DNA of 64,000 nt from positions 39,519-103,518 of IMG/VR virus record IMGVR_UViG_3300031857_000057. One strand, 5' to 3'. This document shows positions 1 through 64,000 of this stretch, piece by piece. Both the position numbers and the translations under genes were made by a program. The stretch is from a virus. The notes under the pieces were generated by a model. The model did no database searches. It was not told where the DNA came from and saw nothing but the letters and a program-made list of their open reading frames with translations. Each line of letters opens with the position of its first letter. Within the stretch, counting starts at the first letter, position 1.

Positions 1-45
1 GATGAGGATATTCTTGTAAAATGGATTGCTATCGGTCCAAGATAA
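1..45 (+). CDS. C-terminal end of an upstream gene (partial)
   Basis: The frame is open from base 1 and ends with TAA at 43-45, giving the last 14 residues (DEDILVKWIAIGPR). It lies 12 nt before the first tail-fibre gene and is probably the end of another tail protein. Too short to assign. Confidence 0.6.
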   Translation, partial: DEDILVKWIAIGPR

Positions 46-57
46 CGGAACAGGACA

Positions 58-2394
58 ATGGCAAAAGCAAAATATAACTCTCCATTTACTGTTGGTAAAA
101 GACAGACGTTATATCTTGATGCAGATGATCCAAGAGTAGAGGGATTTGAAGCAGGCATATCAGCTTCAAGGGCAGGTGCAGAAATTGTTATTGTTAATCC
201 AGGTAATGCTGGATTATTAGTTGGATCTGCAGCATCTGCTAGTCCTAAAAGATATCCATCCTCTGCATCTAACCCAAAAGCATCAGAAGGAAAAACTCCA
301 ACAGATATAAGTAATTTATCTGCTGAATGGCAAACAATATCTGGAGAGCCAGCATTAGTTTTTTCATTTGATATAGATTTAACAAGTCCAGACAATGATG
401 ATGTTGATGCTTTTATATATACTCTAAATACTGGATCTGGAATAACTCCTCCAATATCTTTTACAAAATTAAATAAAACTTCTGACGCACAAGAACTTAT
501 ATTTTATTATTCAGACAATATAAAGTTTTTTGGTATTTTTCAAACAACATTTACTGAATTTAAAGTAAGATCTCGTGATAAAAGTGGTAATGTTGGGCCA
601 GAAGCAACGCTAACCGTTATTCCATCATATGAAAATGATTTGCCAGCACCAAGCATTACTGTTACATCAATAGCGCAAGGATATTCTGTAGATTGGAATC
701 CAATTGTAGAGTTATATAATTATATATCAGTAGAAGAGGTTATATCTAATGCATCAACTGATCCAGCAGCTGGATATGAGCAGGCATATTTAAATAGTAT
801 AAAACCAGCAGTAATCACAACTCCAACACTAGAGGCAAGATGGGTTAGAGCAAGATTTACAGATAAAGCTGGTACATATGGACCATATTCAACAGCATAC
901 AAAGTAACACCTACTAATCCAGTTAGTGCAGACAACATTCCACCAGATGCTCCAGCTTCAGGATCAGTAACCGCTGGTATTGATAATTCCACTGGCGCTA
1001 CTATTGGATTTAATGCCTACGTTGACATATCCTGGTCAGCGGTATCCGATGCCACCTTAAAAGGATATAGGATTAGATTTAGAGAAGACGGAACTAGTAA
1101 TCCATATTCGTATGTAGATTCACCAGGAACTGGAACATCTTTTAGATTAAACGGCTTATCTATAGGAACAACATATCAAATAGGAATTGCTTCATATGAT
1201 GAATTTAATAATACATCTTCTGCCTACACCTCTATAGGAACAGCAATAGCAAATGGAACTCCTTTCATAGGAAAAAATGTAACAACTGTCGGCTATTTTG
1301 GAGCCTCAGCTACTGGAGATACTGGAACATTTAAGTTTGGATACGGAGTACAGGACAGCGGTGGAACAAAACGAGGACTAGTATTTAATTCAAATAACTA
1401 CTGGTACATAGATTCAGCACAATCAGCATTATTTAAACTAGGCGGAGATACAAATAACTATATACAATGGGATGGAACAACATTTATTATTCAAGGTGAC
1501 CTTAGAGCACAAAAGGGTCAATTTGATGGCAATGTTGAAATAAAGTCTGGTGGATCATTATACTCTGGAAATGTTATTGCTGGAAGTTTATCTGGTGCTG
1601 GATTTATTTTAAATACTAGTGGTTTAACTTTTAATTCTTCTTCTGTAAATGGCATAACAACTATTAATGGGTCAACAGGTCTTTTGACTACAAAATCTGC
1701 CAATATTGGTGGATGGGATGTAACTGCTAATACAATAACAAATACAAGCGGTAGTGGTGTGGTTACTCTTGATTCTACAAATGCACAAATAAGATTAACA
1801 AGCGTTAACTATACAGCAGGTATAGCAACACCCAATACAAATTCTACATCTGATATTGTATTTTGGGCAGGTGGAGCAAGAAGTACCGCAGCAGCATTTT
1901 ATGTTACCGCAAACGGTATATTAAATGCAAATGGAGCCATATTGCAAGGTAGATTAACTACTGGGGCATCTCAGGGTGGGGCAGAGATGAAGTTTGGAAC
2001 CAGTGTTGGTGCTAATGGCGAAGATGGATTATATATAAACTCTGCAAATTATTGGTATTCAAATGCAGAGTTTAGCATTGGTGGAGGTATTTTAAACGGC
2101 ACTCATGATTCCGTAATAATAGACTTGTTCAATGGTAACGCTAGTTTCTATATGGTACAAATGCCAACATCGGATGATGACAGTTGGGCAGGAGATCCAA
2201 CTATTACAAAAAGAACATCAGATGATAAACTTGTTCAGGGCAGAAGGTTTATTTATCTTTCCACGATTACTGGAAGCACAACACCAACAAATCCTACGGG
2301 ATGGAACAATACAACAAAAACAGGAACAATTACAGATAGCAATGGTACATCACGCAGCGTCAAGGCTGGTGATATACTAATGATTCAGGAATAA
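58..2394 (+). CDS. Large tail tip/fibre protein with fibronectin III-like domains
   Basis: A 778-residue protein with no signal peptide. Residues about 90-400 hold two or three fibronectin type III-like beta domains (repeated W/Y...Y pattern, 'GTTYQIGIASYDEFNN' near 380). The remainder is Gly/Ser/Thr/Asn-rich and beta-repetitive, ending in a small C-terminal domain, as in phage minor tail and receptor-binding proteins. The ATG at 58 follows the previous stop closely and the next gene starts 3 nt after its stop, so it belongs to a late structural operon. Role in adsorption is inferred from composition and position. Confidence 0.75.
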   Translation: MAKAKYNSPFTVGKRQTLYLDADDPRVEGFEAGISASRAGAEIVIVNPGNAGLLVGSAASASPKRYPSSASNPKASEGKTPTDISNLSAEWQTISGEPALVFSFDIDLTSPDNDDVDAFIYTLNTGSGITPPISFTKLNKTSDAQELIFYYSDNIKFFGIFQTTFTEFKVRSRDKSGNVGPEATLTVIPSYENDLPAPSITVTSIAQGYSVDWNPIVELYNYISVEEVISNASTDPAAGYEQAYLNSIKPAVITTPTLEARWVRARFTDKAGTYGPYSTAYKVTPTNPVSADNIPPDAPASGSVTAGIDNSTGATIGFNAYVDISWSAVSDATLKGYRIRFREDGTSNPYSYVDSPGTGTSFRLNGLSIGTTYQIGIASYDEFNNTSSAYTSIGTAIANGTPFIGKNVTTVGYFGASATGDTGTFKFGYGVQDSGGTKRGLVFNSNNYWYIDSAQSALFKLGGDTNNYIQWDGTTFIIQGDLRAQKGQFDGNVEIKSGGSLYSGNVIAGSLSGAGFILNTSGLTFNSSSVNGITTINGSTGLLTTKSANIGGWDVTANTITNTSGSGVVTLDSTNAQIRLTSVNYTAGIATPNTNSTSDIVFWAGGARSTAAAFYVTANGILNANGAILQGRLTTGASQGGAEMKFGTSVGANGEDGLYINSANYWYSNAEFSIGGGILNGTHDSVIIDLFNGNASFYMVQMPTSDDDSWAGDPTITKRTSDDKLVQGRRFIYLSTITGSTTPTNPTGWNNTTKTGTITDSNGTSRSVKAGDILMIQE

Positions 2395-2397
2395 ACA

Positions 2398-4878
2398 ATG
2401 CCAATTTACAGACTTAATTCTTCTGGACAGTGGAAGAAGTTCTCAAGCCTTTACCGTCTAAACAACTCTGGTGTTTGGAAAAGATTTTCTGCATGGTATA
2501 GGCTAAACTCATCTGGTATTTGGAAAAAATTATTTTCTTCAGAAGAAGGGCCGAGCATAGCTCAACAAGTTGAAATATCTCAATCAACAAATTCAACTAC
2601 TGGACTAGTTACATTAACTGGAACAAATTATCATTGGACAAATTCAACTTCACTTACTTATTATTTTCAATGGTATAACTCAGGTAGTTGGCAAACGATA
2701 GATGTTGGATCAATAACAAATCCAGCATCAGGATCTTCTAATACTAAAACCTATGTAGTTCAGTCATATGACACTAGCACAAATTCAGATAATTTATATA
2801 GATTCAGGGTTGTAGCTACAAATATTGTATTAACTAGCAGCTCTATAAGTAACACAACAACCATTAGTACTCCAAGGGATGTTATAAATGTAACCGCTTC
2901 ACAAGTCGGAACAGATCTTCAAGCTAGTGTTTCATTTACGGTTGGATCATACACTGGTAGTGTAATAATTAAAAGATATAAATATAGTGGGGGAACTTTA
3001 CAAAGTACCACTGAATTTTATAAAACAACGGCTAGCCCAACAACAATAACACTTGATGAATACGGCAAACAATATAGATTTTCTGTTACACCATATACTG
3101 GCAATATTGTTTCTGGAAATGTTACTGGGTACCCTGGTAATGAAAGTTCATTAACAACTCAGTTTACGTCTAATTTTCCACCAACTCCAATACAAACTTC
3201 TAGCCCAACATTATCAAGTACTGGAAACGTTGTAATTGGAACTACTCTTACTGCAAACAGAGGAACTTATCAAAATAATACTATATTTGATGGTAATCCA
3301 GATCTTGCAATACAAACACGAGTTTACGGGTGGGTATTTCCTGGCCCCACACTAACAAATGGAACTACAACAGCTCCGCCTACACCAGACACAACATCTG
3401 GCGGTACACAGTCATTGCTTACTACACAACTTATGGTTAATTATACGTTCTATGCAGTTGATATAGTTATAGCAGCAGATGGTGCATCTACATACTATTA
3501 TTATAGTGATTTAAATGCTCGTGCCTTCATCCCATCATTTTCAGACAACTTTAATAGACTTGCTGGAACTGGATCTCAAGGTCTTGGACAAACCAGCACT
3601 GGCAGTTGGTACTGGTCAACCAATGGCGGATTGTATGGACCACAAACACCGTCAATAAATACTAACAACTTTTCTTGGCAATTAGATACAGAAGAAATAT
3701 CTGGAAGGCAGGCCGTTGTTACTTACACCAATCCTTCTGTTGGAAATAGCGCAACTAATTATCCACTTAAAACTATAAATGTTGGAGATTCTAATGTTGC
3801 CTTAAAGGTATCTGTTTCTGATGGTGGCGGTGGGCCTGGCCTAGCTTTTTGGGTTACAAGTGCTGGCTCTTGGTGGGCAGTAGCACCAGATTATTCTAGC
3901 AGTAGCTCTACATCGTATTCATGCAATACCCCAGTAACTTCGTATTCTTGTTATACTCCAGTATCAGTAACTAGCTACACATGTAATACTCCACAAACTA
4001 TAACTACTTATGGTTGCGGCGGCAGCGCCTCCACTTCATTTTGTCCAGATGATTTTACTACAGAATATAATGCATTTACAGTAGGTAGAAGATGTAGTGG
4101 ATGCTCAAGCACAACATCATATTCGTATTCTTGCGGAACAGATCAATATGTTTCAAACGATCCTGGAACAGTTGTTGCTTGTAATTCGCCATCACATAAT
4201 GGGCAACCATGCTATAAGCTGTTTGTTGGAGAGTTTGGAATTCAGTGGATAGTAAGATATTGTAGTGTTAGTTCTACAACAAGTTATTCTTATTCAACAG
4301 TTAACTCAAGCACAACAAGTGGATGTACTGGTGGTCCAATTTCAACCGATGCATCTGGAACTGGTTGTGGAGGATGCACAGTGTCAAGTTCAACAGTTAC
4401 TACGTGTACTGGTGGTCCAATAGGAACTAATTCAAGCGGATCTGGTTGTGGTGGATGTGGAGTTTCTTCTTCAACATCTTGCAGTGGAGGCCCAATATCA
4501 ACAGATTCCAGCGGTTCTGGCTGTGGAGGATGTTCAGTTTCTTCTTCAACCACTGTAACATATACAAGTACAATTAAAATATTATCTTCAGTTGGTAGTA
4601 CTGTAACAAGTCAATACAGTCAAACAGTAGCCACTAGCAATTCTGCCTTTATTCCAATATATGGACTATCAGTTGAAACATCTAATAATACTATTACAGC
4701 AAAGGCATATTCAAATACAGCGGTTACAAATCAACTAGGATCAACTTTAACCGCTACCCCATCTAGTCCAACAAAATCCATTGCTGGTGATTCTGCTGTT
4801 GGTATAATTAATACTCCAACGGTAGCTAATAGAATAACTGGCAATAGACTTGACGATTTCGTGTATACTAATGTATAA
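2398..4878 (+). CDS. Tail fibre with split lectin-like domain and Cys-rich insertion
   Basis: 826 residues. Residues about 4-48 are three tandem 15-residue repeats (YRLNSSGxWKKFS). Fibronectin-like beta domains follow to about residue 370. Residues about 380-826 look like a concanavalin/LamG-type jelly roll (starts 'DNFNRLAGTGS', ends with a QLGSTLTATPS strand), interrupted at about 500-720 by an insertion with some 30 cysteines, including three repeats of C-x-G-G-P-I...G-x-G-C-G-G-C. The rest of the protein is almost free of cysteine. Likely the receptor-binding fibre; the insertion may form disulfides or bind metal (inference). Confidence 0.75.
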   Translation: MPIYRLNSSGQWKKFSSLYRLNNSGVWKRFSAWYRLNSSGIWKKLFSSEEGPSIAQQVEISQSTNSTTGLVTLTGTNYHWTNSTSLTYYFQWYNSGSWQTIDVGSITNPASGSSNTKTYVVQSYDTSTNSDNLYRFRVVATNIVLTSSSISNTTTISTPRDVINVTASQVGTDLQASVSFTVGSYTGSVIIKRYKYSGGTLQSTTEFYKTTASPTTITLDEYGKQYRFSVTPYTGNIVSGNVTGYPGNESSLTTQFTSNFPPTPIQTSSPTLSSTGNVVIGTTLTANRGTYQNNTIFDGNPDLAIQTRVYGWVFPGPTLTNGTTTAPPTPDTTSGGTQSLLTTQLMVNYTFYAVDIVIAADGASTYYYYSDLNARAFIPSFSDNFNRLAGTGSQGLGQTSTGSWYWSTNGGLYGPQTPSINTNNFSWQLDTEEISGRQAVVTYTNPSVGNSATNYPLKTINVGDSNVALKVSVSDGGGGPGLAFWVTSAGSWWAVAPDYSSSSSTSYSCNTPVTSYSCYTPVSVTSYTCNTPQTITTYGCGGSASTSFCPDDFTTEYNAFTVGRRCSGCSSTTSYSYSCGTDQYVSNDPGTVVACNSPSHNGQPCYKLFVGEFGIQWIVRYCSVSSTTSYSYSTVNSSTTSGCTGGPISTDASGTGCGGCTVSSSTVTTCTGGPIGTNSSGSGCGGCGVSSSTSCSGGPISTDSSGSGCGGCSVSSSTTVTYTSTIKILSSVGSTVTSQYSQTVATSNSAFIPIYGLSVETSNNTITAKAYSNTAVTNQLGSTLTATPSSPTKSIAGDSAVGIINTPTVANRITGNRLDDFVYTNV

Positions 4879-4896
4879 TAGAAAAAAGGAGAAAAC

Positions 4897-5121
4897 ATGG
4901 AAACCCCCCCAATTAAATTAGCATTCATTATAGATAATGAGGTTGCTGATATTTTACATACTGATGAAAGATTGTCTGCGATTTTTTTGAGCAATCCAGT
5001 TGTCTTAGATGTTACAGATAAGATTAATTTTAATCCAAATGCTGTTTTGCCTGGTATGATCTATAATCCTGAAACTGACGAGTATGTAATGCCAGAAATA
5101 ACAGAAGGTGAAAATGTCTAA
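4897..5121 (+). CDS. Small protein after the tail fibre, unknown
   Basis: 74 residues with a strong AAAAAGGAG ribosome-binding site just before the ATG. The N-terminal half (IKLAFIIDNEVADIL) resembles a short beta-alpha unit; the C-terminus is acidic. Small proteins of this sort often follow tail-fibre genes and may be assembly factors or fibre-tip partners. Function not assigned. Confidence 0.7.
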   Translation: METPPIKLAFIIDNEVADILHTDERLSAIFLSNPVVLDVTDKINFNPNAVLPGMIYNPETDEYVMPEITEGENV

Positions 5122-5413
5122 AAGCCCTTGGCAGATATGGAAAGAAAAGCAGCCTGGAGATTCAGTAAGACCTTGGGATTTGATTAATCCTAATATTGGT
5201 AGGGTAGATGATGAGACCTATAGGCTTAGATTTGAAGAAGGCTGCATGAAATGTCCATCTCTGATACAATTGACTAAGACCTGCAAAAAGTGTGGTTGCT
5301 TTATGACTGAAAAGGCAAAACTTCCACATGCTTCCTGCCCGCTGGGTAAATGGGGAGCAGTACAAGATGTACCAGATATTGTAGATGACGAGGGAAACAT
5401 TATACAAAGGTGA
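5114..5413 (+). CDS. Small cysteine-rich, probably zinc-binding protein
   Basis: 99 residues from the ATG at 5114 (a GTG at 5108 is also in frame), overlapping the previous gene by 8 nt. Residues about 45-85 carry C-x2-C, then C-x2-C-x-C and a last C in 'HASCPLGKWG', a pattern seen in small phage zinc-binding proteins. Probable role is protein or nucleic-acid binding; nothing more specific can be said. Confidence 0.7.
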   Translation: MSKSPWQIWKEKQPGDSVRPWDLINPNIGRVDDETYRLRFEEGCMKCPSLIQLTKTCKKCGCFMTEKAKLPHASCPLGKWGAVQDVPDIVDDEGNIIQR

Positions 5414-5416
5414 TTT

Positions 5417-5632
5417 ATGGAATTAACAAGTGATGAAAAAAGAGCCATCTTAGAAAGTCATATTAAAAATGCTTTGACAAATATTTATAATTTGCAGATC
5501 TCTTTACTTGCTGAACAAGCAAAAGAAAATCCTAACTCTGACATTGTAAATAATCTTTCAGAGCAAAAAACTAACGAAGAAGCAAAGCGAGATGTTTTGT
5601 TACAAGAGTTAGAGAATTTGCCAAATGACTGA
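5417..5632 (+). CDS. Small helical protein, unknown
   Basis: 71 residues, charged and predominantly helical with coiled-coil character (ILESHIKNALTNIYNLQISL). It starts 3 nt after the preceding stop and overlaps the next gene by 8 nt. It resembles the next small protein in size and composition; both could be assembly or accessory factors. No family recognised. Confidence 0.65.
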   Translation: MELTSDEKRAILESHIKNALTNIYNLQISLLAEQAKENPNSDIVNNLSEQKTNEEAKRDVLLQELENLPND

Positions 5633-5822
5633 AAAAAATGAATTAATTGCAATTGTATTGCAGCAGCGAATTGGTGAACTGGTTGCTAACTACGAAACTC
5701 AAATTGCAGTATTGCGGGCAGAAATAACAGAAATGATTAATAATAATAAACAAAAAGCTGCAGATAAATATTCTGAAGATTTATTATCAAAGATAGCAGA
5801 CAATAAAAATGATGTCTTGTAA
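5625..5822 (+). CDS. Small coiled-coil protein, unknown
   Basis: 65 residues, heptad-like through most of its length (ELVANYETQIAVLRAEI). Overlaps its neighbours on both sides (8 and 14 nt), which implies translational coupling. No family recognised. Confidence 0.65.
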   Translation: MTEKNELIAIVLQQRIGELVANYETQIAVLRAEITEMINNNKQKAADKYSEDLLSKIADNKNDVL

Positions 5823-6000
5823 AAGATGCAGTGGCAGAGTTTTTGTAGATAGACAATATAGTAGCGCTATTCATTTAGAAACATTTTGTATCATGTGTGG
5901 TCAAAGAAAATTTTTTCATCCACCACAAGATAGTGCGGAGGGTTTGTGGCTACTGGAAAAAGAAAGATTGTTAGCCAAGAGTACAATAACGACCCTGTAA
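5809..6000 (+). CDS. Zinc-ribbon microprotein
   Basis: 63 residues (or 62 from the ATG at 5812). C-x2-C near the N-terminus (SCKRCSG) and C-x2-C at about residue 27 (FCIMCGQ) form a four-cysteine zinc ribbon, followed by a helical tail. Such proteins often bind nucleic acid. It overlaps the next gene by 55 nt, so one of the two starts could be wrong. Confidence 0.6.
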   Translation: MMSCKRCSGRVFVDRQYSSAIHLETFCIMCGQRKFFHPPQDSAEGLWLLEKERLLAKSTITTL

Positions 6001-6488
6001 TTTCTGGGAATAAAAAGGTCTGGTTTCTTAATGGAGACCTTGTAAGACTACACCACAGTTCAAGATCCACAGGAATGGTTACTGTTTATAACATAACAAA
6101 AGATAGATTAGAAAGTTGTCTAAGATCTGATTTTAGAAAGAATAGACAAAAAGCTTATACTGTAGCAGAAACTGCAGTGCTTGTCAATAGGCATCGTAAA
6201 TACTTTCCTAGATTAATTAAATGGGGTGTTATTCCACCACCAATTGGCTCTAAGCTTAATGGAGAAAGAGGATGGCAAATAAGATCGTATTACTCTGAAT
6301 CACAAGTAAAAGAGATACGTGATATACTGGCATCTAGACACATTGGAAGACCAAGAAGAGACAATTTAATAACTAATAATCAAACGCCTACATCTCAAGA
6401 ATTGACACGCAGAATGGGCGATGGTATACTTACATATACAAAAACTCCAGACGGTAGATTCATACCAGTTTGGACAGAGAGCATATAG
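5946..6488 (+). CDS. Probable DNA-binding protein with MerR/excisionase-like helix-turn-helix
   Basis: 180 residues from a GTG start at 5946. The central region (about 70-125, 'YTVAETAVLVNRHRKYFPRLIKWG') resembles the winged helix of MerR/excisionase-type binding domains, followed by basic 'RHIGRPRRDN'. The long overlap with the preceding gene makes the exact start uncertain; the match begins well inside the protein. Located ahead of the replication genes, it could be a transcription or replication regulator (inference). Confidence 0.6.
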   Translation: MATGKRKIVSQEYNNDPVISGNKKVWFLNGDLVRLHHSSRSTGMVTVYNITKDRLESCLRSDFRKNRQKAYTVAETAVLVNRHRKYFPRLIKWGVIPPPIGSKLNGERGWQIRSYYSESQVKEIRDILASRHIGRPRRDNLITNNQTPTSQELTRRMGDGILTYTKTPDGRFIPVWTESI

Positions 6489-6504
6489 AGCCTGGGGAGG
6501 GCAA

Positions 6505-6711
6505 ATGCAAAACGAAGAAACAAAGATTAACGTAACTTTGGGTTACACACTTAATTTAGGAAACTTTCAATCACTCAGGTTAGATCTTGGTATTGTTGAT
6601 TCTAGACGTGATGGTGAGAATATAGATCAGGCATTTGAGAGAGTCTATAAGTTTGTTGAAGACAAGCTTACCTCTAAAATCAATGAAGCCAAGGTTGAGC
6701 TAGAATCCTAA
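6505..6711 (+). CDS. Small beta/alpha protein, unknown
   Basis: 68 residues. The ATG at 6505 is chosen because GGGGAGGG lies immediately upstream (6494-6501), although the frame is open further 5'. Beta strands (INVTLGYTLNLG) are followed by a helix with 'DQAFERVYKFVEDKL'. Phage genomes often have such a protein near the helicase gene; function unknown. Confidence 0.65.
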   Translation: MQNEETKINVTLGYTLNLGNFQSLRLDLGIVDSRRDGENIDQAFERVYKFVEDKLTSKINEAKVELES

Positions 6712-7019
6712 TGGCTGAACGCAAAGACCGAATGGCTTTGCTCAGTCGCTACAATAAATATTATTTGCAGAGATATGAGCAAAAGTCTAATCTCAATCTT
6801 AATGTAGAGCAGTGGGCTGCAGATGCCCTTGTTGAGTCATATGGCCTAAAAGGTTGTTATGATTTATTAGATTATTATTTTAAAATAGCTCAAGATCCTT
6901 CATGGAATTATTTTGCATATAATGCAGAAAAAATTCTATCTGGTAAACTTGAAGTTGAACAGGACAAAAAAGATAGACAGTATCGTAGAGAGCTTGCTAG
7001 GAAGTGGTTAAGTGAATAA
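6711..7019 (+). CDS. Unknown protein directly upstream of the helicase; candidate helicase loader
   Basis: 102 residues, largely helical, with a basic C-terminus (KKDRQYRRELARKW). It overlaps the preceding gene by 1 nt and the replicative helicase by 8 nt. Helicase loaders in several phages are small helical proteins encoded beside the helicase; that is the only basis for the suggestion. No motif seen. Confidence 0.6.
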   Translation: MAERKDRMALLSRYNKYYLQRYEQKSNLNLNVEQWAADALVESYGLKGCYDLLDYYFKIAQDPSWNYFAYNAEKILSGKLEVEQDKKDRQYRRELARKWLSE

Positions 7020-8232
7020 TTCAGAAGCAAAAGTAATATCTGCAGTATTAAATGACAAACAAATGCATGTCTTGCTTCAAGCTAACCTAGATAATTTACT
7101 TAGAACTCATAACGATGTATGGAATTTTGTTAGACATTATTTTGATATTAATGGATCTGTTCCACCATCTTCACTTGTAGTTGAAAAGTTCCGTGACTTT
7201 CAGGTAATACCAGATATTGGTGCGACTAAACATCATCTTGATGAATTACAAACAGAATATTTAAATGATAGCCTTAAGGATATATTGAGAACTGCTGCTA
7301 CAGATGTTCAGGGTGGCAACGGTACACAAGCACTTGAACAACTTATTACTAAGACTTCAGAACTAAAAAAGAACACATCAGCAATTAGAGATGTTGATGT
7401 AACTGATATTGATTCCGCTGTTTCTTATTACGAAAACGTCCAAAAGATGAAAGAGTCTGGGCAAGTAGGAATCAAGACTGGCTTGCCAGGGTTTGACAAT
7501 TATCTCCCATCTGGAATTATGCCAGGTCAGCTTGGGGTGTTCTTGGCATACCCAGGAATTGGAAAATCCTGGCTTGCTCTTTACTTTGCAGTACAGGCTT
7601 GGAAGCAAGGAAGATCTCCCCTTATCATATCTCTTGAAATGAGTGAGACAGAAGTACGTAATCGTGTATATGCGATTATGGGCGAAGGTCTTTGGTCACA
7701 TCGTAAACTTAGCAATGGTGAAGTAGAAATTGATATGTTGAAAAAATGGCATGCAAGTAAACTTGATGGCAAGCCTGCTTTCCATATCATATCCAATGAT
7801 TCTGGTGGAGAAGTTACTCCATCTGTTATTCGTGGAAAGATTGATCAGTACAAACCAGACTTTGTTATTGTTGACTATCTACAGCTAATGTCTCCTAACC
7901 AAAGGTCTGAAAATGAAACGGTACGAATGAAAAACCTTTCACGAGAACTTAAGCTAATGGCTATTAGTGAAGAGGTTCCTATTATTGCTATTTCATCTGC
8001 TACGCCAGATGATGTAAAAGATCTTAGTAGTGCTCCCACACTTGGTCAAACTGCTTGGTCAAGACAGATTGCATATGATGCTGACTGGGTTATGGCACTT
8101 GGTCGTGCTACAAATAGTGATATTATTGAGTGTGTATTTAGAAAAAATAGAAATGGTTTTATGGGAGACTTTTTGGTTCAAGTAGATTTTGACAGAGGAT
8201 ATTACAAGTATAAAGACTTTGAAGAAAAATAA
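7012..8232 (+). CDS. dnaB: Replicative DNA helicase, DnaB-type
   Basis: 406 residues, GTG start overlapping the upstream gene. An N-terminal helical domain (1-110) precedes a RecA-fold motor: Walker A 'AYPGIGKSW' at about 180-188, Walker B 'FVIVDYLQLM' at about 285, and an arginine-finger region near the C-terminus (FRKNRNGFMGDF). The first glycine of the P-loop is replaced by alanine. Unwinds the replication fork with the primase encoded nearby. The protein is slightly shorter than bacterial DnaB (about 450-470). Confidence 0.9.
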   Translation: MNNSEAKVISAVLNDKQMHVLLQANLDNLLRTHNDVWNFVRHYFDINGSVPPSSLVVEKFRDFQVIPDIGATKHHLDELQTEYLNDSLKDILRTAATDVQGGNGTQALEQLITKTSELKKNTSAIRDVDVTDIDSAVSYYENVQKMKESGQVGIKTGLPGFDNYLPSGIMPGQLGVFLAYPGIGKSWLALYFAVQAWKQGRSPLIISLEMSETEVRNRVYAIMGEGLWSHRKLSNGEVEIDMLKKWHASKLDGKPAFHIISNDSGGEVTPSVIRGKIDQYKPDFVIVDYLQLMSPNQRSENETVRMKNLSRELKLMAISEEVPIIAISSATPDDVKDLSSAPTLGQTAWSRQIAYDADWVMALGRATNSDIIECVFRKNRNGFMGDFLVQVDFDRGYYKYKDFEEK

Positions 8233-8233
8233 T

Positions 8234-8788
8234 ATGACTATAACTCCAAGAATTGATAATGGTATTGTTACTGTTTATTCTAATGATATAGACCCAAACT
8301 ACTGGATTGATATTTTAGAAAAGGTAAGCAAAGACTCCTATCCATTTGAACATGTAGAGCGTAGACCACATCAAACTATGGAGATACCAGCCTTGTACGA
8401 TAGGCGTGATAGCTATACATCGCTTGAGGTTCGTGCAATGTTTTATAACATACTAAATCAGTCTCTTATTGATTTTATGAAAAAAAACAATATGAATAAG
8501 ATGGAGCCATTACGAAACACAATAACAGCATCAAAACTTTTACCATCTATTCCAATGAACGCTCATCAAGATATTACAGATTCACGAATAGACAGTTTTA
8601 TTGCTCAACTATATATTAATGATGATTATGAAGGTGGCGAACTATTTTTTCCAGAGCACGGATACGCCTATAAACCAAAAGCTGGCGATATGGCATATTA
8701 TAAAATGAACAACATGCACGGTGTACTTGAAACAAAATCTGGATTAAGGTATACTATAGGATATAGTTTATTGGGGCCGTACTATTAA
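8234..8788 (+). CDS. 2-oxoglutarate/Fe(II)-dependent oxygenase (prolyl-4-hydroxylase-like)
   Basis: 184 residues; the ATG at 8234 lies right after the helicase stop. The double-stranded beta-helix motifs are visible: HxD (H-Q-D in 'MNAHQDITD'), 'INDDYEGGELFFPEHG', the distal His in 'NNMHGVLETKSG' and an Arg shortly after for 2-oxoglutarate. Hydroxylates an unknown substrate (protein side chain or nucleic acid). Two other 2OG oxygenases are in the window (30119 and 47401). Sitting inside the replication operon suggests a DNA- or replisome-related substrate, but this is inference. Confidence 0.8.
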   Translation: MTITPRIDNGIVTVYSNDIDPNYWIDILEKVSKDSYPFEHVERRPHQTMEIPALYDRRDSYTSLEVRAMFYNILNQSLIDFMKKNNMNKMEPLRNTITASKLLPSIPMNAHQDITDSRIDSFIAQLYINDDYEGGELFFPEHGYAYKPKAGDMAYYKMNNMHGVLETKSGLRYTIGYSLLGPYY

Positions 8789-8789
8789 A

Positions 8790-9719
8790 ATGAGTAAGAT
8801 TAAAGATTCATACACAGAAGATCAGGTCAAGCGTGTTTTGGCTGGCATTGGAATTGATGTTGAATCTGAAGTAGGACTAGAATACATTGTATTTTGTCCA
8901 TTTCATAATAACTCTAGAACTGCTGCAGCAGAAATAAATAAATACAATGGCATGCTGTTTTGTTTTTCATGTCAAAAAGTTGCAGATTTACTAGAGACTG
9001 TTATGCAGGTTAGTGGTAGAACATATTTTGAGGCATTAAGATATATTAAAAGTAAAGAGAAAGAATCAGATATATCTTTAACAATAAATAAAGCATTATA
9101 TACAAAGCCAGATTTTGTTCAATTTGATGAATTGCTTATTAAAAGACTTAATATGCAAGCGCTTGAATCACCAAGGGCCGTAAGATATTTTGAGGGTAGA
9201 AAGATAACGAAAGAATCTATTTCTAGATTTAGTTTAGGCTATTCTGAAAAACAAGACTATGTTACAGTTCCAGTTCACTCACCTGATGGTATGTGTATAG
9301 GTTTTGTTGGCAGATCTGTAGAAGGAAAAGATTTTAAGAATACCCCAGGACTTCCAAAGAGTAAGGTATTATTTAATTTACACAGAATTAAAAATTCTGA
9401 AACAGTATATCTAGTGGAGTCTTCTTTTGATGCCATTAGATTAGATCAGGTAGGTTTCCCAGCAGTCGCAACGCTCGGGGCTAATGTTTCTGTATCTCAA
9501 ACTGAGTTGCTTAAAAAATATTTTAACAACATAGTTTTGATTGCAGATAACGATGATGCAGGAAAAACAATGTCAGAAAAGCTTGTTGATAAACTTGGAT
9601 CACAAATAACAATAATAAATATAGATAAAAAATATAAAGATATTGGCGACATGGATGATGAATCAATTAGAAAACTTGAGTACAAGTTTGACAATTCAAT
9701 TATCGCTATGCTACAATAG
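8790..9719 (+). CDS. dnaG: DNA primase, DnaG-type (short)
   Basis: 309 residues. N-terminal CHC2 zinc finger (C-P-F-H at about 36, then C-F-S-C at about 59) and a Toprim domain at about 200-270 with the acidic motifs E in 'YLVESSFDAI' and D-x-D in 'LIADNDDAGK'. Lacks the C-terminal helicase-interaction domain of bacterial DnaG (about 600 residues). Makes RNA primers for the phage fork; sits between the helicase and polymerase genes. Confidence 0.88.
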   Translation: MSKIKDSYTEDQVKRVLAGIGIDVESEVGLEYIVFCPFHNNSRTAAAEINKYNGMLFCFSCQKVADLLETVMQVSGRTYFEALRYIKSKEKESDISLTINKALYTKPDFVQFDELLIKRLNMQALESPRAVRYFEGRKITKESISRFSLGYSEKQDYVTVPVHSPDGMCIGFVGRSVEGKDFKNTPGLPKSKVLFNLHRIKNSETVYLVESSFDAIRLDQVGFPAVATLGANVSVSQTELLKKYFNNIVLIADNDDAGKTMSEKLVDKLGSQITIINIDKKYKDIGDMDDESIRKLEYKFDNSIIAMLQ

Positions 9720-9746
9720 AAAAAACACAAGGAGAAACAAAACAAA

Positions 9747-10400
9747 ATGGCAATCGTAAAAGGATTAAAAAACATAAACGCATTAGTAGATAAGCCTAAG
9801 TCAGAAGGTTCTGGACTTAAGGTTCGTTGGGTTAAATTGGCAGATGGTCAGTCTGCAAAGATTAGATTTGTTAATGAACTAGATTCTGACTCTGCACACT
9901 TTACAGAGGATCGTGGTCTAGCCGTTGTGGTATCAGAGCATACCAATCCAAAGGATTATAAGCGTAAGGCAGCCTGCACCCAGGACTCTGAGGGGCGTTG
10001 CTTCGGCTGTGAGATGGCCCGTAAAGAGCCTAAGAGCGGCTGGAGAGCCCGTCTACGCTTCTATACCAATGTTCTTGTTGATGATGGTCTAGAAGACCCC
10101 TATGTGGCTGTATGGTCGCAGGGTATTAGTAAGCAATCTGCTTTTAATACAATCCGTGAGTACGCACTAGAGACTGGCAGCGTATCAAATGTGCAGTGGA
10201 AGCTAAAAAGAAATGGTCAGGGAACTGAAACAAATTACACCTTGATCCCAGCAGCTCCAGATGCAGAGCCTTTCAAGTGGGATGGCGTTGAGCCATTTAA
10301 CCTTGAGAAGGTTGTTCGTGAGGTCCCCTATCCAGAGCAAGAAGCATTTTACTTTGGATTTGATACACCTTCTGTTACTTCAACAAACGTTGACTGGTAA
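9747..10400 (+). CDS. Probable single-stranded DNA-binding protein
   Basis: 217 residues with a good AAGGAG site upstream. The N-terminus has 'GLKVRWVKLADGQSAKIRFV' and a cysteine cluster at about 75-90 (C...C-F-G-C), with basic residues after it. This combination of a zinc-binding knuckle in a beta domain recalls T4 gp32-like proteins in actinophages. Placement between primase and polymerase supports a ssDNA-binding role. GC content is somewhat higher than in its neighbours. Assignment from context and weak similarity. Confidence 0.55.
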   Translation: MAIVKGLKNINALVDKPKSEGSGLKVRWVKLADGQSAKIRFVNELDSDSAHFTEDRGLAVVVSEHTNPKDYKRKAACTQDSEGRCFGCEMARKEPKSGWRARLRFYTNVLVDDGLEDPYVAVWSQGISKQSAFNTIREYALETGSVSNVQWKLKRNGQGTETNYTLIPAAPDAEPFKWDGVEPFNLEKVVREVPYPEQEAFYFGFDTPSVTSTNVDW

Positions 10401-10403
10401 TAT

Positions 10404-13400
10404 ATGAACTATGTTGGGCTTCATGTCCACACTCATTACTCATTGATGGATGGTGTGGCTACTCCGCAAGAATATGTAAAAAGAGCACTTGAGCTGGGAA
10501 TGCCAGCAATTGCAATTACAGATCATGGAACGCTTTCTGGGCATCGTGAAATGTATCGTCTTGCGAAAGAAGCAGGTATTAAACCTATTCTTGGCATAGA
10601 AGGCTATATGACAAGCAATCGCTTTGATAATAGGGCGAAGGCAGATAGAACAGATCCATTAGATCAAAACTATCATCATATAGTTCTTCTTGCCAAGAAC
10701 CAACAAGGTTTAGAAAATCTAAATAAAATTAATGAGATTGCTTGGACTGAAGGATTTTTTAGTAAGCCAAGATTTGATTTTGAAACATTAGAGAAATATA
10801 AAGAAGGTATTATTGTTACATCTGCTTGCCTAAGTGGCTGGATTGCAAAAGCGGTAGAACTAGATGAGCTTGCTATTGCTAAAAAGCACATAGCGTGGTT
10901 TAAAAATACATTTGGCGATGATTACTATATTGAGGTTATGCCTCATAATCCTGAAAGAGTTAATAAAGGATTAATTGATTTAGCTAAGTCCATGGGTGTA
11001 AAGATAGTTGTAACACCAGACTGTCATCACTCAGATACAAGCCAAAAAGAAATACAAGAGTTAATGCTTATCCTAAATACGCATGCTAAATTACAAAAAG
11101 ATGTTACATATGATAAATCACAAAAGCATAAAGACATGATGGACAGGCTTGACTATCTTTATGGGGCAGATCGTCAAATGTCATTTAGATCTTTTGATAT
11201 TCACCTTTTGTCATATGATGAAATGAAAGCATGTATGGCAAAGCAGGGTATAGATAATGACGAGATGTTTGCTAGTACATTAGAGATTGCAAACAAAGTA
11301 GAAGATTATGATATTAAGTCTGGTCTTAATTTGCTACCAGTTCAATATCGTAAACCTATGGAAGAACTCAAAAACCTTGCTTGGGAAGCAATGGAAGAAA
11401 AAAAGCTTACATCTAATTGGCTTGGAAGTGATATATATGAAACTAGACTTAATGAAGAACTAGACATTATTGATCAAAAGAATTTTGGTCCGTACTTTCT
11501 TGTAGTCCGTAATATGATTAACTGGGCAAAAAAAGAAGGCATCATGGTAGGTCCAGGTCGTGGATCATCTGCAGGATCACTCTTGTGTTACCTTATCGGT
11601 ATTACAGATATTGATCCCATTGAACATGATCTCCTATTCTTCCGATTTATTAATCCAGAGCGTAATGACTTTCCAGATATTGATACAGATATTCAAGACT
11701 CAAGGCGTGATGAGGTAAAAGATTATCTTGTTAAACAATATCGTCATGTTGCATCTATTGCTACATTTTTAGAGTTTAAGGATAAAGGTGTTGTACGAGA
11801 TGTTTCTAGAGCTTTAAATATTCCTTTATCAGATGTTAACAAAGTTTTAAAAACAGTTGATACGTGGGATGATTTTTGTACATCCAAGAATTCTGCCTGG
11901 TTTCGTGAAAAATATCCAGAGGTCGTAAACTATGGAGATCAGCTTCGTGGTCGCATTAGAGGAACTGGTGTACATGCTGCAGGAGTTGTTACAAGCAAAG
12001 AACCTATCTTTAAACACGCACCACTTGAAACAAGAAGTGTGACTGGATCTGATGAGCGTATGCCTGTAGTGGCGGTAGATATGGAAGAGGCAGAGCGCAT
12101 AGGTCTTATTAAAATTGATGCTTTAGGTTTAAAGACTCTTAGTGTTCTTAAAGATACTATTGATATTATTGATGAAAGACATGGCAAAAAGATTGATTTA
12201 CTGAATATTGATATGGATGATAAAAATGTTTATCAAATGCTTTCAGATGGATATACCAAGGGTGTATTCCAATGCGAAGCAACACCATATACAAATCTTC
12301 TTGTCAAGATGAGAGTAAATAATCTTTCTGAACTTGCTGCATCCAATGCCTTGGTTCGCCCAGGGGCTATGAATACAATTGGTAAAGATTATATTGCTCG
12401 TAAGCATGGAAGACAAAATATTGACTACATGCATCAAATTTTAAAGGAATTCACAGAAGATACATATGGGTGTATCCTATATCAGGAGCAAGTCATGCAA
12501 GCCTGTGTACATCTTGGCGGTATGACAATGGCAGAGGCTGATAAGGTAAGAAAGATTATTGGTAAGAAAAAAGATGCCAGAGAGTTCAATGCATTCCAGG
12601 ACAAGTTTGTTAAGGGCGCTTCTGCTTATATTGCTCCTAATGCCGCTCTGGATTTGTGGCATGATTTTGAGGCACATGCGGGGTACTCGTTCAACAAGTC
12701 TCATGCGGTTGCTTACTCTACGCTCTCTTACTGGACAGCGTGGCTCAAATACCACTACCCAATAGAGTTTATGTATTCACTTCTCAAGAATGAGAAGGAT
12801 AAAGACACGAGAACGGAATATTTGATTGAAGCGAAAAGAATGGGCATTCCAATTAAGTTGCCTCATATTAATGATTCGGATAAAGATTTTAAAATTGAAG
12901 GTAAGGGTATTAGATTCGGTCTTTCTGCCATTAAGTACATCTCTGATACTATTGCTGACAGGTATATTGCTGCTCGTCCATTTAGCTCATACAAAGAAGT
13001 AGAGGAATTTACTTTTACAAAAGGCAATGGTGTAAATTCTCGTGCACTACAGGCCATGAATGCCGTAGGTGCGCTTACATTTAATGACAATCCATCTAAT
13101 CCAGAGAAGGTTAGAGAAAACCTATATGACTACTTAAATCTTCCTGAGTTTAATATGCCAATACCACAGCATTATCACGCATACCTTAACGACATTGAAG
13201 AATATGAGGAAAAGGGTGCATTCATTTTAATGGGTATGGTAAAATCAATTAAGAGATCTAAAGGATGGTCAAGAGTTGAAGTTCTGGACAAAACTGGCTC
13301 TGTCGGTATATTTGACGATGAAAACACCGCTATTGAGGCTGGTCGCACTTATATCATTCTTGCAAATGATAATAGGGTTGTTTCTGCAGTACCTGTTGAT

Positions 13401-13691
13401 GAAGTACATAATTCTTCCGATGCTTTGATAAAGTTTTTAAACTATAAGATGTTGCCATATAAAGATGATGAGATGTTTGTTGTTTCGTTTAAGCCTAGAG
13501 TCACTAAGGCTGGTAAGAAGATGGCATCTCTTACAGTGGCAGATTCTGGTAGAGAATTGCATGCAATAACTGTATTTCCTACAGCATTTCCAAAAGCATA
13601 TATGCATGTACAAGCTGGAAATATTTATAAGTTTAGTTTGGGTAAAACAAAAGATGGCACAGTGATAATGGAGGATGTAGTAAGTGTTTGA
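10404..13691 (+). CDS. dnaE: DNA polymerase III alpha subunit, DnaE-type
   Basis: 1095 residues. An N-terminal PHP domain (1-210, 'HVHTHYSLMDGV', 'ITDHGTLSG', 'TPDCHHSD') is followed by the family C catalytic core: 'GPGRGSSAGSLLCYLIG' at about 390, then 'FPDIDTDIQDSRR' with the catalytic aspartates at about 425, and 'LYQEQVM' at about 690. The C-terminal ~200 residues hold an OB-like domain. Replicates the phage genome; an intact PHP metal site may give proofreading. A phage-encoded family C replicase is less common than family A or B. It overlaps MazG by 8 nt. Confidence 0.93.
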   Translation: MNYVGLHVHTHYSLMDGVATPQEYVKRALELGMPAIAITDHGTLSGHREMYRLAKEAGIKPILGIEGYMTSNRFDNRAKADRTDPLDQNYHHIVLLAKNQQGLENLNKINEIAWTEGFFSKPRFDFETLEKYKEGIIVTSACLSGWIAKAVELDELAIAKKHIAWFKNTFGDDYYIEVMPHNPERVNKGLIDLAKSMGVKIVVTPDCHHSDTSQKEIQELMLILNTHAKLQKDVTYDKSQKHKDMMDRLDYLYGADRQMSFRSFDIHLLSYDEMKACMAKQGIDNDEMFASTLEIANKVEDYDIKSGLNLLPVQYRKPMEELKNLAWEAMEEKKLTSNWLGSDIYETRLNEELDIIDQKNFGPYFLVVRNMINWAKKEGIMVGPGRGSSAGSLLCYLIGITDIDPIEHDLLFFRFINPERNDFPDIDTDIQDSRRDEVKDYLVKQYRHVASIATFLEFKDKGVVRDVSRALNIPLSDVNKVLKTVDTWDDFCTSKNSAWFREKYPEVVNYGDQLRGRIRGTGVHAAGVVTSKEPIFKHAPLETRSVTGSDERMPVVAVDMEEAERIGLIKIDALGLKTLSVLKDTIDIIDERHGKKIDLLNIDMDDKNVYQMLSDGYTKGVFQCEATPYTNLLVKMRVNNLSELAASNALVRPGAMNTIGKDYIARKHGRQNIDYMHQILKEFTEDTYGCILYQEQVMQACVHLGGMTMAEADKVRKIIGKKKDAREFNAFQDKFVKGASAYIAPNAALDLWHDFEAHAGYSFNKSHAVAYSTLSYWTAWLKYHYPIEFMYSLLKNEKDKDTRTEYLIEAKRMGIPIKLPHINDSDKDFKIEGKGIRFGLSAIKYISDTIADRYIAARPFSSYKEVEEFTFTKGNGVNSRALQAMNAVGALTFNDNPSNPEKVRENLYDYLNLPEFNMPIPQHYHAYLNDIEEYEEKGAFILMGMVKSIKRSKGWSRVEVLDKTGSVGIFDDENTAIEAGRTYIILANDNRVVSAVPVDEVHNSSDALIKFLNYKMLPYKDDEMFVVSFKPRVTKAGKKMASLTVADSGRELHAITVFPTAFPKAYMHVQAGNIYKFSLGKTKDGTVIMEDVVSV

Positions 13692-14001
13692 TGAACTAGC
13701 AGAACAAATACACGACAATGCAAAGGCAAAAGGTTTTTGGGATAGACCAGCAGATGAAATATTTGTAGCAAAACAAATGATGATGATTGTTTCAGAGGTT
13801 GTAGAGGCAATGGAAGTTGTTCGTAAAGACATGGATCCAGATAAGCTGTCTGATGAGTTTGCAGATATTATTATTCGTACCCTTGATCTTTATGCTGGTA
13901 TGGTAGATGCAGGGTATATGAAAAAGTCTCTTGATTATGCAATTAAAGAAAAGATGGAGATAAACTCCAATAGACCAAAGAAGCACGGAGTAAGATTCTA
14001 G
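13684..14001 (+). CDS. mazG: MazG-like nucleotide pyrophosphohydrolase
   Basis: 105 residues, GTG start. The all-helical MazG fold with the metal-binding pattern E-x2-E ('SEVVEAME') and E-x2-D ('DEFADIIIRTLD') is visible. It would hydrolyse (d)NTPs or alarmones; phage MazG proteins are proposed to tune the nucleotide pool or (p)ppGpp during infection. Coupled to the polymerase (8 nt overlap) and recA (1 nt). Confidence 0.85.
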   Translation: MFDELAEQIHDNAKAKGFWDRPADEIFVAKQMMMIVSEVVEAMEVVRKDMDPDKLSDEFADIIIRTLDLYAGMVDAGYMKKSLDYAIKEKMEINSNRPKKHGVRF

Positions 14002-15017
14002 TGGTAGTAAATGTAGAAGATGTTTTAGCACAATTAAATCCTAAGTTGAGGAAAAGCATATTAGTTGGAGATGCTGTTCCTAAAACAGAATACGCAGCAA
14101 CCCCAAGCTTTGGATTAAATAGAGCACTGAATGGTGGTTTGCCGTATGGTCGTCAAGTCCTTATCTGGGGTAGTAAATCAAGTGCAAAATCTTCACTATG
14201 CTTGCAAACAATCGCTTTGGCACAAAAAGAAGGAAAGGTTTGTGCTTGGATAGATGGAGAAATGTCTTATGACAAAGACTGGGCAGAAAAGCTTGGAGTA
14301 GATACATCAAAGCTTATTGTTTCTCAGGCTAGAACAATCAATGAAATGGTTGATGTAGGCGTAAACCTTATGGAGGCTGGTGTTGATCTTATCGTAGTAG
14401 ATTCTATTACGTCTCTTCTTCCTGCAATTTATTTTGAAAAGGATTCAGATGAACTCAAACAGTTGGAGAACACAAAACAAATCGGTGCAGAATCTAGAGA
14501 CTTTAGCAATGCATGGAAAATGCTTAACTATGCAAACAATAAAGTTAAGCCAACTTTGCTTATCCTTATTTCTCAGTCTCGTAATAATATTAATGCTATG
14601 TATACTAGCCAGCAGCCTACTGGTGGTCAGGCTACTAAGTTTTATTCCTCAACTGTTGTTAAGCTATTTTCTTCTGAATCCGAAAACCAAGCGATTAAAG
14701 GAAAGATTGCGATTGGAGATAAATTAATTGAAGAAAAGATTGGAAGAAAAGTTAGATGGGAGCTACAATTTTCTAAAACTTCCCCTGCTTTTCAAGGTGG
14801 CGAGTATGATTTTTATTTTAGAGGCGATGGCGTGGGTGTTGATTCTATCGGCGATCTTGTTGACACGGCAGAGCTAATGGGCATTGTTTCTAGAACTGGG
14901 GCATGGTATAATCTAGAAGATGGAACAAAGGTTCAAGGCAGAGAAGCTTTTGTAAATAGAGTTAAAGAAGATTTGAACCTTCAAGATTCTATTAGGTCCA
15001 AGGTTATGAATGTCTAA
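14001..15017 (+). CDS. recA: RecA/UvsX-type recombinase
   Basis: 338 residues, GTG start overlapping the previous stop. RecA core: P-loop 'GSKSSAKSS' at about 53-61 (alanine in place of the usual glycine before lysine), Walker B 'VDLIVVDSITSLLP', and a loop-2-like region with 'QPTGGQATKFYSS'. Catalyses homologous strand exchange for repair and recombination-dependent replication. Close in size to bacterial RecA (about 350). Confidence 0.88.
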   Translation: MVVNVEDVLAQLNPKLRKSILVGDAVPKTEYAATPSFGLNRALNGGLPYGRQVLIWGSKSSAKSSLCLQTIALAQKEGKVCAWIDGEMSYDKDWAEKLGVDTSKLIVSQARTINEMVDVGVNLMEAGVDLIVVDSITSLLPAIYFEKDSDELKQLENTKQIGAESRDFSNAWKMLNYANNKVKPTLLILISQSRNNINAMYTSQQPTGGQATKFYSSTVVKLFSSESENQAIKGKIAIGDKLIEEKIGRKVRWELQFSKTSPAFQGGEYDFYFRGDGVGVDSIGDLVDTAELMGIVSRTGAWYNLEDGTKVQGREAFVNRVKEDLNLQDSIRSKVMNV

Positions 15018-15201
15018 CTATACAACCTATCCTGGTAAGTTTCCATGTAGAACTTGCGGGGAAGAAGTTAAAACATGTAGGGTTTATCCAGCAACTGGAG
15101 AATCTACTTGGATATGTAGTAAAAAACATTTATCTAAAAGCCAACTTTATACTGTTGGATATAAAAAGAAAAAGGATTATGAGCGAAAAGAACGAGAGTA
15201 A
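15010..15201 (+). CDS. Zinc-finger microprotein
   Basis: 63 residues. C-x2-C near residue 13 (PCRTCGEE) plus a later C and a CSKKH at about 36-40 could form one zinc site; the C-terminus is basic and probably disordered. Overlaps recA by 8 nt and the next gene by 23 nt. Possibly nucleic-acid binding. Confidence 0.6.
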   Translation: MSNYTTYPGKFPCRTCGEEVKTCRVYPATGESTWICSKKHLSKSQLYTVGYKKKKDYERKERE

Positions 15202-15469
15202 AAGGTTGGGGGCTAAGCAGCATAAAAATTCTGGTAGAAATACCAAGAAAGGTGATGCTACTTGGGAAAACTTTACGGTAGATTTTAAAGAAAATTCAAA
15301 GTCATTTACTCTTAATAAAGATGTTTGGGCAAAAGCAACTACTGATGCTATTAAGAATGGAAATGATCCAGCCATAGTTGTAGTATTAGGCGATAGCGGA
15401 ATAAAAACTCGTCTTGCAATTATAGAAGTAGGAATTTTAGAAAATATGTTAGGGGAATATAATGGATAA
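15179..15469 (+). CDS. Probable PD-(D/E)XK-type nuclease (Holliday junction resolvase-like)
   Basis: 96 residues from the ATG at 15179, which has AAAGG upstream. The pattern 'SKRLGAKQHKNSGRN' followed by 'FTVDFKENSKSFTL' and 'VWAKATTDAIKNGNDP' matches small phage nucleases of the PD-(D/E)XK fold, where D-x-K in 'VDFKEN' would be the catalytic strand. In the recombination cluster with recA and a RuvC-type enzyme. Family call is by pattern only. Confidence 0.55.
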   Translation: MSEKNESKRLGAKQHKNSGRNTKKGDATWENFTVDFKENSKSFTLNKDVWAKATTDAIKNGNDPAIVVVLGDSGIKTRLAIIEVGILENMLGEYNG

Positions 15470-15776
15470 TAACGAACAGTCTAAAACAACGTTAGAAATG
15501 GTTAATGGTTTATCTGAAATTGCAGAGTTTATGAATGATGAAGAATTGACTACTGCTCTTACCATGATAGCAAAGCTTATTATAAAGCCAGATATTCCTA
15601 TGAATGTGGCAACATTAGAGATCGTTAGACTACAAGCCATCGCATCAAAAATGGCATTCAGAGCTACTTGGATGGCAAATGTAGATAAAAATGACAGGGC
15701 AAAGAAAAATATATACTATACTGCAGCAGAGTCAATCAACAATTTGGTGTCAGCTCTCAAGTATATAATGCGCTAG
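15462..15776 (+). CDS. Helical protein, unknown
   Basis: 104 residues, all-helical, overlapping the nuclease gene by 8 nt. No catalytic motif or known family seen. It sits in the recombination/replication group, so a role there is likely but unspecified. Confidence 0.6.
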   Translation: MDNNEQSKTTLEMVNGLSEIAEFMNDEELTTALTMIAKLIIKPDIPMNVATLEIVRLQAIASKMAFRATWMANVDKNDRAKKNIYYTAAESINNLVSALKYIMR

Positions 15777-15778
15777 TC

Positions 15779-15787
15779 TGATATACT
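15779..15787 (+). promoter_or_regulatory. Extended -10 promoter TGATATACT before the Cas4-like gene
   Basis: TGA-TATACT, identical to the -10 at 26140. Predicted start near 15794, giving a 16-nt leader with AAAGG before the ATG at 15810. No good -35 element. Confidence 0.5.
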
Positions 15788-15809
15788 TATATATAACAAA
15801 AGGAATATA

Positions 15810-16643
15810 ATGACAAAAAATTTATTAAAGCAGGTAATGCTTAAGGAATCAGACAGCAAAAATATAAAAAAGAAACAAGATAAAATTATAGATTCAGATC
15901 AATTAATTGAGAAGATTAAATCTGGATATACTATTTCTCGTGGCCCAAAGCATATGAAAAAGAAAGCGTTTGCCCCTTCTCAAATTGCATACTCACACGG
16001 AGAATGCCCAAGATACTGGTATATTGCTTTTAATGGGGCAGTGTTTCAAGATGATACAGACGCTTATGGTGCAGCAAATATGCAATCTGGAACTATGTCT
16101 CATGACAGAATTCAACAAGCAATGCTGGATGCTGGAGTTGCAAAAGAATATATCAATGATAAAAATGAAAAGACAACAGAGTTTAAGGTAATATCTGATG
16201 ATCCGCCAATCTTTGGTTATGGCGATGCCATGATTAATTGGGAAGGCGAAGAAATCGTTGGTGAAATTAAAACAATGATGAGTGAAGCCTATGAGTATCG
16301 TAAGAAAACAAATAAACCAAAGACAGGACACTTAATACAGCTATTAATATATATGAAGGTATTAAAAAAGGCAAAGGGTGTTTTGATATATGAAAATAAA
16401 AACACACATGACCTTATGGTTATTCCAGTTGAAGTAAATGATGGATATAAACAATGGATTGAAAATGCTTTTAGTTGGATGCGAGAAGTTAGACAAGCTT
16501 GGAAAGATCAGCAACTTCCAATAAAAAATTATCGCAATAACTCTAAGATTTGTAAAGGTTGCCCAGTAAGAGAAGCATGTGTTGAAGCAGGCACTGGAGT
16601 AATTAAGATTGCTTCCTTGGAGGAATTGAGTGAAACTCTGTAA
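15810..16643 (+). CDS. Cas4/RecB-like exonuclease with Fe-S cluster cysteines
   Basis: 277 residues. RecB-type motifs: H-G-E-C near residue 60, D in 'FGYGDAMIN', E-x-K in 'VGEIKTMM', then 'GHLIQLLIYM' (QxxxY-like). Three C-terminal cysteines (KICKGCPVREAC) plus the N-terminal one match the four-cysteine Fe-S cluster of Cas4 and AddB-like nucleases. Likely processes DNA ends during recombination or degrades host DNA. No CRISPR array is nearby, so no link to adaptation is suggested. Confidence 0.8.
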   Translation: MTKNLLKQVMLKESDSKNIKKKQDKIIDSDQLIEKIKSGYTISRGPKHMKKKAFAPSQIAYSHGECPRYWYIAFNGAVFQDDTDAYGAANMQSGTMSHDRIQQAMLDAGVAKEYINDKNEKTTEFKVISDDPPIFGYGDAMINWEGEEIVGEIKTMMSEAYEYRKKTNKPKTGHLIQLLIYMKVLKKAKGVLIYENKNTHDLMVIPVEVNDGYKQWIENAFSWMREVRQAWKDQQLPIKNYRNNSKICKGCPVREACVEAGTGVIKIASLEELSETL

Positions 16644-16926
16644 TAGATTTGATTGTGAAACATATTTTCGTCCTAAGGTAAGCTATCAGGTTTACTGTTC
16701 AGATGAATGTAGAGATATTGCAACCAAAGAAAAAATTGCAGAGAGATACCAAGTAACAAAAAGATTAAAAAGAAAAGGCAAAGTAAGAAAATGTCTTGGA
16801 GGGTGCGGAGTTAATTTATCAATATATAATGATGAAGGATTCTGCTCAAACTGTAATGTTGTACAAAAAGAAGTTAATAAAATGCTAAAGCAAATTAAAG
16901 GATATTTTGATTATGAACAAGATTAA
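16630..16926 (+). CDS. Cysteine-rich zinc-finger protein
   Basis: 98 residues, GTG start inside the end of the nuclease gene. Two zinc sites are suggested: C...C-x-C-x3-C in the first 30 residues (FDCETYF...YCSDEC) and C-x3-C...C-x2-C at about 57-78. A basic central helix (VTKRLKRKGKVRK) suggests nucleic-acid contact. Unknown family. Confidence 0.65.
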   Translation: MKLCNRFDCETYFRPKVSYQVYCSDECRDIATKEKIAERYQVTKRLKRKGKVRKCLGGCGVNLSIYNDEGFCSNCNVVQKEVNKMLKQIKGYFDYEQD

Positions 16927-17485
16927 ACCTAAAAATATTTGTGCTATTGATGCTAGTACAAATACAATTGCTTTTGCTATTTTTGCTGATGACAAGCTAT
17001 CAACAACTGGCAAGGTAGCATTTTTTGGACATAACATATATGAAAAAATTATTGATGCTACTGCAAAAACTAGGGCATTTTTTAGATTATATAATATAGA
17101 TGCAGTAGTTATTGAGCATACGGTGTTTATGAATTCCCCCAAAACTGCAGCAGATCTTGCAATGGTACAAGGTGCAATTATTGGCGGTATTGGATTGACT
17201 GGAATAAATCAAATAGGCAGAGTATCCCCAATTACATGGCAAAACTATCTGGGAAATAAAAGACTTACAAAAGAAGAGCAGATATCAATAAGGTCTGCAA
17301 ACCCAGGAAAATCTGATTCTTGGTATAAATCTTATGAAAGAAATATTAGAAAAGAAAGAACTTCAAAACTTATTGATATTATCTATGATAAAAAAATAGA
17401 TGATAACGATGTTGCAGATGCCTGTGGCATAGGTCATTGGGCAATACATAATTGGGAAAAAGCTATTAAGTTTGACAAGGATTAG
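16913..17485 (+). CDS. ruvC: RuvC-like Holliday junction resolvase
   Basis: 190 residues from the ATG at 16913. RNase H-fold acidic residues are in place: D in 'CAIDASTNTIAF', E in 'VVIEHTVF' and D-x2-D in 'DDNDVADACGIG'. Resolves recombination or replication junctions before packaging. Overlaps the preceding gene by 14 nt. Slightly longer than bacterial RuvC (about 170). Confidence 0.85.
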   Translation: MNKIKPKNICAIDASTNTIAFAIFADDKLSTTGKVAFFGHNIYEKIIDATAKTRAFFRLYNIDAVVIEHTVFMNSPKTAADLAMVQGAIIGGIGLTGINQIGRVSPITWQNYLGNKRLTKEEQISIRSANPGKSDSWYKSYERNIRKERTSKLIDIIYDKKIDDNDVADACGIGHWAIHNWEKAIKFDKD

Positions 17486-17487
17486 AT

Positions 17488-17643
17488 ATGGCTGCTAAAC
17501 TATATACAAATGAATCCTGGCTTCGTAAACGATATGTTATGGATAAAAAGACTCCACAAGAGATAGCGAAAGAGTGTGGGGCAAGCCTAGAAACAATATA
17601 CGTTTACCTTGCTAAATTTGGATTAAGGAAATCAAAAAGATGA
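17488..17643 (+). CDS. Small helix-turn-helix protein
   Basis: 51 residues (MAAKLYTNESWL... to GLRKSKR). The pattern 'TPQEIAKECGASLETIYVYL' is a clear helix-turn-helix of the homeodomain/resolvase type. It begins 2 nt after the resolvase stop and ends in an ATGA overlap with the next gene. Likely a small DNA-binding regulator or a partner of the following packaging genes. Confidence 0.7.
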   Translation: MAAKLYTNESWLRKRYVMDKKTPQEIAKECGASLETIYVYLAKFGLRKSKR

Positions 17644-17885
17644 CAGAAAAGTTTAATATTACCGTTGATCAGGTAAATCATCCTACTCACTATACTTCAG
17701 ATCCGTCTGGTGTTGAGTGTATTCAAATTACTCGTCATCGTAATTTTAATGTTGGCAATGCATTTAAGTATCTTTGGAGAGCAGGTCTAAAAAATGAAGA
17801 TACGCAAATAGAAGATCTTAAAAAGGCAATCTTTTATATACAAGATGAAATTAAAAGATTAGAGGGAATTTATGACAAACACTGA
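17640..17885 (+). CDS. DUF3310 protein (T7 gp1.7-like)
   Basis: 81 residues with the DUF3310 signature: 'NHPTHYTSDPSGVECIQITRH', 'NAFKYLWRAGLK' and 'DLKKAIFYIQDEI'. T7 gp1.7, in the same family, is a nucleotide kinase acting on dTMP/dGMP. Overlaps its neighbours by 4 and 14 nt. Confidence 0.82.
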   Translation: MTEKFNITVDQVNHPTHYTSDPSGVECIQITRHRNFNVGNAFKYLWRAGLKNEDTQIEDLKKAIFYIQDEIKRLEGIYDKH

Positions 17886-18411
17886 GGTAGAACTTATTAA
17901 TCATCTTGATGAAGTAAACCGTGTTGTAGAAGAATATTTAAAAGGTAATGATGCTACCAGAATCTCTAAAGATTTGGGTATGCCGAGGACTCGTGTTGTT
18001 GCCCATCTTGATGAGTGGAAGCGTATGGCTTCAGATAATAGTGCAATTCGTGCTAGAGCTAAAGAGGCATTAGCTGGAGCAGATGCACATTACAATAAGC
18101 TTATTACCAAAGCATATGAAGTTATTGAGGATGCTACAACTACAGCAAATCTAAATGCAAAAACTGCTGGTATTAAACTTGTAATGGATATTGAATCTAA
18201 GCGTATTGATATGTTACAAAAGGCAGGCTTATTAGAAAATAAAGAACTAGCAGAAGAGATGGTTGAGATAGAAAAAAGACAAGAGGTATTGGTTAATATC
18301 CTAAAAGACATTGCATCATCACATCCAGAGGTTAGAGATCTTATTATGCAAAGGCTGTCAAGTATTGCCAGAGAAGGTGAAGTGATTACAGTTGTCCACG
18401 ATGTTCAATGA
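17872..18411 (+). CDS. Probable terminase small subunit
   Basis: 179 residues, helical. The N-terminal ~50 residues contain a helix-turn-helix (DATRISKDLGMPRTRVVAHL) for recognising the packaging site; the remainder is coiled coil suited to oligomer formation. Directly precedes and overlaps the large subunit by 11 nt, the usual gene order. Assigned from architecture and position rather than sequence signature. Confidence 0.65.
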   Translation: MTNTEVELINHLDEVNRVVEEYLKGNDATRISKDLGMPRTRVVAHLDEWKRMASDNSAIRARAKEALAGADAHYNKLITKAYEVIEDATTTANLNAKTAGIKLVMDIESKRIDMLQKAGLLENKELAEEMVEIEKRQEVLVNILKDIASSHPEVRDLIMQRLSSIAREGEVITVVHDVQ

Positions 18412-20173
18412 TTTTCTTGAAGCGCTAGAAGATAATCATTTTGAAGAAAAGCCAGTAGATGTAGTAACATTTGTTGAGTCTTCAGAATATTTGGGACAAC
18501 CACCCCTATCTAAAATACAGTATGAAATAGTTGAGGCCATGAGCCAAATATATCGTAAGCCTGAGCTACAAATTCTGATGGGAACAGAAGCAGGAGCAAG
18601 ACATTATGACAAATATACTAAAAATGAAATCATCCTTCAACTTGGCAAGGGTAGTGGTAAAGACCATACTTCTACCGTTGCTTGTGCTTATGTTGTGTAT
18701 AAACTATTATGTCTTAAAGATCCTGCCAGATATTTCGGAAAGCCACCAGGAGATGCCATAGACATTATCAATGTCGCTATTAACGCTGAACAAGCAAAGA
18801 ATGTTTTCTTCAAAGGTTTTAGAAATAAAATTGAAAAGTCACCGTGGTTTGCTGGAAAATATGATCCTAAAGTAAACTCAATTACTTTTAATAAATCAAT
18901 AACTGTTTATTCAGGTCATTCAGAACGTGAGTCACATGAAGGTCTAAATTTATTTATGGCAGTACTTGATGAAATATCTGGATTTGCTACTGAGGTTGGA
19001 ACTGGCAATGATCAAGGAAAAACTGCTGACAATATTTATAAAGCATTTCGTGGTACTGTAGATTCTCGTTTTCCTGATTTAGGCAAAGTAGTTCTTCTTT
19101 CATTTCCCCGATATCAAGGTGACTTTATTTCAAAGCGGTATGAAGATGTTATTATGGACAAAGACACTCTTGAACGTAGATATAAGTTTGTTATTAATGA
19201 AGAGTTGCCAGAAGGACCAGACAATGAATTTGAAATTGTTTGGGAAGAAGATCATATAAAATCATACAAATATCCTAGAATGTTTGCACTAAAACGTCCA
19301 ACATGGGAAGTAAATCCTACTAGAAAGATTGATGATTTTAAGATTGCATTTTTGACAGATCCTGGAGATGCAATGATGAGATTCCTTTGTACTCCAACAT
19401 ACTCTTCTGATGCATTCTTTAAGCAAAGAGATAAGTTGGAAAAGTGTATGACGCTTAGAAATCCATTGGATAATCACAGACGTTTTGATTCAAACTTTAA
19501 GCCAGATCCAGATAAAACATATTATATTCATGCTGACCTTGCTCAAAAACATGACAAGTGCGCTGTTGCTATTGCACATGTTGAACGATGGGTAAACATT
19601 CAAGTAATAAAAGATTACGAACAGGTAGCTCCTGTAGTTGTTGTTGATGCTGTAGCTTGGTGGGAACCTAAGATAGAAGGCCCAGTTGATTTATCAGAAG
19701 TTAAAAAATGGATTATGAATCTTCGTAGAGAAGGTTTTAATGTTGGAATGGTTACATTTGACCGATGGCAATCATTTGATATACAACAAGAATTAAAAGC
19801 AGTAGGCATGAGAACTGATACTGTTTCGGTAGCTAAAAAACACTACGAAGATCTTGCTATGATGATATACGAAGAGCGTGTTGCAATGCCAATGCTGCCA
19901 ATTCTATTAGAAGAAATGTCTGAACTAAAGATAACAGATAATGGCAAAAGAGTAGATCACCCTAGAAAGAAATCTAAGGACTTAGCAGATGCTGTATGCG
20001 GAGCGGTATTTGGAGCTATATCGCATACAAGTAGAGACTCTAACATAGAAATAGAAGTCCATACATGGTCTTCTGCCTCCCGACTTGCAGAACAAAATAA
20101 GGGTATGGTAGAATTGGACAAGGAAATTCCTGACGACGTTATGGACTTTCTAGACGAATATAAACTAATATAA
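18401..20173 (+). CDS. terL: Terminase large subunit
   Basis: 590 residues from the ATG at 18401 (a TTG at 18392 is also in frame). ATPase domain: P-loop 'LGKGSGKDHTS' at 81-91, Walker B 'FMAVLDEISG' near 186-195. Nuclease domain: 'YYIHADLAQKHDKCAVA' near 375, 'VTFDRWQS' near 450 and 'KSKDLADAVCGAVFGA' near 535. Packages the genome into proheads and cuts concatemers. It lies about 14 kb downstream of the tail genes, so the structural module is split around replication. Confidence 0.92.
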   Translation: MFNDFLEALEDNHFEEKPVDVVTFVESSEYLGQPPLSKIQYEIVEAMSQIYRKPELQILMGTEAGARHYDKYTKNEIILQLGKGSGKDHTSTVACAYVVYKLLCLKDPARYFGKPPGDAIDIINVAINAEQAKNVFFKGFRNKIEKSPWFAGKYDPKVNSITFNKSITVYSGHSERESHEGLNLFMAVLDEISGFATEVGTGNDQGKTADNIYKAFRGTVDSRFPDLGKVVLLSFPRYQGDFISKRYEDVIMDKDTLERRYKFVINEELPEGPDNEFEIVWEEDHIKSYKYPRMFALKRPTWEVNPTRKIDDFKIAFLTDPGDAMMRFLCTPTYSSDAFFKQRDKLEKCMTLRNPLDNHRRFDSNFKPDPDKTYYIHADLAQKHDKCAVAIAHVERWVNIQVIKDYEQVAPVVVVDAVAWWEPKIEGPVDLSEVKKWIMNLRREGFNVGMVTFDRWQSFDIQQELKAVGMRTDTVSVAKKHYEDLAMMIYEERVAMPMLPILLEEMSELKITDNGKRVDHPRKKSKDLADAVCGAVFGAISHTSRDSNIEIEVHTWSSASRLAEQNKGMVELDKEIPDDVMDFLDEYKLI

Positions 20174-20185
20174 ACAAGGAGAAAA

Positions 20186-21922
20186 ATGAATTCATTGAAG
20201 AAGATTGCTATGATCTTGGCTGCAGCCTTGACATTTGGCACATTTTCTGCGATTCCATCTAACTCTGCAGTTCTTGCTGATAGCTTTGCTATTGATGCAG
20301 TTGCAGATACGATTTCGGCAGGCGAGACCGCAACAGCAGTTGTAACTCTCACCTTTATTGCAGAAAATTCTGGCGATACCGTTTCTGTTCTCTCCCTTGT
20401 ATCAAGTCAACCAACAGGTGCTGGTAAGTCTGCTGTTCTTTCTGTAGCAGAAACATCCAGTTCAGTTGTTACTCTTGGTGGGGGGAACACATCTGCTGAT
20501 ATTAGCTCAACAGTTAATGCAGCAGCACAAATTACTGCTAAGCTCAATGTTGCACTTGTTGCACCATCTGCTGCAGGAACATATGTTGTAAATTTGTATC
20601 CAGTATTAAAGAGCTCTGGTGGTCGCATTACGGCATCACCGTTGGTCTGGACTGTGACAGTAAATGCATTAGACCTAAAGGCTTCTGCAACAACATCTAC
20701 ATCTATTATTAATAAGGGTGAGACAATTTCTGCAACTGCAGATGCTACAGTCTTTGCTTCAAAGACAGTATCTTCTGATGCAGCAGCAGTTATTGTTGTA
20801 ACTCAAAAGAACGTTGCAGGTGGAAATGCCTCAGAGTCTCTTACAGTAACAGTCTCTGGTCCTGGACTTCTTGGACATGGATCAAACCATGCAACCATGA
20901 CGGGATCTGTTCGTGCAATGGTTGTACCAGCAGGAAATTACATTGGTGTATTTTCTGACGGTACTGCTGGAGTTGGAACAGTAACTATCACATCTGCTTC
21001 AAATGTTGTTCTTGCTACGGAGAAGGTAACATTCTTTGGCGACATTGCTAAGATTGTTGCTACTGCTGCAAAGCCAGTACTTACTGTTGGATCAAATGCT
21101 GATGCTATTACAGCAGTTGCATACGATGCTAATGGGGTTGTCGTTGGTAGTGGAACATTGCTTGCAACATCAGATACGCTTGGTGTAGTCAGCAACTCTG
21201 CAACATCCGCAACTATTGTTGATGGTGTAGCAAAGTTTAATCTTACTGGTGTAAGAACTGGTAATGCAAAGGTAGGGGTTTACTCTGGATCTATTGCAGA
21301 TACTGCTTCTGTTCGTGTTGAAGGTGCTGCTGCTAAGGTAGTAATTGCCTTTGATAAGAAGCAATATACCCCAGGTGAGGCAGCAGTTATTACTGTTTCT
21401 GTAACAGATGCTGCAGGTCTTGCACTTACTGGTCAAACATTTGCAAATCTGTTTGCAACAGGTGGAATTTCTACATCCTATGCATTCGGATCAGCAAGTG
21501 ATGTTATTACTGGTGTTTCTGTAACTACAGATACAACAACAGCAACCAAGACATTTAAGGTATTTATGCCTTCTGCTGAAGGAGATGTTGTTATTTCTGC
21601 CACTGGTGGAACTTCTCTGGTTGAGGCAGGACGTGTAGTGATTCGTGATACTGCGACAGTATTTAATCCTGCACGACAAGCTTCTGATGAGGCACTTGCT
21701 GCAGCACAGGCTGCAACAGATGCTGCAGTAGATGCAACTAAGGCTGCAACTTCTGCTCAGGAAGCCGCTGACAAGGCTGCTCTTGCTTCTGCAGAGGCTG
21801 CTAAAGCTGCACAGGATGCACTAACAGCAGTTAACACTCTTGCACTTGAGGTAGCAAAGATTGTTAAGCAAATTACTGCAATGCAAAAGACAATTAACGC
21901 AATTGCTAAAAAGCTAAAGTAA
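20186..21922 (+). CDS. Large exported protein with Ig-like repeats and Ala-rich coiled coil
   Basis: 578 residues with a good AAGGAG site. Residues 1-30 form a signal peptide (MNSLKKIAMILAAALTFGTF, cleavage near SNSA). Several beta-sandwich, Ig-like segments follow (about 35-480), then an alanine-rich helix (about 485-578) forming a likely coiled coil. More GC-rich codon use than neighbouring genes. An exported, non-enzymatic surface or envelope protein is unusual in a phage; it could be a host-surface modifier, a decoration protein or a lysis factor. A rho-independent terminator follows. Confidence 0.75.
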   Translation: MNSLKKIAMILAAALTFGTFSAIPSNSAVLADSFAIDAVADTISAGETATAVVTLTFIAENSGDTVSVLSLVSSQPTGAGKSAVLSVAETSSSVVTLGGGNTSADISSTVNAAAQITAKLNVALVAPSAAGTYVVNLYPVLKSSGGRITASPLVWTVTVNALDLKASATTSTSIINKGETISATADATVFASKTVSSDAAAVIVVTQKNVAGGNASESLTVTVSGPGLLGHGSNHATMTGSVRAMVVPAGNYIGVFSDGTAGVGTVTITSASNVVLATEKVTFFGDIAKIVATAAKPVLTVGSNADAITAVAYDANGVVVGSGTLLATSDTLGVVSNSATSATIVDGVAKFNLTGVRTGNAKVGVYSGSIADTASVRVEGAAAKVVIAFDKKQYTPGEAAVITVSVTDAAGLALTGQTFANLFATGGISTSYAFGSASDVITGVSVTTDTTTATKTFKVFMPSAEGDVVISATGGTSLVEAGRVVIRDTATVFNPARQASDEALAAAQAATDAAVDATKAATSAQEAADKAALASAEAAKAAQDALTAVNTLALEVAKIVKQITAMQKTINAIAKKLK

Positions 21923-21936
21923 TTAGCTTATAAAAT

Positions 21937-21964
21937 GGGGGCAGGGAAACTTGCCCCCTTTTTT
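21937..21964 (+). terminator. Rho-independent terminator after the exported protein
   Basis: GGGGGCA pairs with TGCCCCC (21952-21958) around an 8-nt loop and is followed by TTTTTT. Confidence 0.85.
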
Positions 21965-21983
21965 ATTGCAAAAAATTAAATAA

Positions 21984-21992
21984 TGATATAAT
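21984..21992 (+). promoter_or_regulatory. Extended -10 promoter before the PA14 gene
   Basis: TGA-TATAAT; a TTGCAA at 21966 is 15 nt upstream, short for a -35. The start near 21999 gives a leader of about 12 nt before the ATG at 22011. Confidence 0.6.
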
Positions 21993-22010
21993 TACACCTA
22001 GGTAGCCCTT

Positions 22011-24437
22011 ATGAACTATATTCGTAAGTTATTCAGAATACTAATTGTTTCGGGGCTAGTAATAACGACTTCTCTTTTTGGCATGTATGCAGCAGAAGCC
22101 AATACACAGATAGATCAAATTCAATCCCAACTCGCTGGTTTAGATCCAGTAACAGATGATATTAAAGCGGCCATATCAAATATTCAAGGCGCAATAAATA
22201 AATCAAATCAATTAAAAAATCAATTAGATTCTGCTATTGAGACTGATAAGAAAAACAAAGAACTTTTAGCAAAGTCAGAAGAAGAGCTTGAACAATCAAA
22301 AGAAGAGTTAGATCTATCTACATCAGAACTTGAAGAGGCTAAATCAACTCTTGAAGAAGCCCTAGCAAAATACAATGAAAAAGAAGCGGAATTAAAAGAA
22401 AAGCTTGATTTAATAGAGTCAATAAAGTCTACTCTAGTATCTGAAAAGGAAAAGTTAGATGCTAAAAAGGCTGAAATAGTAGTGGTTATAGAACAGATCA
22501 AAAATAAGCAAGATCTTGTATCTGGAACAAAATCTGCTATAGCAAGTCTTGAGTCCTCTATATCTGCTTTAAATGGTTCAATCAATAGCCAGTCTACAGT
22601 GGTAAATAATATTAAGTCAGAAGTTGATTCTTTAAATACAACTATATCATCTTTGACTACCGCAATAACAAACCAACAGTCTGTTGTTTCTACCGCACAA
22701 TCAGAATATAATGTTACACAGTCAGCATTAACTTCTGCAACAAACGCAGTTAGCAGTCAGGAAACTGTTGTTGCTACCGCTCTTACAAATAAAACTAATG
22801 CAGAAAATGCAGTTAATAATGCTGGATCAACAGGACTTCAATATACTGTATATGATCTATTGAGGGATGGCTATGTTAATGGACAGCATATAGCAGTGCC
22901 TGGTTCTGTAATATGTACTGGCGTTTTGAATTCGGGCTCTATGAATCTTCCAGTATGTGGTAATAGATACTATGATGTTATTGTTAAATTTACTGGAAAA
23001 ATTACTGTACCATCACACTGGACTTCTACTAAGTTTGCAGGATATACAGATGACGGGTTTAGAATGTATGTGAACGGAAACCTTGCAGTAAATAATTGGG
23101 TAGAGCAAGGAACAACATGGAGCGCTTATTCTCCTATATATGATGTAAGTGTAAATAAAACTTTAAATGTAGAAATTTGGTGGTACAACGGAGGTGGGCC
23201 AGGAAGTTATTTGCTGGGATGGGCAATTCCTGGAGGATTTACTACGGCAGGATGTGACTATACTGGAGGCTGGGGTGTAGCATTTAGCTGTAATTTAAAT
23301 ACATTCTCACACGGAGCAGCACCAACACAAGAACAATTAGATGCTAGGGATACAGCAACCGCATTATATAATGTTGAAAATGCTACATTGCAATCATATA
23401 TTCAGGCAAAATCGGTAGCACAATCAAATCATGACACCAAGACTGCCACTCTAAGTTCTGCTAATTCAACGTTAGCTTCTTTGATATCTCAAAAAAATAG
23501 TGCACAGTCTAGCCTATCTACAGCCTCATCTAATCTTGAAAAAGAACAGGTAACGTTAGATAAATTATTAGCTGATAGCAATGCTTTAAAAAATAATCTG
23601 ACGGAAAAACAAAATGAATTAGCCAAACAAGAGGCAGAGCTTGCAGAATTAGAATCCAATAAAACTACTTTAGAATCAGAACAATCTAGCATAGAATCAG
23701 AAATATCTAATAAAGAAACAGAGTTGTCTGCCGAAGAATCAAATTCACAAAACTTGACGGAAGAAAAATCTTCCTTATATTTAGAATATCAAACAAAAGA
23801 AACTGAAAAAACAACGGCAGAATCTAAATTAGAATCATCTAAATCTAGAGTAGAAAAAGCAGAAACAGATTTTGCAAATAAGACAACTGAATCTGAAAAT
23901 TCAGAGAAAAAAATAGAAGACACAGAGGCAGAAAAAGAATCGGTAGAAGATGAAATATCAGACTTATCTTCATCAACACAAGATCTTATTGCTAAAACTA
24001 AAGAAGAGCAGAGGCTTGCAAAAATAGAAGAGGCTAAAGAAGAAGCTAGAGAAGCTGCAGAATCTGGCGGGGTAATTACGGAAGAACAAAAAGAACTTAT
24101 AGTAAATGCATTATTTGAAAATGCTGGCGGGAATCCGATAACAGCAGAAGCAATAGCAGAATCTGGTATAGATTATGAAGATCTACCACCAGATACTCCA
24201 GTTGAATTAGAAAATGGTGTAGTGCTAACTGCTGAAGTTGCAGATGCCCTTGAAGTATTTGAAGATGTAGGAGAGTTATTCTCTGAGGTATTTTCTGATC
24301 CAGGCAAAGTCTTGATGGCTTTTGCTAATGTGGGTGCGGATATGTCTCCAGAGGTTAGAGAGAAGGCTGAGGATATAGTAGTTGTCACAGTCATAGTGGG
24401 GCAAATTGTAGTAGCAGGATCAATACTTAGGAGGTAA
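22011..24437 (+). CDS. Exported coiled-coil protein with central PA14-like domain and C-terminal membrane anchor
   Basis: 808 residues. Signal peptide (1-32, hydrophobic core ILIVSGLVITTSLF), a long coiled coil (35-270), a PA14-like beta domain at about 275-440 ('KFTGKITVPSHW', 'FAGYTDDGFRMYVNG', 'LNVEIWWYNGG'), another long coiled coil (445-680) and a C-terminal hydrophobic helix (VVVTVIVGQIVVAGSIL) with basic end. PA14 domains bind carbohydrate. It resembles a surface-anchored, rod-like adhesin or superinfection-exclusion factor exposed on the infected cell, or a virion-associated stalk. Function unproven. Confidence 0.75.
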   Translation: MNYIRKLFRILIVSGLVITTSLFGMYAAEANTQIDQIQSQLAGLDPVTDDIKAAISNIQGAINKSNQLKNQLDSAIETDKKNKELLAKSEEELEQSKEELDLSTSELEEAKSTLEEALAKYNEKEAELKEKLDLIESIKSTLVSEKEKLDAKKAEIVVVIEQIKNKQDLVSGTKSAIASLESSISALNGSINSQSTVVNNIKSEVDSLNTTISSLTTAITNQQSVVSTAQSEYNVTQSALTSATNAVSSQETVVATALTNKTNAENAVNNAGSTGLQYTVYDLLRDGYVNGQHIAVPGSVICTGVLNSGSMNLPVCGNRYYDVIVKFTGKITVPSHWTSTKFAGYTDDGFRMYVNGNLAVNNWVEQGTTWSAYSPIYDVSVNKTLNVEIWWYNGGGPGSYLLGWAIPGGFTTAGCDYTGGWGVAFSCNLNTFSHGAAPTQEQLDARDTATALYNVENATLQSYIQAKSVAQSNHDTKTATLSSANSTLASLISQKNSAQSSLSTASSNLEKEQVTLDKLLADSNALKNNLTEKQNELAKQEAELAELESNKTTLESEQSSIESEISNKETELSAEESNSQNLTEEKSSLYLEYQTKETEKTTAESKLESSKSRVEKAETDFANKTTESENSEKKIEDTEAEKESVEDEISDLSSSTQDLIAKTKEEQRLAKIEEAKEEAREAAESGGVITEEQKELIVNALFENAGGNPITAEAIAESGIDYEDLPPDTPVELENGVVLTAEVADALEVFEDVGELFSEVFSDPGKVLMAFANVGADMSPEVREKAEDIVVVTVIVGQIVVAGSILRR

Positions 24438-24440
24438 GAA

Positions 24441-24623
24441 ATGAAATGGATTAAAGACAGGGTGCTGGCTATCCTTAATGAAAACTTCACCTTCCTAGGC
24501 TTTTTTGTTGCGTGGGTAGTATTAGAGGGCAGTGCAAAGACAGTCGTAGGATATGTGACATTATTATCAATAGCCCTCTGGTTCCTTACCATTGGTGTCC
24601 GAGCAAGGGCAGAAGAAGAATAG
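24441..24623 (+). CDS. Small membrane protein
   Basis: 60 residues with a strong GGAGG before the ATG. Two hydrophobic segments (FTFLGFFVAWVVLEG and VVGYVTLLSIALWFLTIG) and an acidic end. Begins the lysis-like gene group; could be a holin or an antiholin. No family recognised. Confidence 0.7.
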   Translation: MKWIKDRVLAILNENFTFLGFFVAWVVLEGSAKTVVGYVTLLSIALWFLTIGVRARAEEE

Positions 24624-24632
24624 TGTTATAAT
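24624..24632 (+). promoter_or_regulatory. Leaderless-type promoter for the lipoprotein gene
   Basis: TGT-TATAAT followed by 7 nt and the ATG at 24640, so the transcript would start at or 1 nt before the start codon. Confidence 0.6.
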
Positions 24633-24639
24633 GGAGGCT

Positions 24640-24873
24640 ATGAAGATCTCAAAAATATTAGCCTCCATATTTTTGGTAGTAGCATTATCAAGCTGCGGGT
24701 ACGATGGGCACTATAGATATCCATGCCAGGATCCTGCTAATTGGAATACAGAAGATTGCAAGCCCCCAATATGTACTGCTAATGGGGCATGTCCAGAAGA
24801 TTTAGTGGGTACCGATGTAGTTGATGGTACAATAGATGAGACGGTAGTAGAGGAAGAAACAACAAATGAGTAA
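24640..24873 (+). CDS. Small lipoprotein
   Basis: 77 residues. The lipoprotein signal is clear: basic N-terminus, hydrophobic core and lipobox LSSC at about residue 20. The mature part has three further cysteines and an acidic tail (TIDETVVEEETTNE). The ATG at 24640 is preferred to 24631 because the -10 element ends 7 nt before it. Phage lipoproteins commonly block superinfection or act in lysis; either is possible in this position next to the holin-like and endolysin genes. Confidence 0.7.
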   Translation: MKISKILASIFLVVALSSCGYDGHYRYPCQDPANWNTEDCKPPICTANGACPEDLVGTDVVDGTIDETVVEEETTNE

Positions 24874-25267
24874 ATCAAGATATACATCAGCTGAATTAGA
24901 TGCACGGCTAAAGTTTGCTCTGGGCATAATGCTTGGGGTTATTTTATTATCAACAACACTTGGCATTCTTTATGCCCTTATATTTGTAACTCAGCCAGTA
25001 AATGCACAGTCTGAAAATGACAAGATGTTCTTTAATGTTCTTGGTAGTGTTGCTACATTTATTACTGGTACCCTCGCAGGTTTGCTCATTGGTAAAAGCG
25101 GTGCACAAGAAATGAAAGACGCAATGGCAGATCAAGCAAATATTTCTGCTTCAACTGAAGAAGAGGCACCAGCTATTCAGGAAATAACGGAAGAGATCCC
25201 CACTGGAAAACCAGAAGGCGAAATGCCAGAAGAAACAGAAGTTGATGAAGACTGGGACAAAGACTAA
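24866..25267 (+). CDS. Two-TM membrane protein, candidate holin
   Basis: 133 residues: TM1 (LGIMLGVILLSTTLGILYALIF) at about 17-40 and TM2 (VLGSVATFITGTLAGLLIG) at about 58-78, then a strongly acidic tail. Overlaps the lipoprotein gene by 8 nt and abuts the next membrane gene. Position before the endolysin supports a lysis role; no specific family match. Confidence 0.6.
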   Translation: MSKSRYTSAELDARLKFALGIMLGVILLSTTLGILYALIFVTQPVNAQSENDKMFFNVLGSVATFITGTLAGLLIGKSGAQEMKDAMADQANISASTEEEAPAIQEITEEIPTGKPEGEMPEETEVDEDWDKD

Positions 25268-25488
25268 TGAAAATTAAAGATAAATTAATGGTTTACATTA
25301 CTCTAGGAATCTTAGGCTTTATAGGGCTTGTTGTTATAGGTGAATATGCTTCAATGCTTGCACAACAATTTACTTCAGGTGAAAAATATAGTACCAATGA
25401 AGACGCAATCGCTTTAGTACAAAATGCTTTAGTGGGTCTTATTGGAATTATCGGCGGATATTTTGCTGGTAAAGTGAAAGAGGATTAA
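25267..25488 (+). CDS. Small two-TM protein, candidate holin
   Basis: 73 residues with two hydrophobic helices (VYITLGILGFIGLVVIGEY and ALVGLIGIIGGYFAGK). It overlaps the upstream gene by 1 nt and ends 2 nt before the endolysin. Size, topology and gene order make this the most likely holin in the cluster. Confidence 0.6.
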   Translation: MKIKDKLMVYITLGILGFIGLVVIGEYASMLAQQFTSGEKYSTNEDAIALVQNALVGLIGIIGGYFAGKVKED

Positions 25489-25490
25489 TC

Positions 25491-26114
25491 ATGGCAGAAA
25501 TGGGAACAGCAGCCAAACTTATTGAAATTGCAAAGGGTGAGCTTGGAGTTATTGAAGGCCCTCGTGATAATGAGACTAAGTATGGCAAATTTACTAAGGC
25601 AAACTTTCAACCATGGTGTGGATCATTTGTTATGTGGTGCGCTGATCAAGCTGGCGTAAAGGTTCCTAATACTGTATACACACCATCAGGAGCAGCAGCA
25701 TTTAAGAAAGCTGGCAAATGGATTGACGGAGATATTGCAGATCCAGAGGCAGGCGATATAGCCTATTTTGATTTCCCTGCTGATGGCGTAGATCGTATCT
25801 CACATGTTGGGATTGTTATCAAAGACAACGAAGATGGAACTGTTTGGTGCATTGAAGGAAACACCACTAATCGTAAAGGCGGAAGCCAGCGAAATGGTGG
25901 AGAAGTTTGTAAGCAGCTTCGTGCATATAAGAAAAATAAAAAAGGTGTTCAGATTTCTATAGTTGGATTTGGTCGCCCTAAGTTTAAGGGTGGGGCAGCC
26001 AAGCAAGACGCATCATTGACAGCTACAGAAGAAAAAACATTTGGTATAAAAGATGAAGATCTTAAGCAGTCAGATACTAAAAAGTGTCCAACATGTGGAC
26101 AAGCAGTAAAATAG
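25491..26114 (+). CDS. Endolysin with CHAP domain
   Basis: 207 residues. CHAP amidase/peptidase domain at about 5-160: catalytic Cys43 (PWCGSFVMWCADQ), His near 104 (RISHVGIVI) and a polar residue in 'CIEGNTTNR'. Cleaves peptidoglycan at the end of infection. The C-terminal ~45 residues hold a short motif (SLTATEEKTFGIKDEDL) shared with the gene at 36833, and a C-x2-C pair (KKCPTCGQ). Follows the holin-like genes. Confidence 0.82.
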   Translation: MAEMGTAAKLIEIAKGELGVIEGPRDNETKYGKFTKANFQPWCGSFVMWCADQAGVKVPNTVYTPSGAAAFKKAGKWIDGDIADPEAGDIAYFDFPADGVDRISHVGIVIKDNEDGTVWCIEGNTTNRKGGSQRNGGEVCKQLRAYKKNKKGVQISIVGFGRPKFKGGAAKQDASLTATEEKTFGIKDEDLKQSDTKKCPTCGQAVK

Positions 26115-26119
26115 CATAC

Positions 26120-26148
26120 TTGACGATATAAAAATCTTTTGATATACT
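26120..26148 (+). promoter_or_regulatory. Sigma70-like promoter, TTGACG-17-TATACT
   Basis: TTGACG at 26120-26125, 17-nt spacer and TATACT at 26143-26148 with TGA before it. Start near 26155, about 16 nt before the ATG, with AGGGG in the leader. Confidence 0.8.
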
Positions 26149-26170
26149 AGTTAAGAAGCTAGGGGTAAGC

Positions 26171-26692
26171 ATGACTTGTATCGCTGCAATAATCAAAGAC
26201 GGCAAAGCATATATGGCTGGTGAAAGAGCCGTTACTGATGATTCGCATATATCTAAGATAGATACACCAAAAATATGGAAGACTGGTGATTATCTTATGG
26301 GATATTGCGGTGGTCTTGAAGCACAAATAATACAAAATAACTTTAAACCTCCTGCCGTTGAGGGCAATGTGGACAAGTTTATGCGTACAAAATTTCTTGA
26401 ATCTATTAAGGCATTTTATGATAAGTGGGGAATGAGAGTTGAAAAAGAATCAGAATTATCTTTACTTATATGTGTAAAAGGCAGAATGTTTGAACATGAA
26501 ACGGCAACACTTGCAATGATTTCCTATGATTCGCATTTTCATGCCATAGGATCAGGTTCGGCTTATGCTTTGGGCTCTCTTCATGCTACCCAAAACTATA
26601 AAGACCCAAAGCGTAGGCTGACTCAAGCTCTTGATGCTGCAATAATGTATAGCCCACAATGCCTTTACCCAGTTGACTTTCTTAGCAAGTAG
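26171..26692 (+). CDS. Proteasome-beta/HslV-like Ntn hydrolase
   Basis: 173 residues. The N-terminus 'MTCIAAIIKDGKAYMAGER' matches the start of the proteasome-beta/HslV fold; after Met removal Thr2 (or Cys3) would be the nucleophile. Conserved-type strands include 'YLMGYCGGLEAQ' and 'FHAIGSGSAYALGSLHA' (the GSG...A motif of the family). It has its own promoter. Could be a protease acting on host proteins or a modified virion or regulatory Ntn enzyme. Actinobacterial hosts carry 20S proteasomes, which fits. Confidence 0.72.
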   Translation: MTCIAAIIKDGKAYMAGERAVTDDSHISKIDTPKIWKTGDYLMGYCGGLEAQIIQNNFKPPAVEGNVDKFMRTKFLESIKAFYDKWGMRVEKESELSLLICVKGRMFEHETATLAMISYDSHFHAIGSGSAYALGSLHATQNYKDPKRRLTQALDAAIMYSPQCLYPVDFLSK

Positions 26693-26701
26693 TTGTAGAA
26701 T
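26673..26701 (+). promoter_or_regulatory. Leaderless promoter TTGACT-17-TAGAAT
   Basis: TTGACT at 26673-26678 and TAGAAT at 26696-26701, then exactly 6 nt to the ATG at 26708; transcript would begin at the start codon. Confidence 0.75.
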
Positions 26702-26707
26702 ATATAT

Positions 26708-26917
26708 ATGGATATCAACTTTGAAGAAGAATTTAGTAAAGACATTGATGATAAAGAGTTTGGAATATGGTTGCAAAACGGCATAGACCGTGGGTGGGTA
26801 TCAAAGCCATTTTGTTATACTCATGAGGGTGACCCCTATATGACTGATGAAGAAATGCAAGAGTGGGAAGATGGTGGAGATCCATGCTTTTTTACTGTTA
26901 AAGTATTGGATATTTGA
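26708..26917 (+). CDS. Small acidic protein, unknown
   Basis: 69 residues with 'GIWLQNGIDRGWVSKPFCYT' and an acidic helix (MTDEEMQEWEDGGDPC). Similar small proteins are common in phages of Actinobacteria; no function known. Expressed from its own leaderless promoter. Confidence 0.65.
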   Translation: MDINFEEEFSKDIDDKEFGIWLQNGIDRGWVSKPFCYTHEGDPYMTDEEMQEWEDGGDPCFFTVKVLDI

Positions 26918-26919
26918 TT

Positions 26920-27948
26920 ATGAAAAAAATTATTACGTCAACAATGCTTGGCGTTATATCTGTTATTTTTTCTTCAATGTTTATTCATCCAGGACAAGCA
27001 GCAATCAAACAAAATTCCCCGTGTTCTGTTATTAATTCTAAATATACATCTAAGCAACAGTTATATGTATGCACAAAAAATAAAAATAAGTTAGTATGGA
27101 AAAAATCTAAACTAATTTTTGACAACGTTGTGATACCAACTATTGTTGAAACTACTACGGTATCAATTAAAACAGAAACATATTCTGCAGGGATAAAGGT
27201 AAAAAGTTTTTCACAACAAGCATCAGAAAATTTTTTGCTTTGGGCTGGAAAAAATAGGTCTGTAAAATCTAATCATTTTGTTTATAAAAATTATGACATT
27301 CCAGAAGATATTTTTTTATCTATTAATAAAACAGAGATGGAAGCAAAAGATATTTTTGCAGGGTTTGTAAAACAAGATACCTATAGTTTTTATGGTGGAG
27401 AAGATAAGGATTGGTTTTATACCCACAAAAAATTTATACCACCAGGTAACACATCTAATATTTGTGGAATCCATCCAGATAGCTTGGCAGCATGTGTAAA
27501 TTTAATTGATTCAACATTTTTTAGATTACCTCATGACAATTTTAAACCAAGCAATGCTGCATCAGTTTTAGGCGCTCATGAATATTTTCATTTTGCTCAA
27601 ATGTCGCTTGCAGATCTAACGCCATTTATTAAAAGATCAATTCCTAGATGGTTAGAAGAAGGATCAGCTGAGTTTGTTGGTTATTCAATATTATCAAACA
27701 TTGAATCAAAACCATACGATAGTCTCTTTGCACAAGATAGAAAAATATTTATTGATATAGATTCTGATCCGTACATTAGTGGAAGAATATTTGTTGAATT
27801 TATTGTATCAGAATATGGGTTTGAATCTATATTAAAGATGTTTTATGAATATAGAAACAATAAAAACTTTGATGAAATTTTTTATTCTGTAACAAATAAT
27901 ACGGTACAAGATACTTTAAATAATTTTAAAAAGGTTAAAAATGGATGA
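26920..27948 (+). CDS. Exported zinc metallopeptidase-like protein (HExxH)
   Basis: 342 residues from the ATG at 26920 (2 nt after the preceding stop). Signal peptide at 1-28 (ISVIFSSMFIHPGQAA). A short Cys pair domain ('CSVINSKYTSKQQLYVC') follows. The active-site HEYFH is at about 219-223 with a third ligand in 'PRWLEEGSAEF' at about 243-252, a gluzincin-like arrangement. Probably acts on the host surface or extracellular proteins. Overlaps the carbamoyltransferase by 8 nt. Confidence 0.72.
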   Translation: MKKIITSTMLGVISVIFSSMFIHPGQAAIKQNSPCSVINSKYTSKQQLYVCTKNKNKLVWKKSKLIFDNVVIPTIVETTTVSIKTETYSAGIKVKSFSQQASENFLLWAGKNRSVKSNHFVYKNYDIPEDIFLSINKTEMEAKDIFAGFVKQDTYSFYGGEDKDWFYTHKKFIPPGNTSNICGIHPDSLAACVNLIDSTFFRLPHDNFKPSNAASVLGAHEYFHFAQMSLADLTPFIKRSIPRWLEEGSAEFVGYSILSNIESKPYDSLFAQDRKIFIDIDSDPYISGRIFVEFIVSEYGFESILKMFYEYRNNKNFDEIFYSVTNNTVQDTLNNFKKVKNG

Positions 27949-29584
27949 AATCTTTGGTATTTCTTTTAATCATGACTCGTCGTTCTGTGCTTTAAAAGAT
28001 AACGAAATTAAATATTTTTGCAAAGAAGAAAGGGTAACTGGTTTAAAAAGAGATACCCATCCAGCGTTGTCAATGTTTTTGTATAATACTGATTCTCAAA
28101 ACATAAGCGTAGCTTTTTCTTCCCCAACTTTTAGACCAACGGTTGCCGATTCATATTTAAATCTTGTAAAAAAGAAACATAAAGCAATAGATATTATAGA
28201 GTATTCTGATCAACATCACTTAGTACATGCAAATTTAGCATTTTACGATAGTGGCTTTAAAGAAGCTTTAGTTTTTGTAATTGACAGAAATGGATCTGTA
28301 TATTTTGATTCTTGCAGAGAGTCAGAAACAGTATTTATAGCGTCATATCCAAATAATTTTATACCAATATACAAAAACTTTTGGATAGAAAAAAATGATG
28401 CACATCAGCATATTGCAAATTTTAAAAAAGAAAATCCAGATTGCGATATAAATGGAAGATCAATGTTTAGCATTATTAAGGTTTATGAATCTGCTACATC
28501 ATTAATAAAGCAGCATCCTCTTGAAAATGGAAAAGTAATGGGGTTATCAGCATATGGAAATAAAAATATTAATTATCCAAGTTTATTTATAGATAAAATA
28601 ACACCCAATGATTATTATTTTGGGCATGATCAAATTAAAGATATGAAAGCATCTACCAATAGAGATCTTCATCATTTAGCAGTTAATGAGGTACCAAAAG
28701 AAGGATACCAGGTGTATGCAGACTATGCTTGGCAAGTTCAAAAACAAACTCAAGAAGCAGTTGCTGAACTTATTGATAAGTATGTTAGACAGACTGGAAT
28801 AAAAAATGTTTGCATAACTGGAGGATATGGTCTAAATGTTGTGGCAAATCACTATTATATAACTCAATTTCCAGACATTAATTTTTTCTTTGAGCCGCTT
28901 GCTGACGATTCTGGTAATAGTATAGGTGCTGCAATGAAGCTATACAGAGATACAACTCTTGATACAACAATAAAAAAACTAGAGCATACATTTTTTAATG
29001 GATTTAATTATGACTTGAATAATATAAAAGGAATTGATGCATCTATTACAGATGTTGCAAGTCTTATAGCGTCTGGAAAGAGCGTTGCTGTATATAATGG
29101 ATTAGCAGAGGCTGGCCCAAGGGCTCTTGGCAATAGGTCAATTCTTTTTGATCCTAGAGATCCAAATGCCAGGGATAAGGTTAATCAGATTAAAAAAAGA
29201 GAATGGTATAGACCTTTTGCGGCAATGGTTCTTGAAGAAGACGCTAGTACATTTTTTGAAACTGGCAGGGTAGGCAAAAGCGAATTTATGACAATATCTT
29301 TCCCTGTAGTTAAAGAATTTAAACATCTTATTCCTGGTGTTGTTCATGTTGATGATACCTGTAGAATACAAACTATTAGTGATAACAACCCCATAATGCA
29401 ACAATTAATTAGAGAGTTTAAAGATATAGCTGGTATTGGCATTTTATTAAATACAAGTTTTAATTTAGCTGGAAAACCTCTTGTAGAAACACCACAAGAT
29501 GCAATTGATACATTAAATAATAGTACATTAGACTATATCTGGTTTCCAGAAGTTGCAAAACTTGTCAGCTCTGGTATAATATAA
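27941..29584 (+). CDS. Carbamoyltransferase, NodU/TobZ family (copy 1)
   Basis: 547 residues. The N-terminal Kae1/HypF-like domain has 'ISFNHDSSFCAL' and histidines 'SDQHHLVHANLAFY'; the C-terminal domain has 'EAGPRALGNRSIL', 'DPNARDKVNQIKKREWYRP' and 'LLNTSFNLAGKPLVET'. Transfers carbamoyl from carbamoyl phosphate through carbamoyl-AMP to a hydroxyl or amino acceptor. Acceptor unknown: sugars of a glycan or a modified DNA base are options. A second, shorter homologue is at 42043. Confidence 0.88.
   Translation: MDEIFGISFNHDSSFCALKDNEIKYFCKEERVTGLKRDTHPALSMFLYNTDSQNISVAFSSPTFRPTVADSYLNLVKKKHKAIDIIEYSDQHHLVHANLAFYDSGFKEALVFVIDRNGSVYFDSCRESETVFIASYPNNFIPIYKNFWIEKNDAHQHIANFKKENPDCDINGRSMFSIIKVYESATSLIKQHPLENGKVMGLSAYGNKNINYPSLFIDKITPNDYYFGHDQIKDMKASTNRDLHHLAVNEVPKEGYQVYADYAWQVQKQTQEAVAELIDKYVRQTGIKNVCITGGYGLNVVANHYYITQFPDINFFFEPLADDSGNSIGAAMKLYRDTTLDTTIKKLEHTFFNGFNYDLNNIKGIDASITDVASLIASGKSVAVYNGLAEAGPRALGNRSILFDPRDPNARDKVNQIKKREWYRPFAAMVLEEDASTFFETGRVGKSEFMTISFPVVKEFKHLIPGVVHVDDTCRIQTISDNNPIMQQLIREFKDIAGIGILLNTSFNLAGKPLVETPQDAIDTLNNSTLDYIWFPEVAKLVSSGII
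29553..29580 (+). promoter_or_regulatory. Promoter TTGCAA-16-TATAAT inside the carbamoyltransferase end
   Basis: TTGCAA at 29553-29558 and TGG-TATAAT at 29572-29580. Start near 29587, with GGAGG at 29588-29592 before the ATG at 29597. Confidence 0.65.
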
Positions 29585-29596
29585 TATGGAGGCAAT

Positions 29597-29710
29597 ATGT
29601 TAAAAAGATTTTGGAATTGGTTCAGAGACAACTCTGGCTATAACTATACCCAATCATCAATGAATGGTGGCACTCATAAGAGATGTCAATGTAAAGAAAA
29701 GAGTAATTAA
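29597..29710 (+). CDS. Microprotein of 37 residues
   Basis: Reads MLKRFWNWFRDN...KRCQCKEKSN. An aromatic-basic N-terminus could lie on the membrane, and a C-x-C pair is near the end. It has GGAGG 4 nt upstream and its own promoter, and abuts the next gene exactly, so it is likely real. Unknown function. Confidence 0.6.
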   Translation: MLKRFWNWFRDNSGYNYTQSSMNGGTHKRCQCKEKSN

Positions 29711-29929
29711 ATGGAATCAACTAAAAGAAGTTTATTGAAAACCCTTAGCTGGGAGACTTTTCATCTTGTTGGAGTTGCAGGTGTATTAACAATTGGAGTA
29801 TATCTTGCTACTGGAGAATGGGAATATGAATATGCTGCACTAGGAGCATTAGTCTATATCGGGTGGGAAGCCTTAGGATATTTTCTTCATGAAAGAGTAT
29901 GGGCTAAGTTTGGAAAGAAAATATCTTAA
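29711..29929 (+). CDS. DUF2061 membrane protein
   Basis: 72 residues with the DUF2061 pattern: 'KRSLLKTLSWETFHLVGVAG', two hydrophobic segments and the end motif 'GYFLHERVWAKF'. Inner-membrane protein of unknown role. Overlaps the next gene by 1 nt. Confidence 0.8.
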   Translation: MESTKRSLLKTLSWETFHLVGVAGVLTIGVYLATGEWEYEYAALGALVYIGWEALGYFLHERVWAKFGKKIS

Positions 29930-30114
29930 TGCCTCAGTATGAATATGATTGCATGGCTTGCGCTATGAGATACATAAAAACTAGATCTATGTCAGAAAAT
30001 GATCCAGGGTATGTGTGTGAGTCTTGTAGCAAGCCTTTAGTTAGAGTATATTCTAATTTTGGTGTACAATTCAAGGGTAATGGGTTTTACTCAACAGACA
30101 ACAAAGGAAAGTAG
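29929..30114 (+). CDS. FmdB-like zinc ribbon protein
   Basis: 61 residues starting 'MPQYEYDCMACAMRYIKTR', with C-x2-C twice (CMAC, CESC), the FmdB zinc-ribbon pattern. Such proteins are thought to be regulatory or subunit-like; phage copies are common and uncharacterised. Confidence 0.8.
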   Translation: MPQYEYDCMACAMRYIKTRSMSENDPGYVCESCSKPLVRVYSNFGVQFKGNGFYSTDNKGK

Positions 30115-30118
30115 CATC

Positions 30119-30907
30119 ATGGAAACCTATCGCATAGAGTTTACTAGTATAGAGGATATAGAGTATAATTTTGATTTTTATAAAAATCTTTTTTTGCAGC
30201 ATAAGGTTATAGCATTTAACGGTGCAAACTTATCAAAAAACAACCATGACAAATTGCATACGATGCTAAAAGAAAAATTTGGTTGTATGGATATTAATAC
30301 AGAATATGTAGAAAATCATGCTGCTAGTACTAGGAGAGAAACTTGCGGCCCAGACGATGTAATGCTTGACTGGCATGTAGAACACCCATATTATAAAGTT
30401 CCAATAGTATTCTCAACGTGGAATATGCATAAGTTTACAACTGATTCAGAAAATGGAAAAACATATTTTGTTGATATGGAGCTTTTATTTAATAGCCTGT
30501 CTGAAGAAGATCAAGACTTTTTAAAAAAATGTATAGAAGAAAATAAATTAGATGCATCTGATAATGTTAAAAATATTCATGGGGTAATAGGATATCACTG
30601 GCTTAATCATAATCCAGTAATTAGAACAGCATGGCTAATGGATGCTAAAGCTAATACAGAATTAAAAACTTTTGATGGAAATGAACCAACCTTAGATCAA
30701 ATAAATAAATATAAAAATCTTATAAAATTAATTAGAGATAAAGTTTTAAATGATTTAGATATAAGGATTGTACATAAATGGAAACAAGGAGACCTCCTTA
30801 TGGTTGATATTTATAAAATGTGTCATGCTGTAACTGGAGGATTTGATCCAAAAGATAGAGAGTTCACTGGCATGTGGGGATACTTAGATTTTCCAGGAAA
30901 TAACTAA
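30119..30907 (+). CDS. TauD/TfdA-like 2-oxoglutarate dioxygenase
   Basis: 262 residues from the ATG at 30119. Iron ligands H-x-E in 'DWHVEHPYYK' and a distal His in 'YKMCHAVTGGFDP', with an Arg about 10-15 residues later for 2-oxoglutarate ('KDREFTGMW'). H-x-E instead of H-x-D occurs in part of the superfamily. Hydroxylates a small molecule or modified building block, perhaps in the same pathway as the neighbouring carbamoyl- and glycosyltransferases (inference). Confidence 0.75.
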   Translation: METYRIEFTSIEDIEYNFDFYKNLFLQHKVIAFNGANLSKNNHDKLHTMLKEKFGCMDINTEYVENHAASTRRETCGPDDVMLDWHVEHPYYKVPIVFSTWNMHKFTTDSENGKTYFVDMELLFNSLSEEDQDFLKKCIEENKLDASDNVKNIHGVIGYHWLNHNPVIRTAWLMDAKANTELKTFDGNEPTLDQINKYKNLIKLIRDKVLNDLDIRIVHKWKQGDLLMVDIYKMCHAVTGGFDPKDREFTGMWGYLDFPGNN

Positions 30908-30921
30908 CAGAAAGGTCAAAT

Positions 30922-31167
30922 ATGGAAAACATAAAAGAGGAAAAGCGGGATTGGGTTCTTGGTGTAAATGATAGATGCGACAAGTGTAATGCTCAGGCTT
31001 TTGTCAAAGTTGTAGGGGTTACAGGAGAACTTCTTTTTTGTTCTCATGACTATAATGCAATTATGGATAATGCTGTTGGCTATGATGCAATGACAAAATT
31101 TGCCTATGAAATTATTGATGAAAGAGAAAAGTTAAATGAAAATAGACTCATTGGGAGTGCAAATTGA
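30922..31167 (+). CDS. DUF7455-like small zinc protein
   Basis: 81 residues: 'DRCDKCNAQAFVKVV' and 'ELLFCSHDYNA' match the actinobacterial DUF7455 pattern, with C-x2-C plus C-x-H likely binding zinc. Function unknown. AGAAAGG lies upstream of the ATG. Its presence supports an actinobacterial host. Confidence 0.75.
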   Translation: MENIKEEKRDWVLGVNDRCDKCNAQAFVKVVGVTGELLFCSHDYNAIMDNAVGYDAMTKFAYEIIDEREKLNENRLIGSAN

Positions 31168-31418
31168 TTAGGCATGCATTTTATTTTACTGCAGATTGGT
31201 GTGGCCCTTGTAAAAAAATACGACCTATTGTTGAAGAAATAAATAGGGATAGTGCCACCAAGTTTACAATTATAGATGTAGATGAAAATATGAGTTTATG
31301 TCAAGTATATTCTGTTACATCTGTACCAACTTTTATATTTATTGAAGATGCAAAAGAAATTAAAAGAATGTCTGGTGCAAAAACAAAACAAGAACTTGAG
31401 GACTTTTTAAATGGATGA
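31164..31418 (+). CDS. Thioredoxin-like protein
   Basis: 84 residues from a TTG start overlapping the previous stop. The active site W-C-G-P-C is near residue 13, with the cis-proline motif 'SVTSVPTFIF' downstream. Reduces disulfides, for example for ribonucleotide reductase or a phage enzyme. Shorter than typical thioredoxin (about 105), because the first beta strand is reduced. Confidence 0.88.
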   Translation: MIRHAFYFTADWCGPCKKIRPIVEEINRDSATKFTIIDVDENMSLCQVYSVTSVPTFIFIEDAKEIKRMSGAKTKQELEDFLNG

Positions 31419-31740
31419 GGCAGAAGAAAAATTAATGCAAGATCTAATTTTAAAGGGTGCAATTGAGTTTGCAGGCATTGATTCTGAAACTGGAGAAATG
31501 TTATATACTTTTTCTAATAAGATTAAAGATGTAATGCCAGAGCTTTATGAAATACATTTGTCAACTATCAATAAAGATATTATGTATTTTTGGGAAAAGG
31601 GCTTTGTAAATATGGATCTTTTTTCAGATAACCCAGTTATTGCATTAACAGACAAGGCTTTTAATGATACAGAAATTGAAAAACTTGATGTTGATAAAAA
31701 AAGATCTTTAAAAGAAATAAAAAGAATTGTTATTGCTTAG
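31411..31740 (+). CDS. Helical, winged-helix-like protein, unknown
   Basis: 109 residues overlapping thioredoxin by 8 nt. The middle (GEMLYTFSNKIKDVMPELYE) and C-terminal half resemble a small winged-helix, but no family is recognised. Could be a regulator. Confidence 0.6.
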   Translation: MDEAEEKLMQDLILKGAIEFAGIDSETGEMLYTFSNKIKDVMPELYEIHLSTINKDIMYFWEKGFVNMDLFSDNPVIALTDKAFNDTEIEKLDVDKKRSLKEIKRIVIA

Positions 31741-31742
31741 TC

Positions 31743-31751
31743 TGGTATAAT
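31743..31751 (+). promoter_or_regulatory. Leaderless promoter TGG-TATAAT
   Basis: TATAAT at 31746-31751 with TGG before it and exactly 6 nt to the ATG at 31758. Confidence 0.7.
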
Positions 31752-31757
31752 CACATT

Positions 31758-32168
31758 ATGCTTGATCCATATTTATTAAGCTTGACATTGATAGCAGTTT
31801 GCTATATAATTTATAAACAATCAAGAACAAAAAAAAGTAAATACAGACAAAGCGATATACATCAAGTAGTAAAAAACATATTGCAGCCAAGAAATGATGA
31901 TCATCCATCTAGACCTTCTCAATCAGAAAAACATGCTGAAAAGCATAGTTTAAAGGTTATATTTGTAGATGGCAAAGCATATTGGGTAAACAATAATACT
32001 TTTTATTGTGCAGATGTTAATAACGGTAATGTTGATACAGAATCAGCGGTACCAGTAGATGTGTATAGTCTTGACAAAGTGGGTATAAATAGGCTATTAT
32101 TTATACTAGACAAATTGGGTGATGGGAGCAACAATGATAGTGGCGGTTCAGGGGACCAGAGACTTTGA
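31758..32168 (+). CDS. Membrane-anchored protein, unknown
   Basis: 136 residues with an N-terminal transmembrane helix (YLLSLTLIAVCYIIYK), a basic stretch and a soluble beta domain ('LKVIFVDGKAYWVNNNTFY'). Likely faces the cytoplasm. No family recognised. Leaderless promoter upstream. Confidence 0.65.
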   Translation: MLDPYLLSLTLIAVCYIIYKQSRTKKSKYRQSDIHQVVKNILQPRNDDHPSRPSQSEKHAEKHSLKVIFVDGKAYWVNNNTFYCADVNNGNVDTESAVPVDVYSLDKVGINRLLFILDKLGDGSNNDSGGSGDQRL

Positions 32169-32484
32169 CGACTACAAAATCTTTCTTCGTGCTATGGCTG
32201 TTGCCTTATCTACAATGCCGAAAGAAGATAATGAGTTCTTAATTTATTCAGCTGGTCCAGCAAAAGTTAACTCCATGGTCTCTGAGTTTACAAATGTATC
32301 TGAAAGAGGCATGAAGTCTAGAGGTAAAAAAATTAAATTCTTCAAGGTGCCTTCTTCGTTTTTAGAAGAAAACATAGATAGTATTAACTATCTTGCATTC
32401 TTAAGTAAACCTAAAGAACCCGTCTCAAAGTTAGTAGCGGAAGCCGAACTCAAAAATATTGAAGTCGGAATATATAGATACTGA
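32134..32484 (+). CDS. SLOG/DUF2493-like protein, nucleotide-binding candidate
   Basis: 116 residues from the ATG at 32134, which has GGGAG 5 nt upstream. The start 'MIVAVQGTRDFDDYKIFLRAM' resembles the Rossmann-like SLOG/YspA group that senses nucleotide ligands. Overlaps the preceding gene by 35 nt. Role unknown. Confidence 0.6.
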   Translation: MIVAVQGTRDFDDYKIFLRAMAVALSTMPKEDNEFLIYSAGPAKVNSMVSEFTNVSERGMKSRGKKIKFFKVPSSFLEENIDSINYLAFLSKPKEPVSKLVAEAELKNIEVGIYRY

Positions 32485-32491
32485 GGATAAT

Positions 32492-32701
32492 ATGTTAATA
32501 AATAAATTAGAAACAATGGAATCTATTGTAAAGAAGAATAAAAATTTGCGATGGGATGGCTGGGATATTCTTGATTTAAAAAGATCTGAGGCAGCCAGAA
32601 CTTCTCCTAATGGTATACGAATCAATAATGAATGGTATTTGCATAGAAGGTATTTGCTTGGTCATAAAGGCTGGGATATTCCAAATAAATATAGGTCGTA
32701 A
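32492..32701 (+). CDS. Small protein, unknown
   Basis: 69 residues; the ATG at 32492 has GAGG upstream. Basic-aromatic sequence 'NEWYLHRRYLLGHKGWDIP' near the C-terminus. No family recognised. Confidence 0.6.
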   Translation: MLINKLETMESIVKKNKNLRWDGWDILDLKRSEAARTSPNGIRINNEWYLHRRYLLGHKGWDIPNKYRS

Positions 32702-32703
32702 TC

Positions 32704-32991
32704 ATGAAACAACACTTATGGAAAGATAAAGGTCTTTGCGTTAACTTAGATACAAATCTTTATTTTGATTTGTATGAAGATGATGAATCAGTAAGGCCAA
32801 TGGTTGATAGTCTTTGTGGCAAGTGTCCAGTTGCAAAGACATGTTTTGCAAACGGTATATCTGGTAAAGAATGGGGTGTATGGGGCGGAGTTTATTTAGA
32901 AAATGGAGAAATATCAAGAGAGTTTTCTAAACATAGATCTAAGCTTCAATGGGGAGACCTTTGGAAAAATTTGACAACAGAAAGTCAATAG
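32704..32991 (+). CDS. whiB: WhiB-like iron-sulfur transcription regulator
   Basis: 95 residues. The four cluster cysteines C12, C38, C41 and C47 (C-Xn-C-x2-C-x5-C) and the G-V-W-G-G turn at 58-62 are diagnostic of the Wbl family, which is specific to Actinobacteria and their phages. Binds a [4Fe-4S] cluster and the host sigma factor; phage Wbl proteins can repress host wbl genes or alter transcription. Strong evidence for an actinobacterial host. Confidence 0.92.
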   Translation: MKQHLWKDKGLCVNLDTNLYFDLYEDDESVRPMVDSLCGKCPVAKTCFANGISGKEWGVWGGVYLENGEISREFSKHRSKLQWGDLWKNLTTESQ

Positions 32992-32995
32992 TTAT

Positions 32996-33226
32996 ATGTA
33001 TACAGATACTATGCGTAGGGCATTTCATTCTATAGAGGCCCCGTCATATTTTTCTATATCTTTAGTTGACAATGATCACTTCCTTACGATAAAATTGGAT
33101 GAAAGGTCATTCATTCCGTTAAACCATGATCAGAAAGTAGAAGCAGTGAAGTACGTATCTATGGTAAAAAAAGCATTAGAGATGGAAGGCGCAATAGTTT
33201 TAGTTACAAGGGAGCCACTTCAATAA
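32996..33226 (+). CDS. Small alpha/beta protein, unknown
   Basis: 76 residues (or 71 from the ATG at 33011). Beta strands 'YFSISLVDNDHFLTIKL' are followed by a helix. A TTGACA at 32971 and a poor -10 overlapping the first ATG make 33011 possible. No family recognised. Confidence 0.55.
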   Translation: MYTDTMRRAFHSIEAPSYFSISLVDNDHFLTIKLDERSFIPLNHDQKVEAVKYVSMVKKALEMEGAIVLVTREPLQ

Positions 33227-33723
33227 TGCAAACATTTTTACCATATACAAATACTTTAGATGCTGCTCATGCATTAGATAATAAAAGACTTAATAAGCAA
33301 ATTCTTGAATGCTATCAAATATTAAATGTCCTGTCTGGCAGATCCAAGGGTAATGGGTGGAAGAATCATCCAGCAGTATTAATGTGGAAAGGTTATGAGA
33401 TGGGGCTATGGAACTATGTTATGTCTATGGTGAATGTAGCATCACTTCGGGGCATCAAAACAGAGAATAACGTTAAGAATCTTAATGCTTTATATGAAGA
33501 ATGCCACGAAGATTGGGGCAACGAGCATCCTGCATTTTGGCGGGATGAAAATAAAGTAATGCGTATTATTACTACTCATCGTGCCAATCTTTTTAGAAAA
33601 GATCCTATATATTATGTGAAGTATCAATATGCGGTAGATAGTCCATACAATGCCCCATGCTGTCCAGATCGTAAACAGCCATGCCAGTATTACTGGCCCA
33701 CACATCAGAGCGAGTTGGTATAA
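33226..33723 (+). CDS. Pyrimidine-dimer DNA glycosylase-like protein
   Basis: 165 residues. The start 'MQTFLPYTNTLDAAHALDNK', 'GWKNHPAVLMWKGYEMGLWNY' and 'EHPAFWRDE' match the T4 endonuclease V-like (Pyr_excise) family as found in Actinobacteria. Would remove UV photoproducts or modified bases; relevant to a virus of sunlit water. The overlap with the previous stop is 1 nt. Confidence 0.78.
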   Translation: MQTFLPYTNTLDAAHALDNKRLNKQILECYQILNVLSGRSKGNGWKNHPAVLMWKGYEMGLWNYVMSMVNVASLRGIKTENNVKNLNALYEECHEDWGNEHPAFWRDENKVMRIITTHRANLFRKDPIYYVKYQYAVDSPYNAPCCPDRKQPCQYYWPTHQSELV

Positions 33724-33724
33724 T
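33716..33724 (+). promoter_or_regulatory. Near-leaderless promoter TGG-TATAAT
   Basis: TATAAT at 33719-33724, predicted start near 33731, 2 nt before the ATG at 33733. This decides against the ATG at 33727, which the -10 element nearly touches. Confidence 0.6.
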
Positions 33725-33732
33725 AGATGAAC

Positions 33733-34131
33733 ATGCTATCTATATCTCTTGCAACAATTGCTCTTGTGTCTACTACAGCATATATTTTTTCTGCTATTAA
33801 GATTATGAAAATGTCAAAAGATTTATTAGAAGTAACAGAGCTATATAATAATTTAGAACAAGTTGTTATGACTGAATCAAATACAGATGGTATTGATTTA
33901 CACACACAAAACTTTATTAAATTTTTATCTGATTCTCGTGAGATGGCCTTTGAATATATTGATCAGGCACAAGAAGAAATTAAAAGATTCATAGATATAG
34001 CTGATAAAGAATTAGCCTTTTTTGATAGCTATGGAGCGTTAACAGAAGGTCATCTATATTATGAAAATCTAAAAGTTATTTCTGAAGAATACAAAAAGCT
34101 TAAGACTTTATTACCAGAGGAATCAAAGTAG
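33733..34131 (+). CDS. Membrane-anchored coiled-coil protein
   Basis: 132 residues from the ATG at 33733. An N-terminal transmembrane helix (ISLATIALVSTTAYIFSAI) precedes a helical coiled coil. Overlaps the luciferase-like gene by 1 nt. Unknown function. Confidence 0.65.
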   Translation: MLSISLATIALVSTTAYIFSAIKIMKMSKDLLEVTELYNNLEQVVMTESNTDGIDLHTQNFIKFLSDSREMAFEYIDQAQEEIKRFIDIADKELAFFDSYGALTEGHLYYENLKVISEEYKKLKTLLPEESK

Positions 34132-34973
34132 TGAACTTCTATTTTTTTAATTCACACATAGAAGATATTGAAGAGTTAAAGGCTCATAAATTTTATGGCG
34201 GTTTATTTATATATGATGTGCCACTTGGTGATAGATTTACTAAGATAGCCAGAATTATTGATTCAGATATTGAAATGAGATATCTTGTTGCAATCAGGCC
34301 TTATGTTGTTTCTCCACAATATCTTTGCATGCTTTACAATTCAGTTAATGGTATGCATCCTGGAAGACTTCAAATCAACATTGTTACTGGTAGTGGGGAT
34401 ATACAAAGAGAAGTAAAAAGAGCTAGCACAGAATACTTAATGAATGAAAATAAAGATTTTGGTGGCATACTTGGGCCAGTAACAGATCTTTCATCAAACA
34501 TTGATAGGTCAAACTATCTTATAGAATATGTTGATATGTTAAATACTCTTAACACAAATTTGCCAGATTTTTATGTATCTGTTACAAATGAATATGTTTT
34601 TAATGTTGCTAAAAGAAATCAAAATAAAATAATTATTCCCTACGCTATGTATAAATATAACAAGTTTGATATATCAGATATGAATACAATGGTAGCCATA
34701 AAGCCTATTTTAAGAGAAACAGAAGAAGAACTTGATCAACTACCAAAGCCTACGGGGATCTGGAATAAATATCATGGTCAATATGATAGAAAAGATTATG
34801 ATTATTTTACCTATTCTGAATTTTCCGACTTGATGGACACCTTTAAGGCAAATGGCATAAACGAAGTTCTTATATCAAGCTGTAAAATTGAAGATATTTA
34901 TAATCCCCCCACCATAGAAAGGTTTCATGTAATGAATTTTGTAAAACAATATAACAGCAAAGGTGGTTTATAA
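34131..34973 (+). CDS. Luciferase-like (LLM) flavin-dependent oxidoreductase, copy 1
   Basis: 280 residues, GTG start. The LLM TIM-barrel pattern shows in 'YLVAIRPYVVSPQYLCM' followed by 'HPGRLQINIVTGSG', the equivalent of V-R-P...G-G-R-L-x-L-N-V-V-T-G in alkanesulfonate monooxygenase-type enzymes. Would use reduced flavin to oxidise a small substrate. Slightly shorter than typical LLM enzymes (about 330). Paralogue follows 2 nt downstream. Rare in phages. Confidence 0.62.
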   Translation: MNFYFFNSHIEDIEELKAHKFYGGLFIYDVPLGDRFTKIARIIDSDIEMRYLVAIRPYVVSPQYLCMLYNSVNGMHPGRLQINIVTGSGDIQREVKRASTEYLMNENKDFGGILGPVTDLSSNIDRSNYLIEYVDMLNTLNTNLPDFYVSVTNEYVFNVAKRNQNKIIIPYAMYKYNKFDISDMNTMVAIKPILRETEEELDQLPKPTGIWNKYHGQYDRKDYDYFTYSEFSDLMDTFKANGINEVLISSCKIEDIYNPPTIERFHVMNFVKQYNSKGGL

Positions 34974-34975
34974 TA

Positions 34976-35788
34976 ATGGACTTTTATTATTTTGGCGGTC
35001 ATATCGGAAGCAGTTTAATGAAAGATCTTGATGATGCAAATTTTACTGGGGTATTGTTTACTTATGATGCAATGCAAGGAGATTTTTTTACGAGGTTAGC
35101 TAGAGATATTAAGCATGATCAAAAAATTAAATATATGATTGCTATTAGACCCTATGCCATATCACCTCAATATTTGTGTATGGTCAATCAATCAATCAAT
35201 GAAATTATGCCAGACAGACTACAGATTAATTTAATCTCTGGTCATGTCAAGCCTCATGAGCAATCAGTCGGAGGAATACTTGGCGATATAAATGACTCAT
35301 CTTCTAATATTGATAGATCTAATTATTTAATTAAATATGTTGAAATGCTAGAAGAGTTAAGAAAAAATCCCAGGAATCAAATACCAGATTATTATGTATC
35401 TACAACAAACAGATTTGTATTTGATGCGTCTAGTGCCCTAAATAGCAAAATGATTATTGCCTATAGAAATTATAGACACGGATGCTGGGTCATAAGAAGC
35501 GAGTTTGACCAAATTTTAGAAAAGGGAGATCCATTTTCATTAGATGGAACAAGATCAATGATATCGCTTAGTCCAATTATTAGAAAAACTCAAGAAGAGA
35601 TTGACGTTCTTGATAAACCATATTTAACATATGATACTGATTATTTTACATATGAGCAGTTTGATGCTTTTGTTAAAAAACTTGAATCAGATGGTGTAAA
35701 AGAATTAATGCTTGGCGGATGGCCTGAATCAGAAAGAAACATTATTATTAAATTTGTAAAAGAGTATACAGAAAATAATAGGGGCTAA
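34976..35788 (+). CDS. Luciferase-like (LLM) flavin-dependent oxidoreductase, copy 2
   Basis: 270 residues and clearly a paralogue of the preceding gene: shared 'DSSSNIDRSNYLIKYVEML', 'IRPYAISPQYLCM' and 'PDRLQINLISGH'. Two adjacent, diverged copies suggest a heterodimer, as in LuxA/LuxB, or different substrates. Flavin use is inferred from the fold. Confidence 0.62.
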   Translation: MDFYYFGGHIGSSLMKDLDDANFTGVLFTYDAMQGDFFTRLARDIKHDQKIKYMIAIRPYAISPQYLCMVNQSINEIMPDRLQINLISGHVKPHEQSVGGILGDINDSSSNIDRSNYLIKYVEMLEELRKNPRNQIPDYYVSTTNRFVFDASSALNSKMIIAYRNYRHGCWVIRSEFDQILEKGDPFSLDGTRSMISLSPIIRKTQEEIDVLDKPYLTYDTDYFTYEQFDAFVKKLESDGVKELMLGGWPESERNIIIKFVKEYTENNRG

Positions 35789-35796
35789 ATATAAAA

Positions 35797-36807
35797 ATGA
35801 AAAAGAATTCAGAATCTTTATGTTTTGATGATATTCTTCTACTTCCTGGTTATTCAAATGTAGAAAGTAGAAAAAATGTAGACCTTACAATGTATGGATA
35901 TTCTTTTCCAATAGTTGCATCTCCTATGGATACCGTTTGTGAATGGCAGATGGCTATTGAGATTGTAAATGAAGGCGGTATTGGAATTATTCATCGCTAT
36001 ATGGATACTGCTGAAAGACTATATCAGATTGAAAATGTATCTATTTCGGCACACAATAAAGATGGCATTGGTGTTGCGTTATCCTCATTAGAATGTTTTG
36101 ATACTCAGTTTATTGATGATGCTGTTGATCTTGGATGTAATTGGTTTTGTATTGATACCGCTAATGGTCATGGTGAAGCTGCCATTCGTGCTACCCAGCA
36201 TTTAAGAGCTTACTATCCTGGAATCAACATCATGGTTGGAAATGTTGCAACAGCAGAAGGTTATGCAAGATTAGCAGATGTTGGTGCTGATGCAGTAAGA
36301 GTTGGCATTGGTGGTGGTGCGACCTGCATAACTAGGATTGTTTCTGGTCACGGCATGCCAACTTTGCAGTCCGTTATGGATGCCTACGAGTATAAGATTA
36401 ATAATAATATTAAAACATTAATTGTTGCTGATGGTGGACTACGAACTTCTGGAGACATCGTAAAAGCCTTTGCAGCAGGCGCAGATTTGGTGATGCTTGG
36501 ATCTATGCTAGCGGGCACAGAAGAGGCTCCAGGAAAGCTTATAGATGGCTTTAAAGAGCTTCGTGGCATGGCTAGTGGAGAGGCACAGATGAGCTGGAAA
36601 GGTGAGATCTCGGTTGTTGAGGGAGTCTCTGCAAAAATAAAATATAAAGGTTTTGTTCAAGATATATTTAATCAAATTAAAGGTGGTATTGGTAGTGGAT
36701 GTTCCTATTCTGGGGTATCTAAACTATCAGAGTTGGCAGAAAATTCTGAATATACTTTGGTGTCTCAGGCATCATTATCAGAATCAAAGCCACATGCTAT
36801 AATGTAA
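35797..36807 (+). CDS. guaB: IMP dehydrogenase / GMP reductase
   Basis: 336 residues without a CBS insert. Motifs: 'CFDDILLLPGYS' at the start, 'VASPMDTVCEW', catalytic Cys in 'IGGGATCITRIVSGHG', 'VADGGLRTSGDIVKAFAAGA' and 'LGSMLAGTEEAPG'. The glycine-rich Cys loop and lack of CBS domains suit either enzyme; which reaction (IMP to XMP, or GMP to IMP) cannot be fixed. It could shift the purine pool or supply a modified-guanine pathway. Confidence 0.85.
   Translation: MKKNSESLCFDDILLLPGYSNVESRKNVDLTMYGYSFPIVASPMDTVCEWQMAIEIVNEGGIGIIHRYMDTAERLYQIENVSISAHNKDGIGVALSSLECFDTQFIDDAVDLGCNWFCIDTANGHGEAAIRATQHLRAYYPGINIMVGNVATAEGYARLADVGADAVRVGIGGGATCITRIVSGHGMPTLQSVMDAYEYKINNNIKTLIVADGGLRTSGDIVKAFAAGADLVMLGSMLAGTEEAPGKLIDGFKELRGMASGEAQMSWKGEISVVEGVSAKIKYKGFVQDIFNQIKGGIGSGCSYSGVSKLSELAENSEYTLVSQASLSESKPHAIM
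36795..36803 (+). promoter_or_regulatory. Extended -10 promoter TGC-TATAAT
   Basis: Start near 36810, giving a 23-nt leader with AGGAGG (36822-36827) before the ATG at 36833. Confidence 0.6.
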
Positions 36808-36832
36808 ATGGTTTCTATCCTAGGAGGAAATA

Positions 36833-37201
36833 ATGAAACTTAACAAGAAGCATAAGGCAATGCTTGCATCGTATGGACGATCAGTTCTTGGTGCAGTGGC
36901 TGCTCTTTATATTGCTGGAGTTACAGATCCAAAGGAGTTGTGGGCTGCATTAGTTGCTGCCCTAGCGCCTGTGGCCCTTCGTGCAATCAATCCAAACGAC
37001 GCAGCATTTGGTCGTCTTCCAAAGGCAAGCGTTATAGAAGATGCTCTGAAGAAGGTAAAGGCACCAGCTAAGAAGCAGGATACTTCTTTAACTAAAACAG
37101 AAGAAAAGTTGTTCGGAATTACAAATGAACAACTTGATAAAAGTAAGAAGAAGACTGCAGCCAAGAAGGTTGCTAAAAAGGCAGTAAAGAAAAAGAAGTA
37201 A
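36833..37201 (+). CDS. Small membrane protein with lysine-rich tail, candidate holin
   Basis: 122 residues. One or two hydrophobic segments (VLGAVAALYIAG, LWAALVAALAPVALRAI) precede 'NPNDAAFGR', a pattern like actinophage holins. The C-terminus is a basic Lys/Ala tail (KKVAKKAVKKKK). A motif just before it (SLTKTEEKLFGITNEQL) matches the end of the endolysin at 25491, 11 kb away. A strong Shine-Dalgarno and a terminator make this a separate transcription unit. Confidence 0.7.
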   Translation: MKLNKKHKAMLASYGRSVLGAVAALYIAGVTDPKELWAALVAALAPVALRAINPNDAAFGRLPKASVIEDALKKVKAPAKKQDTSLTKTEEKLFGITNEQLDKSKKKTAAKKVAKKAVKKKK

Positions 37202-37209
37202 AAGGATTA

Positions 37210-37235
37210 GGGGGGTAACAAATTGCCCCCCTTTT
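37210..37235 (+). terminator. Rho-independent terminator
   Basis: GGGGGG pairs with CCCCCC (37226-37231), extended by TAA/TTG with one wobble, loop CAAA, and followed by TTTT. Confidence 0.85.
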
Positions 37236-37236
37236 C

Positions 37237-37965
37237 ATGATTATGAATATATTATATGAAAAACAAATAAAACCAAAATCTAAAACAGCACTGATAATGT
37301 GCACCTATAAAAGATTTAGGAATTTGCCACAAACCTATAAAGATTTATCAAACCAAACAAATAAAGATTTTGATTTTTATATATGTGATAATTCAGGAGC
37401 AAATCCTAAACTTTTAAAAATAATAAATAGATACCAGTCACACATAACCTATAATTTATTTGTTAAAGAGTATTGGAATCAATACAGTATATTTGGTAGG
37501 TTTTATTTAGCAAGAGATTTGGCAAATGAGGGATATGAAAAAATTATATTCATAGATGATGATCAAAATATACCGCCAGATTTTATTCAAGACTGTTATA
37601 ATCAATATGATGAAAATATAGTAAAATCATTTTATGCTCATATGATAATAGGAGATTATTGGAAAAAAGAAATGCTTGATCCATATGAGGAAGGCAACTA
37701 CGTTGGTGGAGGAGGGCTACTATGTAATGCATCCATATTCTTAGATGATAATTTGTTTAGTTGCCCAGAAGAGTACTGGGTATTGGATGATTTGTGGTTC
37801 TCATATTATATAGCTAACTTTACAAATTATAAAATGAAAAAACTCAATACTCACATAACTTTTATAAAAGATAGTTTAGCAACAGCAAAAAATTTAAAAA
37901 AAGAAAAGGTAGATTTTACAAATAAATATATTATAAATAAAAAGTTGGTTAAAAATGATAATTGA
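37237..37965 (+). CDS. Glycosyltransferase family 2-like
   Basis: 242 residues (ATG at 37237 or 37243). GT-A fold: 'TALIMCTYKRFRNLPQTY', 'FDFYICDNSGAN' and the metal-binding 'IIFIDDDQNIPPDF'. Uses a nucleotide sugar; acceptor unknown. First of four overlapping genes that look like a glycan or virion-glycosylation cassette. Confidence 0.82.
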   Translation: MIMNILYEKQIKPKSKTALIMCTYKRFRNLPQTYKDLSNQTNKDFDFYICDNSGANPKLLKIINRYQSHITYNLFVKEYWNQYSIFGRFYLARDLANEGYEKIIFIDDDQNIPPDFIQDCYNQYDENIVKSFYAHMIIGDYWKKEMLDPYEEGNYVGGGGLLCNASIFLDDNLFSCPEEYWVLDDLWFSYYIANFTNYKMKKLNTHITFIKDSLATAKNLKKEKVDFTNKYIINKKLVKNDN

Positions 37966-38560
37966 TCTAAGAGATATAGATACTTATTACATCAACATAG
38001 CCAAGCATAAAGAAAAAAATAACTCAATGATTGATCTTGGCAATAATTTTGGTTTTAAAAATTATAATAGAATTAATGCTGTTTATAATCCTGAAAATCC
38101 TATAACAGGATGTGCTTCTTCTCATTACAACATACTAAAAGATTTAAAAAAAGAAACAATAATTTTAGAAGATGATTGTATTATAAAAAATAATCAACCA
38201 ATAATTAAAGTGCCAAACGATGCCGATGCAGTCTATCTTGGGCTATCCCAATGGGGGTATAGAGATGATATATCAAAACCAAAAAATTTTGATTTTAAAA
38301 AACATGAAAATGTAAGAAGCGTATATAAAATTAGCTCAATGTTGTCAACTCATGCTATTCTTTATATAAATAAAGAATATATGGATGCTTGTGCAAGAGT
38401 TGCTAAATATTCTATGGACAATGGCATACATATTGATCAAGGATTTGCTAGAATACAAAGATATTATAATGTGTACGCAGTGTCAGATCCAATATTTTAT
38501 CAAAACAGCAATAGGGCAGCAACTAATTTTAAATTCTCAAATAATAAGATTGTGATTTGA
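37955..38560 (+). CDS. Glycosyltransferase family 25-like
   Basis: 201 residues. 'DTYYINIAKHKEKN', 'GCASSHYNIL' and 'IILEDDCII' fit GT25 (LPS-type galactosyl/glucosyl transferases). Overlaps the GT2 gene by 11 nt and the following gene start closely. Confidence 0.72.
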   Translation: MIIDLRDIDTYYINIAKHKEKNNSMIDLGNNFGFKNYNRINAVYNPENPITGCASSHYNILKDLKKETIILEDDCIIKNNQPIIKVPNDADAVYLGLSQWGYRDDISKPKNFDFKKHENVRSVYKISSMLSTHAILYINKEYMDACARVAKYSMDNGIHIDQGFARIQRYYNVYAVSDPIFYQNSNRAATNFKFSNNKIVI

Positions 38561-38562
38561 TT

Positions 38563-39276
38563 ATGGCAAACTTTGGATCTTTATGGGTTGGCAATAGTAT
38601 GACAAAGATACAGGAGATATCCTTGTCATCTTTTGTATACCATAAGCATAATTTAACTCTATATGTTTATGACTTGAACATGGAAGTTCCGAATGGAATA
38701 AAAAAAGAAGACGCTAGATCAATAATGGATGAGTCAGAATTATTTCTTGTACAAAATACTTATGCAGCTTTTTCTGATCTTTTTAGATATAGGATGATTA
38801 AAAAAACGGGATTAGCCTGGGTTGATGCAGATACCATATGTTTATCCTACGACTGGGATAACCTAGGTGATACATATGCATGTCTTGAAAATGAAACAGT
38901 AGTGGGTGGTGTTTTATCATTACCTCAAAATTCTCCAGCCCTTGAGTATTTAATTAAGAAATCAACAAAGTTTGATAAGACAAAAATTAAGTGGACTGAT
39001 GTTGGTCCAGCACTTGTAGACAAAGCTTTTAGAAAATTTAATTTAATGGATAGTGTTTATCCGATGGAAATGTTTTGCGGGATACATTGGTCACAATGGG
39101 AAAAATTATGGAATCCTAACAATCTAAAAGAAATTAAGCTATTAGAAAAAACATCAAAAAGTATTTCTGTATATCATTCAATGACAACTCGTGGCGGAAT
39201 AGATAAAAATTATATTCCACCAAAATCTGCAATGGAATATTTTTATGATAAGTTCGTAATGAGAAAATGGGGATAA
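38563..39276 (+). CDS. Glycosyltransferase, GT32-like (DxD)
   Basis: 237 residues from the ATG at 38563. 'FSDLFRYRMIKKTGLAWVDAD' holds the DxD nucleotide-sugar motif of the capsular-polysaccharide/alpha-1,4 GT32-like group. Also 'HSMTTRGGIDK' near the C-terminus. Part of the same cassette. Confidence 0.72.
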   Translation: MANFGSLWVGNSMTKIQEISLSSFVYHKHNLTLYVYDLNMEVPNGIKKEDARSIMDESELFLVQNTYAAFSDLFRYRMIKKTGLAWVDADTICLSYDWDNLGDTYACLENETVVGGVLSLPQNSPALEYLIKKSTKFDKTKIKWTDVGPALVDKAFRKFNLMDSVYPMEMFCGIHWSQWEKLWNPNNLKEIKLLEKTSKSISVYHSMTTRGGIDKNYIPPKSAMEYFYDKFVMRKWG

Positions 39277-39277
39277 C

Positions 39278-39925
39278 ATGAATAAAATAAGTATTGAGTA
39301 TGATAAGGGTGCCAACTTTTTATCTCATTTAATGAAAAATTATGGAAGCGATAAAGGATCTCCACACGAAGTAGATATTACTCCTTCAGGATGGATAGCT
39401 AATAGATATACCGATATTTATCATATCTTATTTGGAACAATTCGTGATAGCGCTCAGAAGATTTTTGAGTGCGGTATCGGAACAAATAATGAAGATGTTA
39501 AGTCTAACATGACATCTAATGGTAAGCCAGGGGCATCTTTGAGGGGATGGAGAGACTACTTTTGGAATGCTCAGATATATGGAGCAGACATAGACTCTAG
39601 AATATTGTTTGAAGAAGATAGAATTAAAACATACTATGTTGATCAAACTGATCCAGAATCAATTAAGACTATGTGGGAACAAATAGGCGAATCTGACTTT
39701 GATGTTATTTTAGACGATGGCTTACATGAGGCTCATGCCAACATAACCTTTCTTGAAAACTCCTGGGATAAGCTAAAACACAACGGTATTTATGTAATTG
39801 AAGATACCTACTATACCCATGAACCTATAAAGAAATATCTTAAAGATAATAAATATAACTTTATCTTAGTTACTTTTGATAATACCGCCAGCTATTGTTT
39901 TATTATATTTAAAACCACAGTTTAA
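39278..39925 (+). CDS. Class I SAM-dependent methyltransferase
   Basis: 215 residues. 'KIFECGIGTNNED' (motif I), 'GASLRGWRDYF', 'IYGADIDSRIL', 'FDVILDDGLHEAHANI' and 'LKHNGIYVIEDTYY' match the macrolide/sugar O-methyltransferase-like subgroup. Adjacent to three glycosyltransferases, a sugar hydroxyl is a plausible acceptor. Confidence 0.75.
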   Translation: MNKISIEYDKGANFLSHLMKNYGSDKGSPHEVDITPSGWIANRYTDIYHILFGTIRDSAQKIFECGIGTNNEDVKSNMTSNGKPGASLRGWRDYFWNAQIYGADIDSRILFEEDRIKTYYVDQTDPESIKTMWEQIGESDFDVILDDGLHEAHANITFLENSWDKLKHNGIYVIEDTYYTHEPIKKYLKDNKYNFILVTFDNTASYCFIIFKTTV

Positions 39926-39939
39926 AATAATAAATAGGG

Positions 39940-39945
39940 TATAAT
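39940..39945 (+). promoter_or_regulatory. Leaderless promoter TATAAT
   Basis: TATAAT with exactly 6 nt to the ATG at 39952. No good -35 and no TG extension. Confidence 0.55.
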
Positions 39946-39951
39946 GTATAT

Positions 39952-40641
39952 ATGCCATATCGTGTAGGTGCTAAAGGATCTTATGGGTGTTCTGGATACC
40001 CAGCCCTTAAAGAAGGCACAAATGAGGTTATGGGGTGCCATAAGACCCGTTCTGCTGCTGCAGGTCAAATCTATGCAATAAACCGCTCTGAAGGCAAAAT
40101 AGGCAAGGCTATGGTCAAAGAAGGCGATATGGTCATGGCACCCAATGACGACGAGGTTTATGTTGGTCGTGTTGTTCATGTCATGACTGATGGAATGCTT
40201 GGTATGCCAGGATCTGAATATGCCCTTGCCGCCTCTAAAGAAGAGCCAGCAATATTAATTCAGCTCTTTGAAATGGAAGAGGGCGGATTAGAAGAAACAG
40301 AATATTTTATTGGTGCAAAAGCATCAGATGTTATGGCAATGCCATCTCTTGAATCAAACGAGGGTATGGATAAGTCAATTGACAGCATGGATGAAGAAGA
40401 CGACAAAGAAGATGATGTTAAAAAAGAATATCAAGGTTGTGGGTGTCCTACCTGTAAGGCAATGAATGTAAGCTGTGAAGATTGTCCAGTTTGTAGTGAT
40501 GAAATGAATAAAAAATCTCCATGCTGGGAAGGATATGTTCAGCGTGGTATGAAAGAAAAAAATGGAAAGATGGTTCCAAACTGTGTTCCTGTAGAAAAAT
40601 TATTTTGGGAAAATTCTGCTTTTTACTGGAAGAAACTTTAG
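39952..40641 (+). CDS. Protein with Cys clusters and virion-protein-like N-terminus
   Basis: 229 residues. The N-terminus 'GAKGSYGCSGYPALKE' and 'CHKTRSAAAGQIYAINR' resembles segments of phage capsid-maturation or portal-associated proteins. The C-terminal third is cysteine-rich (C-x-C-x2-C and 'SCEDCPVC') and ends with 'CWEGYVQRGMKEKNGK', a short motif common in such proteins. Likely virion or assembly related. Confidence 0.6.
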   Translation: MPYRVGAKGSYGCSGYPALKEGTNEVMGCHKTRSAAAGQIYAINRSEGKIGKAMVKEGDMVMAPNDDEVYVGRVVHVMTDGMLGMPGSEYALAASKEEPAILIQLFEMEEGGLEETEYFIGAKASDVMAMPSLESNEGMDKSIDSMDEEDDKEDDVKKEYQGCGCPTCKAMNVSCEDCPVCSDEMNKKSPCWEGYVQRGMKEKNGKMVPNCVPVEKLFWENSAFYWKKL

Positions 40642-40781
40642 TGTCATCTGGACAAAGAAAGAAAAAACATAGATTTAATCCAATACAGATTAAAGATGGA
40701 TATGTTGTTAGATTAAATAAAAATGGTACAATAAGAGAAGTTCTTGGAAAATACGGGGAGTATAAGCCAAATGGGAAGTAA
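40641..40781 (+). CDS. Small basic protein
   Basis: 46 residues, GTG start overlapping the previous stop by 1 nt. Basic N-terminus (SSGQRKKKHRF) and a small beta hairpin (GYVVRLNKNGTIREVLG). Unknown. Confidence 0.55.
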   Translation: MSSGQRKKKHRFNPIQIKDGYVVRLNKNGTIREVLGKYGEYKPNGK

Positions 40782-41169
40782 AATAGTTCAACCATCAGAT
40801 ATTCATAAGGCAGAAACATATACGCCGACATCTGGCATGAAGGCTGCTGCACGTCGTGCACTTAAATGGAAAGAGCAAGGGAAGGCAAGGGGAGCTGGAA
40901 CACCTGTTGGTTGGGGTCGTGCAAGCGATATAGTTGCTGGTCGTGGTTTGTCTCTTGATACAGTTAAGCGCATGTATTCGTTTTTCTCACGGCATGAAGT
41001 AGATAAAAAGGGTAAAGATTTTAATAATACATCCAATCCATCAAATGGTCGCATCATGTGGGACGCATGGGGTGGGGATGCAGGATTCTCTTGGTCTCGT
41101 GCAATTGTAGAACGTGAAAAGAAAAAGGCTGAAAAGGCCTGGAGCGGTACTGGGTTTAGTACTAAATAA
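40771..41169 (+). CDS. Conserved phage protein, morphogenesis-associated
   Basis: 132 residues from the ATG at 40771, with GGGGAG upstream. 'MKAAARRALKWKEQGKARG', 'SLDTVKRMYSFFSRHEVDKK' and 'GRIMWDAWGGDAGFSWSRAI' form a widely found phage domain often fused or adjacent to portal/prohead genes. Biochemical role unknown. Confidence 0.65.
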   Translation: MGSKIVQPSDIHKAETYTPTSGMKAAARRALKWKEQGKARGAGTPVGWGRASDIVAGRGLSLDTVKRMYSFFSRHEVDKKGKDFNNTSNPSNGRIMWDAWGGDAGFSWSRAIVEREKKKAEKAWSGTGFSTK

Positions 41170-41170
41170 T

Positions 41171-42046
41171 TTAATTTACAAGGCTATACATAGTATCTGA
41201 TAAGTGTATATGTTTATGAAAACCCCAATGTCCTTGTAATTTATTAAAATTATAATCAGCTGCATTTTTAAATAATGGATCTTTATTGTATTCTTTATGA
41301 CAGGATAAATCTTTTATTGATAAAGATTTTTCTATAAAAAAATTATTAGAATTAATTTTATTTTGCATTGTTGTTTGAGATGGATCTGATAAAACTTGCT
41401 CCCATATAGTCCAAACAATTTTTATATTATTTGATAAACAATACTGCTCTAACATTTGTATAAACATTAAATTATAAAAAATTGCAAATTCAAATGGTAG
41501 TATTGTGTTTGGATTGTGTGGAGCTTTTGATATTTTTTCAAAATCATGTATATAAGAATTACATTTTTGAATAAATTTTAAATTTGATTTTTTAATATTA
41601 ATATCTAAAGGGCCATCTACTTTACACATTTTATCTTTTACATATGGCATTTCAAATCTTGCTATTGGAAAAACTCCGAATATGTATTGAGGATGGCCAA
41701 ACTCTTTAAAATATTGAAAAGCTTTTATTACTTGACCTTGCATAGAATCTCCAGGGTACGAAAGATTTGCATAGCTCATACTCATTTTATTTGATAGCAT
41801 ATACGGCCAAGTTTGTTCTATATTTAATCCTGTGCCAAATGTATACGAACATCCCAATGTCATAATATTATGACTACCAAATTCTTCTGATCTGTATCCA
41901 ATAGAGTTATACTTATATTCAATAGCATGCTCATTATAAAATACTTTATTGATTAATTTATCATTATATAATTTATTGTTTTCTATCATTTCTGATAATT
42001 TTCTATTAAAAATATTATCAAAATCAAAATCTATTTTTTCAATCAT
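41171..42046 (-). CDS. SGNH-hydrolase-like protein, copy 1
   Basis: 291 residues from the ATG at 42046 in an ATGA overlap with the carbamoyltransferase. Block I 'MTLGCSYTFGTGL' replaces the usual GDS with GCS, keeping Ser; 'YPGDSMQGQ' and the C-terminal 'HWGFHKHIHLSD' supply the other blocks. Could remove or transfer an acyl group. Two paralogues are at 43462 and 47983. Confidence 0.65.
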   Translation of the reverse strand: MIEKIDFDFDNIFNRKLSEMIENNKLYNDKLINKVFYNEHAIEYKYNSIGYRSEEFGSHNIMTLGCSYTFGTGLNIEQTWPYMLSNKMSMSYANLSYPGDSMQGQVIKAFQYFKEFGHPQYIFGVFPIARFEMPYVKDKMCKVDGPLDINIKKSNLKFIQKCNSYIHDFEKISKAPHNPNTILPFEFAIFYNLMFIQMLEQYCLSNNIKIVWTIWEQVLSDPSQTTMQNKINSNNFFIEKSLSIKDLSCHKEYNKDPLFKNAADYNFNKLQGHWGFHKHIHLSDTMYSLVN

Positions 42047-43461
42047 ACTATTATTTTTACTCCATAAATACTTTCCCATTCTAATATATCTTTTTTATCA
42101 TTTAGCAATGGTTGAGATTTTACATTTAAGCTTGTATTTAATAGTATTGGTATTCCAGTTAAAGAATACCAGTTGGACAAGACTTCATGTAATCCAGGGT
42201 GCTGTTCTTTGTTTACTGTTTGTACTCTTGATGTGCCGTCTTTGTGAACCACAGACGGTATAAGCTCTGGCTTTAAACACTTAACAGCATATTGCATATA
42301 TGGTGAAGTAAATTTCATATCAAACCATTTGCTAGCATATTCTTCTAAAACAACTGGAGCAAATGGTCTAAAAAGTTCTCTTTTTTTAATTTTATTAACT
42401 TCATCTTTAATATTTGGATCTCTTGGATCTGCTAATATACTTCTATTGCCCAAAGCTCTTGGACCATATTCTGCTCTACCGTTTGCTACTGCAACTATTT
42501 TATTTTTTATTAAAGACGTTATAATTTCATTTACAGGATATTGATTTGATATATCATGGCCAAGATATGGTCCCTTCCAATTTAAGTGTTCACCATACAG
42601 AGCTGCGGCAGCACCCAAAGAAGAGCCAGCATCGCCAGGATTTGGCATAATCCATATATCATCAAATATGCTCCAAAGCTTTGTATTAGCAGAACAGTTA
42701 AGGGCACAACCACCCATAAAAACTAAATTAGTTTTTCCAGTTAGTGATCTTGCCATTCTCATAAAATCTAATAAACGTAACTCATAAACTTTTTGTACTG
42801 CAGCAGCAATATCAAATTTATCTTGTTCTGTTATTAATCCCCAGTCAGATATGCCTTTATGAAAATTATATTTTTGTTTATTAATTGATGGAAAGTATGA
42901 ATTTACCTTATTAAAATATTTATTTGGATCTCCATATGCTGCCATTCCCATCATAATATATTCTTCTTGGTTAGGCATAAGACCTACTAGTTGCGTAAAT
43001 GCAGAATAAAATAAACCAAAGCTGAATGGGTAATTAAATTTTTTGACAGGTTTTATTATATTATTATTTCCAACCCATATTGTTGCGGTATTCCATTCTC
43101 CAATAGCGTCTAATACAACAATTACTGCATCATTAAATTTGCTTGTATAGTATCCTGCTGCTGCATGAGAGTAATGATGATTAAAATATTTAACTGGTAA
43201 ATTAATTGGAATATTTGGTTTCCAGTCCGATGCTCCACCTTTTAAAAATATCCGTGATCTTTTTAGTTGAGGGTGTTCATAATACGCTATATGTGTTGGT
43301 GTACCATAATTGAGCATATCCAAATAGATATCTTTATTGTTATACCAATCATTTTTCTTTTTACTATATCTTTCAGCATGAGCAGCAAAAAGTATATCTC
43401 CATCTTTTACTAAAGATATAGATGCATCATGAGATGTTTCATTAATTCCTAATATAATCAT
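42043..43461 (-). CDS. Carbamoyltransferase, NodU/TobZ family (copy 2)
   Basis: 472 residues. 'GINETSHDASISLVKDG', 'FNHHYSHAAAGYY', 'EYGPRALGNRSILADPRD' and 'ILLNTSLNVKSQPLL' cover both domains. Shorter than copy 1 at 27941 (547). Flanked by SGNH-like genes on both sides in the same operon, which suggests that a carbamoyl or acyl decoration is added or removed from one acceptor. Acceptor unknown. Confidence 0.88.
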   Translation of the reverse strand: MIILGINETSHDASISLVKDGDILFAAHAERYSKKKNDWYNNKDIYLDMLNYGTPTHIAYYEHPQLKRSRIFLKGGASDWKPNIPINLPVKYFNHHYSHAAAGYYTSKFNDAVIVVLDAIGEWNTATIWVGNNNIIKPVKKFNYPFSFGLFYSAFTQLVGLMPNQEEYIMMGMAAYGDPNKYFNKVNSYFPSINKQKYNFHKGISDWGLITEQDKFDIAAAVQKVYELRLLDFMRMARSLTGKTNLVFMGGCALNCSANTKLWSIFDDIWIMPNPGDAGSSLGAAAALYGEHLNWKGPYLGHDISNQYPVNEIITSLIKNKIVAVANGRAEYGPRALGNRSILADPRDPNIKDEVNKIKKRELFRPFAPVVLEEYASKWFDMKFTSPYMQYAVKCLKPELIPSVVHKDGTSRVQTVNKEQHPGLHEVLSNWYSLTGIPILLNTSLNVKSQPLLNDKKDILEWESIYGVKIIV

Positions 43462-44445
43462 TTAAATAATGTCCTTTATTTGTTCATAAAAAAAATCTGC
43501 TAGATGTATATTTGAATGACTTCCCCAGTGTATATTGTCATTGGCAATATGAAATGTTTCTTTGTCTAAATCTTTTAATTCTTTGTGGCATGTTTCATCA
43601 TCTTTAAAATTTTGTATTAATTGTTCTCTATGTTTTATTTCTTTGTTTGATTCTTTCCAAAAAGATTCTTTAAAAATACTATATTGTGTTGAGTTATTTG
43701 CAATATCAACATTATTTCTCCAACTATATATGCCAAAATCTGCTAGGCTTACATAATTTTTAAAATATTGATCATTAGAAATTTCTTTTAAACCATTTAT
43801 TAAATTGTGAGTGTTATAGTCCCAGGTACCATATATTAATTTAATATTAGCAGATTTACAGTATAACTCCAATAGCTTTATTTGTTGTATAGAAAAATAT
43901 ATAGCAGATCCTATAGGCAAAACATTTTGTATTTCATGTGGCATTTTAGAATACTTTGGCATATATTGCGCTCTTTCAAAAGTATTTACATTATAAAAAC
44001 CAATGTCATCTAAAAAAAATTCTTTATTTTCTTTAGTATACTTTGAAGAAGAAGGATTGATTAAAAAGTTTTTAAATTGAGGAAAGTATGATCTAAATAA
44101 ATCTGGAAATAAACATAATATAATTTTGGGATTACCAAATAAATCAATATAATCAAATATTCTAGAAATTATCCCAGATATTGATGCAGCAGACTTAGAA
44201 ACATCTCCAACACGAATGTTTAATTTTTTTTCAAGAAAATTAGGCCAAGGCATTCCTTTATTAGATAAACCATTTCCAGCAGTAAAAGAGCACCCACCAA
44301 CTAACACATCTGATTTACAAACATTTTTTAATTGTTCAAGATTATTTTTATTTTTTAAACTATTTAAAAATGTGTAAGTTAAAGTGTCTTCTCCTAAAGA
44401 TTTTTTATATATAAAATCTAAATAAAATTTATTTTTTTCTTGCAC
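43462..44445 (-). CDS. SGNH-hydrolase-like protein, copy 2
   Basis: 327 residues, GTG start. 'LVGGCSFTAGNGLSNKG' is block I and 'NIHWGSHSNIHLADFF' is the C-terminal H-containing block. First gene of the operon; the promoter ends 6 nt before the GTG. Confidence 0.65.
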   Translation of the reverse strand: MQEKNKFYLDFIYKKSLGEDTLTYTFLNSLKNKNNLEQLKNVCKSDVLVGGCSFTAGNGLSNKGMPWPNFLEKKLNIRVGDVSKSAASISGIISRIFDYIDLFGNPKIILCLFPDLFRSYFPQFKNFLINPSSSKYTKENKEFFLDDIGFYNVNTFERAQYMPKYSKMPHEIQNVLPIGSAIYFSIQQIKLLELYCKSANIKLIYGTWDYNTHNLINGLKEISNDQYFKNYVSLADFGIYSWRNNVDIANNSTQYSIFKESFWKESNKEIKHREQLIQNFKDDETCHKELKDLDKETFHIANDNIHWGSHSNIHLADFFYEQIKDII

Positions 44446-44451
44446 ATATAC

Positions 44452-44460
44452 ATTTTACCA
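44452..44460 (-). promoter_or_regulatory. Leaderless promoter TGG-TAAAAT before GTG
   Basis: TAAAAT on the reverse strand (44457-44452), TGG before it, and exactly 6 nt to the GTG at 44445. Confidence 0.6.
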
Positions 44461-44470
44461 TAAAGATTAG

Positions 44471-44542
44471 AGCCCCCCGTCAGGATTGAACTGACGACCT
44501 TCCGCTTACAAGGCGGATGCTCTACCACTGAGCTAGGGAGGC
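44471..44542 (-). tRNA. tRNA-Thr (anticodon TGT)
   Basis: Cloverleaf with acceptor GCCTCCC/GGGGGGC, D-arm GCTC/GAGC, anticodon loop CTTGTAA and a T-arm with TTCAATC. Last gene of the tRNA-ahpC-ahpD unit. Confidence 0.9.
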
Positions 44543-44549
44543 TGTAGGG

Positions 44550-45059
44550 CTAAGAGTTTAGTATCTTAGCCAAAGCATTTACGGTTGCTGCAATCCTACC
44601 AATATCACGTAGCTGTTCAACAGTAAATCCTTCTTGTTTTAGTGTTTCATAATGTGCTTTAACACAAAAATGACACTTTCCAATAATAGATGATGCTAAT
44701 GAATATGCCTCAAAATTAGCTTTTGTTGTCCCACCATGGGATGCAATAGCATTCATCCTAAGCTGTGCTGGCAAACCCTTTAGCGCTGGATCATCAGCCA
44801 TTTCAACGTATGGATACCATACATTGTTTTGAGCCATTAGCGCACCAGCGGTCATTGCGGCGTTTTTTTCAACCTCATTAGCTGAACTTGCAGCAATAAA
44901 AGCAATAAGTTTTCCATTACCAGTAGCAAAAGAAGCAGCTAAAGCTAAATGAGTTGCTAATTCTGGATCAACTGTACTTCGGTTAATAACAGAATCAAGG
45001 TTTAGTTTTATATCTTTTGCATACTCAGGCAAAGACTCTTTTAATTGCTCCACCCACAT
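44550..45059 (-). CDS. ahpD: Alkylhydroperoxidase AhpD
   Basis: 169 residues. The proton-relay and redox residues of mycobacterial AhpD are conserved: Glu117 (ANFEAYS), Cys129 and Cys132 (GKCHFCVKAH) and His136. AhpD reduces AhpC, with electrons from lipoyl proteins. Starts in a 1-nt overlap with ahpC. Near full length, so probably functional. Confidence 0.92.
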   Translation of the reverse strand: MWVEQLKESLPEYAKDIKLNLDSVINRSTVDPELATHLALAASFATGNGKLIAFIAASSANEVEKNAAMTAGALMAQNNVWYPYVEMADDPALKGLPAQLRMNAIASHGGTTKANFEAYSLASSIIGKCHFCVKAHYETLKQEGFTVEQLRDIGRIAATVNALAKILNS

Positions 45060-45637
45060 CAGAGTGTTTCTCCGCCAAGCTGTCTATTGCAGGCACAAAG
45101 TTCTCCTGTTTGCAAAGCATCTAGAATTCGCAACGTCTCCTCTGGGCTTCTTCCAACATTAAGATTATTGACCGTAACATGCTGAATAACGTTGTCTGGA
45201 TCAATAATGAAAGTTGCACGAAGAGCAACACCATCATCATTTAGAACACCAAGCTGCTCTGCCAAACCTGTTGGAATATTTTCCGCCTCAGTCCAATATT
45301 TTGAATTATTACGAAGTTGATCTGCAAAAGACCACGAATTTGTTTTCTTTAGATCTTCATGTGCATTTCTCCATGCAATCTTACAAAATTCATTATCTGT
45401 TGATCCTGTTAATAATACTGCATCACGATCATTAAAATCGTTAACTAGCTTATCATATGCGACAATTTCTGTCGGGCAAACAAAGGTAAAATCCTTTGGA
45501 TAATATACAACTACTTTCCACTTTCCTGGAAACCATTGTTCGCTTAGCACTTCAAAAACATCATCAGATGCATCAAGTCTCCCTGGCTTCACACCAACGA
45601 TACGAAATGGTTCTAACTTGTATCCTACTGTTTTCAT
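45059..45637 (-). CDS. ahpC: Peroxiredoxin AhpC
   Basis: 192 residues. The peroxidatic Cys54 sits in 'DFTFVCPTEI', and the two C-terminal cysteines (181 and 183, 'ELCACNRQ') match the actinobacterial three-cysteine AhpC. Reduces H2O2, organic peroxides and peroxynitrite. Preceded by AAGGAGAAAG. Paired with ahpD as in mycobacteria, possibly acquired from a host. Protects the infected cell from oxidative stress, perhaps light-induced. Confidence 0.94.
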   Translation of the reverse strand: MKTVGYKLEPFRIVGVKPGRLDASDDVFEVLSEQWFPGKWKVVVYYPKDFTFVCPTEIVAYDKLVNDFNDRDAVLLTGSTDNEFCKIAWRNAHEDLKKTNSWSFADQLRNNSKYWTEAENIPTGLAEQLGVLNDDGVALRATFIIDPDNVIQHVTVNNLNVGRSPEETLRILDALQTGELCACNRQLGGETL

Positions 45638-45666
45638 CTTTCTCCTTATATAAGTGGGTTTCCCCG

Positions 45667-45739
45667 TATCCCCAACGGGATTTGAACCCGTGTTACCGCC
45701 GTGAAAGGGCGATGTCCTAGGCCTCTAGACGATGGGGAC
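45667..45739 (-). tRNA. tRNA-Glu (anticodon TTC)
   Basis: Acceptor GTCCCCA/TGGGGAT (G-T first pair), anticodon loop CTTTCAC, T-loop TTCAAAT. Confidence 0.92.
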
Positions 45740-45743
45740 TGGG

Positions 45744-45817
45744 CGATCCATATCAGACTTGAACTGACGACCTCTTCCGTGACAGGGAAGCGCTCTAACC
45801 AACTGAGCTAATGGACC
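45744..45817 (-). tRNA. tRNA-Asp (anticodon GTC)
   Basis: Acceptor GGTCCAT/ATGGATC, anticodon loop CTGTCAC, T-loop TTCAAGT. Confidence 0.92.
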
Positions 45818-45821
45818 TCAG

Positions 45822-45894
45822 CTGGTCTGGCAGGGCACGATCCTGCGACATTCGCATTAACAGTGCGACGCTCTACCAACTGAGCTACAGACCA
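45822..45894 (-). tRNA. tRNA-Asn (anticodon GTT)
   Basis: Acceptor TGGTCTG/CAGACCA, anticodon loop CTGTTAA. The T-loop reads ATCGTGC rather than TTCRANN, which is unusual. Confidence 0.85.
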
Positions 45895-45903
45895 ATTTAT
45901 TCA

Positions 45904-45932
45904 ATTATAGCAGTACATTGAGTAACTATCAA
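45904..45932 (-). promoter_or_regulatory. tRNA/ahpCD promoter TTGATA-17-TATAAT
   Basis: On the reverse strand TTGATA (45932-45927), 17-nt spacer and TGC-TATAAT (45909-45904), 9 nt before the first tRNA. Divergent from the promoter at 45945. Confidence 0.8.
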
Positions 45933-45944
45933 GCCACCAATGCC

Positions 45945-45953
45945 TGCTATAAT
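45945..45953 (+). promoter_or_regulatory. Leaderless promoter TGC-TATAAT
   Basis: TATAAT at 45948-45953, then exactly 6 nt to the ATG at 45960. Confidence 0.7.
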
Positions 45954-45959
45954 TAAATT

Positions 45960-46715
45960 ATGATGGAATATAATAATTTAGATATAAAAGAATTAAAAAA
46001 TAAAACAGAAATAATATATAAAGATGATGTTATAAAAATATCTCACATAGATAATAACAGCGATTCAGTAGTTATAGTTTTTGCTTATGGATTAAAGCCA
46101 CCAGCCGAACCCAAAGAAAACTTTTACCTTTATACCCGCAATGATAAAAATATCATACATGTTGTTGATCTTATGGTTAGCTGGTTTAATAATTTTACTG
46201 CAGATTTTATTTTAGAAAAAGTAAATCACTTGATTAAAGATAAAAAAATATACCTTTTGGGTATGTCTATGGGGGCATTTAATGCAGTTCAATTTTCTAA
46301 CTATGTGGAGTTTGAAAGGTGCCTTGCTTTTTGTCCACAATTTTTTGTAAAAAAGATGGATATGGATATGTATGATGGATACTTAAGAATTGTTCTTGAA
46401 AGATTAAAAACTTTTAATGTTCACACTTCACAATATTCAAAAGACAAAGAATACTTTATTGTATTTGGGTCTGATGATCAAGAAAAAGCACATTCATATG
46501 ACACAATAAGTTATTGCCATAATGAAAATATAAACGCATCCTTTACAATATTTAATGATTCTCCACATTTAGTTTTAGATTATTTAAATAAAAATGACGG
46601 ACCTGTGTATAAAATTATTGAAAACTTTTTATATGATGATCTTAATACTTTAAAAAGTAAATATTCAAACTACTCTGCAAACTTTTTTCATGCTTCAGAT
46701 AATTTTACTATTTGA
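45960..46715 (+). CDS. Alpha/beta hydrolase
   Basis: 251 residues. Nucleophile elbow G-M-S-M-G at 101-105 (Ser103), acid in 'FIVFGSDDQEK' and His in 'SPHLVLDY' form a triad. No signal peptide, so cytoplasmic. Substrate unknown; an ester from the nearby acyl/carbamoyl decoration system is possible. Its tail overlaps a convergent gene by 28 nt. Confidence 0.72.
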   Translation: MMEYNNLDIKELKNKTEIIYKDDVIKISHIDNNSDSVVIVFAYGLKPPAEPKENFYLYTRNDKNIIHVVDLMVSWFNNFTADFILEKVNHLIKDKKIYLLGMSMGAFNAVQFSNYVEFERCLAFCPQFFVKKMDMDMYDGYLRIVLERLKTFNVHTSQYSKDKEYFIVFGSDDQEKAHSYDTISYCHNENINASFTIFNDSPHLVLDYLNKNDGPVYKIIENFLYDDLNTLKSKYSNYSANFFHASDNFTI

Positions 46716-46876
46716 TATTTGTTTTCATTTAGTTTATCTATAATTGCATATGCGATCATGTGGTAGTCCATTTCAATCGCAGAGTTTTCACTGTCTATTT
46801 TATGAACTATTACAGCATCTGCATATGAATGTTGCAGCGCATCAAAGATTATTTCTTTTATCTCTTTATTGTCCAT
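46688..46876 (-). CDS. Small protein, unknown (convergent)
   Basis: 62 residues with a TAGAAT element 8 nt upstream of the ATG. 'AIEMDYHMIAYAIIDKL' is the most conserved-looking helix. Convergent overlap of 28 nt with the hydrolase gene. Confidence 0.55.
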   Translation of the reverse strand: MDNKEIKEIIFDALQHSYADAVIVHKIDSENSAIEMDYHMIAYAIIDKLNENKYQIVKLSEA

Positions 46877-46910
46877 TGTATTTAATTCTACTACAATTTA
46901 TTTATGCCTA

Positions 46911-46919
46911 TGATATAAT
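46911..46919 (+). promoter_or_regulatory. Leaderless promoter TGA-TATAAT
   Basis: TATAAT at 46914-46919, exactly 6 nt before the ATG at 46926. Confidence 0.7.
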
Positions 46920-46925
46920 GAAATT

Positions 46926-47411
46926 ATGAACATTGCTTTGCTTGGAAATGGGCATGTTGCACAAGCATTAATAAATATTATTGATGAAGAAAAACATGTA
47001 CTAATATCTTATGATAGAAATTCCAATTTTGATGAAATACCATTATCACCAATTATTGATATCGTTATTGATATGCTTGCACATAATAACGAAGCGGTAC
47101 AAATATCAAAAAATATAATAAAAGGATCTTTATATTATGGCAAAAGCGTAATAACTTGTAATAAAAAATTAATGAATATTTATGGGGCAGAATTATGTAA
47201 TTTTGCAAAAGATACAAGTGGTAAGTTTTATATAAATTCTTTAGTAGCTTCTTCTAATACGTTTATTCCATATCCAGAATATCTATCAATCTATAACTTC
47301 ATTGATAATTCTGATAAAGAAAGCATATTTCAATATCGTGGGGCAGGTCCAGAAGAGACCGCTAAATTTATAAATGATGAAATAACAAGGATTGAGACGA
47401 ATGAAAAGTAA
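46926..47411 (+). CDS. Shortened homoserine-dehydrogenase-like protein
   Basis: 161 residues. The NAD-binding start 'MNIALLGNGHVAQALINII', 'SVITCNKKLMNIYGAEL' (like the T-A-N-K motif) and the C-terminal 'YRGAGPEETAKFINDEI' (like the G-P-G-A-G...T-A signature) recall homoserine dehydrogenase, but the substrate/catalytic region is greatly reduced (bacterial enzymes are about 400 residues). May be a regulatory or altered-substrate oxidoreductase. Overlaps the next gene by 11 nt. Confidence 0.55.
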   Translation: MNIALLGNGHVAQALINIIDEEKHVLISYDRNSNFDEIPLSPIIDIVIDMLAHNNEAVQISKNIIKGSLYYGKSVITCNKKLMNIYGAELCNFAKDTSGKFYINSLVASSNTFIPYPEYLSIYNFIDNSDKESIFQYRGAGPEETAKFINDEITRIETNEK

Positions 47412-47979
47412 AGAAATAGCCCCTGGCATTGAGCTGTGGGAAAACTTTTTGACTGATGAAGAGCATGAATATCTTATTAATACTTGCAGATCATTGACTC
47501 AGCAAGATTGGGAAGCAACATATCATAATCAATTTCAATACAATCTAGACAGGGATGGAAAAGAACCTAACAATGAATGGAAAGATAGAATATATCAATT
47601 TCCAAAAGATCATCCAGTTATAAAATCAATAAATAAAAGAATTAACGATTTTGTAACGAAAAAGGGAGAGTATCCAGGATTACTATCTAGGGCTCAAAGA
47701 CATTACCCTGGATCATTTTTAAACGAGCACTATGATTCTGTACAAAGTAAATCTTTGTCACATGCGTTGGTGCTATATCTCAATGACGATTATTCTGGGG
47801 GAGAACTTTATTTTAAAAAATTTAACATTGAGTTTAATCCACCAGTTAAATCTTTGATAAAGTTCCCTTCAACTGAAGACTATATGCATGGAATAAACAT
47901 GGTCAATGATGGTCCAGATAGATTTGTATTGACTAGTTTTATTTGGAACAATCAACAATCAGCAAAAATTGGACGATAA
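47401..47979 (+). CDS. 2-oxoglutarate/Fe(II)-dependent oxygenase
   Basis: 192 residues from the ATG at 47401. H-x-D in 'LNEHYDSVQ', 'LYLNDDYSGGELYF' and the distal His in 'YMHGINMVNDGPDRF' with Arg nearby. Prolyl-4-hydroxylase-like, as is the protein at 8234. Coupled to the homoserine-dehydrogenase-like gene, suggesting that both act on an amino-acid-like substrate (inference). Confidence 0.78.
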   Translation: MKSKEIAPGIELWENFLTDEEHEYLINTCRSLTQQDWEATYHNQFQYNLDRDGKEPNNEWKDRIYQFPKDHPVIKSINKRINDFVTKKGEYPGLLSRAQRHYPGSFLNEHYDSVQSKSLSHALVLYLNDDYSGGELYFKKFNIEFNPPVKSLIKFPSTEDYMHGINMVNDGPDRFVLTSFIWNNQQSAKIGR

Positions 47980-47982
47980 ATT

Positions 47983-48939
47983 TTATTTTATTGATTCTAA
48001 AAATCCTTGTGCTACATGTGCATGATTGTGTATTCCCATATGTTGTTTATCAGAAGCAAAATGCCACAAAATCTTATAATCATCTTTTATTTTAATATTA
48101 AATTGATCTAAACATATGTAATTGCATTTATGATCTTCTTTGTTTAAATCATCAAGACTACATGAAGATCCACAATTTTTAAATTTTTTAAAAGTAAAAA
48201 AATTGTCACGGTTTATACAAAATTCATCACTTGCAAAAAAAACTTCTTCAAATATTTTATCCGTAAGATTATTCCAAGTGCTCCAGACAAATTTTATATC
48301 TAAAAGTTTACACATGGTTGTTAGAATATATAGTGCATTTACATATTGTTTAATAGCTTCATGTGGAGGAATTATATCTTCTACGACGGCAGGAAATTTT
48401 ACTACTGAATCTTTTAGGTATAGCTCTCCAGTTTCAAAATCCATAGTTTTTAATTGTGAACTTGTAATATAAGTTACATCTTTTTTAGATAAAAAATGAT
48501 CTTTTTTGTTTTTATAAAAAATTCTATCTATCGTATGGAAATATCTCAAACAGTCTGGCATAAAAGCAAAAATATATTTTGGCTTACCGACAATATTTAA
48601 ATAACTTATTGCTGATGCGGCTATCTGTTCTGCAGAACCACCACAAATACCTAGGTTTGCCACCTTCATTCCAGTTGTTTTTTCAATAATTGATGACCAA
48701 ATATATTCTTCAGGTACTCCAACACCAAATGTTTGAGAACATCCTATTGCTAAAATATCACATGGAGATCCTTCAACTATATCTTTTAAATCTCTGTATC
48801 TATAATTATTTTGATGATAATCAATTTTTAACAATATGTCTTCTTTATCAAATTTAATATAGTTATGTATAAAATTTTTATTGTATAGTCCAAATGCAAA
48901 ACCAAGATGATCAAATATATTAGTAGACAAATGGTGCAT
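47983..48939 (-). CDS. SGNH-hydrolase-like protein, copy 3
   Basis: 318 residues. 'LAIGCSQTFGVGVPEEY', 'GGSAEQIAASAI' and 'KQHMGIHNHAHVAQ' match the other two copies. Separated by 3 nt from the convergent oxygenase. Upstream is a purine/pyrimidine-biased AT-rich stretch (48940-49020) with no clear promoter. Confidence 0.65.
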   Translation of the reverse strand: MHHLSTNIFDHLGFAFGLYNKNFIHNYIKFDKEDILLKIDYHQNNYRYRDLKDIVEGSPCDILAIGCSQTFGVGVPEEYIWSSIIEKTTGMKVANLGICGGSAEQIAASAISYLNIVGKPKYIFAFMPDCLRYFHTIDRIFYKNKKDHFLSKKDVTYITSSQLKTMDFETGELYLKDSVVKFPAVVEDIIPPHEAIKQYVNALYILTTMCKLLDIKFVWSTWNNLTDKIFEEVFFASDEFCINRDNFFTFKKFKNCGSSCSLDDLNKEDHKCNYICLDQFNIKIKDDYKILWHFASDKQHMGIHNHAHVAQGFLESIK

Positions 48940-49029
48940 GCTTTATTTTTTTCTTTCTTTTAAAAATTTTTAATATTTTATATAAATAATATTGAATTTT
49001 TAATTTCATTTTTAAATTATACCATACAG

Positions 49030-49102
49030 TACCCCTAGTTGGATTTGAACCAACGCTTGGACGATTTTAAGTCGTCTGCCTCTACCGCTGGGCTATAGGG
49101 GC
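49030..49102 (-). tRNA. tRNA-Leu (anticodon TAA) with a short variable region
   Basis: Acceptor GCCCCTA/TAGGGGT, Leu-like D-arm (GGTAGAGGCA), anticodon stem GACGA/TCGTC with loop CTTAAAA, T-loop TTCAAAT. The variable region is only about 5 nt (CAAGC), while tRNA-Leu normally has a long variable arm. Confidence 0.8.
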
Positions 49103-49106
49103 TCAG

Positions 49107-49179
49107 TGTCCCCACTTGGGTTTGAACCAAGGACCCGCAGATTAAAAGTCTGCTGCTCTACCAACTGAGCTATAGGGAC
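49107..49179 (-). tRNA. tRNA-Lys (anticodon TTT)
   Basis: Acceptor GTCCCTA/TGGGGAC, anticodon loop CTTTTAA, T-loop TTCAAAC. Confidence 0.92.
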
Positions 49180-49181
49180 AG

Positions 49182-49255
49182 TAGAATGCTTTGGAATTGA
49201 ACCAAACTCCAAGATGCTTATAAGACACCTTCTGACCACCAGCCAGCCGCATTCC
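49182..49255 (-). tRNA. tRNA-Ile (anticodon TAT)
   Basis: Acceptor GGAATGC/GCATTCT, D-arm CTGG/TCAG, anticodon loop CTTATAA, T-arm TTTGG/CCAAA with loop TTCAATT. Reads AUA, usually a rare codon in higher-GC actinobacteria. Confidence 0.8.
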
Positions 49256-49260
49256 AAACG

Positions 49261-49334
49261 TGGAACAGGTAGGACTTGAACCTACGATGACCGAATTATG
49301 AGTTCGGGGCTTTAACCAACTAAGCTACTGTTCC
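49261..49334 (-). tRNA. tRNA-Met (anticodon CAT)
   Basis: Acceptor GGAACAG/CTGTTCC, anticodon loop CTCATAA, T-arm GTAGG/CCTAC. First pair G-C rather than the C-A mismatch of initiator tRNA, so elongator; a lysidine-modified tRNA-Ile2 is possible. Confidence 0.88.
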
Positions 49335-49341
49335 AGTTTAT

Positions 49342-49560
49342 TTATTTTATAACTTCGTTTAGCCCTCTAGCAATATCAGCAGACACCTGAAATGCTTTCT
49401 TAGTCTGCCTACTCTTTGCTTTACCATGTGTAGCCCAGACTTCATATGTATACTCAATATCAAGAGCAATCTGTTCTCTAATCTCTTTTACTGTAAATAC
49501 AATGAAATCCCACACCTGCTTTTTTTGTTCATCTGTTAATTCTTCTGTCCAATTACCCAT
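49342..49560 (-). CDS. Small helical protein, unknown
   Basis: 72 residues, 'TEELTDEQKKQVWDFIVFTV' then a basic section (KAKSRQTKKAFQ). Overlaps the upstream gene by 8 nt. Unknown. Confidence 0.6.
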   Translation of the reverse strand: MGNWTEELTDEQKKQVWDFIVFTVKEIREQIALDIEYTYEVWATHGKAKSRQTKKAFQVSADIARGLNEVIK

Positions 49561-49666
49561 TTTTATGCTCTTTCAAATGTCGGTTTAGTGTAAAGTACGC
49601 AAAGGAAGAGCGCACCTCAATTTCTTTATTACAGATATCACAAATTACCACCCGATTAGATGCCAT
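49553..49666 (-). CDS. C2H2-like zinc finger microprotein
   Basis: 37 residues. C-x2-C (CDIC) and H-x4-H (RHLKEH) spaced like a classical C2H2 finger. The ATG lies exactly 6 nt after a TTGACT-17-TACAAT promoter, so the gene is well supported despite its size. Confidence 0.7.
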   Translation of the reverse strand: MASNRVVICDICNKEIEVRSSFAYFTLNRHLKEHKNG

Positions 49667-49672
49667 GTATTA

Positions 49673-49701
49673 ATTGTACCCTGCTAAACTTTTAAAGTCA
49701 A
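49673..49701 (-). promoter_or_regulatory. Leaderless promoter TTGACT-17-TACAAT
   Basis: Reverse strand: TTGACT 49701-49696, 17-nt spacer, TACAAT 49678-49673, then 6 nt to the ATG at 49666. Confidence 0.8.
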
Positions 49702-49702
49702 G

Positions 49703-50149
49703 TTATTCGCAGATATATGAAAATGACATATGAAATCTATCGGCCTGTGCTAAATTAAATGGAGTGTTATGATCCATTGGTTCATCTTTTGATGCACTAG
49801 CCATATCCCATACTGTAAAGGTTGTGCTAGATGGAACTAAGTGACCTTTAAGACTGTAGTGATCAGTACCCTGATTAGTAATATCATGCACCGATCCACC
49901 ATAAACATCTGTATGATATTTAGATGCAAACGGTATTGTTAAAGAATATGCTCCAGTACCAAAATTAGTAACACTTGTAAATACTACATCTATTTGAACA
50001 ATGACAAAGTTGCCAATCTTAATATAAGATCCAGTTGCAGGGTTGTTATTAAACGTAAGACCAGTACCAGACCAAACTGGGGAGTATGATTTAATCTCAG
50101 TAGTTAATCCACCAACATCTCCAAATGCGGGATGTGTAAACCGTGCCAT
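49703..50149 (-). CDS. Beta-rich virion-like protein
   Basis: 148 residues, beta-sandwich-like ('YIKIGNFVIVQIDVVFTSVT', 'YSLTIPFASKYH'). Resembles C-terminal domains of tail fibres or decoration proteins. Overlaps the next gene upstream by 1 nt. It could be a minor fibre or head decoration. Confidence 0.6.
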   Translation of the reverse strand: MARFTHPAFGDVGGLTTEIKSYSPVWSGTGLTFNNNPATGSYIKIGNFVIVQIDVVFTSVTNFGTGAYSLTIPFASKYHTDVYGGSVHDITNQGTDHYSLKGHLVPSSTTFTVWDMASASKDEPMDHNTPFNLAQADRFHMSFSYICE

Positions 50150-50424
50150 TATTTCTCCAGATTTATTTTAATTACTGCTGCCTGTAAGCCATCAGCAGAT
50201 CCCATGATAAATAGTTCATCAAAACCAGGTAGTTCAAAAGATATTGAATGATTAGGCAATATCCTAAATCCATAATCTGTTGTTGTGACGCTAGCGTTGC
50301 CAACATACACATACCCCGAAGAATTTATGTTTTGTATCGTAATGTCCATACCACTATGGGTAGTATTTGGAGTCAGGCGGGTAGCCTCAGAATCACTCAG
50401 TGTATAGATAGCATGTAATGTCAT
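50149..50424 (-). CDS. Beta-rich small protein, virion-like
   Basis: 91 residues: 'SGMDITIQNINSSGYVYVGN' and 'LPNHSISFELPGFDELFIMG' resemble the beta-barrel of small phage tail or decoration proteins. Leaderless promoter. Likely partner of the downstream gene. Confidence 0.6.
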   Translation of the reverse strand: MTLHAIYTLSDSEATRLTPNTTHSGMDITIQNINSSGYVYVGNASVTTTDYGFRILPNHSISFELPGFDELFIMGSADGLQAAVIKINLEK

Positions 50425-50430
50425 AGTAAG

Positions 50431-50439
50431 ATTATATCA
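50431..50439 (-). promoter_or_regulatory. Leaderless promoter TGA-TATAAT
   Basis: Reverse strand TATAAT (50436-50431) with 6 nt to the ATG at 50424. Confidence 0.7.
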
Positions 50440-51030
50440 TCTTATATATATTTGATTGAATTGATTGGTATATTGTGGCTCAGACATTGATAATCTAAAT
50501 CCAAAACCAGCAAGATATTCTTTGACATCTTGCTCTAACCATTGATCTTTCCAAAATCTTGCTGTCTCAACCTCAATACATATGCTGCCTATATTTGGAA
50601 GTATACTTGATGCCCCCGTGAGCACCTGACCATTTGCACCTTCGCAGTCAATCCATAAAGCTATATTTTTTTTATCTTCAAACAACTCGTTAAGAGTGGA
50701 TGATTTTACAGATATGTATTCTTTATTTCCCTTATCATTTCTTTTCATTATTGAATTATTAGATGTTAGTTTATGTTGATCAATCTGTATTTCAAAATCT
50801 ATCTCACCAGATACATCAGATATAGCTAAGTTTCTGTAGTCTACACCAGGAATATCTTTAAATTTTTCATACACAAATGGGCTAGCCTCAAATGCATAAA
50901 TTTCTTTCGCTATGCCAACCATTGACTTAGAAAAATCTGCATCATATGCACCCACTTCAATAGTAATTTTTGGCAGCATTACCTTTTGAATATCAATAAA
51001 TGCTGCAAGAATATCTTTGTCTGAGTGCAT
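50437..51030 (-). CDS. FkbM-family methyltransferase
   Basis: 197 residues. 'ITIEVGAYDADFSKSM' (SAM motif I), 'IYAFEASPFVYEKFKD', 'NLAISDVSGEIDF' and 'ALWIDCEGANGQVL' fit the FkbM group. Probably O-methylates a sugar or other hydroxyl. Last gene of an overlapping operon starting at 51664. Confidence 0.8.
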   Translation of the reverse strand: MHSDKDILAAFIDIQKVMLPKITIEVGAYDADFSKSMVGIAKEIYAFEASPFVYEKFKDIPGVDYRNLAISDVSGEIDFEIQIDQHKLTSNNSIMKRNDKGNKEYISVKSSTLNELFEDKKNIALWIDCEGANGQVLTGASSILPNIGSICIEVETARFWKDQWLEQDVKEYLAGFGFRLSMSEPQYTNQFNQIYIR

Positions 51031-51119
51031 TATTTTGATAGTATATAAAGTATGCCAGCTAAAAATGATGTAAGTATTACTGCAAAAATACTAAACAAAA
51101 CAAATTCAAACATCTCCAT
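51030..51119 (-). CDS. Single-TM micropeptide
   Basis: 29 residues, almost entirely one hydrophobic helix (FVLFSIFAVILTSFLAGILY). TAATG overlap with the FkbM gene and nested start in the previous gene. Coding is likely from coupling but not proven. Confidence 0.5.
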   Translation of the reverse strand: MEMFEFVLFSIFAVILTSFLAGILYILSK

Positions 51120-51234
51120 CTTCATCTTCCTCTAATCCAAAAGTAAGATCAAGATCGTTCTTAAAGTATTGGTATACTGCGCCAGCAATACCAAGAGCTC
51201 CAACCACTGCTGCTATAGCTTTAAATTTACTCAT
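51106..51234 (-). CDS. Small membrane peptide with acidic tail
   Basis: 42 residues: an N-terminal helix (FKAIAAVVGALGIAGAVYQY) and an acidic end (EEDEDGDV). GAGG lies upstream of the ATG at 51234. Overlaps neighbours on both sides. Confidence 0.55.
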   Translation of the reverse strand: MSKFKAIAAVVGALGIAGAVYQYFKNDLDLTFGLEEDEDGDV

Positions 51235-51352
51235 CATTCACCTCAAATTCTACAAAAGTTGTGCGGGTATCAGTAAGTATACTAGTTATTATTTGTTTCA
51301 TCATATCCCCATCACCAATGGGGTACTCTACGTCAAACTCTTTTTCGTTCAT
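51227..51352 (-). CDS. Small acidic protein, unknown
   Basis: 41 residues from the ATG at 51352 with GGAG 6 nt upstream. An amphipathic helix (MMKQIITSILTDT). Upstream in-frame starts exist but overlap another small gene. Confidence 0.5.
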   Translation of the reverse strand: MNEKEFDVEYPIGDGDMMKQIITSILTDTRTTFVEFEVNDE

Positions 51353-51353
51353 T

Positions 51354-51467
51354 TTATTCTCCATTCGGATAAGGATTTCCAGGCCAACAATAATAGCAGC
51401 CTTGCTTCCATGCCATATAGTTAACTGCTGCAAATATAATTAATAAAATAATAAATAATGGTTTCAT
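51354..51467 (-). CDS. Single-TM micropeptide with Cys pair
   Basis: 37 residues: a TM helix (PLFIILLIIFAAVNYMAW) then 'GCYYCWPGNPYPNGE'. ATGA overlap with the upstream gene supports coding. Confidence 0.55.
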   Translation of the reverse strand: MKPLFIILLIIFAAVNYMAWKQGCYYCWPGNPYPNGE

Positions 51468-51664
51468 AACTTCTTCTTTGGTTTTGGCATTCTTGCTTTA
51501 ATCATATCAATAAACATATCATAAAATTCTTCAGCATAATCATTATGCTTCATATATTCAAGAAAATAAATTAATTGTTCTCTTTCATGTGCAACAGCTT
51601 TTTGACAGCCGCTACATGGGCAAGCCCACTTACCACGCTTAGGAGTTTGATTTGGATCAGCCAC
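51464..51664 (-). CDS. Small zinc-binding protein, GTG start
   Basis: 66 residues: C-x-C-x2-C with a following His (ACPCSGCQKAVAHE) suggests zinc binding; the C-terminus is basic (ARMPKPKKKL). GTG start exactly 6 nt after TATACT. First gene of the operon to 50437. Confidence 0.7.
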   Translation of the reverse strand: MADPNQTPKRGKWACPCSGCQKAVAHEREQLIYFLEYMKHNDYAEEFYDMFIDMIKARMPKPKKKL

Positions 51665-51670
51665 GTAAAC

Positions 51671-51699
51671 AGTATATCAAACAATGCCCAGATCGTCAA
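51671..51699 (-). promoter_or_regulatory. Leaderless promoter TTGACG-17-TATACT
   Basis: Reverse strand TTGACG 51699-51694, spacer 17, TGA-TATACT 51676-51671, 6 nt to the GTG at 51664. Confidence 0.82.
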
Positions 51700-51760
51700 A
51701 GTTATCTATATGATCATCAATATCTCTACGCACAGGATAGATATCCTCAACTATTGACAT
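51677..51760 (-). CDS. Acidic micropeptide, 27 residues
   Basis: Sequence starts MSIVEDIYPVRRDI and is acidic. The ATG is exactly 6 nt after TATAAT (51772-51767). Its end overlaps the -35/-10 region of the next gene, so reading through it may influence that promoter. Confidence 0.5.
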   Translation of the reverse strand: MSIVEDIYPVRRDIDDHIDNFDDLGIV

Positions 51761-51766
51761 AACACC

Positions 51767-51772
51767 ATTATA
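51767..51772 (-). promoter_or_regulatory. Leaderless -10 TATAAT
   Basis: 6 nt to the ATG at 51760; lies at the end of the three-hairpin RNA. Confidence 0.55.
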
Positions 51773-51777
51773 CAATA

Positions 51778-51870
51778 AGAAGGACCGCCAAGACAGAAAG
51801 GGATCTCGGCGGTCCAAGCGCTCCCCAGAAAGGGTAAGGAGCGTAAAGAGGGGATTTTCATCAACCCTCT
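51778..51870 (-). ncRNA. Candidate three-hairpin small RNA with anti-Shine-Dalgarno loops
   Basis: A consensus promoter lies just upstream, and the predicted start (about 51870) is the first base of hairpin 1. Hairpins on the reverse strand: AGAGGG/CCCTCT (51870-51865 with 51852-51847), CGCTCC/GGAGCG (51843-51838 with 51824-51819), GGACCGCC/GGCGGTCC (51815-51808 with 51789-51782). Loops 2 and 3 both contain CCCTTTCTG. The last stem is followed by TTCTTATT, a weak terminator. No plausible coding frame. Role inferred. Confidence 0.65.
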
Positions 51871-51876
51871 ATGTAT

Positions 51877-51906
51877 ATTATAGCAAAGTTATTTGGGCTT
51901 TGTCAA
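51877..51906 (-). promoter_or_regulatory. Consensus promoter TTGACA-18-TATAAT of the small RNA
   Basis: Reverse strand TTGACA 51906-51901, 18-nt spacer, TGC-TATAAT with TATAAT at 51882-51877. Both hexamers are perfect, the strongest promoter seen in the window. Confidence 0.85.
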
Positions 51907-51963
51907 GCTTTAAAGCTCGGCGCTAATAGGAAATAATAAACCACCCTACGCAACTCCGTTGCG

Positions 51964-52068
51964 CTATAGGTTAATATTTTTATAATGCTGCATACACAAA
52001 TACCACTTAACTCCCCTGTTATCTATCTTGGAAGTATATGATATTTGATTACAAAAAGAACAAGTCAT
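51964..52068 (-). CDS. Zinc-binding micropeptide
   Basis: 34 residues: C-x2-C (CSFC) and C-x2-H (CMQH) make one likely zinc site. TAATG overlap with the upstream gene. A GTTGCG/CGCAAC hairpin covers its end (51949-51963). Confidence 0.55.
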   Translation of the reverse strand: MTCSFCNQISYTSKIDNRGVKWYLCMQHYKNINL

Positions 52069-52187
52069 TAGCTCACAAAGCTAACTGAGAAATGTTTTTT
52101 GCAAACATCAGCAATAACAAAATTTTCTCTATCAATTACAACATCATGATAAAGAGCGTCTTGATCACAGTAAAAGCATTTTTCCAT
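52068..52187 (-). CDS. Zinc-binding micropeptide
   Basis: 39 residues: C-x2-C (CFYC) and C-x3-H (CKKH) form a zinc knuckle similar to the following 34-residue peptide, suggesting a tandem pair. ATG exactly 6 nt after TGC-TATCAT. Confidence 0.6.
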   Translation of the reverse strand: MEKCFYCDQDALYHDVVIDRENFVIADVCKKHFSVSFVS

Positions 52188-52193
52188 ATCTAT

Positions 52194-52202
52194 ATGATAG
52201 CA
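52194..52202 (-). promoter_or_regulatory. Leaderless -10 TGC-TATCAT
   Basis: 6 nt to the ATG at 52187. Confidence 0.5.
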
Positions 52203-52204
52203 TA

Positions 52205-52780
52205 TTAGATATTCCAGTTATTGGTCTGATTCTTATTCTCAAACAAATAATCTAGATTTGTGGGGGTAATGCCAAGATATTCAATAAGCCTGCTTGCATC
52301 CTGCTGCTCATAAAGCTCTTCAAATGTAATCTGAAAAATATCAAGGTTACGAATGTATGCCTTTTGAGTTGCTGCATGTGTCTTGTAAGATGAGAGAAGA
52401 TCGGCATTTTGATTAATGACCATGTTATCTACTTCGGCTGTATCTGCAGATCCTCTGTAATCATTTGCAAGATGTGCAACTAGTCTGCTATAAGCGCAAG
52501 CGTCATCATCTTCTCTTGTTAATCCTATTACTTTGTCAAACTTTGACATAAGCCAATCTACAGATTCAATTGCATTGACCTGAAGAAACATATTATCAAC
52601 AAACTTAAGGATAAGACCTCTATCTGAGTTAACCCATTCTAACTGTGCTGCCAACTGCTCTTCTGTGTTAGCATGTGGGTTAAAGGGTTCCAACATAACT
52701 TCTTCGCCTGTTTCAGATTTGAGCCAAGCAGAAAGACTTGTTGAACCTGAACGGCTTTGCGCCAAAACTAATATTCTCAT
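52205..52780 (-). CDS. Sulfotransferase-like P-loop protein
   Basis: 191 residues from the ATG at 52780. 'MRILVLAQSRSGSTSLSAWL' is the PAPS-binding loop pattern of sulfotransferases, and the fold continues with 'GLILKFVDNMF', 'KVIGLTREDD' (like the 3'-phosphate-binding R) and 'ITFEELYEQ'. Could sulfate a glycan or lipid. ATGA overlap with the upstream zinc protein. Confidence 0.65.
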   Translation of the reverse strand: MRILVLAQSRSGSTSLSAWLKSETGEEVMLEPFNPHANTEEQLAAQLEWVNSDRGLILKFVDNMFLQVNAIESVDWLMSKFDKVIGLTREDDDACAYSRLVAHLANDYRGSADTAEVDNMVINQNADLLSSYKTHAATQKAYIRNLDIFQITFEELYEQQDASRLIEYLGITPTNLDYLFENKNQTNNWNI

Positions 52781-52968
52781 AAAACCGCCTCTGGATGATC
52801 TAGTGGTGTTGGCGCAGTAAGAAGGCACTGGCAATCAGCACATTGAGCATCGTCTAATAGATATGATATTAATTCATAGCTGTTGGGATCAAACTGAGCG
52901 GTAATGCGGATAAGCGATGAGCCACAGCATGGACACGCAGCAGTTGGGATTCCTCTAGAATTAAACAT
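52777..52968 (-). CDS. Small zinc-ribbon protein
   Basis: 63 residues from the ATG at 52968. Two C-x2-C pairs (CPCC and CADC) are about 35 apart, a zinc ribbon. The ATG is 6 nt after a TTGCAG-17-TATAAT promoter, which rejects the longer reading from 53055. Confidence 0.68.
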   Translation of the reverse strand: MFNSRGIPTAACPCCGSSLIRITAQFDPNSYELISYLLDDAQCADCQCLLTAPTPLDHPEAVL

Positions 52969-52974
52969 ATCCCT

Positions 52975-53003
52975 ATTATATAACAATTTGCTACATCCTG
53001 CAA
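52975..53003 (-). promoter_or_regulatory. Leaderless promoter TTGCAG-17-TATAAT
   Basis: Reverse strand TTGCAG 53003-52998, TATAAT 52980-52975, then 6 nt to the ATG at 52968. Confidence 0.75.
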
Positions 53004-53008
53004 ACCTA

Positions 53009-53017
53009 TGATAGACT
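53009..53017 (+). promoter_or_regulatory. Leaderless -10 TGA-TAGACT
   Basis: 6 nt to the ATG at 53024. Divergent with the preceding promoter. Confidence 0.6.
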
Positions 53018-53023
53018 ATCGTA

Positions 53024-53212
53024 ATGTTTATTAGCAATTGCCCAAAGTGTCGCACAAAGCTCGTACCTATTTTGTATGGTAAGTTAGATTATATTCATCT
53101 TGATCTACACGAGCAAGGTCGTGCATTTTTGGGGGGTATGAATAAGAAACCTTATAACTCCTATTGTCCCCTATGTGAAGAATCCTATAAGGAAGAAACT
53201 AATCTACCCTAA
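53024..53212 (+). CDS. Small zinc-ribbon protein
   Basis: 62 residues: C-x2-C (CPKC) and C-x2-C (CPLC) with a beta hairpin between, a rubredoxin-like zinc ribbon. The only forward gene in this part of the genome. Its end overlaps a convergent gene by 14 nt. Confidence 0.65.
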   Translation: MFISNCPKCRTKLVPILYGKLDYIHLDLHEQGRAFLGGMNKKPYNSYCPLCEESYKEETNLP

Positions 53213-53360
53213 TATGGTCTTGGCAAACAGGATAAATCTTATATCCATCTGATTCTACGGTTATTGATGGTTTTGAACATACTTGACATTTTTCAAACAA
53301 CTGTTTATTATCTTTACGAATTTTTGCGAGGTATTCGTAATAAGCTACATTCTCTTCCAT
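53199..53360 (-). CDS. Small protein with zinc site
   Basis: 53 residues: N-terminal helix and C-x2-C (CQVC) plus C-x2-H (CQDH) near the end. Overlaps the upstream gene by 16 nt. Confidence 0.55.
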   Translation of the reverse strand: MEENVAYYEYLAKIRKDNKQLFEKCQVCSKPSITVESDGYKIYPVCQDHIRVD

Positions 53361-53557
53361 TGCCCTATACGTCCTAGATTCACACGTTGTAATAACATAC
53401 TAGCAAAAGATGGATGTTTTTCCTTATTGCCCAAGAAAACCTTGCCATTTTCTAGGTCTGTTATTTCCCATTTCTCTGGTACTTTTGTCCATATGATAAG
53501 GGCTATGGGCTCGTCTAATTCTTCAACTTCCCTGCCATCTTTGAGTTTTCTCTTCAT
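53345..53557 (-). CDS. Small protein, unknown
   Basis: 70 residues from the ATG at 53557; TATAAT at 53570-53565 lies 7 nt upstream, so nearly leaderless (the ATG at 53566 overlaps the -10). 'PIALIIWTKVPEKWEI' resembles a beta strand pair. Unknown family. Confidence 0.58.
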   Translation of the reverse strand: MKRKLKDGREVEELDEPIALIIWTKVPEKWEITDLENGKVFLGNKEKHPSFASMLLQRVNLGRIGQWKRM

Positions 53558-53584
53558 CAAAACCATTATACAGCATTGTAAATG

Positions 53585-53870
53585 ATGGAGTTTTCCACAA
53601 GTTATGCACAGGTTTATCCACAGATAAATGTTACTGATATTTTTATGATGTATTATTTGTGGAGGAAAGTGGAGAGAAGTGGAGAATGAAGCATCTTAGA
53701 CAGGCGGCTTCGTAATGTCCAAACCTTATACCACAAACATCCTATATTGTCAAACCTTTATATCCCCAAATATGCCATATAAAACCATATAAAAATGTTT
53801 GAAAACATATGAGAAATATAACAAAATGTTATAAAACAATATAGAAATGTTTGAAAATGTTTGAAAACTT
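53585..53870. other. Candidate origin of replication with DnaA boxes and iterons
   Basis: A 350-nt stretch without a gene. Three DnaA-box 9-mers, TTTTCCACA (53591), TTATGCACA (53602) and the consensus TTATCCACA (53614), are spaced 11-12 bp. Three 10-bp repeats beginning TGGAG follow (53661, 53671, 53681). Then comes an AT-rich region with ATGTTTGAAAA-type repeats near 53800-53870, suited to unwinding. Confidence 0.6.
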
Positions 53871-53905
53871 TCAGGGATTTTTTAGAGGTCGTTCGTAATG
53901 TCTTT
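53869..53905. repeat. Direct repeat copy A (GGGATTTTTTA...TCGTTCGTAAT)
   Basis: Resembles the segment at 54386-54422 over about 40 bp, both preceded by GTTTGA(T)AAA. The copies flank the genes 53910-54337. Confidence 0.6.
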
Positions 53906-53909
53906 TATA

Positions 53910-54065
53910 CTAGAAGGGCCAGAGGATCTTCTTAATCCCCCGCCAAATTCGGCCAAATAATCTTTCTGCCTTTTGTTCAAACCTATATTCCTTGCTTTGT
54001 TTATACTCGTGTGATTGGAAGTATGGATTGTTTTGAGATTGGAAGAAATAGTTTCTAGGTGACAT
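53910..54065 (-). CDS. Small basic protein
   Basis: 51 residues, aromatic/Gln-rich N-terminus (RNYFFQSQNNPYFQ) and basic amphipathic end (RIWRGIKKILWPF). TAATG overlap with the upstream gene. Possibly membrane- or DNA-associated. Lies beside the origin region. Confidence 0.6.
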   Translation of the reverse strand: MSPRNYFFQSQNNPYFQSHEYKQSKEYRFEQKAERLFGRIWRGIKKILWPF

Positions 54066-54337
54066 TATTTTTCCCCCGCTTTTTCGGCGGTAGCTAACAT
54101 ATGATCAAGATTATTAAACCCTGTATCCTCTATACCCAATGTAGCCAATAGCATAGCAAAGGTTTCTTGGACATATATGAGAGCTATTTCTGTTGGTTGA
54201 CATAATCCCTCTGCCGTCAAAAATGCGAGGGGTAGTCCAATATCATTAAACTCTATAAATTCCCTAGTATTAGAATCATCCTTATAATTAAGATAGAAGC
54301 TAGCTAGGATATCAAATTGTTTGTCAATATCGGTCAT
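54065..54337 (-). CDS. Helical protein, unknown
   Basis: 90 residues from the ATG at 54337; a TGA-TATACT element ends 7 nt upstream. 'IALIYVQETFAMLLATLGIE' is a conserved-looking helix. Unknown family. Confidence 0.62.
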   Translation of the reverse strand: MTDIDKQFDILASFYLNYKDDSNTREFIEFNDIGLPLAFLTAEGLCQPTEIALIYVQETFAMLLATLGIEDTGFNNLDHMLATAEKAGEK

Positions 54338-54344
54338 ACATAAA

Positions 54345-54353
54345 AGTATATCA
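54345..54353 (-). promoter_or_regulatory. Near-leaderless promoter TGA-TATACT
   Basis: TATACT 54350-54345, 7 nt to the ATG at 54337. Confidence 0.6.
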
Positions 54354-54385
54354 CTGTTTGACAAATATTAAAAAGTTTGATAAAC

Positions 54386-54422
54386 TTCTGGGATTTTTTT
54401 ATGATCGTTCGTAATAACATTT
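54386..54422. repeat. Direct repeat copy B
   Basis: Partner of 53869-53905; GGGATTTTTTTA-TGA-TCGTTCGTAAT. Confidence 0.6.
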
Positions 54423-54437
54423 TGGGAAATTTTTCTT

Positions 54438-54515
54438 AATGTCGTAAATGTCCGATTTGTATGGTTTGACCTCGGGGGCTTTCACGGCACCCCTGCGGGG
54501 GCACCGTGATTTATA
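54438..54515. repeat. GC-rich upstream island 1 with strong hairpin
   Basis: Contains CGTAAATGTCCGATTT and CTCGGGGG. In the reverse-strand RNA, CACGGTGCCCC pairs with GGGGTGCCGTG (two G-U pairs) directly after the gene at 54517. Confidence 0.6.
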
Positions 54516-54516
54516 A

Positions 54517-54750
54517 CTAGAACAAACGCTCTTGCTGATAATACTTATTGCGTTCGTTATACTCAGCAACTTCTTTGTTGTATTGGCTAGCCTCCAAAAC
54601 TTCTACTGCTCTCACATAAATAGTATGCGGTAATGCGTGAGCAATATATTTTCCTACCTGCTCTAAATCTAAATGAAAGTCAGATAGTAGTTTGCCAATA
54701 CTTTTTGCTACCCTCTCTTCTTGGCTTGTTGGTAGTCGTAGTCGTCTCAT
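54517..54750 (-). CDS. Small helical protein, unknown
   Basis: 77 residues from the ATG at 54750 with GGAGGG upstream. Basic N-terminus (MRRLRLPTSQEERVAK) and a long helix rich in Tyr/Glu at the end. Unknown. Confidence 0.6.
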   Translation of the reverse strand: MRRLRLPTSQEERVAKSIGKLLSDFHLDLEQVGKYIAHALPHTIYVRAVEVLEASQYNKEVAEYNERNKYYQQERLF

Positions 54751-54834
54751 AGCCCTCCAGTCTATCAAATAAGTGAGGGGAGCGCAAGCGAAAGGATGAC
54801 CTGCGCTCTACCCTCGTGCCTAGGGTCACCACTC

Positions 54835-55203
54835 CTAGGCTTTCGTTAGAAACCTTTCCTTTGCTAGATGATATGTAATAAACTCATCTATTGAATGCGT
54901 TCCAGTATCATCTTCAACAGTCTTATTTACTAAATCAATGATAACTGGGTGGTCCATGAAACCTAAATCATTAGGATTGCATGCATAGATTCCATATCCC
55001 GTCGCTGACATTAGTTCATCTTGAAGAAAGTAACTGATTGCCATACGTGTCCCATATGCTACATCTGGCATATCAATACGTGGCTTAGCATGTTGCAATG
55101 CCCCAGCCAAATCAACATACATGGAGTCTTCGCCCCAATGACTATAAAGCGCTACAGCCTGCTCCTCTGACTGTTTGAATACAAATGTACAACGTGCTCC
55201 CAT
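54835..55203 (-). CDS. Conserved phage protein, unknown
   Basis: 122 residues, alpha/beta ('CTFVFKQSEEQAVALYSHWG', 'GIYACNPNDLGFMDHPVIIDL'). Similar proteins occur in actinophage early regions, function unknown. Preceded by AGAGAGGAAG. Confidence 0.68.
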   Translation of the reverse strand: MGARCTFVFKQSEEQAVALYSHWGEDSMYVDLAGALQHAKPRIDMPDVAYGTRMAISYFLQDELMSATGYGIYACNPNDLGFMDHPVIIDLVNKTVEDDTGTHSIDEFITYHLAKERFLTKA

Positions 55204-55205
55204 GG

Positions 55206-55274
55206 TTATTCTTCCTCTCTGTTAGTTTGTTTCATGTTATCAAAATCCAGCGGTAGTGTCAACTGCTCCCACAT
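55206..55274 (-). CDS. Possible micropeptide, 22 residues
   Basis: MWEQLTLPLDF...NREEE; TAATG overlap with the upstream peptide. It contains the promoter of the next gene (55257-55234), so it may not be coding. Confidence 0.3.
   Translation of the reverse strand: MWEQLTLPLDFDNMKQTNREEE
55234..55262 (-). promoter_or_regulatory. Promoter TTGACA-17-TAACAT
   Basis: Reverse strand TTGACA 55262-55257, TGA-TAACAT 55239-55234. Confidence 0.65.
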
Positions 55275-55342
55275 TATTCTTCCCCCTCAATCCCGCATTT
55301 GGGACAGTATGAATCATATACATGATCACAATAGTCATCCAT
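55274..55342 (-). CDS. Possible zinc micropeptide, 22 residues
   Basis: C-D-H near the N-terminus and C-P-K-C; starts 2 nt after the upstream gene. Size makes the call uncertain. Confidence 0.35.
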   Translation of the reverse strand: MDDYCDHVYDSYCPKCGIEGEE

Positions 55343-55343
55343 T

Positions 55344-55640
55344 CTATGCCCTTTCCCCTGGAGTTCTAAAAGCCTTGGGAGATTCTTCACCTATAGCAAA
55401 AGAGAGCCCATATGCAAGCGTATAGAGGGCCTGGATAGCGTCACACTGTCCTTCCCAATACCTTCGCTCCATGGAGTCCATTGCTTCTCCAGAACGCTCC
55501 TCTTCTTCCTGTGCTAGGATTAGTTCTTCCTCCGCCTCCACAAGCATGCGGTTCATCTCACCATGGAGAATATGCAAACCAGACAAACCTGCGTCCACAG
55601 CCTTTTGAACATGGTCATCTAACTCTGTTGCGATAATCAT
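55344..55640 (-). CDS. Helical, acidic protein
   Basis: 98 residues, helical with a very acidic coiled segment (MLVEAEEELILAQEEEERSG). Overlaps the upstream gene by 4 nt (ATGA). Unknown. Confidence 0.65.
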   Translation of the reverse strand: MIIATELDDHVQKAVDAGLSGLHILHGEMNRMLVEAEEELILAQEEEERSGEAMDSMERRYWEGQCDAIQALYTLAYGLSFAIGEESPKAFRTPGERA

Positions 55641-55813
55641 GATTCCCTTCCATTGTATTTGATATCACTATATACTGCTAGCAAATGTGCAGCGGTAGAC
55701 CAAGCAGCCTCCAGTTGCCTATAAGGAACAATATCCTCAGACTCTAACTTCTGCATGTCTTGTTCCAAACTAAGCATATGTAGTTTGACATATTCCATGT
55801 ATTGGTCAGACAT
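55637..55813 (-). CDS. Small helical protein
   Basis: 58 residues, all-helical, in an overlapping chain with both neighbours. Unknown. Confidence 0.62.
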   Translation of the reverse strand: MSDQYMEYVKLHMLSLEQDMQKLESEDIVPYRQLEAAWSTAAHLLAVYSDIKYNGRES

Positions 55814-55949
55814 TATAATCCTCTAATGGGATTACTTCATCGTTGATGAGTTGTGAGCCTGTTGATACAACAATCTCGCCGTCAATCTCGCCAAAGATAG
55901 CATTAGGGAATATAGGTAGCACCTGCGCTACCATTTCATCAAAGGTCAT
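55806..55949 (-). CDS. Small acidic protein
   Basis: 47 residues ('MTFDEMVAQVLPIFPNAIFG', 'EIDGEIVVSTG'). Alternating strands suggest a small beta fold; 8-nt overlap downstream. Unknown. Confidence 0.6.
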   Translation of the reverse strand: MTFDEMVAQVLPIFPNAIFGEIDGEIVVSTGSQLINDEVIPLEDYNV

Positions 55950-56085
55950 CTTCATCCTCCTGTGGCTCTGTTGTTAGTTCTCCGTCATTGGTTTCATACC
56001 ACCCTGTGTAGAAGATTATCTGTCCGTCATTATCATACTCATAGTCATACTTAGCCATGAGTTTCTTTAGTTCTGCTTTGGTCAC
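55939..56085 (-). CDS. Small acidic protein, GTG start
   Basis: 48 residues. GTGA overlap with the upstream gene decides the start at 56085. 'GQIIFYTGWYETNDGEL' looks like the same beta hairpin as the next small protein. Unknown. Confidence 0.58.
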   Translation of the reverse strand: MTKAELKKLMAKYDYEYDNDGQIIFYTGWYETNDGELTTEPQEDEDDL

Positions 56086-56813
56086 TTTAGTTTCTCCAAT
56101 CTATAGTCAGGTACAAACTCAGGAGTCAAGAATACCTTATGAGTGTCGCATTCCGCAACTGCCTCTAGGTCTACCTCACCCATATAGTGGCATTTATTGC
56201 AAATATTCTCGCCACAGTCATCACAATACTCTAAACAATCATACTCATCACAGTCTCTACAGCGTGATTCATAAGACATATCAGATGTGACTTCACCTGC
56301 CACAAACTCTATCTCCCCACCAAACCCCTGCTCTTCTTCCCAAGTTAGAGTTAGTACAGCAGTTGGATACTGATTAGATAGATGTAACATAGCCTGTACA
56401 GGCGGAGCCCAAGCGGTATCAAATCTATACCCCACCCAGTTATCCACACCGTCTGCTTTGAAGTCAGTCATACAGGTATCACTATCGCCACCTTCATCTG
56501 GCACAGCAACATCCCACTTAGTACCCCATTCACGGTTATTGAAGGAATACCAATCATTACCTGAATAAGGGGTGGGGGAAGAATAATCAGTCTGCTTCTC
56601 ATAAGCCTCTATATCAGTAGGAGCCTTGATATTCCAGAATGAAAATATAGGATTATTATATTTTACAGTCTTAGGTTCAAACTGTTGTGTTTGTACATTC
56701 CAGTTATGCTGGTATGTCCTCTCAAATGGACGATTGAGTTGGTCCTTGATGAGATGAACAGTTTCAGGGTTTGAATCCTGAATCATTAGATTATTGAATA
56801 CCCAGTTTGGCAT
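56082..56813 (-). CDS. DUF1281 (Api92-like) protein with C-terminal zinc ribbon
   Basis: 243 residues. 'MPNWVFNNLMIQ', 'FSFWNIKAPTD', 'WGTKWDVAVPDE' and 'YRFDTAWAPPVQAM' match DUF1281, a ferredoxin-like phage/plasmid family. The C-terminal ~50 residues add a cysteine ribbon (CRDCDEYDC, CDDCGENICNKCH). Role unknown; often in early or accessory regions. Confidence 0.8.
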   Translation of the reverse strand: MPNWVFNNLMIQDSNPETVHLIKDQLNRPFERTYQHNWNVQTQQFEPKTVKYNNPIFSFWNIKAPTDIEAYEKQTDYSSPTPYSGNDWYSFNNREWGTKWDVAVPDEGGDSDTCMTDFKADGVDNWVGYRFDTAWAPPVQAMLHLSNQYPTAVLTLTWEEEQGFGGEIEFVAGEVTSDMSYESRCRDCDEYDCLEYCDDCGENICNKCHYMGEVDLEAVAECDTHKVFLTPEFVPDYRLEKLK

Positions 56814-56953
56814 TAGTTATCTTCTCCAATAATGTTCCAGACAACATCTACATTGTCTGCCATATAAGGCAGGGTATTGTCTAAGAGACTAGACACAGAG
56901 GCATTTACATCCTCGTCATCAGTAGAGTAGCAAATAGTGACTATTACATCCAT
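56813..56953 (-). CDS. Small acidic protein
   Basis: 46 residues; TAATG overlap with DUF1281. AGAAAGG upstream and promoter TTGCCA-17-GATACT. Confidence 0.6.
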   Translation of the reverse strand: MDVIVTICYSTDDEDVNASVSSLLDNTLPYMADNVDVVWNIIGEDN

Positions 56954-56980
56954 GTTATATCCTTTCTGTTTGATATTCCA

Positions 56981-57009
56981 AGTATCGCATATTTGGTGGT
57001 ATTTGGCAA
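56981..57009 (-). promoter_or_regulatory. Promoter TTGCCA-17-GATACT
   Basis: Reverse strand TTGCCA 57009-57004, TGC-GATACT (56986-56981), leader with AGAAAGG. Confidence 0.68.
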
Positions 57010-57035
57010 GGTATAGGAGTGTGACTTACCCCACA

Positions 57036-57158
57036 TTAGATATGTCCACACCCACAGTTACAGCAGGTATTACATTTACCCTCGTAAGTATTACACATTA
57101 GATCTATAAGGTCTTCTTCAAGACAGTTATAACAAATAAACTCATCAAGCTGTAGCAT
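57036..57158 (-). CDS. Cysteine-rich zinc micropeptide
   Basis: 40 residues with seven cysteines (CYNC, MC, CNTCCNCGCGH). TAATG overlap with the preceding gene. Probably binds one or two zinc ions. Confidence 0.6.
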   Translation of the reverse strand: MLQLDEFICYNCLEEDLIDLMCNTYEGKCNTCCNCGCGHI

Positions 57159-57313
57159 TAGATATGCCCCTCTGCTAACAAACCTTCTAATAGGTCCTTG
57201 GCTCTAAAAGTATTATTATATAACCATGGGTCATCATCTGAGTTGATAGTCGTAAGCACAGAATCAAGAGCATCAATCATATCTCTTACATCTGTTTCTA
57301 TATATCCTAGCAT
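57158..57313 (-). CDS. Small acidic helical protein
   Basis: 51 residues from the ATG at 57313 with CAGAAAGGG upstream. Unknown. Confidence 0.62.
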   Translation of the reverse strand: MLGYIETDVRDMIDALDSVLTTINSDDDPWLYNNTFRAKDLLEGLLAEGHI

Positions 57314-57338
57314 TATTTCCCTTTCTGTGAGATATTTT

Positions 57339-57367
57339 ATTATCCCATATTTGGGGGAAAAAAGCAA
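57339..57367 (-). promoter_or_regulatory. Promoter TTGCTT-17-GATAAT
   Basis: Reverse strand TTGCTT 57367-57362, TGG-GATAAT (57344-57339). Confidence 0.68.
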
Positions 57368-57406
57368 GGTCAACGTAATAAAGATTTGGGAAAAATCTAA
57401 TCTAGT

Positions 57407-57447
57407 ACGTAATGAGCTGTGACAAAAATCACACGACTCGGGGCCCC
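57407..57447. repeat. GC-rich upstream island 2
   Basis: GTACGTAAT, an inverted GTGAC/GTCAC-like pair and CTCGGGGCCCC. Confidence 0.5.
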
Positions 57448-57464
57448 ATGATCGCATGAAAAAG

Positions 57465-57487
57465 TGAGCAGTTTATACTCTTGCTCA
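57465..57487 (-). repeat. 3' hairpin element, copy A
   Basis: Reverse strand TGAGCA-11 nt-TGCTCA, 16 nt after the DUF932 stop, followed by CTTTTT, so it can act as a terminator. Confidence 0.7.
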
Positions 57488-57502
57488 GGAGTTGCGATTT
57501 AC

Positions 57503-58519
57503 TTATGCAATCGCTAGCACATTCTGCACTGTTTGCAATATGCGATTCTTTTCTGCAGTGATAGAAGCATCAAAACCAGAAGCAGCAGCAAGGACGGATT
57601 CATTACTACCACCACGAGCAGAACGATGCCAATCTAATCTTTCGGTTAGAGCATTCATTGCACCCCATGCGGTGTTAGCAATCATCCCGTTATATTCACC
57701 TGTGTAAATATCATTGATGAGGTCAATCTTATTTTGCCACTTAGTGAGAGCGATTTTCTTCTCATCTTCTGGCTTAGGATAAATCGCAAGCACAATGTCG
57801 TTGAACTGTTGCGCTGTGATTTCTTTCTCAATCATGGTCTTAGCCATGAGATCAAAAGCATCCATGTATTTATTAGCAAGACCAAGAGTCTCACGAGCAA
57901 TCTGCACACGACCATTAGCAGATTGTGTGTGACGAATCTTGAATGATTGCTTGATTGCATTCTTGCCACGCTTACTACCCAATGCAAGATTGAGAGTGTT
58001 AGCGCATACAACACGCACTGGCGTGATAGATGCTTGAATAGCAATAGAGCCATCATGTGATGTGTTGATGAGAAGATAAGTCTTGACCTTATCCGAAACA
58101 CCGCTAGGGTCTAGCACTGTCTCACGCTCAAGAGCAAGAGAGCCAAATACTACACGACCACCCTTGATTGAGCCAGCGGTCTCCCATCTACCGCCACCAT
58201 CTAGAATGTTATCGCCAAATGCGAATAGGTCTTCATTCTGCAATGGAACATATCGCTCACCTACAACACCCAAAACATCTGTCTGGTTATTGTTAGTAGG
58301 ATTAGTTCTTACAACATATTGATAAGACTTATCTGATGTAAGGGTGTTAGGAATCTCAACATCTACAAGACGAACATTCCAGTTATTTAGGTTAGCAGCA
58401 GCCAACATTTCTGCGGTGTTCTTTTCTTCTGTAAATACTGTTCCTAAACCATGCCATGCAGGTTCACGGAAAGATGCAAAAGATGCAACACCGTTTTGAG
58501 TTTCTAGTTCATGAGCCAT
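57503..58519 (-). CDS. DUF932 family protein
   Basis: 338 residues. 'REPAWHGLGTVFTEEKNTAE', 'YQYVVRTNPTNN', 'LFAFGDNIL' and 'PVRVVCANTLNLAL' match the DUF932/phage-plasmid-like family. Biochemical function unknown; common on phages and plasmids of Actinobacteria. Monocistronic: own promoter, CAGAAAGG site and a hairpin after the stop. Confidence 0.87.
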   Translation of the reverse strand: MAHELETQNGVASFASFREPAWHGLGTVFTEEKNTAEMLAAANLNNWNVRLVDVEIPNTLTSDKSYQYVVRTNPTNNNQTDVLGVVGERYVPLQNEDLFAFGDNILDGGGRWETAGSIKGGRVVFGSLALERETVLDPSGVSDKVKTYLLINTSHDGSIAIQASITPVRVVCANTLNLALGSKRGKNAIKQSFKIRHTQSANGRVQIARETLGLANKYMDAFDLMAKTMIEKEITAQQFNDIVLAIYPKPEDEKKIALTKWQNKIDLINDIYTGEYNGMIANTAWGAMNALTERLDWHRSARGGSNESVLAAASGFDASITAEKNRILQTVQNVLAIA

Positions 58520-58546
58520 TTTATTACCTTTCTGTTAGTTATAGCA

Positions 58547-58575
58547 ATCTTAGCACACAAAATCTGGGAATACAA
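58547..58575 (-). promoter_or_regulatory. Promoter TTGTAT-17-TAAGAT
   Basis: Reverse strand TTGTAT 58575-58570, TGC-TAAGAT (58552-58547). Confidence 0.78.
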
Positions 58576-58635
58576 ATCGTAAATCGTAAATCGGACATAT
58601 AGGACAAATCGCCCCCGAGTTAATTAGCGGGGGCC
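58572..58635. repeat. GC-rich upstream island 3
   Basis: Two CGTAAATC copies, GGACATATAGGACAAAT and CCCCCGAG/CGGGGGCCCC. Confidence 0.55.
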
Positions 58636-58675
58636 CCAGGACACCACCACAGATCCCAGGGCCCAAGATTATTTG

Positions 58676-59134
58676 TTACTCCCATTCCTCCATATCTATG
58701 TCATCAACATAGTGAGAGTTGATAACGGTATCGCCATGGTAAATGTCTACCGTCAAATCATCATTCAAGAAATAACGCAAATCAAATGAATCAACTTCAT
58801 TCAGCGGTACCTCAGTGCTGCCTTCAACTTTGATTGTTGCAACCCAGTTGAGAGTTGTTTTTGCTTCATAGCCAATAATCTCGCAAAGTTGACTAAGAAC
58901 GTCTTCTTTTGAGGTATCAGAGTTATACCAGCCATCTGCAGTTAGATTGTCTTGAATCTGTGCTAACTTTTTTTCAGCGGCTGCTAGGAATGACTCAGTA
59001 AACTGCTTCTTACGAAACATCTCATTGATGTCATGCTTAGTAAGCATATGGTGCACAATCTCTCCAGTAGGTTTTTGCTCCAAGCCCTCCACGAGATAGT
59101 TGACGTACAGTGTTGTTAGTTGTGTGTCTTGCAT
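58676..59134 (-). CDS. Unknown phage protein
   Basis: 152 residues, helical N-terminus and a beta-rich end ('FDLRYFLNDDLTVDIYHGD'), acidic. Coupled to the upstream gene by TAATG. Unknown. Confidence 0.65.
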   Translation of the reverse strand: MQDTQLTTLYVNYLVEGLEQKPTGEIVHHMLTKHDINEMFRKKQFTESFLAAAEKKLAQIQDNLTADGWYNSDTSKEDVLSQLCEIIGYEAKTTLNWVATIKVEGSTEVPLNEVDSFDLRYFLNDDLTVDIYHGDTVINSHYVDDIDMEEWE

Positions 59135-59397
59135 TATTCCATTTCCTTTCCAAGTTCATCAAACTCTCTAACCTCATCAAGCATAGCGTCAAACTGTTCC
59201 TCAGTCAATAATACTGATGTAACAAGATGTGCTGTTAGTGCTGTTAGATGTGTTGAGTAAACAAACATTTCTCTCATCATTTCTTCTTCAGAAAGAATAT
59301 TCTTATTCTCTAATATGTATTTGACTGCGCTTACTACATCTGGTGAATGTAATGCTTCCTTGCTTGCTTCTGCTATTGCTAACGCTGTTGCGCTCAT
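59134..59397 (-). CDS. Helical protein, unknown
   Basis: 87 residues from the ATG at 59397, placed by CAGAAAGG upstream. All-helical with an acidic end. Unknown. Confidence 0.62.
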   Translation of the reverse strand: MSATALAIAEASKEALHSPDVVSAVKYILENKNILSEEEMMREMFVYSTHLTALTAHLVTSVLLTEEQFDAMLDEVREFDELGKEME

Positions 59398-59423
59398 TGG
59401 TGGTTTCCTTTCTGTATATACCA

Positions 59424-59452
59424 AGTTTAGCACTAATCTGGGAAAAATACAA
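59424..59452 (-). promoter_or_regulatory. Promoter TTGTAT-17-TAAACT
   Basis: Reverse strand TTGTAT 59452-59447, TGC-TAAACT (59429-59424). Confidence 0.76.
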
Positions 59453-59455
59453 CTT

Positions 59456-59502
59456 ATCCCGTAAAGCCCCCGTGTGAGAAGGATCACAAGAGCTCGGGCC
59501 CC
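59456..59502. repeat. GC-rich upstream island 4
   Basis: CCCGTAAAGCCCCCG and CTCGGGCCCC. Confidence 0.5.
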
Positions 59503-59516
59503 ATTTGGCGGGGAAG

Positions 59517-59539
59517 TGAGCAGTTTATAGTCATGCTCA
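59517..59539 (-). repeat. 3' hairpin element, copy B
   Basis: Reverse strand TGAGCA-11 nt-TGCTCA, 13 nt after the stop at 59552. No T-run. Confidence 0.68.
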
Positions 59540-59551
59540 GGACTTTTAGTT

Positions 59552-59719
59552 TTAGTAAGTTTTTACCATAGCGAAACGCTTTGCGCCGTTGCTAAGTGTT
59601 AGACCTACACGAGTTACATTTCTACGGATAGGTGTGAAAGAGTTGATTCTTCCAGTTACTCCCACTTTGCTAGTAGTGAAGAGATCTCCTACCTGATATG
59701 TGTATCCTCCTAGAGTCAT
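59552..59719 (-). CDS. Small beta-barrel-like protein, paralogue of 60289
   Basis: 55 residues. 'YTYQVGDLFTTSKVGVTGRI' aligns with 'ATYKVGDTYTSQKSKVTGII' of the protein at 60289, and both end in a basic strand. An SH3-like or KOW-type barrel that binds nucleic acid is plausible. CAGAAAGG upstream. Confidence 0.65.
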   Translation of the reverse strand: MTLGGYTYQVGDLFTTSKVGVTGRINSFTPIRRNVTRVGLTLSNGAKRFAMVKTY

Positions 59720-59750
59720 TTGCTTTTCCTTTCTGTTAGGTGTTTTGTTG

Positions 59751-59778
59751 TGGGCAGTTTTACCTTAGGTGATACCCA
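59751..59778 (-). repeat. 3' hairpin element, copy D (diverged)
   Basis: Reverse strand TGGGTA/TGCCCA with one G-U pair; sequence differs from copies A-C but the stem is kept. 15 nt after the stop at 59793. Confidence 0.55.
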
Positions 59779-59792
59779 GCACCAAATCTCGT

Positions 59793-60179
59793 TTAGAGAT
59801 AACGAGCGATAGCGTTATATGTAGATGTGGAAACTGTTTCCTCATCCGTCATTTTGAGAATACGAATAGCGTTCTCAAGTTCCTCTACCATCTCGTTATA
59901 TGAGTGGCGGTGGATTTGCTCATGCTCACGCTCAGGTTGCTCTGGAAAATCAAGCCCATTGAGGTCTAAGTCAAAATCAACATTGAGATTATTATTCCAA
60001 GCACGATAACTTGTGCGAAGATTTTTAGCCTTAGCGATTTGTGATACGGCTAACTTAGCAACTTCCTTTTCCCACTTTTCAGTAGCCTTCTTATACTTAG
60101 CCTCGTTCTCATCTTGCTTAGCATAGTCAGCCTTGATTTGTGCCAACTTAGTTTCTAAGGCTTTGATAACCTTAGCCAT
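59793..60179 (-). CDS. Coiled-coil protein, unknown
   Basis: 128 residues; residues 1-55 are a Lys/Glu/Ala coiled coil (VIKALETKLAQIKADYAK). Later helix 'YNEMVEELENAIRIL'. CAGAAAGGG upstream. Unknown. Confidence 0.68.
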   Translation of the reverse strand: MAKVIKALETKLAQIKADYAKQDENEAKYKKATEKWEKEVAKLAVSQIAKAKNLRTSYRAWNNNLNVDFDLDLNGLDFPEQPEREHEQIHRHSYNEMVEELENAIRILKMTDEETVSTSTYNAIARYL

Positions 60180-60209
60180 TTGTTTTTCCCTTTCTGTTTG
60201 GTGGTATAA

Positions 60210-60238
60210 ATCTTAGCATTTTGCCAAGATAAAATCAA
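60210..60238 (-). promoter_or_regulatory. Promoter TTGATT-17-TAAGAT
   Basis: Reverse strand TTGATT 60238-60233, TGC-TAAGAT (60215-60210); begins 3 nt after hairpin copy C. Confidence 0.76.
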
Positions 60239-60240
60239 GT

Positions 60241-60266
60241 TGAGCAGTTTATCCTCCACTTGCTCA
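60241..60266 (-). repeat. 3' hairpin element, copy C
   Basis: Reverse strand TGAGCA-14 nt-TGCTCA, 23 nt after the stop at 60289. Confidence 0.66.
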
Positions 60267-60288
60267 GGTGGCGTTAGCGTTTGCTAAA

Positions 60289-60459
60289 CTAGTTAGACTT
60301 GTTCTTCCAAGTAGTCCAACGAACCTTACCCTCAACATCCAACTTCACACGAACTGTGTTCTTGTCTGTTGGGATGATTTCCTTGATGATACCTGTGACC
60401 TTGCTCTTTTGAGAGGTGTAGGTATCGCCTACCTTGTAGGTTGCTACTGATACTGCCAT
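60289..60459 (-). CDS. Small beta-barrel-like protein, paralogue of 59552
   Basis: 56 residues from the ATG at 60459 with AAAGGAG upstream. See 59552 for the shared pattern. Ends basic (RWTTWKNKSN). Confidence 0.65.
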   Translation of the reverse strand: MAVSVATYKVGDTYTSQKSKVTGIIKEIIPTDKNTVRVKLDVEGKVRWTTWKNKSN

Positions 60460-60498
60460 TTTTCTTTCTCCTTTGTTTGTTGTTGTTGCCATAGTATT

Positions 60499-60528
60499 AT
60501 TATCGCATTATTCATTTGTGTCCGTCAA
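60499..60528 (-). promoter_or_regulatory. Promoter TTGACG-18-GATAAT
   Basis: Reverse strand TTGACG 60528-60523, TGC-GATAAT (60504-60499). Confidence 0.7.
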
Positions 60529-60562
60529 GTTATTTCTGATATTTCTCATATTTTGAGATTAT

Positions 60563-60628
60563 TCACTTGTTGTCCCCCAAGCCCAATAGCATGAGGAATA
60601 TTAGACCTAGGATTACTACTTCTAGCAT
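60563..60628 (-). CDS. Possible TM micropeptide, 21 residues
   Basis: MLEVVILGLIFLMLLGLG...; AAGGGGGG precedes the ATG, 8 nt after the GP88 stop. Small size keeps confidence low. Confidence 0.4.
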   Translation of the reverse strand: MLEVVILGLIFLMLLGLGDNK

Positions 60629-60636
60629 AGCCCCCC

Positions 60637-61350
60637 TTATTTCTTCTTTGCGCTAAACACTATATCAGATTTTTGGTAAACGCACAAGCCACACGATACG
60701 CAAGCAGATCCCTTTTCTGATATGAGAGGAATAGCTTTCTTATTCTCAGGACACTTAGCCCCTACCCTGCCAATCATCTCTTTCATGTCTGCCTGCCCTA
60801 TTGCGAAAGTGTCAGCAAGGTATGCCAATCTTATTTCTTTGCTAGCGAGGGTAACGGCAATGTCTTTGTTATCTTGATCTGTTGAGAAGTATAAGGATAA
60901 GTTATCAATACCCTTGAGGATATTAGCTGCAGAAGCTACACGTGTATATACCCAAAATTGAATGTCAGGCTGTTCTTCAATAACTAAACGCCATGCACGT
61001 GCATATTCATCACTAAAGAAGTCACCGTCCCAATGAATGCGGAATAACATTTTAGCATTACGCTTTACACAATCTTTCTTGAATTCTGCAATCATATCTG
61101 AAAGTAGAGAATACATGCCTTGAATATCTTCATCTTTCAATAGATTCCAGTTATGCATTAGAACATCCCTAACGCCTTTGTAGATTTTTTCTAGCTTACC
61201 CGCATAACATACTTTGGCGCATGTAGGTGTCTGTCCAGGACATGAATATTCTTTTCCTGCGGGTAGACCGAAAGTGTTAGCAATAGTAGGTGTCTTGCCA
61301 TTAGGTGAAACGGCATTAGTAACTTTTCTGTCCATAGATCTTTTTAGCAT
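60637..61350 (-). CDS. GP88-like protein (mycobacteriophage L5 gp88 family)
   Basis: 237 residues from the ATG at 61350 (CAGAAAGGG upstream). 'KEYSCPGQTPTCAKVCYAGK', 'RIHWDGDFFSDEYARAW', 'FWVYTRVASAANIL' and C-terminal 'ACVSCGLCVYQ' fit the GP88 family. Two cysteine clusters suggest a metal or Fe-S site. Function unknown. Confidence 0.82.
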   Translation of the reverse strand: MLKRSMDRKVTNAVSPNGKTPTIANTFGLPAGKEYSCPGQTPTCAKVCYAGKLEKIYKGVRDVLMHNWNLLKDEDIQGMYSLLSDMIAEFKKDCVKRNAKMLFRIHWDGDFFSDEYARAWRLVIEEQPDIQFWVYTRVASAANILKGIDNLSLYFSTDQDNKDIAVTLASKEIRLAYLADTFAIGQADMKEMIGRVGAKCPENKKAIPLISEKGSACVSCGLCVYQKSDIVFSAKKK

Positions 61351-61373
61351 GGTGTCCCTTTCTGAATAAACCA

Positions 61374-61402
61374 AGCTTAGCAGATTCGGGAAAAAATATC
61401 AA
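61374..61402 (-). promoter_or_regulatory. Promoter TTGATA-17-TAAGCT
   Basis: Reverse strand TTGATA 61402-61397, TGC-TAAGCT (61379-61374). Confidence 0.76.
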
Positions 61403-61404
61403 CT

Positions 61405-61465
61405 TGCCGTAAATAGGTGTTTCTACGTAAAGGGGGCAAAACGGACAAAACGGCTCGGGGCCCCT
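61405..61465. repeat. GC-rich upstream island 5
   Basis: Contains CCGTAAATAG, ACGTAAAGGGGG, AAAACGGACAAAACGG and CTCGGGGCCCC. Confidence 0.55.
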
Positions 61466-61476
61466 TTGGGGAGCTT

Positions 61477-61704
61477 TTACTCTACATATACATAGAGTTC
61501 AACTTGCTCATCATCAAAGAAGAATGTTTCAATAACTTCTTCATATTCATCAAGCATAGCGACATTACACCCTTCATCGCCTTCATTGATACTCTTGATA
61601 GTGAAGAATTCACCTTCAACCTTGATTAGATCGCCCTCCATCAATTGATTAGGATAGAGGAGATCTGCAAAGCGTGTTTCCATGTCGTTTATTGTAGCAG
61701 TCAT
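61477..61704 (-). CDS. Small acidic protein, beta-rich
   Basis: 75 residues. 'EGDLIKVEGEFFTIKSI' looks like a small barrel; very acidic C-terminus. ATGA-type overlap (4 nt) with the upstream gene. Unknown. Confidence 0.62.
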   Translation of the reverse strand: MTATINDMETRFADLLYPNQLMEGDLIKVEGEFFTIKSINEGDEGCNVAMLDEYEEVIETFFFDDEQVELYVYVE

Positions 61705-61910
61705 TTTATAACTACCTCGCCATTCGCATAGAAAGTCTTAGTGAACATTTTACCTGTTGGGTCTGTTAGATTATATCTAGCATATACCTTCGCATTTCCA
61801 TAGTCCTTACACTTAGCCCAAGCATCATGAGCCTCCATGAAGTCATGAAGTCTAAGTGTTGATACAAGTTCATCGTCATACCAAGTTGTTAGTGCGTATG
61901 CGTATTCCAT
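61701..61910 (-). CDS. Small beta/alpha protein
   Basis: 69 residues, 'YAYALTTWYDDELVSTLRLH' and 'FTKTFYANGEVVIK'. Adjacent to the upstream stop. Unknown. Confidence 0.62.
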   Translation of the reverse strand: MEYAYALTTWYDDELVSTLRLHDFMEAHDAWAKCKDYGNAKVYARYNLTDPTGKMFTKTFYANGEVVIK

Positions 61911-62210
61911 TTAGATTTCCTCTCTCTCAATAATCCAAGCCTCTAGGCGGTGGTTCTCAATAATAGCATGAGCAGGGGCAGTATTCTGGTATTTGTAGAA
62001 CACGCCTTCTGGTAGTGGAATCTCCAAGTTCCAAAGCCCTGCGTCATTGACGGCATCAATAGCCTCAATACATGGCTGAATCATGATAGTGGGGACGGGA
62101 GGGTATAGATTAGAAGTCAGGTGAATCCTCATCTGTGTTTCCATATCTAGCATGATACCCAAGTCAGAAAGTGTCCCATCTGCCATTTCATTTGCTAAGT
62201 TGCTTCCCAT
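61911..62210 (-). CDS. Unknown protein
   Basis: 99 residues, amphipathic helix at the N-terminus and 'WNLEIPLPEGVFYKY'. AGAGAGGAAA upstream. Unknown. Confidence 0.62.
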   Translation of the reverse strand: MGSNLANEMADGTLSDLGIMLDMETQMRIHLTSNLYPPVPTIMIQPCIEAIDAVNDAGLWNLEIPLPEGVFYKYQNTAPAHAIIENHRLEAWIIEREEI

Positions 62211-62222
62211 TTTATTTCCTCT

Positions 62223-62411
62223 CTATCGTGCTTCTGGTGTTGTGAATAGTTGTCCTGCGGTAACAGGCTCTAACAATGAATCAAGCAAGTATAACTCATG
62301 CTCCTCATATTTCTCAAATCCTGCCTCGCATGAGCAATACTCAATAGCATACTCATCATCAAACAGGTAGAACACCTCTCCTGAATCTGAACAGATAATA
62401 CAGTTGGTCAT
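62223..62411 (-). CDS. Small zinc-binding protein
   Basis: 62 residues from the ATG at 62411. C-x2-C (CIIC) and C-x-C (CSC) suit a zinc knuckle. CGAAAGGAAAA upstream. Confidence 0.62.
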   Translation of the reverse strand: MTNCIICSDSGEVFYLFDDEYAIEYCSCEAGFEKYEEHELYLLDSLLEPVTAGQLFTTPEAR

Positions 62412-62436
62412 AGTTTTCCTTTCGTCCAATAAGACA

Positions 62437-62465
62437 AACCTATCACAGCCCTACGACAATATCAA
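62437..62465 (-). promoter_or_regulatory. Promoter TTGATA-17-TAGGTT
   Basis: Reverse strand TTGATA 62465-62460, TGA-TAGGTT (62442-62437). Confidence 0.62.
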
Positions 62466-62499
62466 AACGACACGCCGAATTTTGGGAAAAGTTTCGGGA

Positions 62500-62570
62500 A
62501 AGCCGTAAAGTGTAACGTAAATCACAGCTGTGGATAAACCTGTGGAAAACGCCTCGGGCGCAGTCGGGCG
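62500..62570. repeat. GC-rich upstream island 6 with two DnaA boxes
   Basis: TGTGGATAA (62529-62537) and TGTGGAAAA (62541-62549) are the reverse complements of two boxes at the 53.6 kb origin candidate, spaced 12 bp. CCTCGGGCGC follows. Confidence 0.55.
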
Positions 62571-62573
62571 TGT

Positions 62574-62705
62574 CTAATCCCAGTTAGTTTGTTTTCCTAC
62601 ATTTTTCTTTTCAATTTTTTCGGCGGTATGGATCGCTAACAACTCTGTCAAACTATAAGCAAGAATGAAAAGAGTTGCTAGCGTCGCTATTTGGCTAATC
62701 CACAT
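62574..62705 (-). CDS. Small single-TM protein
   Basis: 43 residues: one TM helix (QIATLATLFILAYSLTELLA) and a basic tail. TAATG overlap with the upstream gene. Confidence 0.6.
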   Translation of the reverse strand: MWISQIATLATLFILAYSLTELLAIHTAEKIEKKNVGKQTNWD

Positions 62706-62896
62706 TATGCGTCAATGAGTCCTAACTCATCTACACCACAACGCTTTTCAAACTTTGCTTTATCAAAGTTTTCATTATCGCCATGAAAGTATTCTGCGAA
62801 CATGTCTACAATATCCTCAAACACTTGCGGATGAATCTCCTGCGAGAATGATTTTAGAATGTCTGCGGTTTTTATGTAGTCTTTTCTAGTCATCAC
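62705..62896 (-). CDS. Small protein, unknown
   Basis: 63 residues, helical. 'FEDIVDMFAEYFHGDNENFD' acidic. Overlaps the upstream gene by 1 nt. Unknown. Confidence 0.6.
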   Translation of the reverse strand: MMTRKDYIKTADILKSFSQEIHPQVFEDIVDMFAEYFHGDNENFDKAKFEKRCGVDELGLIDA

Positions 62897-63096
62897 TACT
62901 TTACCACCCTAAGAATAGCCCATGAGCCGTTTTCGTTGATTTCGTCTAGTGTTGGTTGGAGTCTAGGAACTACCAAGTCGTGAAGCATAGAAACTAGAAT
63001 GTGATTTATTTGCTCTTCTGAATAGCGTGAGATTATAGTCTCCGCATATTCTCCGATAAACTCAGTTTCAAACTCTAGTGAGTGTCTGATTTTCAT
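62896..63096 (-). CDS. Small protein, unknown
   Basis: 66 residues ('SLEFETEFIGEYAETIISRY'). AGAAAAGG upstream. Unknown. Confidence 0.6.
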   Translation of the reverse strand: MKIRHSLEFETEFIGEYAETIISRYSEEQINHILVSMLHDLVVPRLQPTLDEINENGSWAILRVVK

Positions 63097-63209
63097 TTGC
63101 TGTCCTTTTCTGTTGGGTTATTTATTGTAGCGGTTAGGGCTGTCAGGGCTTGCGCCATAGATTCTTTTCGTTGTGCCGTTACATATTGGCGGAATTCATC
63201 AAGATTCAT
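63093..63209 (-). CDS. Small helical protein
   Basis: 38 residues (MNLDEFRQYVTAQRKESMAQ...). TAATG overlap upstream and ATGA overlap downstream support coding. Unknown. Confidence 0.58.
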   Translation of the reverse strand: MNLDEFRQYVTAQRKESMAQALTALTATINNPTEKDSK

Positions 63210-63376
63210 TAGTCTGCCTCTATTTCTGTAACTTTGATTAGGTTGATTCCCAAAGCGGGATTCTGTAGAGAGTTTCCAATGTGAATCATTAGATTCTCAT
63301 AGTTTTCTTCATGTGATAGAAACTCGTCAAAGTCTGCCTCAATGTGAAACTCTGCGGTTAGTGTATAAGTAGGCAT
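63209..63376 (-). CDS. Small beta/alpha protein
   Basis: 55 residues from the ATG at 63376 (AGAAAGGGG upstream). A dodecin/ferredoxin-like strand-helix-strand pattern ('TYTLTAEFHIEADFDEFL'). Unknown. Confidence 0.62.
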   Translation of the reverse strand: MPTYTLTAEFHIEADFDEFLSHEENYENLMIHIGNSLQNPALGINLIKVTEIEAD

Positions 63377-63405
63377 TTTAGCCCCTTTCTTTAGGTTATG
63401 TAGCA

Positions 63406-63434
63406 AGTCTAGCGGATTTAGTTATTTATAGCAA
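63406..63434 (-). promoter_or_regulatory. Promoter TTGCTA-17-TAGACT
   Basis: Reverse strand TTGCTA 63434-63429, CGC-TAGACT (63411-63406). Confidence 0.7.
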
Positions 63435-63436
63435 GC

Positions 63437-63595
63437 CTAAGCCCTGTGAGGTTTATCACAAGGGCACTTAGGATTAGTCTTAGCAAAGTGGCGAATAAGC
63501 ACCCTTCGCTCAAAGTTAGTTAGTCCAAATACTGAACGGATACCCCCGTCATTATATTCGTGGATAAGTATGTCTAGCCTTTTTTCAGTGAGCAT
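63437..63595 (-). CDS. Small basic protein with Cys pair
   Basis: 52 residues, 'RSVFGLTNFERRVLIRHFAK' and C-P-C near the end. Own promoter and GAAAGGGG site. Unknown. Confidence 0.6.
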   Translation of the reverse strand: MLTEKRLDILIHEYNDGGIRSVFGLTNFERRVLIRHFAKTNPKCPCDKPHRA

Positions 63596-63626
63596 TTTTT
63601 GCCCCTTTCTTTTCTGTTACTCTGTA

Positions 63627-63655
63627 AGTATCTCACACACTCAGAAAAATATCAA
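63627..63655 (-). promoter_or_regulatory. Promoter TTGATA-17-GATACT
   Basis: Reverse strand TTGATA 63655-63650, TGA-GATACT (63632-63627). Confidence 0.72.
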
Positions 63656-63709
63656 ATCCAAAATGCGATCAAAACGGACATTTTGAAAAAAAGTTTTGTG
63701 AGAAAACTC

Positions 63710-63765
63710 ACATCGTACGTAAACCGACAAAACGGACATTTCGCCCTCGGGCGCTTTCGGCGCAT
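63710..63765. repeat. GC-rich upstream island 7
   Basis: Contains CGTACGTAAACCGACAAAACGGACAT (26 bp read as two motifs: CGTACGTAAA and AAAACGGACA) then CCCTCGGGCGC. A second AAAACGGACAT is at 63671. Confidence 0.55.
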
Positions 63766-63800
63766 TGTCAAATCAACACGCCGATTTTTTTATTTATTTT

Positions 63801-63989
63801 TTATGGATATTTTCTTTCATCTTCTGTGATTAGGAAATCAAGGTAATCAAGAAATCCTTGCTCATAGGCTATTGGATCAACTGCTTTCAGAACATCAGAC
63901 GGGGAATAAAGAAGATTCCCAATCACTATCTGCTCATTCGTTTCATCTAACATCTGGTCATACAGCGGAAGAAGTAAATCTTCATTCAT
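63801..63989 (-). CDS. Small acidic protein
   Basis: 62 residues, helical, acidic ('MNEDLLLPLYDQMLDETN'). The upstream region is beyond the window edge. Unknown. Confidence 0.6.
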   Translation of the reverse strand: MNEDLLLPLYDQMLDETNEQIVIGNLLYSPSDVLKAVDPIAYEQGFLDYLDFLITEDERKYP

Positions 63990-64000
63990 CGCTTTACCTC

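Follow-up and report, generated by a model that had tools for sequence, protein, structure and literature searches.

What is made from a perfect promoter on the minus strand of a phage genome, and on what would its product act? The locus belongs to a 103.5 kb virus record, of which a stretch of 64,000 nucleotides, called here the window, was analysed. Between 51906 and 51774, the minus strand carries a perfect promoter of the sigma-70 type, then three hairpins that fold stably and an end resembling a terminator.

A predicted small RNA locus with its own promoter

Features of the locus are listed in Table 1. A sequence-only reading had placed the predicted start on the first base of hairpin 1. 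The sequence bears this out: the promoter matches the consensus at 12 positions out of 12, and base 51870, the seventh after the -10 box, is the first base of hairpin 1. The minimum free energy of the three-hairpin fold (51870-51782) is -46.5 kcal/mol, against -26.2 ± 3.4 for shuffled sequences, none of which, among 200, was as good (z = -5.9). The loops of hairpins 2 and 3 contain CCCTTTCT, and the 9-mer CCCTTTCTG lies on the minus strand at 51826-51834 and 51794-51802, exactly where it had been placed. An alternative pairing had been suspected of partly hiding the loop of hairpin 2; the effect is real but small, as the opening cost is 1.3 kcal/mol, compared to 0.0 kcal/mol in hairpin 3.

Hairpin 1 is probably a 5′ protection, and hairpin 3 followed by TTCTTATT is, from its sequence, a probable terminator. 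On such predicted elements, the criterion of a trans-acting bacterial sRNA, namely a promoter and a terminator of its own, is met. A discrete transcript is very likely, although this is inferred without RNA data.

Table 1. Coordinates of the small RNA locus and of candidate target sites in the window (RBS, ribosome-binding site; SD, Shine-Dalgarno).
Feature	Position	Strand	Basis
Promoter TTGACA-18-TATAAT, extended -10 (TG before the -10 box), TGCTATAAT	51877..51906	-	12/12 consensus matches
Predicted sRNA, ~97 nt, start 51870	51774..51870	-	start 7 nt after -10 box; fold z -5.9
Hairpin 1, 5′ end	51847..51870	-	fold; most homologues have a differing hairpin at the same place
Hairpin 2, anti-SD loop CCCUUUC(U)	51819..51843	-	fold; hairpin conserved in homologues with covarying stems
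Hairpin 3, 13 pairs, anti-SD loop CCCUUUCU, then TTCTTATT	51782..51815	-	terminator-like hit
Separate leaderless-type promoter of next small ORF, MSIVEDIYPVRRDIDDHIDNFDDLGIV (TATAAT, then ATG at 51760)	51758..51772	-	sequence
Candidate target RBS CAGAAAGGG, gp88-like gene (start 61350)	61356..61364	-	loop duplex -11.8 kcal/mol; Pfam GP88
Candidate target RBS CAGAAAGGG (start 60179)	60188..60196	-	sequence match, duplex energy
Candidate target RBS CAGAAAGGA (start 59719)	59727..59735	-	AGAAAGG kept in 9 orthologues; duplex energy
Candidate target RBS CAGAAAGGA (start 59397)	59406..59414	-	AGAAAGG kept in 9 orthologues; duplex energy
Candidate target RBS CAGAAAGGT, DUF932 gene (start 58519)	58526..58534	-	AGAAAGG kept in 8 orthologues; duplex energy
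Candidate target RBS CAGAAAGGG (start 57313, protein MLGYIETD...)	57319..57327	-	AGAAAGG kept in 7 orthologues; duplex energy
Candidate target RBS CAGAAAGGA (start 56953)	56960..56968	-	sequence match, duplex energy

Several observations concern the neighbouring genes. A very small conserved ORF with the motif EIFPIxRDIDDHIDDF adjoins the RNA in the window (51760-51680, minus strand) and in L021, L036, L090 and L095, and is also present in the otherwise different phage contigs L262-L273. Between 41000 and 54400 of the window, a TATAAT-like box precedes the start codon of many genes by 4-8 nt (for instance 51772-51758, 50437-50424 and 54364), suggesting, as far as such boxes can tell, leaderless mRNAs. 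At 44550-45637, minus strand, a gene for an AhpC/TSA-family peroxiredoxin adjoins one for an AhpD-like protein of the carboxymuconolactone decarboxylase family. A carbamoyltransferase gene, an unusual phage cargo, lies near tRNA genes at 42043-43461, minus strand, between two genes without Pfam match.

The RNA belongs to a conserved family

Members of a conserved RNA family were found in about 37 other viral contigs. When IMG/VR was scanned for CCCTTTCTG occurring twice at close range, 95 contigs came up; in 27 of them, the 9-mer occupies the loops of tandem hairpins. Wider scans brought about 10 further contigs with the family. In class A (this window and L095), hairpin 1 is followed by two anti-SD hairpins, the last being a long predicted terminator. 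Most RNAs are of class B, composed of hairpin 1, two short anti-SD hairpins and an H-type pseudoknot, often with an extra CCUUUCU in the tail. In other members (L248, L250, L151 and L353), a single hairpin accompanies the pseudoknot, and L007/L063 have a large second hairpin. Most complete homologues in other phages are preceded, at the same place, by TTGACA-17/18-TATAAT or TATACT; a few (L018, L151) have a TTGCAT -35 box. Homologues keeping a reading frame would have refuted the proposal, and none is kept, the spacing differing between homologues.

Stem conservation was examined in two alignments. In the 15 class B RNAs of alignment A3, 98.8% of the cells are paired, compared to 41-50% when the alignment is slid; 10 pairs have changed on both sides, and double-changed cells number 33, against 8 in shuffles. 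Alignment A4 (22 hairpins, one of them hairpin 3 of the window) has 46 double-changed cells against 10.4 in shuffles, and a covariation score of 0.89 against 0.19. The choice of A4, unlike that of A3, rested partly on stem length, which biases its percentage of paired cells upward. Both expectations of the sequence-only reading for relatives, covarying stems and conserved loops, were therefore borne out, and we are nearly certain that the RNA family is real.

The loop proper has 8 bases, CCCUUUCU, and the first of them, C, can be A or U, so that the conserved core is CCUUUCU. The 9-mer described initially reaches beyond the loop: its ninth base, G, normally closes the stem (U.G, C-G or, as A, U-A) and lies outside the target match. 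Counted alone with one mismatch allowed, the 9-mer is only mildly above chance (22 occurrences against 11.9), and the decisive evidence is conservation, not its count. A scan blind to the loop, with the hairpin 3 arm and the pseudoknot as key, retrieved 15 contigs, all 15 with the core in both loops. The core is also carried by L248 and L250, retrieved via a neighbouring 28-residue protein, and by L151, retrieved via the pseudoknot. Since all these loop-independent retrievals keep CCUUUCU, loop conservation is not only a search artefact. Covariation between loop and RBS was considered at the ninth base, as L250 has the loop CCCTTTCTA and one TAGAAAGGG site. It was rejected, because this base closes the stem; moreover, the RBSs of L250 carry C and T equally.

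DNA polymerase and terminase of the record are closest, at ~53% identity, to those of Streptomyces phages of the Stanwilliamsviridae; no convincing RNA hit was obtained in cultured members of this family and a mycobacteriophage (best E 0.29), and in phage Vanisoa, related to the cluster A mycobacteriophages L5 and D29, there was no model hit and no CCTTTCT in the right-end region. Megablast found no near-identical phage in GenBank. None of 33 pattern hits in bacterial genome contigs fits the model well (best E 0.24), and none was found in 395 actinobacterial genomes, under strict filters and without positive control. We found no description of the family in the literature searched, which does not exclude one elsewhere.

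The pseudoknot forming the 3′ part of class B RNAs is also found by itself. This compact H-type element, TCCTGRGCATGA-N-TAAA-NN-GCYC, is present in at least 120 viral contigs (L179 and L200 among them), many of them phages of 33-60% GC, and at 57493-57466, 59545-59518 and 60272-60242 on the minus strand of the window. It is located behind stop codons or immediately ahead of the following gene, and some genomes have several copies. The pseudoknot stem shows A-U/G-C covariation, and the element has no Rfam match. It is possibly an mRNA 3′-end or processing element.

With this architecture in hand, one can ask whether the hairpins merely serve the neighbouring genes in cis, as tandem terminators that close the right arm or as the leader of the downstream ORF. 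The RNA does lie at the downstream end of the right arm, and hairpin 3 looks like a terminator. We nevertheless hold this to be very unlikely, as the RNA has its own 12/12 promoter, no T tract is found at hairpins 2 and 3 of class B RNAs, and conserved loops are not expected of terminators. As for a leader, the MSIVEDIYPVRRDIDDHIDNFDDLGIV motif of the small ORF is kept in other phages, but the gene adjoining the RNA differs from phage to phage and has a -10 box of its own beside the ATG.

The loop core matches the 16S tail and right-arm ribosome-binding sites

Actinobacterial 16S rRNA ends with CACCTCCTTTCT (28 genomes matched), and CCUUUCU is that end. An actinobacterial host is inferred, not shown, from phage kinship and leaderless-type promoters. 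CCUUUCU is also the complement of AGAAAGG, the RBS of many right-arm genes. The earlier claim of complementarity to CAGAAAGGG holds in that the loop matches right-arm RBSs, with the exact site present before three starts and 8 of its 9 bases before four others, as announced (Table 1); the matching unit, however, is the 7-mer AGAAAGG and not the 9-mer.

AGAAAGG is kept across phages in over a dozen gene families. The base after it varies (A 81, T 35, G 31, C 7), and the variable positions agree on the two sides: bases flanking AGAAAGG vary, as do those flanking the loop core. In this genome and in G008, many AGAAAGG genes are each preceded by a TTGAtt...TGCTAAgat-like promoter of their own; their leader is short, with AGAAAGG some 8-15 nt from the predicted start. 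Only about one third of the right-arm leaders of this genome (8/25) contain it. In the Streptomyces phage Navo, which has no convincing RNA, it is absent from all 28 annotated right-end leaders.

Protein sponges, like kissing RNAs, typically have tandem hairpins in which the loop is fixed and the stems are free. The loops might then bind a protein, either as a CsrB/RsmZ-like sponge or as a decoy for a recogniser of the 16S tail, RBS complementarity being secondary. This appears quite unlikely to us: the fixed core is the exact complement of the conserved AGAAAGG while flanking loop bases vary, and no candidate protein is known. Moreover, the exact 16S tail, CTCCTTTCT, had 3 hits before the pseudoknot, none of them a hairpin.

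The loop prefers right-arm leaders

Computed energies were compared between leaders of the two arms. In this genome, the mean loop energy is -7.1 for the right arm (25 leaders) and -4.6 for the left arm (95 leaders), and binding at -8 kcal/mol or better is computed for 13/25 and 3/95 respectively. The comparison with shuffled loops called for by the sequence-only reading was clear-cut: the real loop ranked top among 70 permutations, whether these were scored by affinity for the right arm or by specificity for it. All 11 testable records have the RNA immediately downstream of the right arm and on its strand, and the loop prefers right-arm over other leaders (p from 0.017 to 7e-7); with records pooled (268 and 706 leaders), it again ranked 1/70. 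G002 is not among the 11, as the record ends ~1.9 kb upstream of the RNA. These are not 11 independent tests, since the records are related (G000 and G003 being nearly identical), and leader starts were chosen partly by SD strength. Loop and RBS are both computed to be accessible, the loop duplex (-8.4 to -11.8) comparing with -8.1 to -10.3 for the 16S tail. Pairing of the loop with early-arm RBSs is likely, on computed energies only.

The same RNA and loop chemistry could serve against the host, if the main targets were host mRNAs with AGAAAGG-type SD sequences: the RNA would aid host translation shut-off, and GGAG-led and leaderless phage messages would escape. The loop mimics the host 16S tail, a -10 box immediately precedes the start codon in many genes of this phage, and host toxicity has been reported for the stable right-end transcripts of cluster A mycobacteriophages (PMC5712189). 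However, the loop favours the right arm of the phage itself in every testable record, although only phage leaders were compared, and the RNA always adjoins the right arm, whose early genes a host-aimed RNA would harm most. We therefore regard a host target as unlikely.

A proposed damping of the early arm

The regulated arm is probably early, because it contains a homologue of the L5/D29 gene product 88 (Pfam GP88), and the leftward right-arm genes of L5 and D29 are early (PMC5712189). The best single explanation, to which we give a probability of about 0.6, is that a trans-acting anti-Shine-Dalgarno sRNA damps or represses this arm. Our observations cover the RNA and its structure, the invariance of its loop core, its location beyond the arm and the pairing preference of its loop; transcription, binding, repression and timing are inferred. 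A phage small RNA of ~97 nt would be transcribed from its own strong housekeeping-type promoter, and two hairpin loops would present CCUUUCU, a copy of the actinobacterial 16S rRNA 3′ end. Each loop would pair with the AGAAAGG of many right-arm genes and block ribosome binding, so that the arm would be damped as a block. Left-arm genes, mostly with GGAG-type sites, and leaderless genes would be spared. Being structured, the RNA may accumulate and act as a timer, with progressive damping leading to early gene shut-off.

Several points weigh against this explanation. There are no transcript data, and any mimic of the 16S tail complements RBSs, so that pairing is no independent proof of the target. 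The loops are mostly CCC while most RBSs are GGA or GGT, which leaves the first loop base untuned to the average target. The low share of AGAAAGG leaders in this genome, the relatedness of the supporting records and the choice of starts count here as well, and host mRNAs with the same SD would also bind the RNA.

A wider formulation, which is possible but which we advance only tentatively, is a translation switch in Shine-Dalgarno register: AGAAAGG would mark the early arm, GGAG-type sites or leaderless starts the late genes, and one 16S-tail RNA would silence the first class only. Such a switch would need no repressor protein to shut a whole arm and, possibly, host messages belonging to that class. 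It would be a case of a phage RNA regulating a whole set of its own genes by imitating ribosomal RNA, and would give an RNA answer to how early genes get turned down. A sharp and cheap test becomes possible, with one loop, one RBS and compensatory mutations. A further gain is an RNA family that covariation supports and Rfam lacks, from uncultured freshwater actinophage-like viruses.

Comparison with known systems

The C-rich loops of RNAIII pair with SD sequences. This Staphylococcus aureus RNA is reported to pair with target mRNAs and arrest their translation (PMC2837412), which is the likeness with the repression proposed here; otherwise RNAIII is long, serves the host in virulence regulation and has an unrelated structure. 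Cluster A mycobacteriophages (L5, D29) have stable right-end RNAs that resemble ours in being small, non-coding, abundant and adjacent to homologous early genes such as gp88 (PMC5712189), but they lie at the start of the arm and their function is unknown. A phage precedent for loop-RBS antisense control is the c4 RNA of P1 and P7, which blocks ant translation by pairing around the RBS, probably via its loops (PMC12197685). It acts on one phage gene, whereas the SD sequence aimed at here is common to many. The c4 criterion, an Rfam match and antirepressor linkage, is not met: there is no Rfam match, and no antirepressor was seen nearby, not every ORF having been searched.

In RNAs of the 6C family, each of two loops has a run of six or more C. 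This is not the case of the loops CCCUUUCU, whose longest C run is 3, once 4, and the RNA matched no Rfam 15 family above threshold, nor 6C even at a permissive threshold. Lacking C6 loops and an Rfam match, it is not a 6C member. The 6C/B11 sRNA of Actinobacteria (mycobacteria) is nevertheless similar, in that its two hairpins direct C-rich loops at ribosome-binding regions in actinobacterial cells; in B11, either C-rich loop suffices to repress a target with a G tract in its 5′ UTR, and pairing with the RBS has been reported (PMC10470900). We propose that our RNA would work like 6C/B11, repression being deduced from computed energies only. The difference is that 6C/B11 is chromosomal with repeated-C loops, whereas here a phage-encoded CCUUUCU copy of the 16S tail is linked to a phage regulon.
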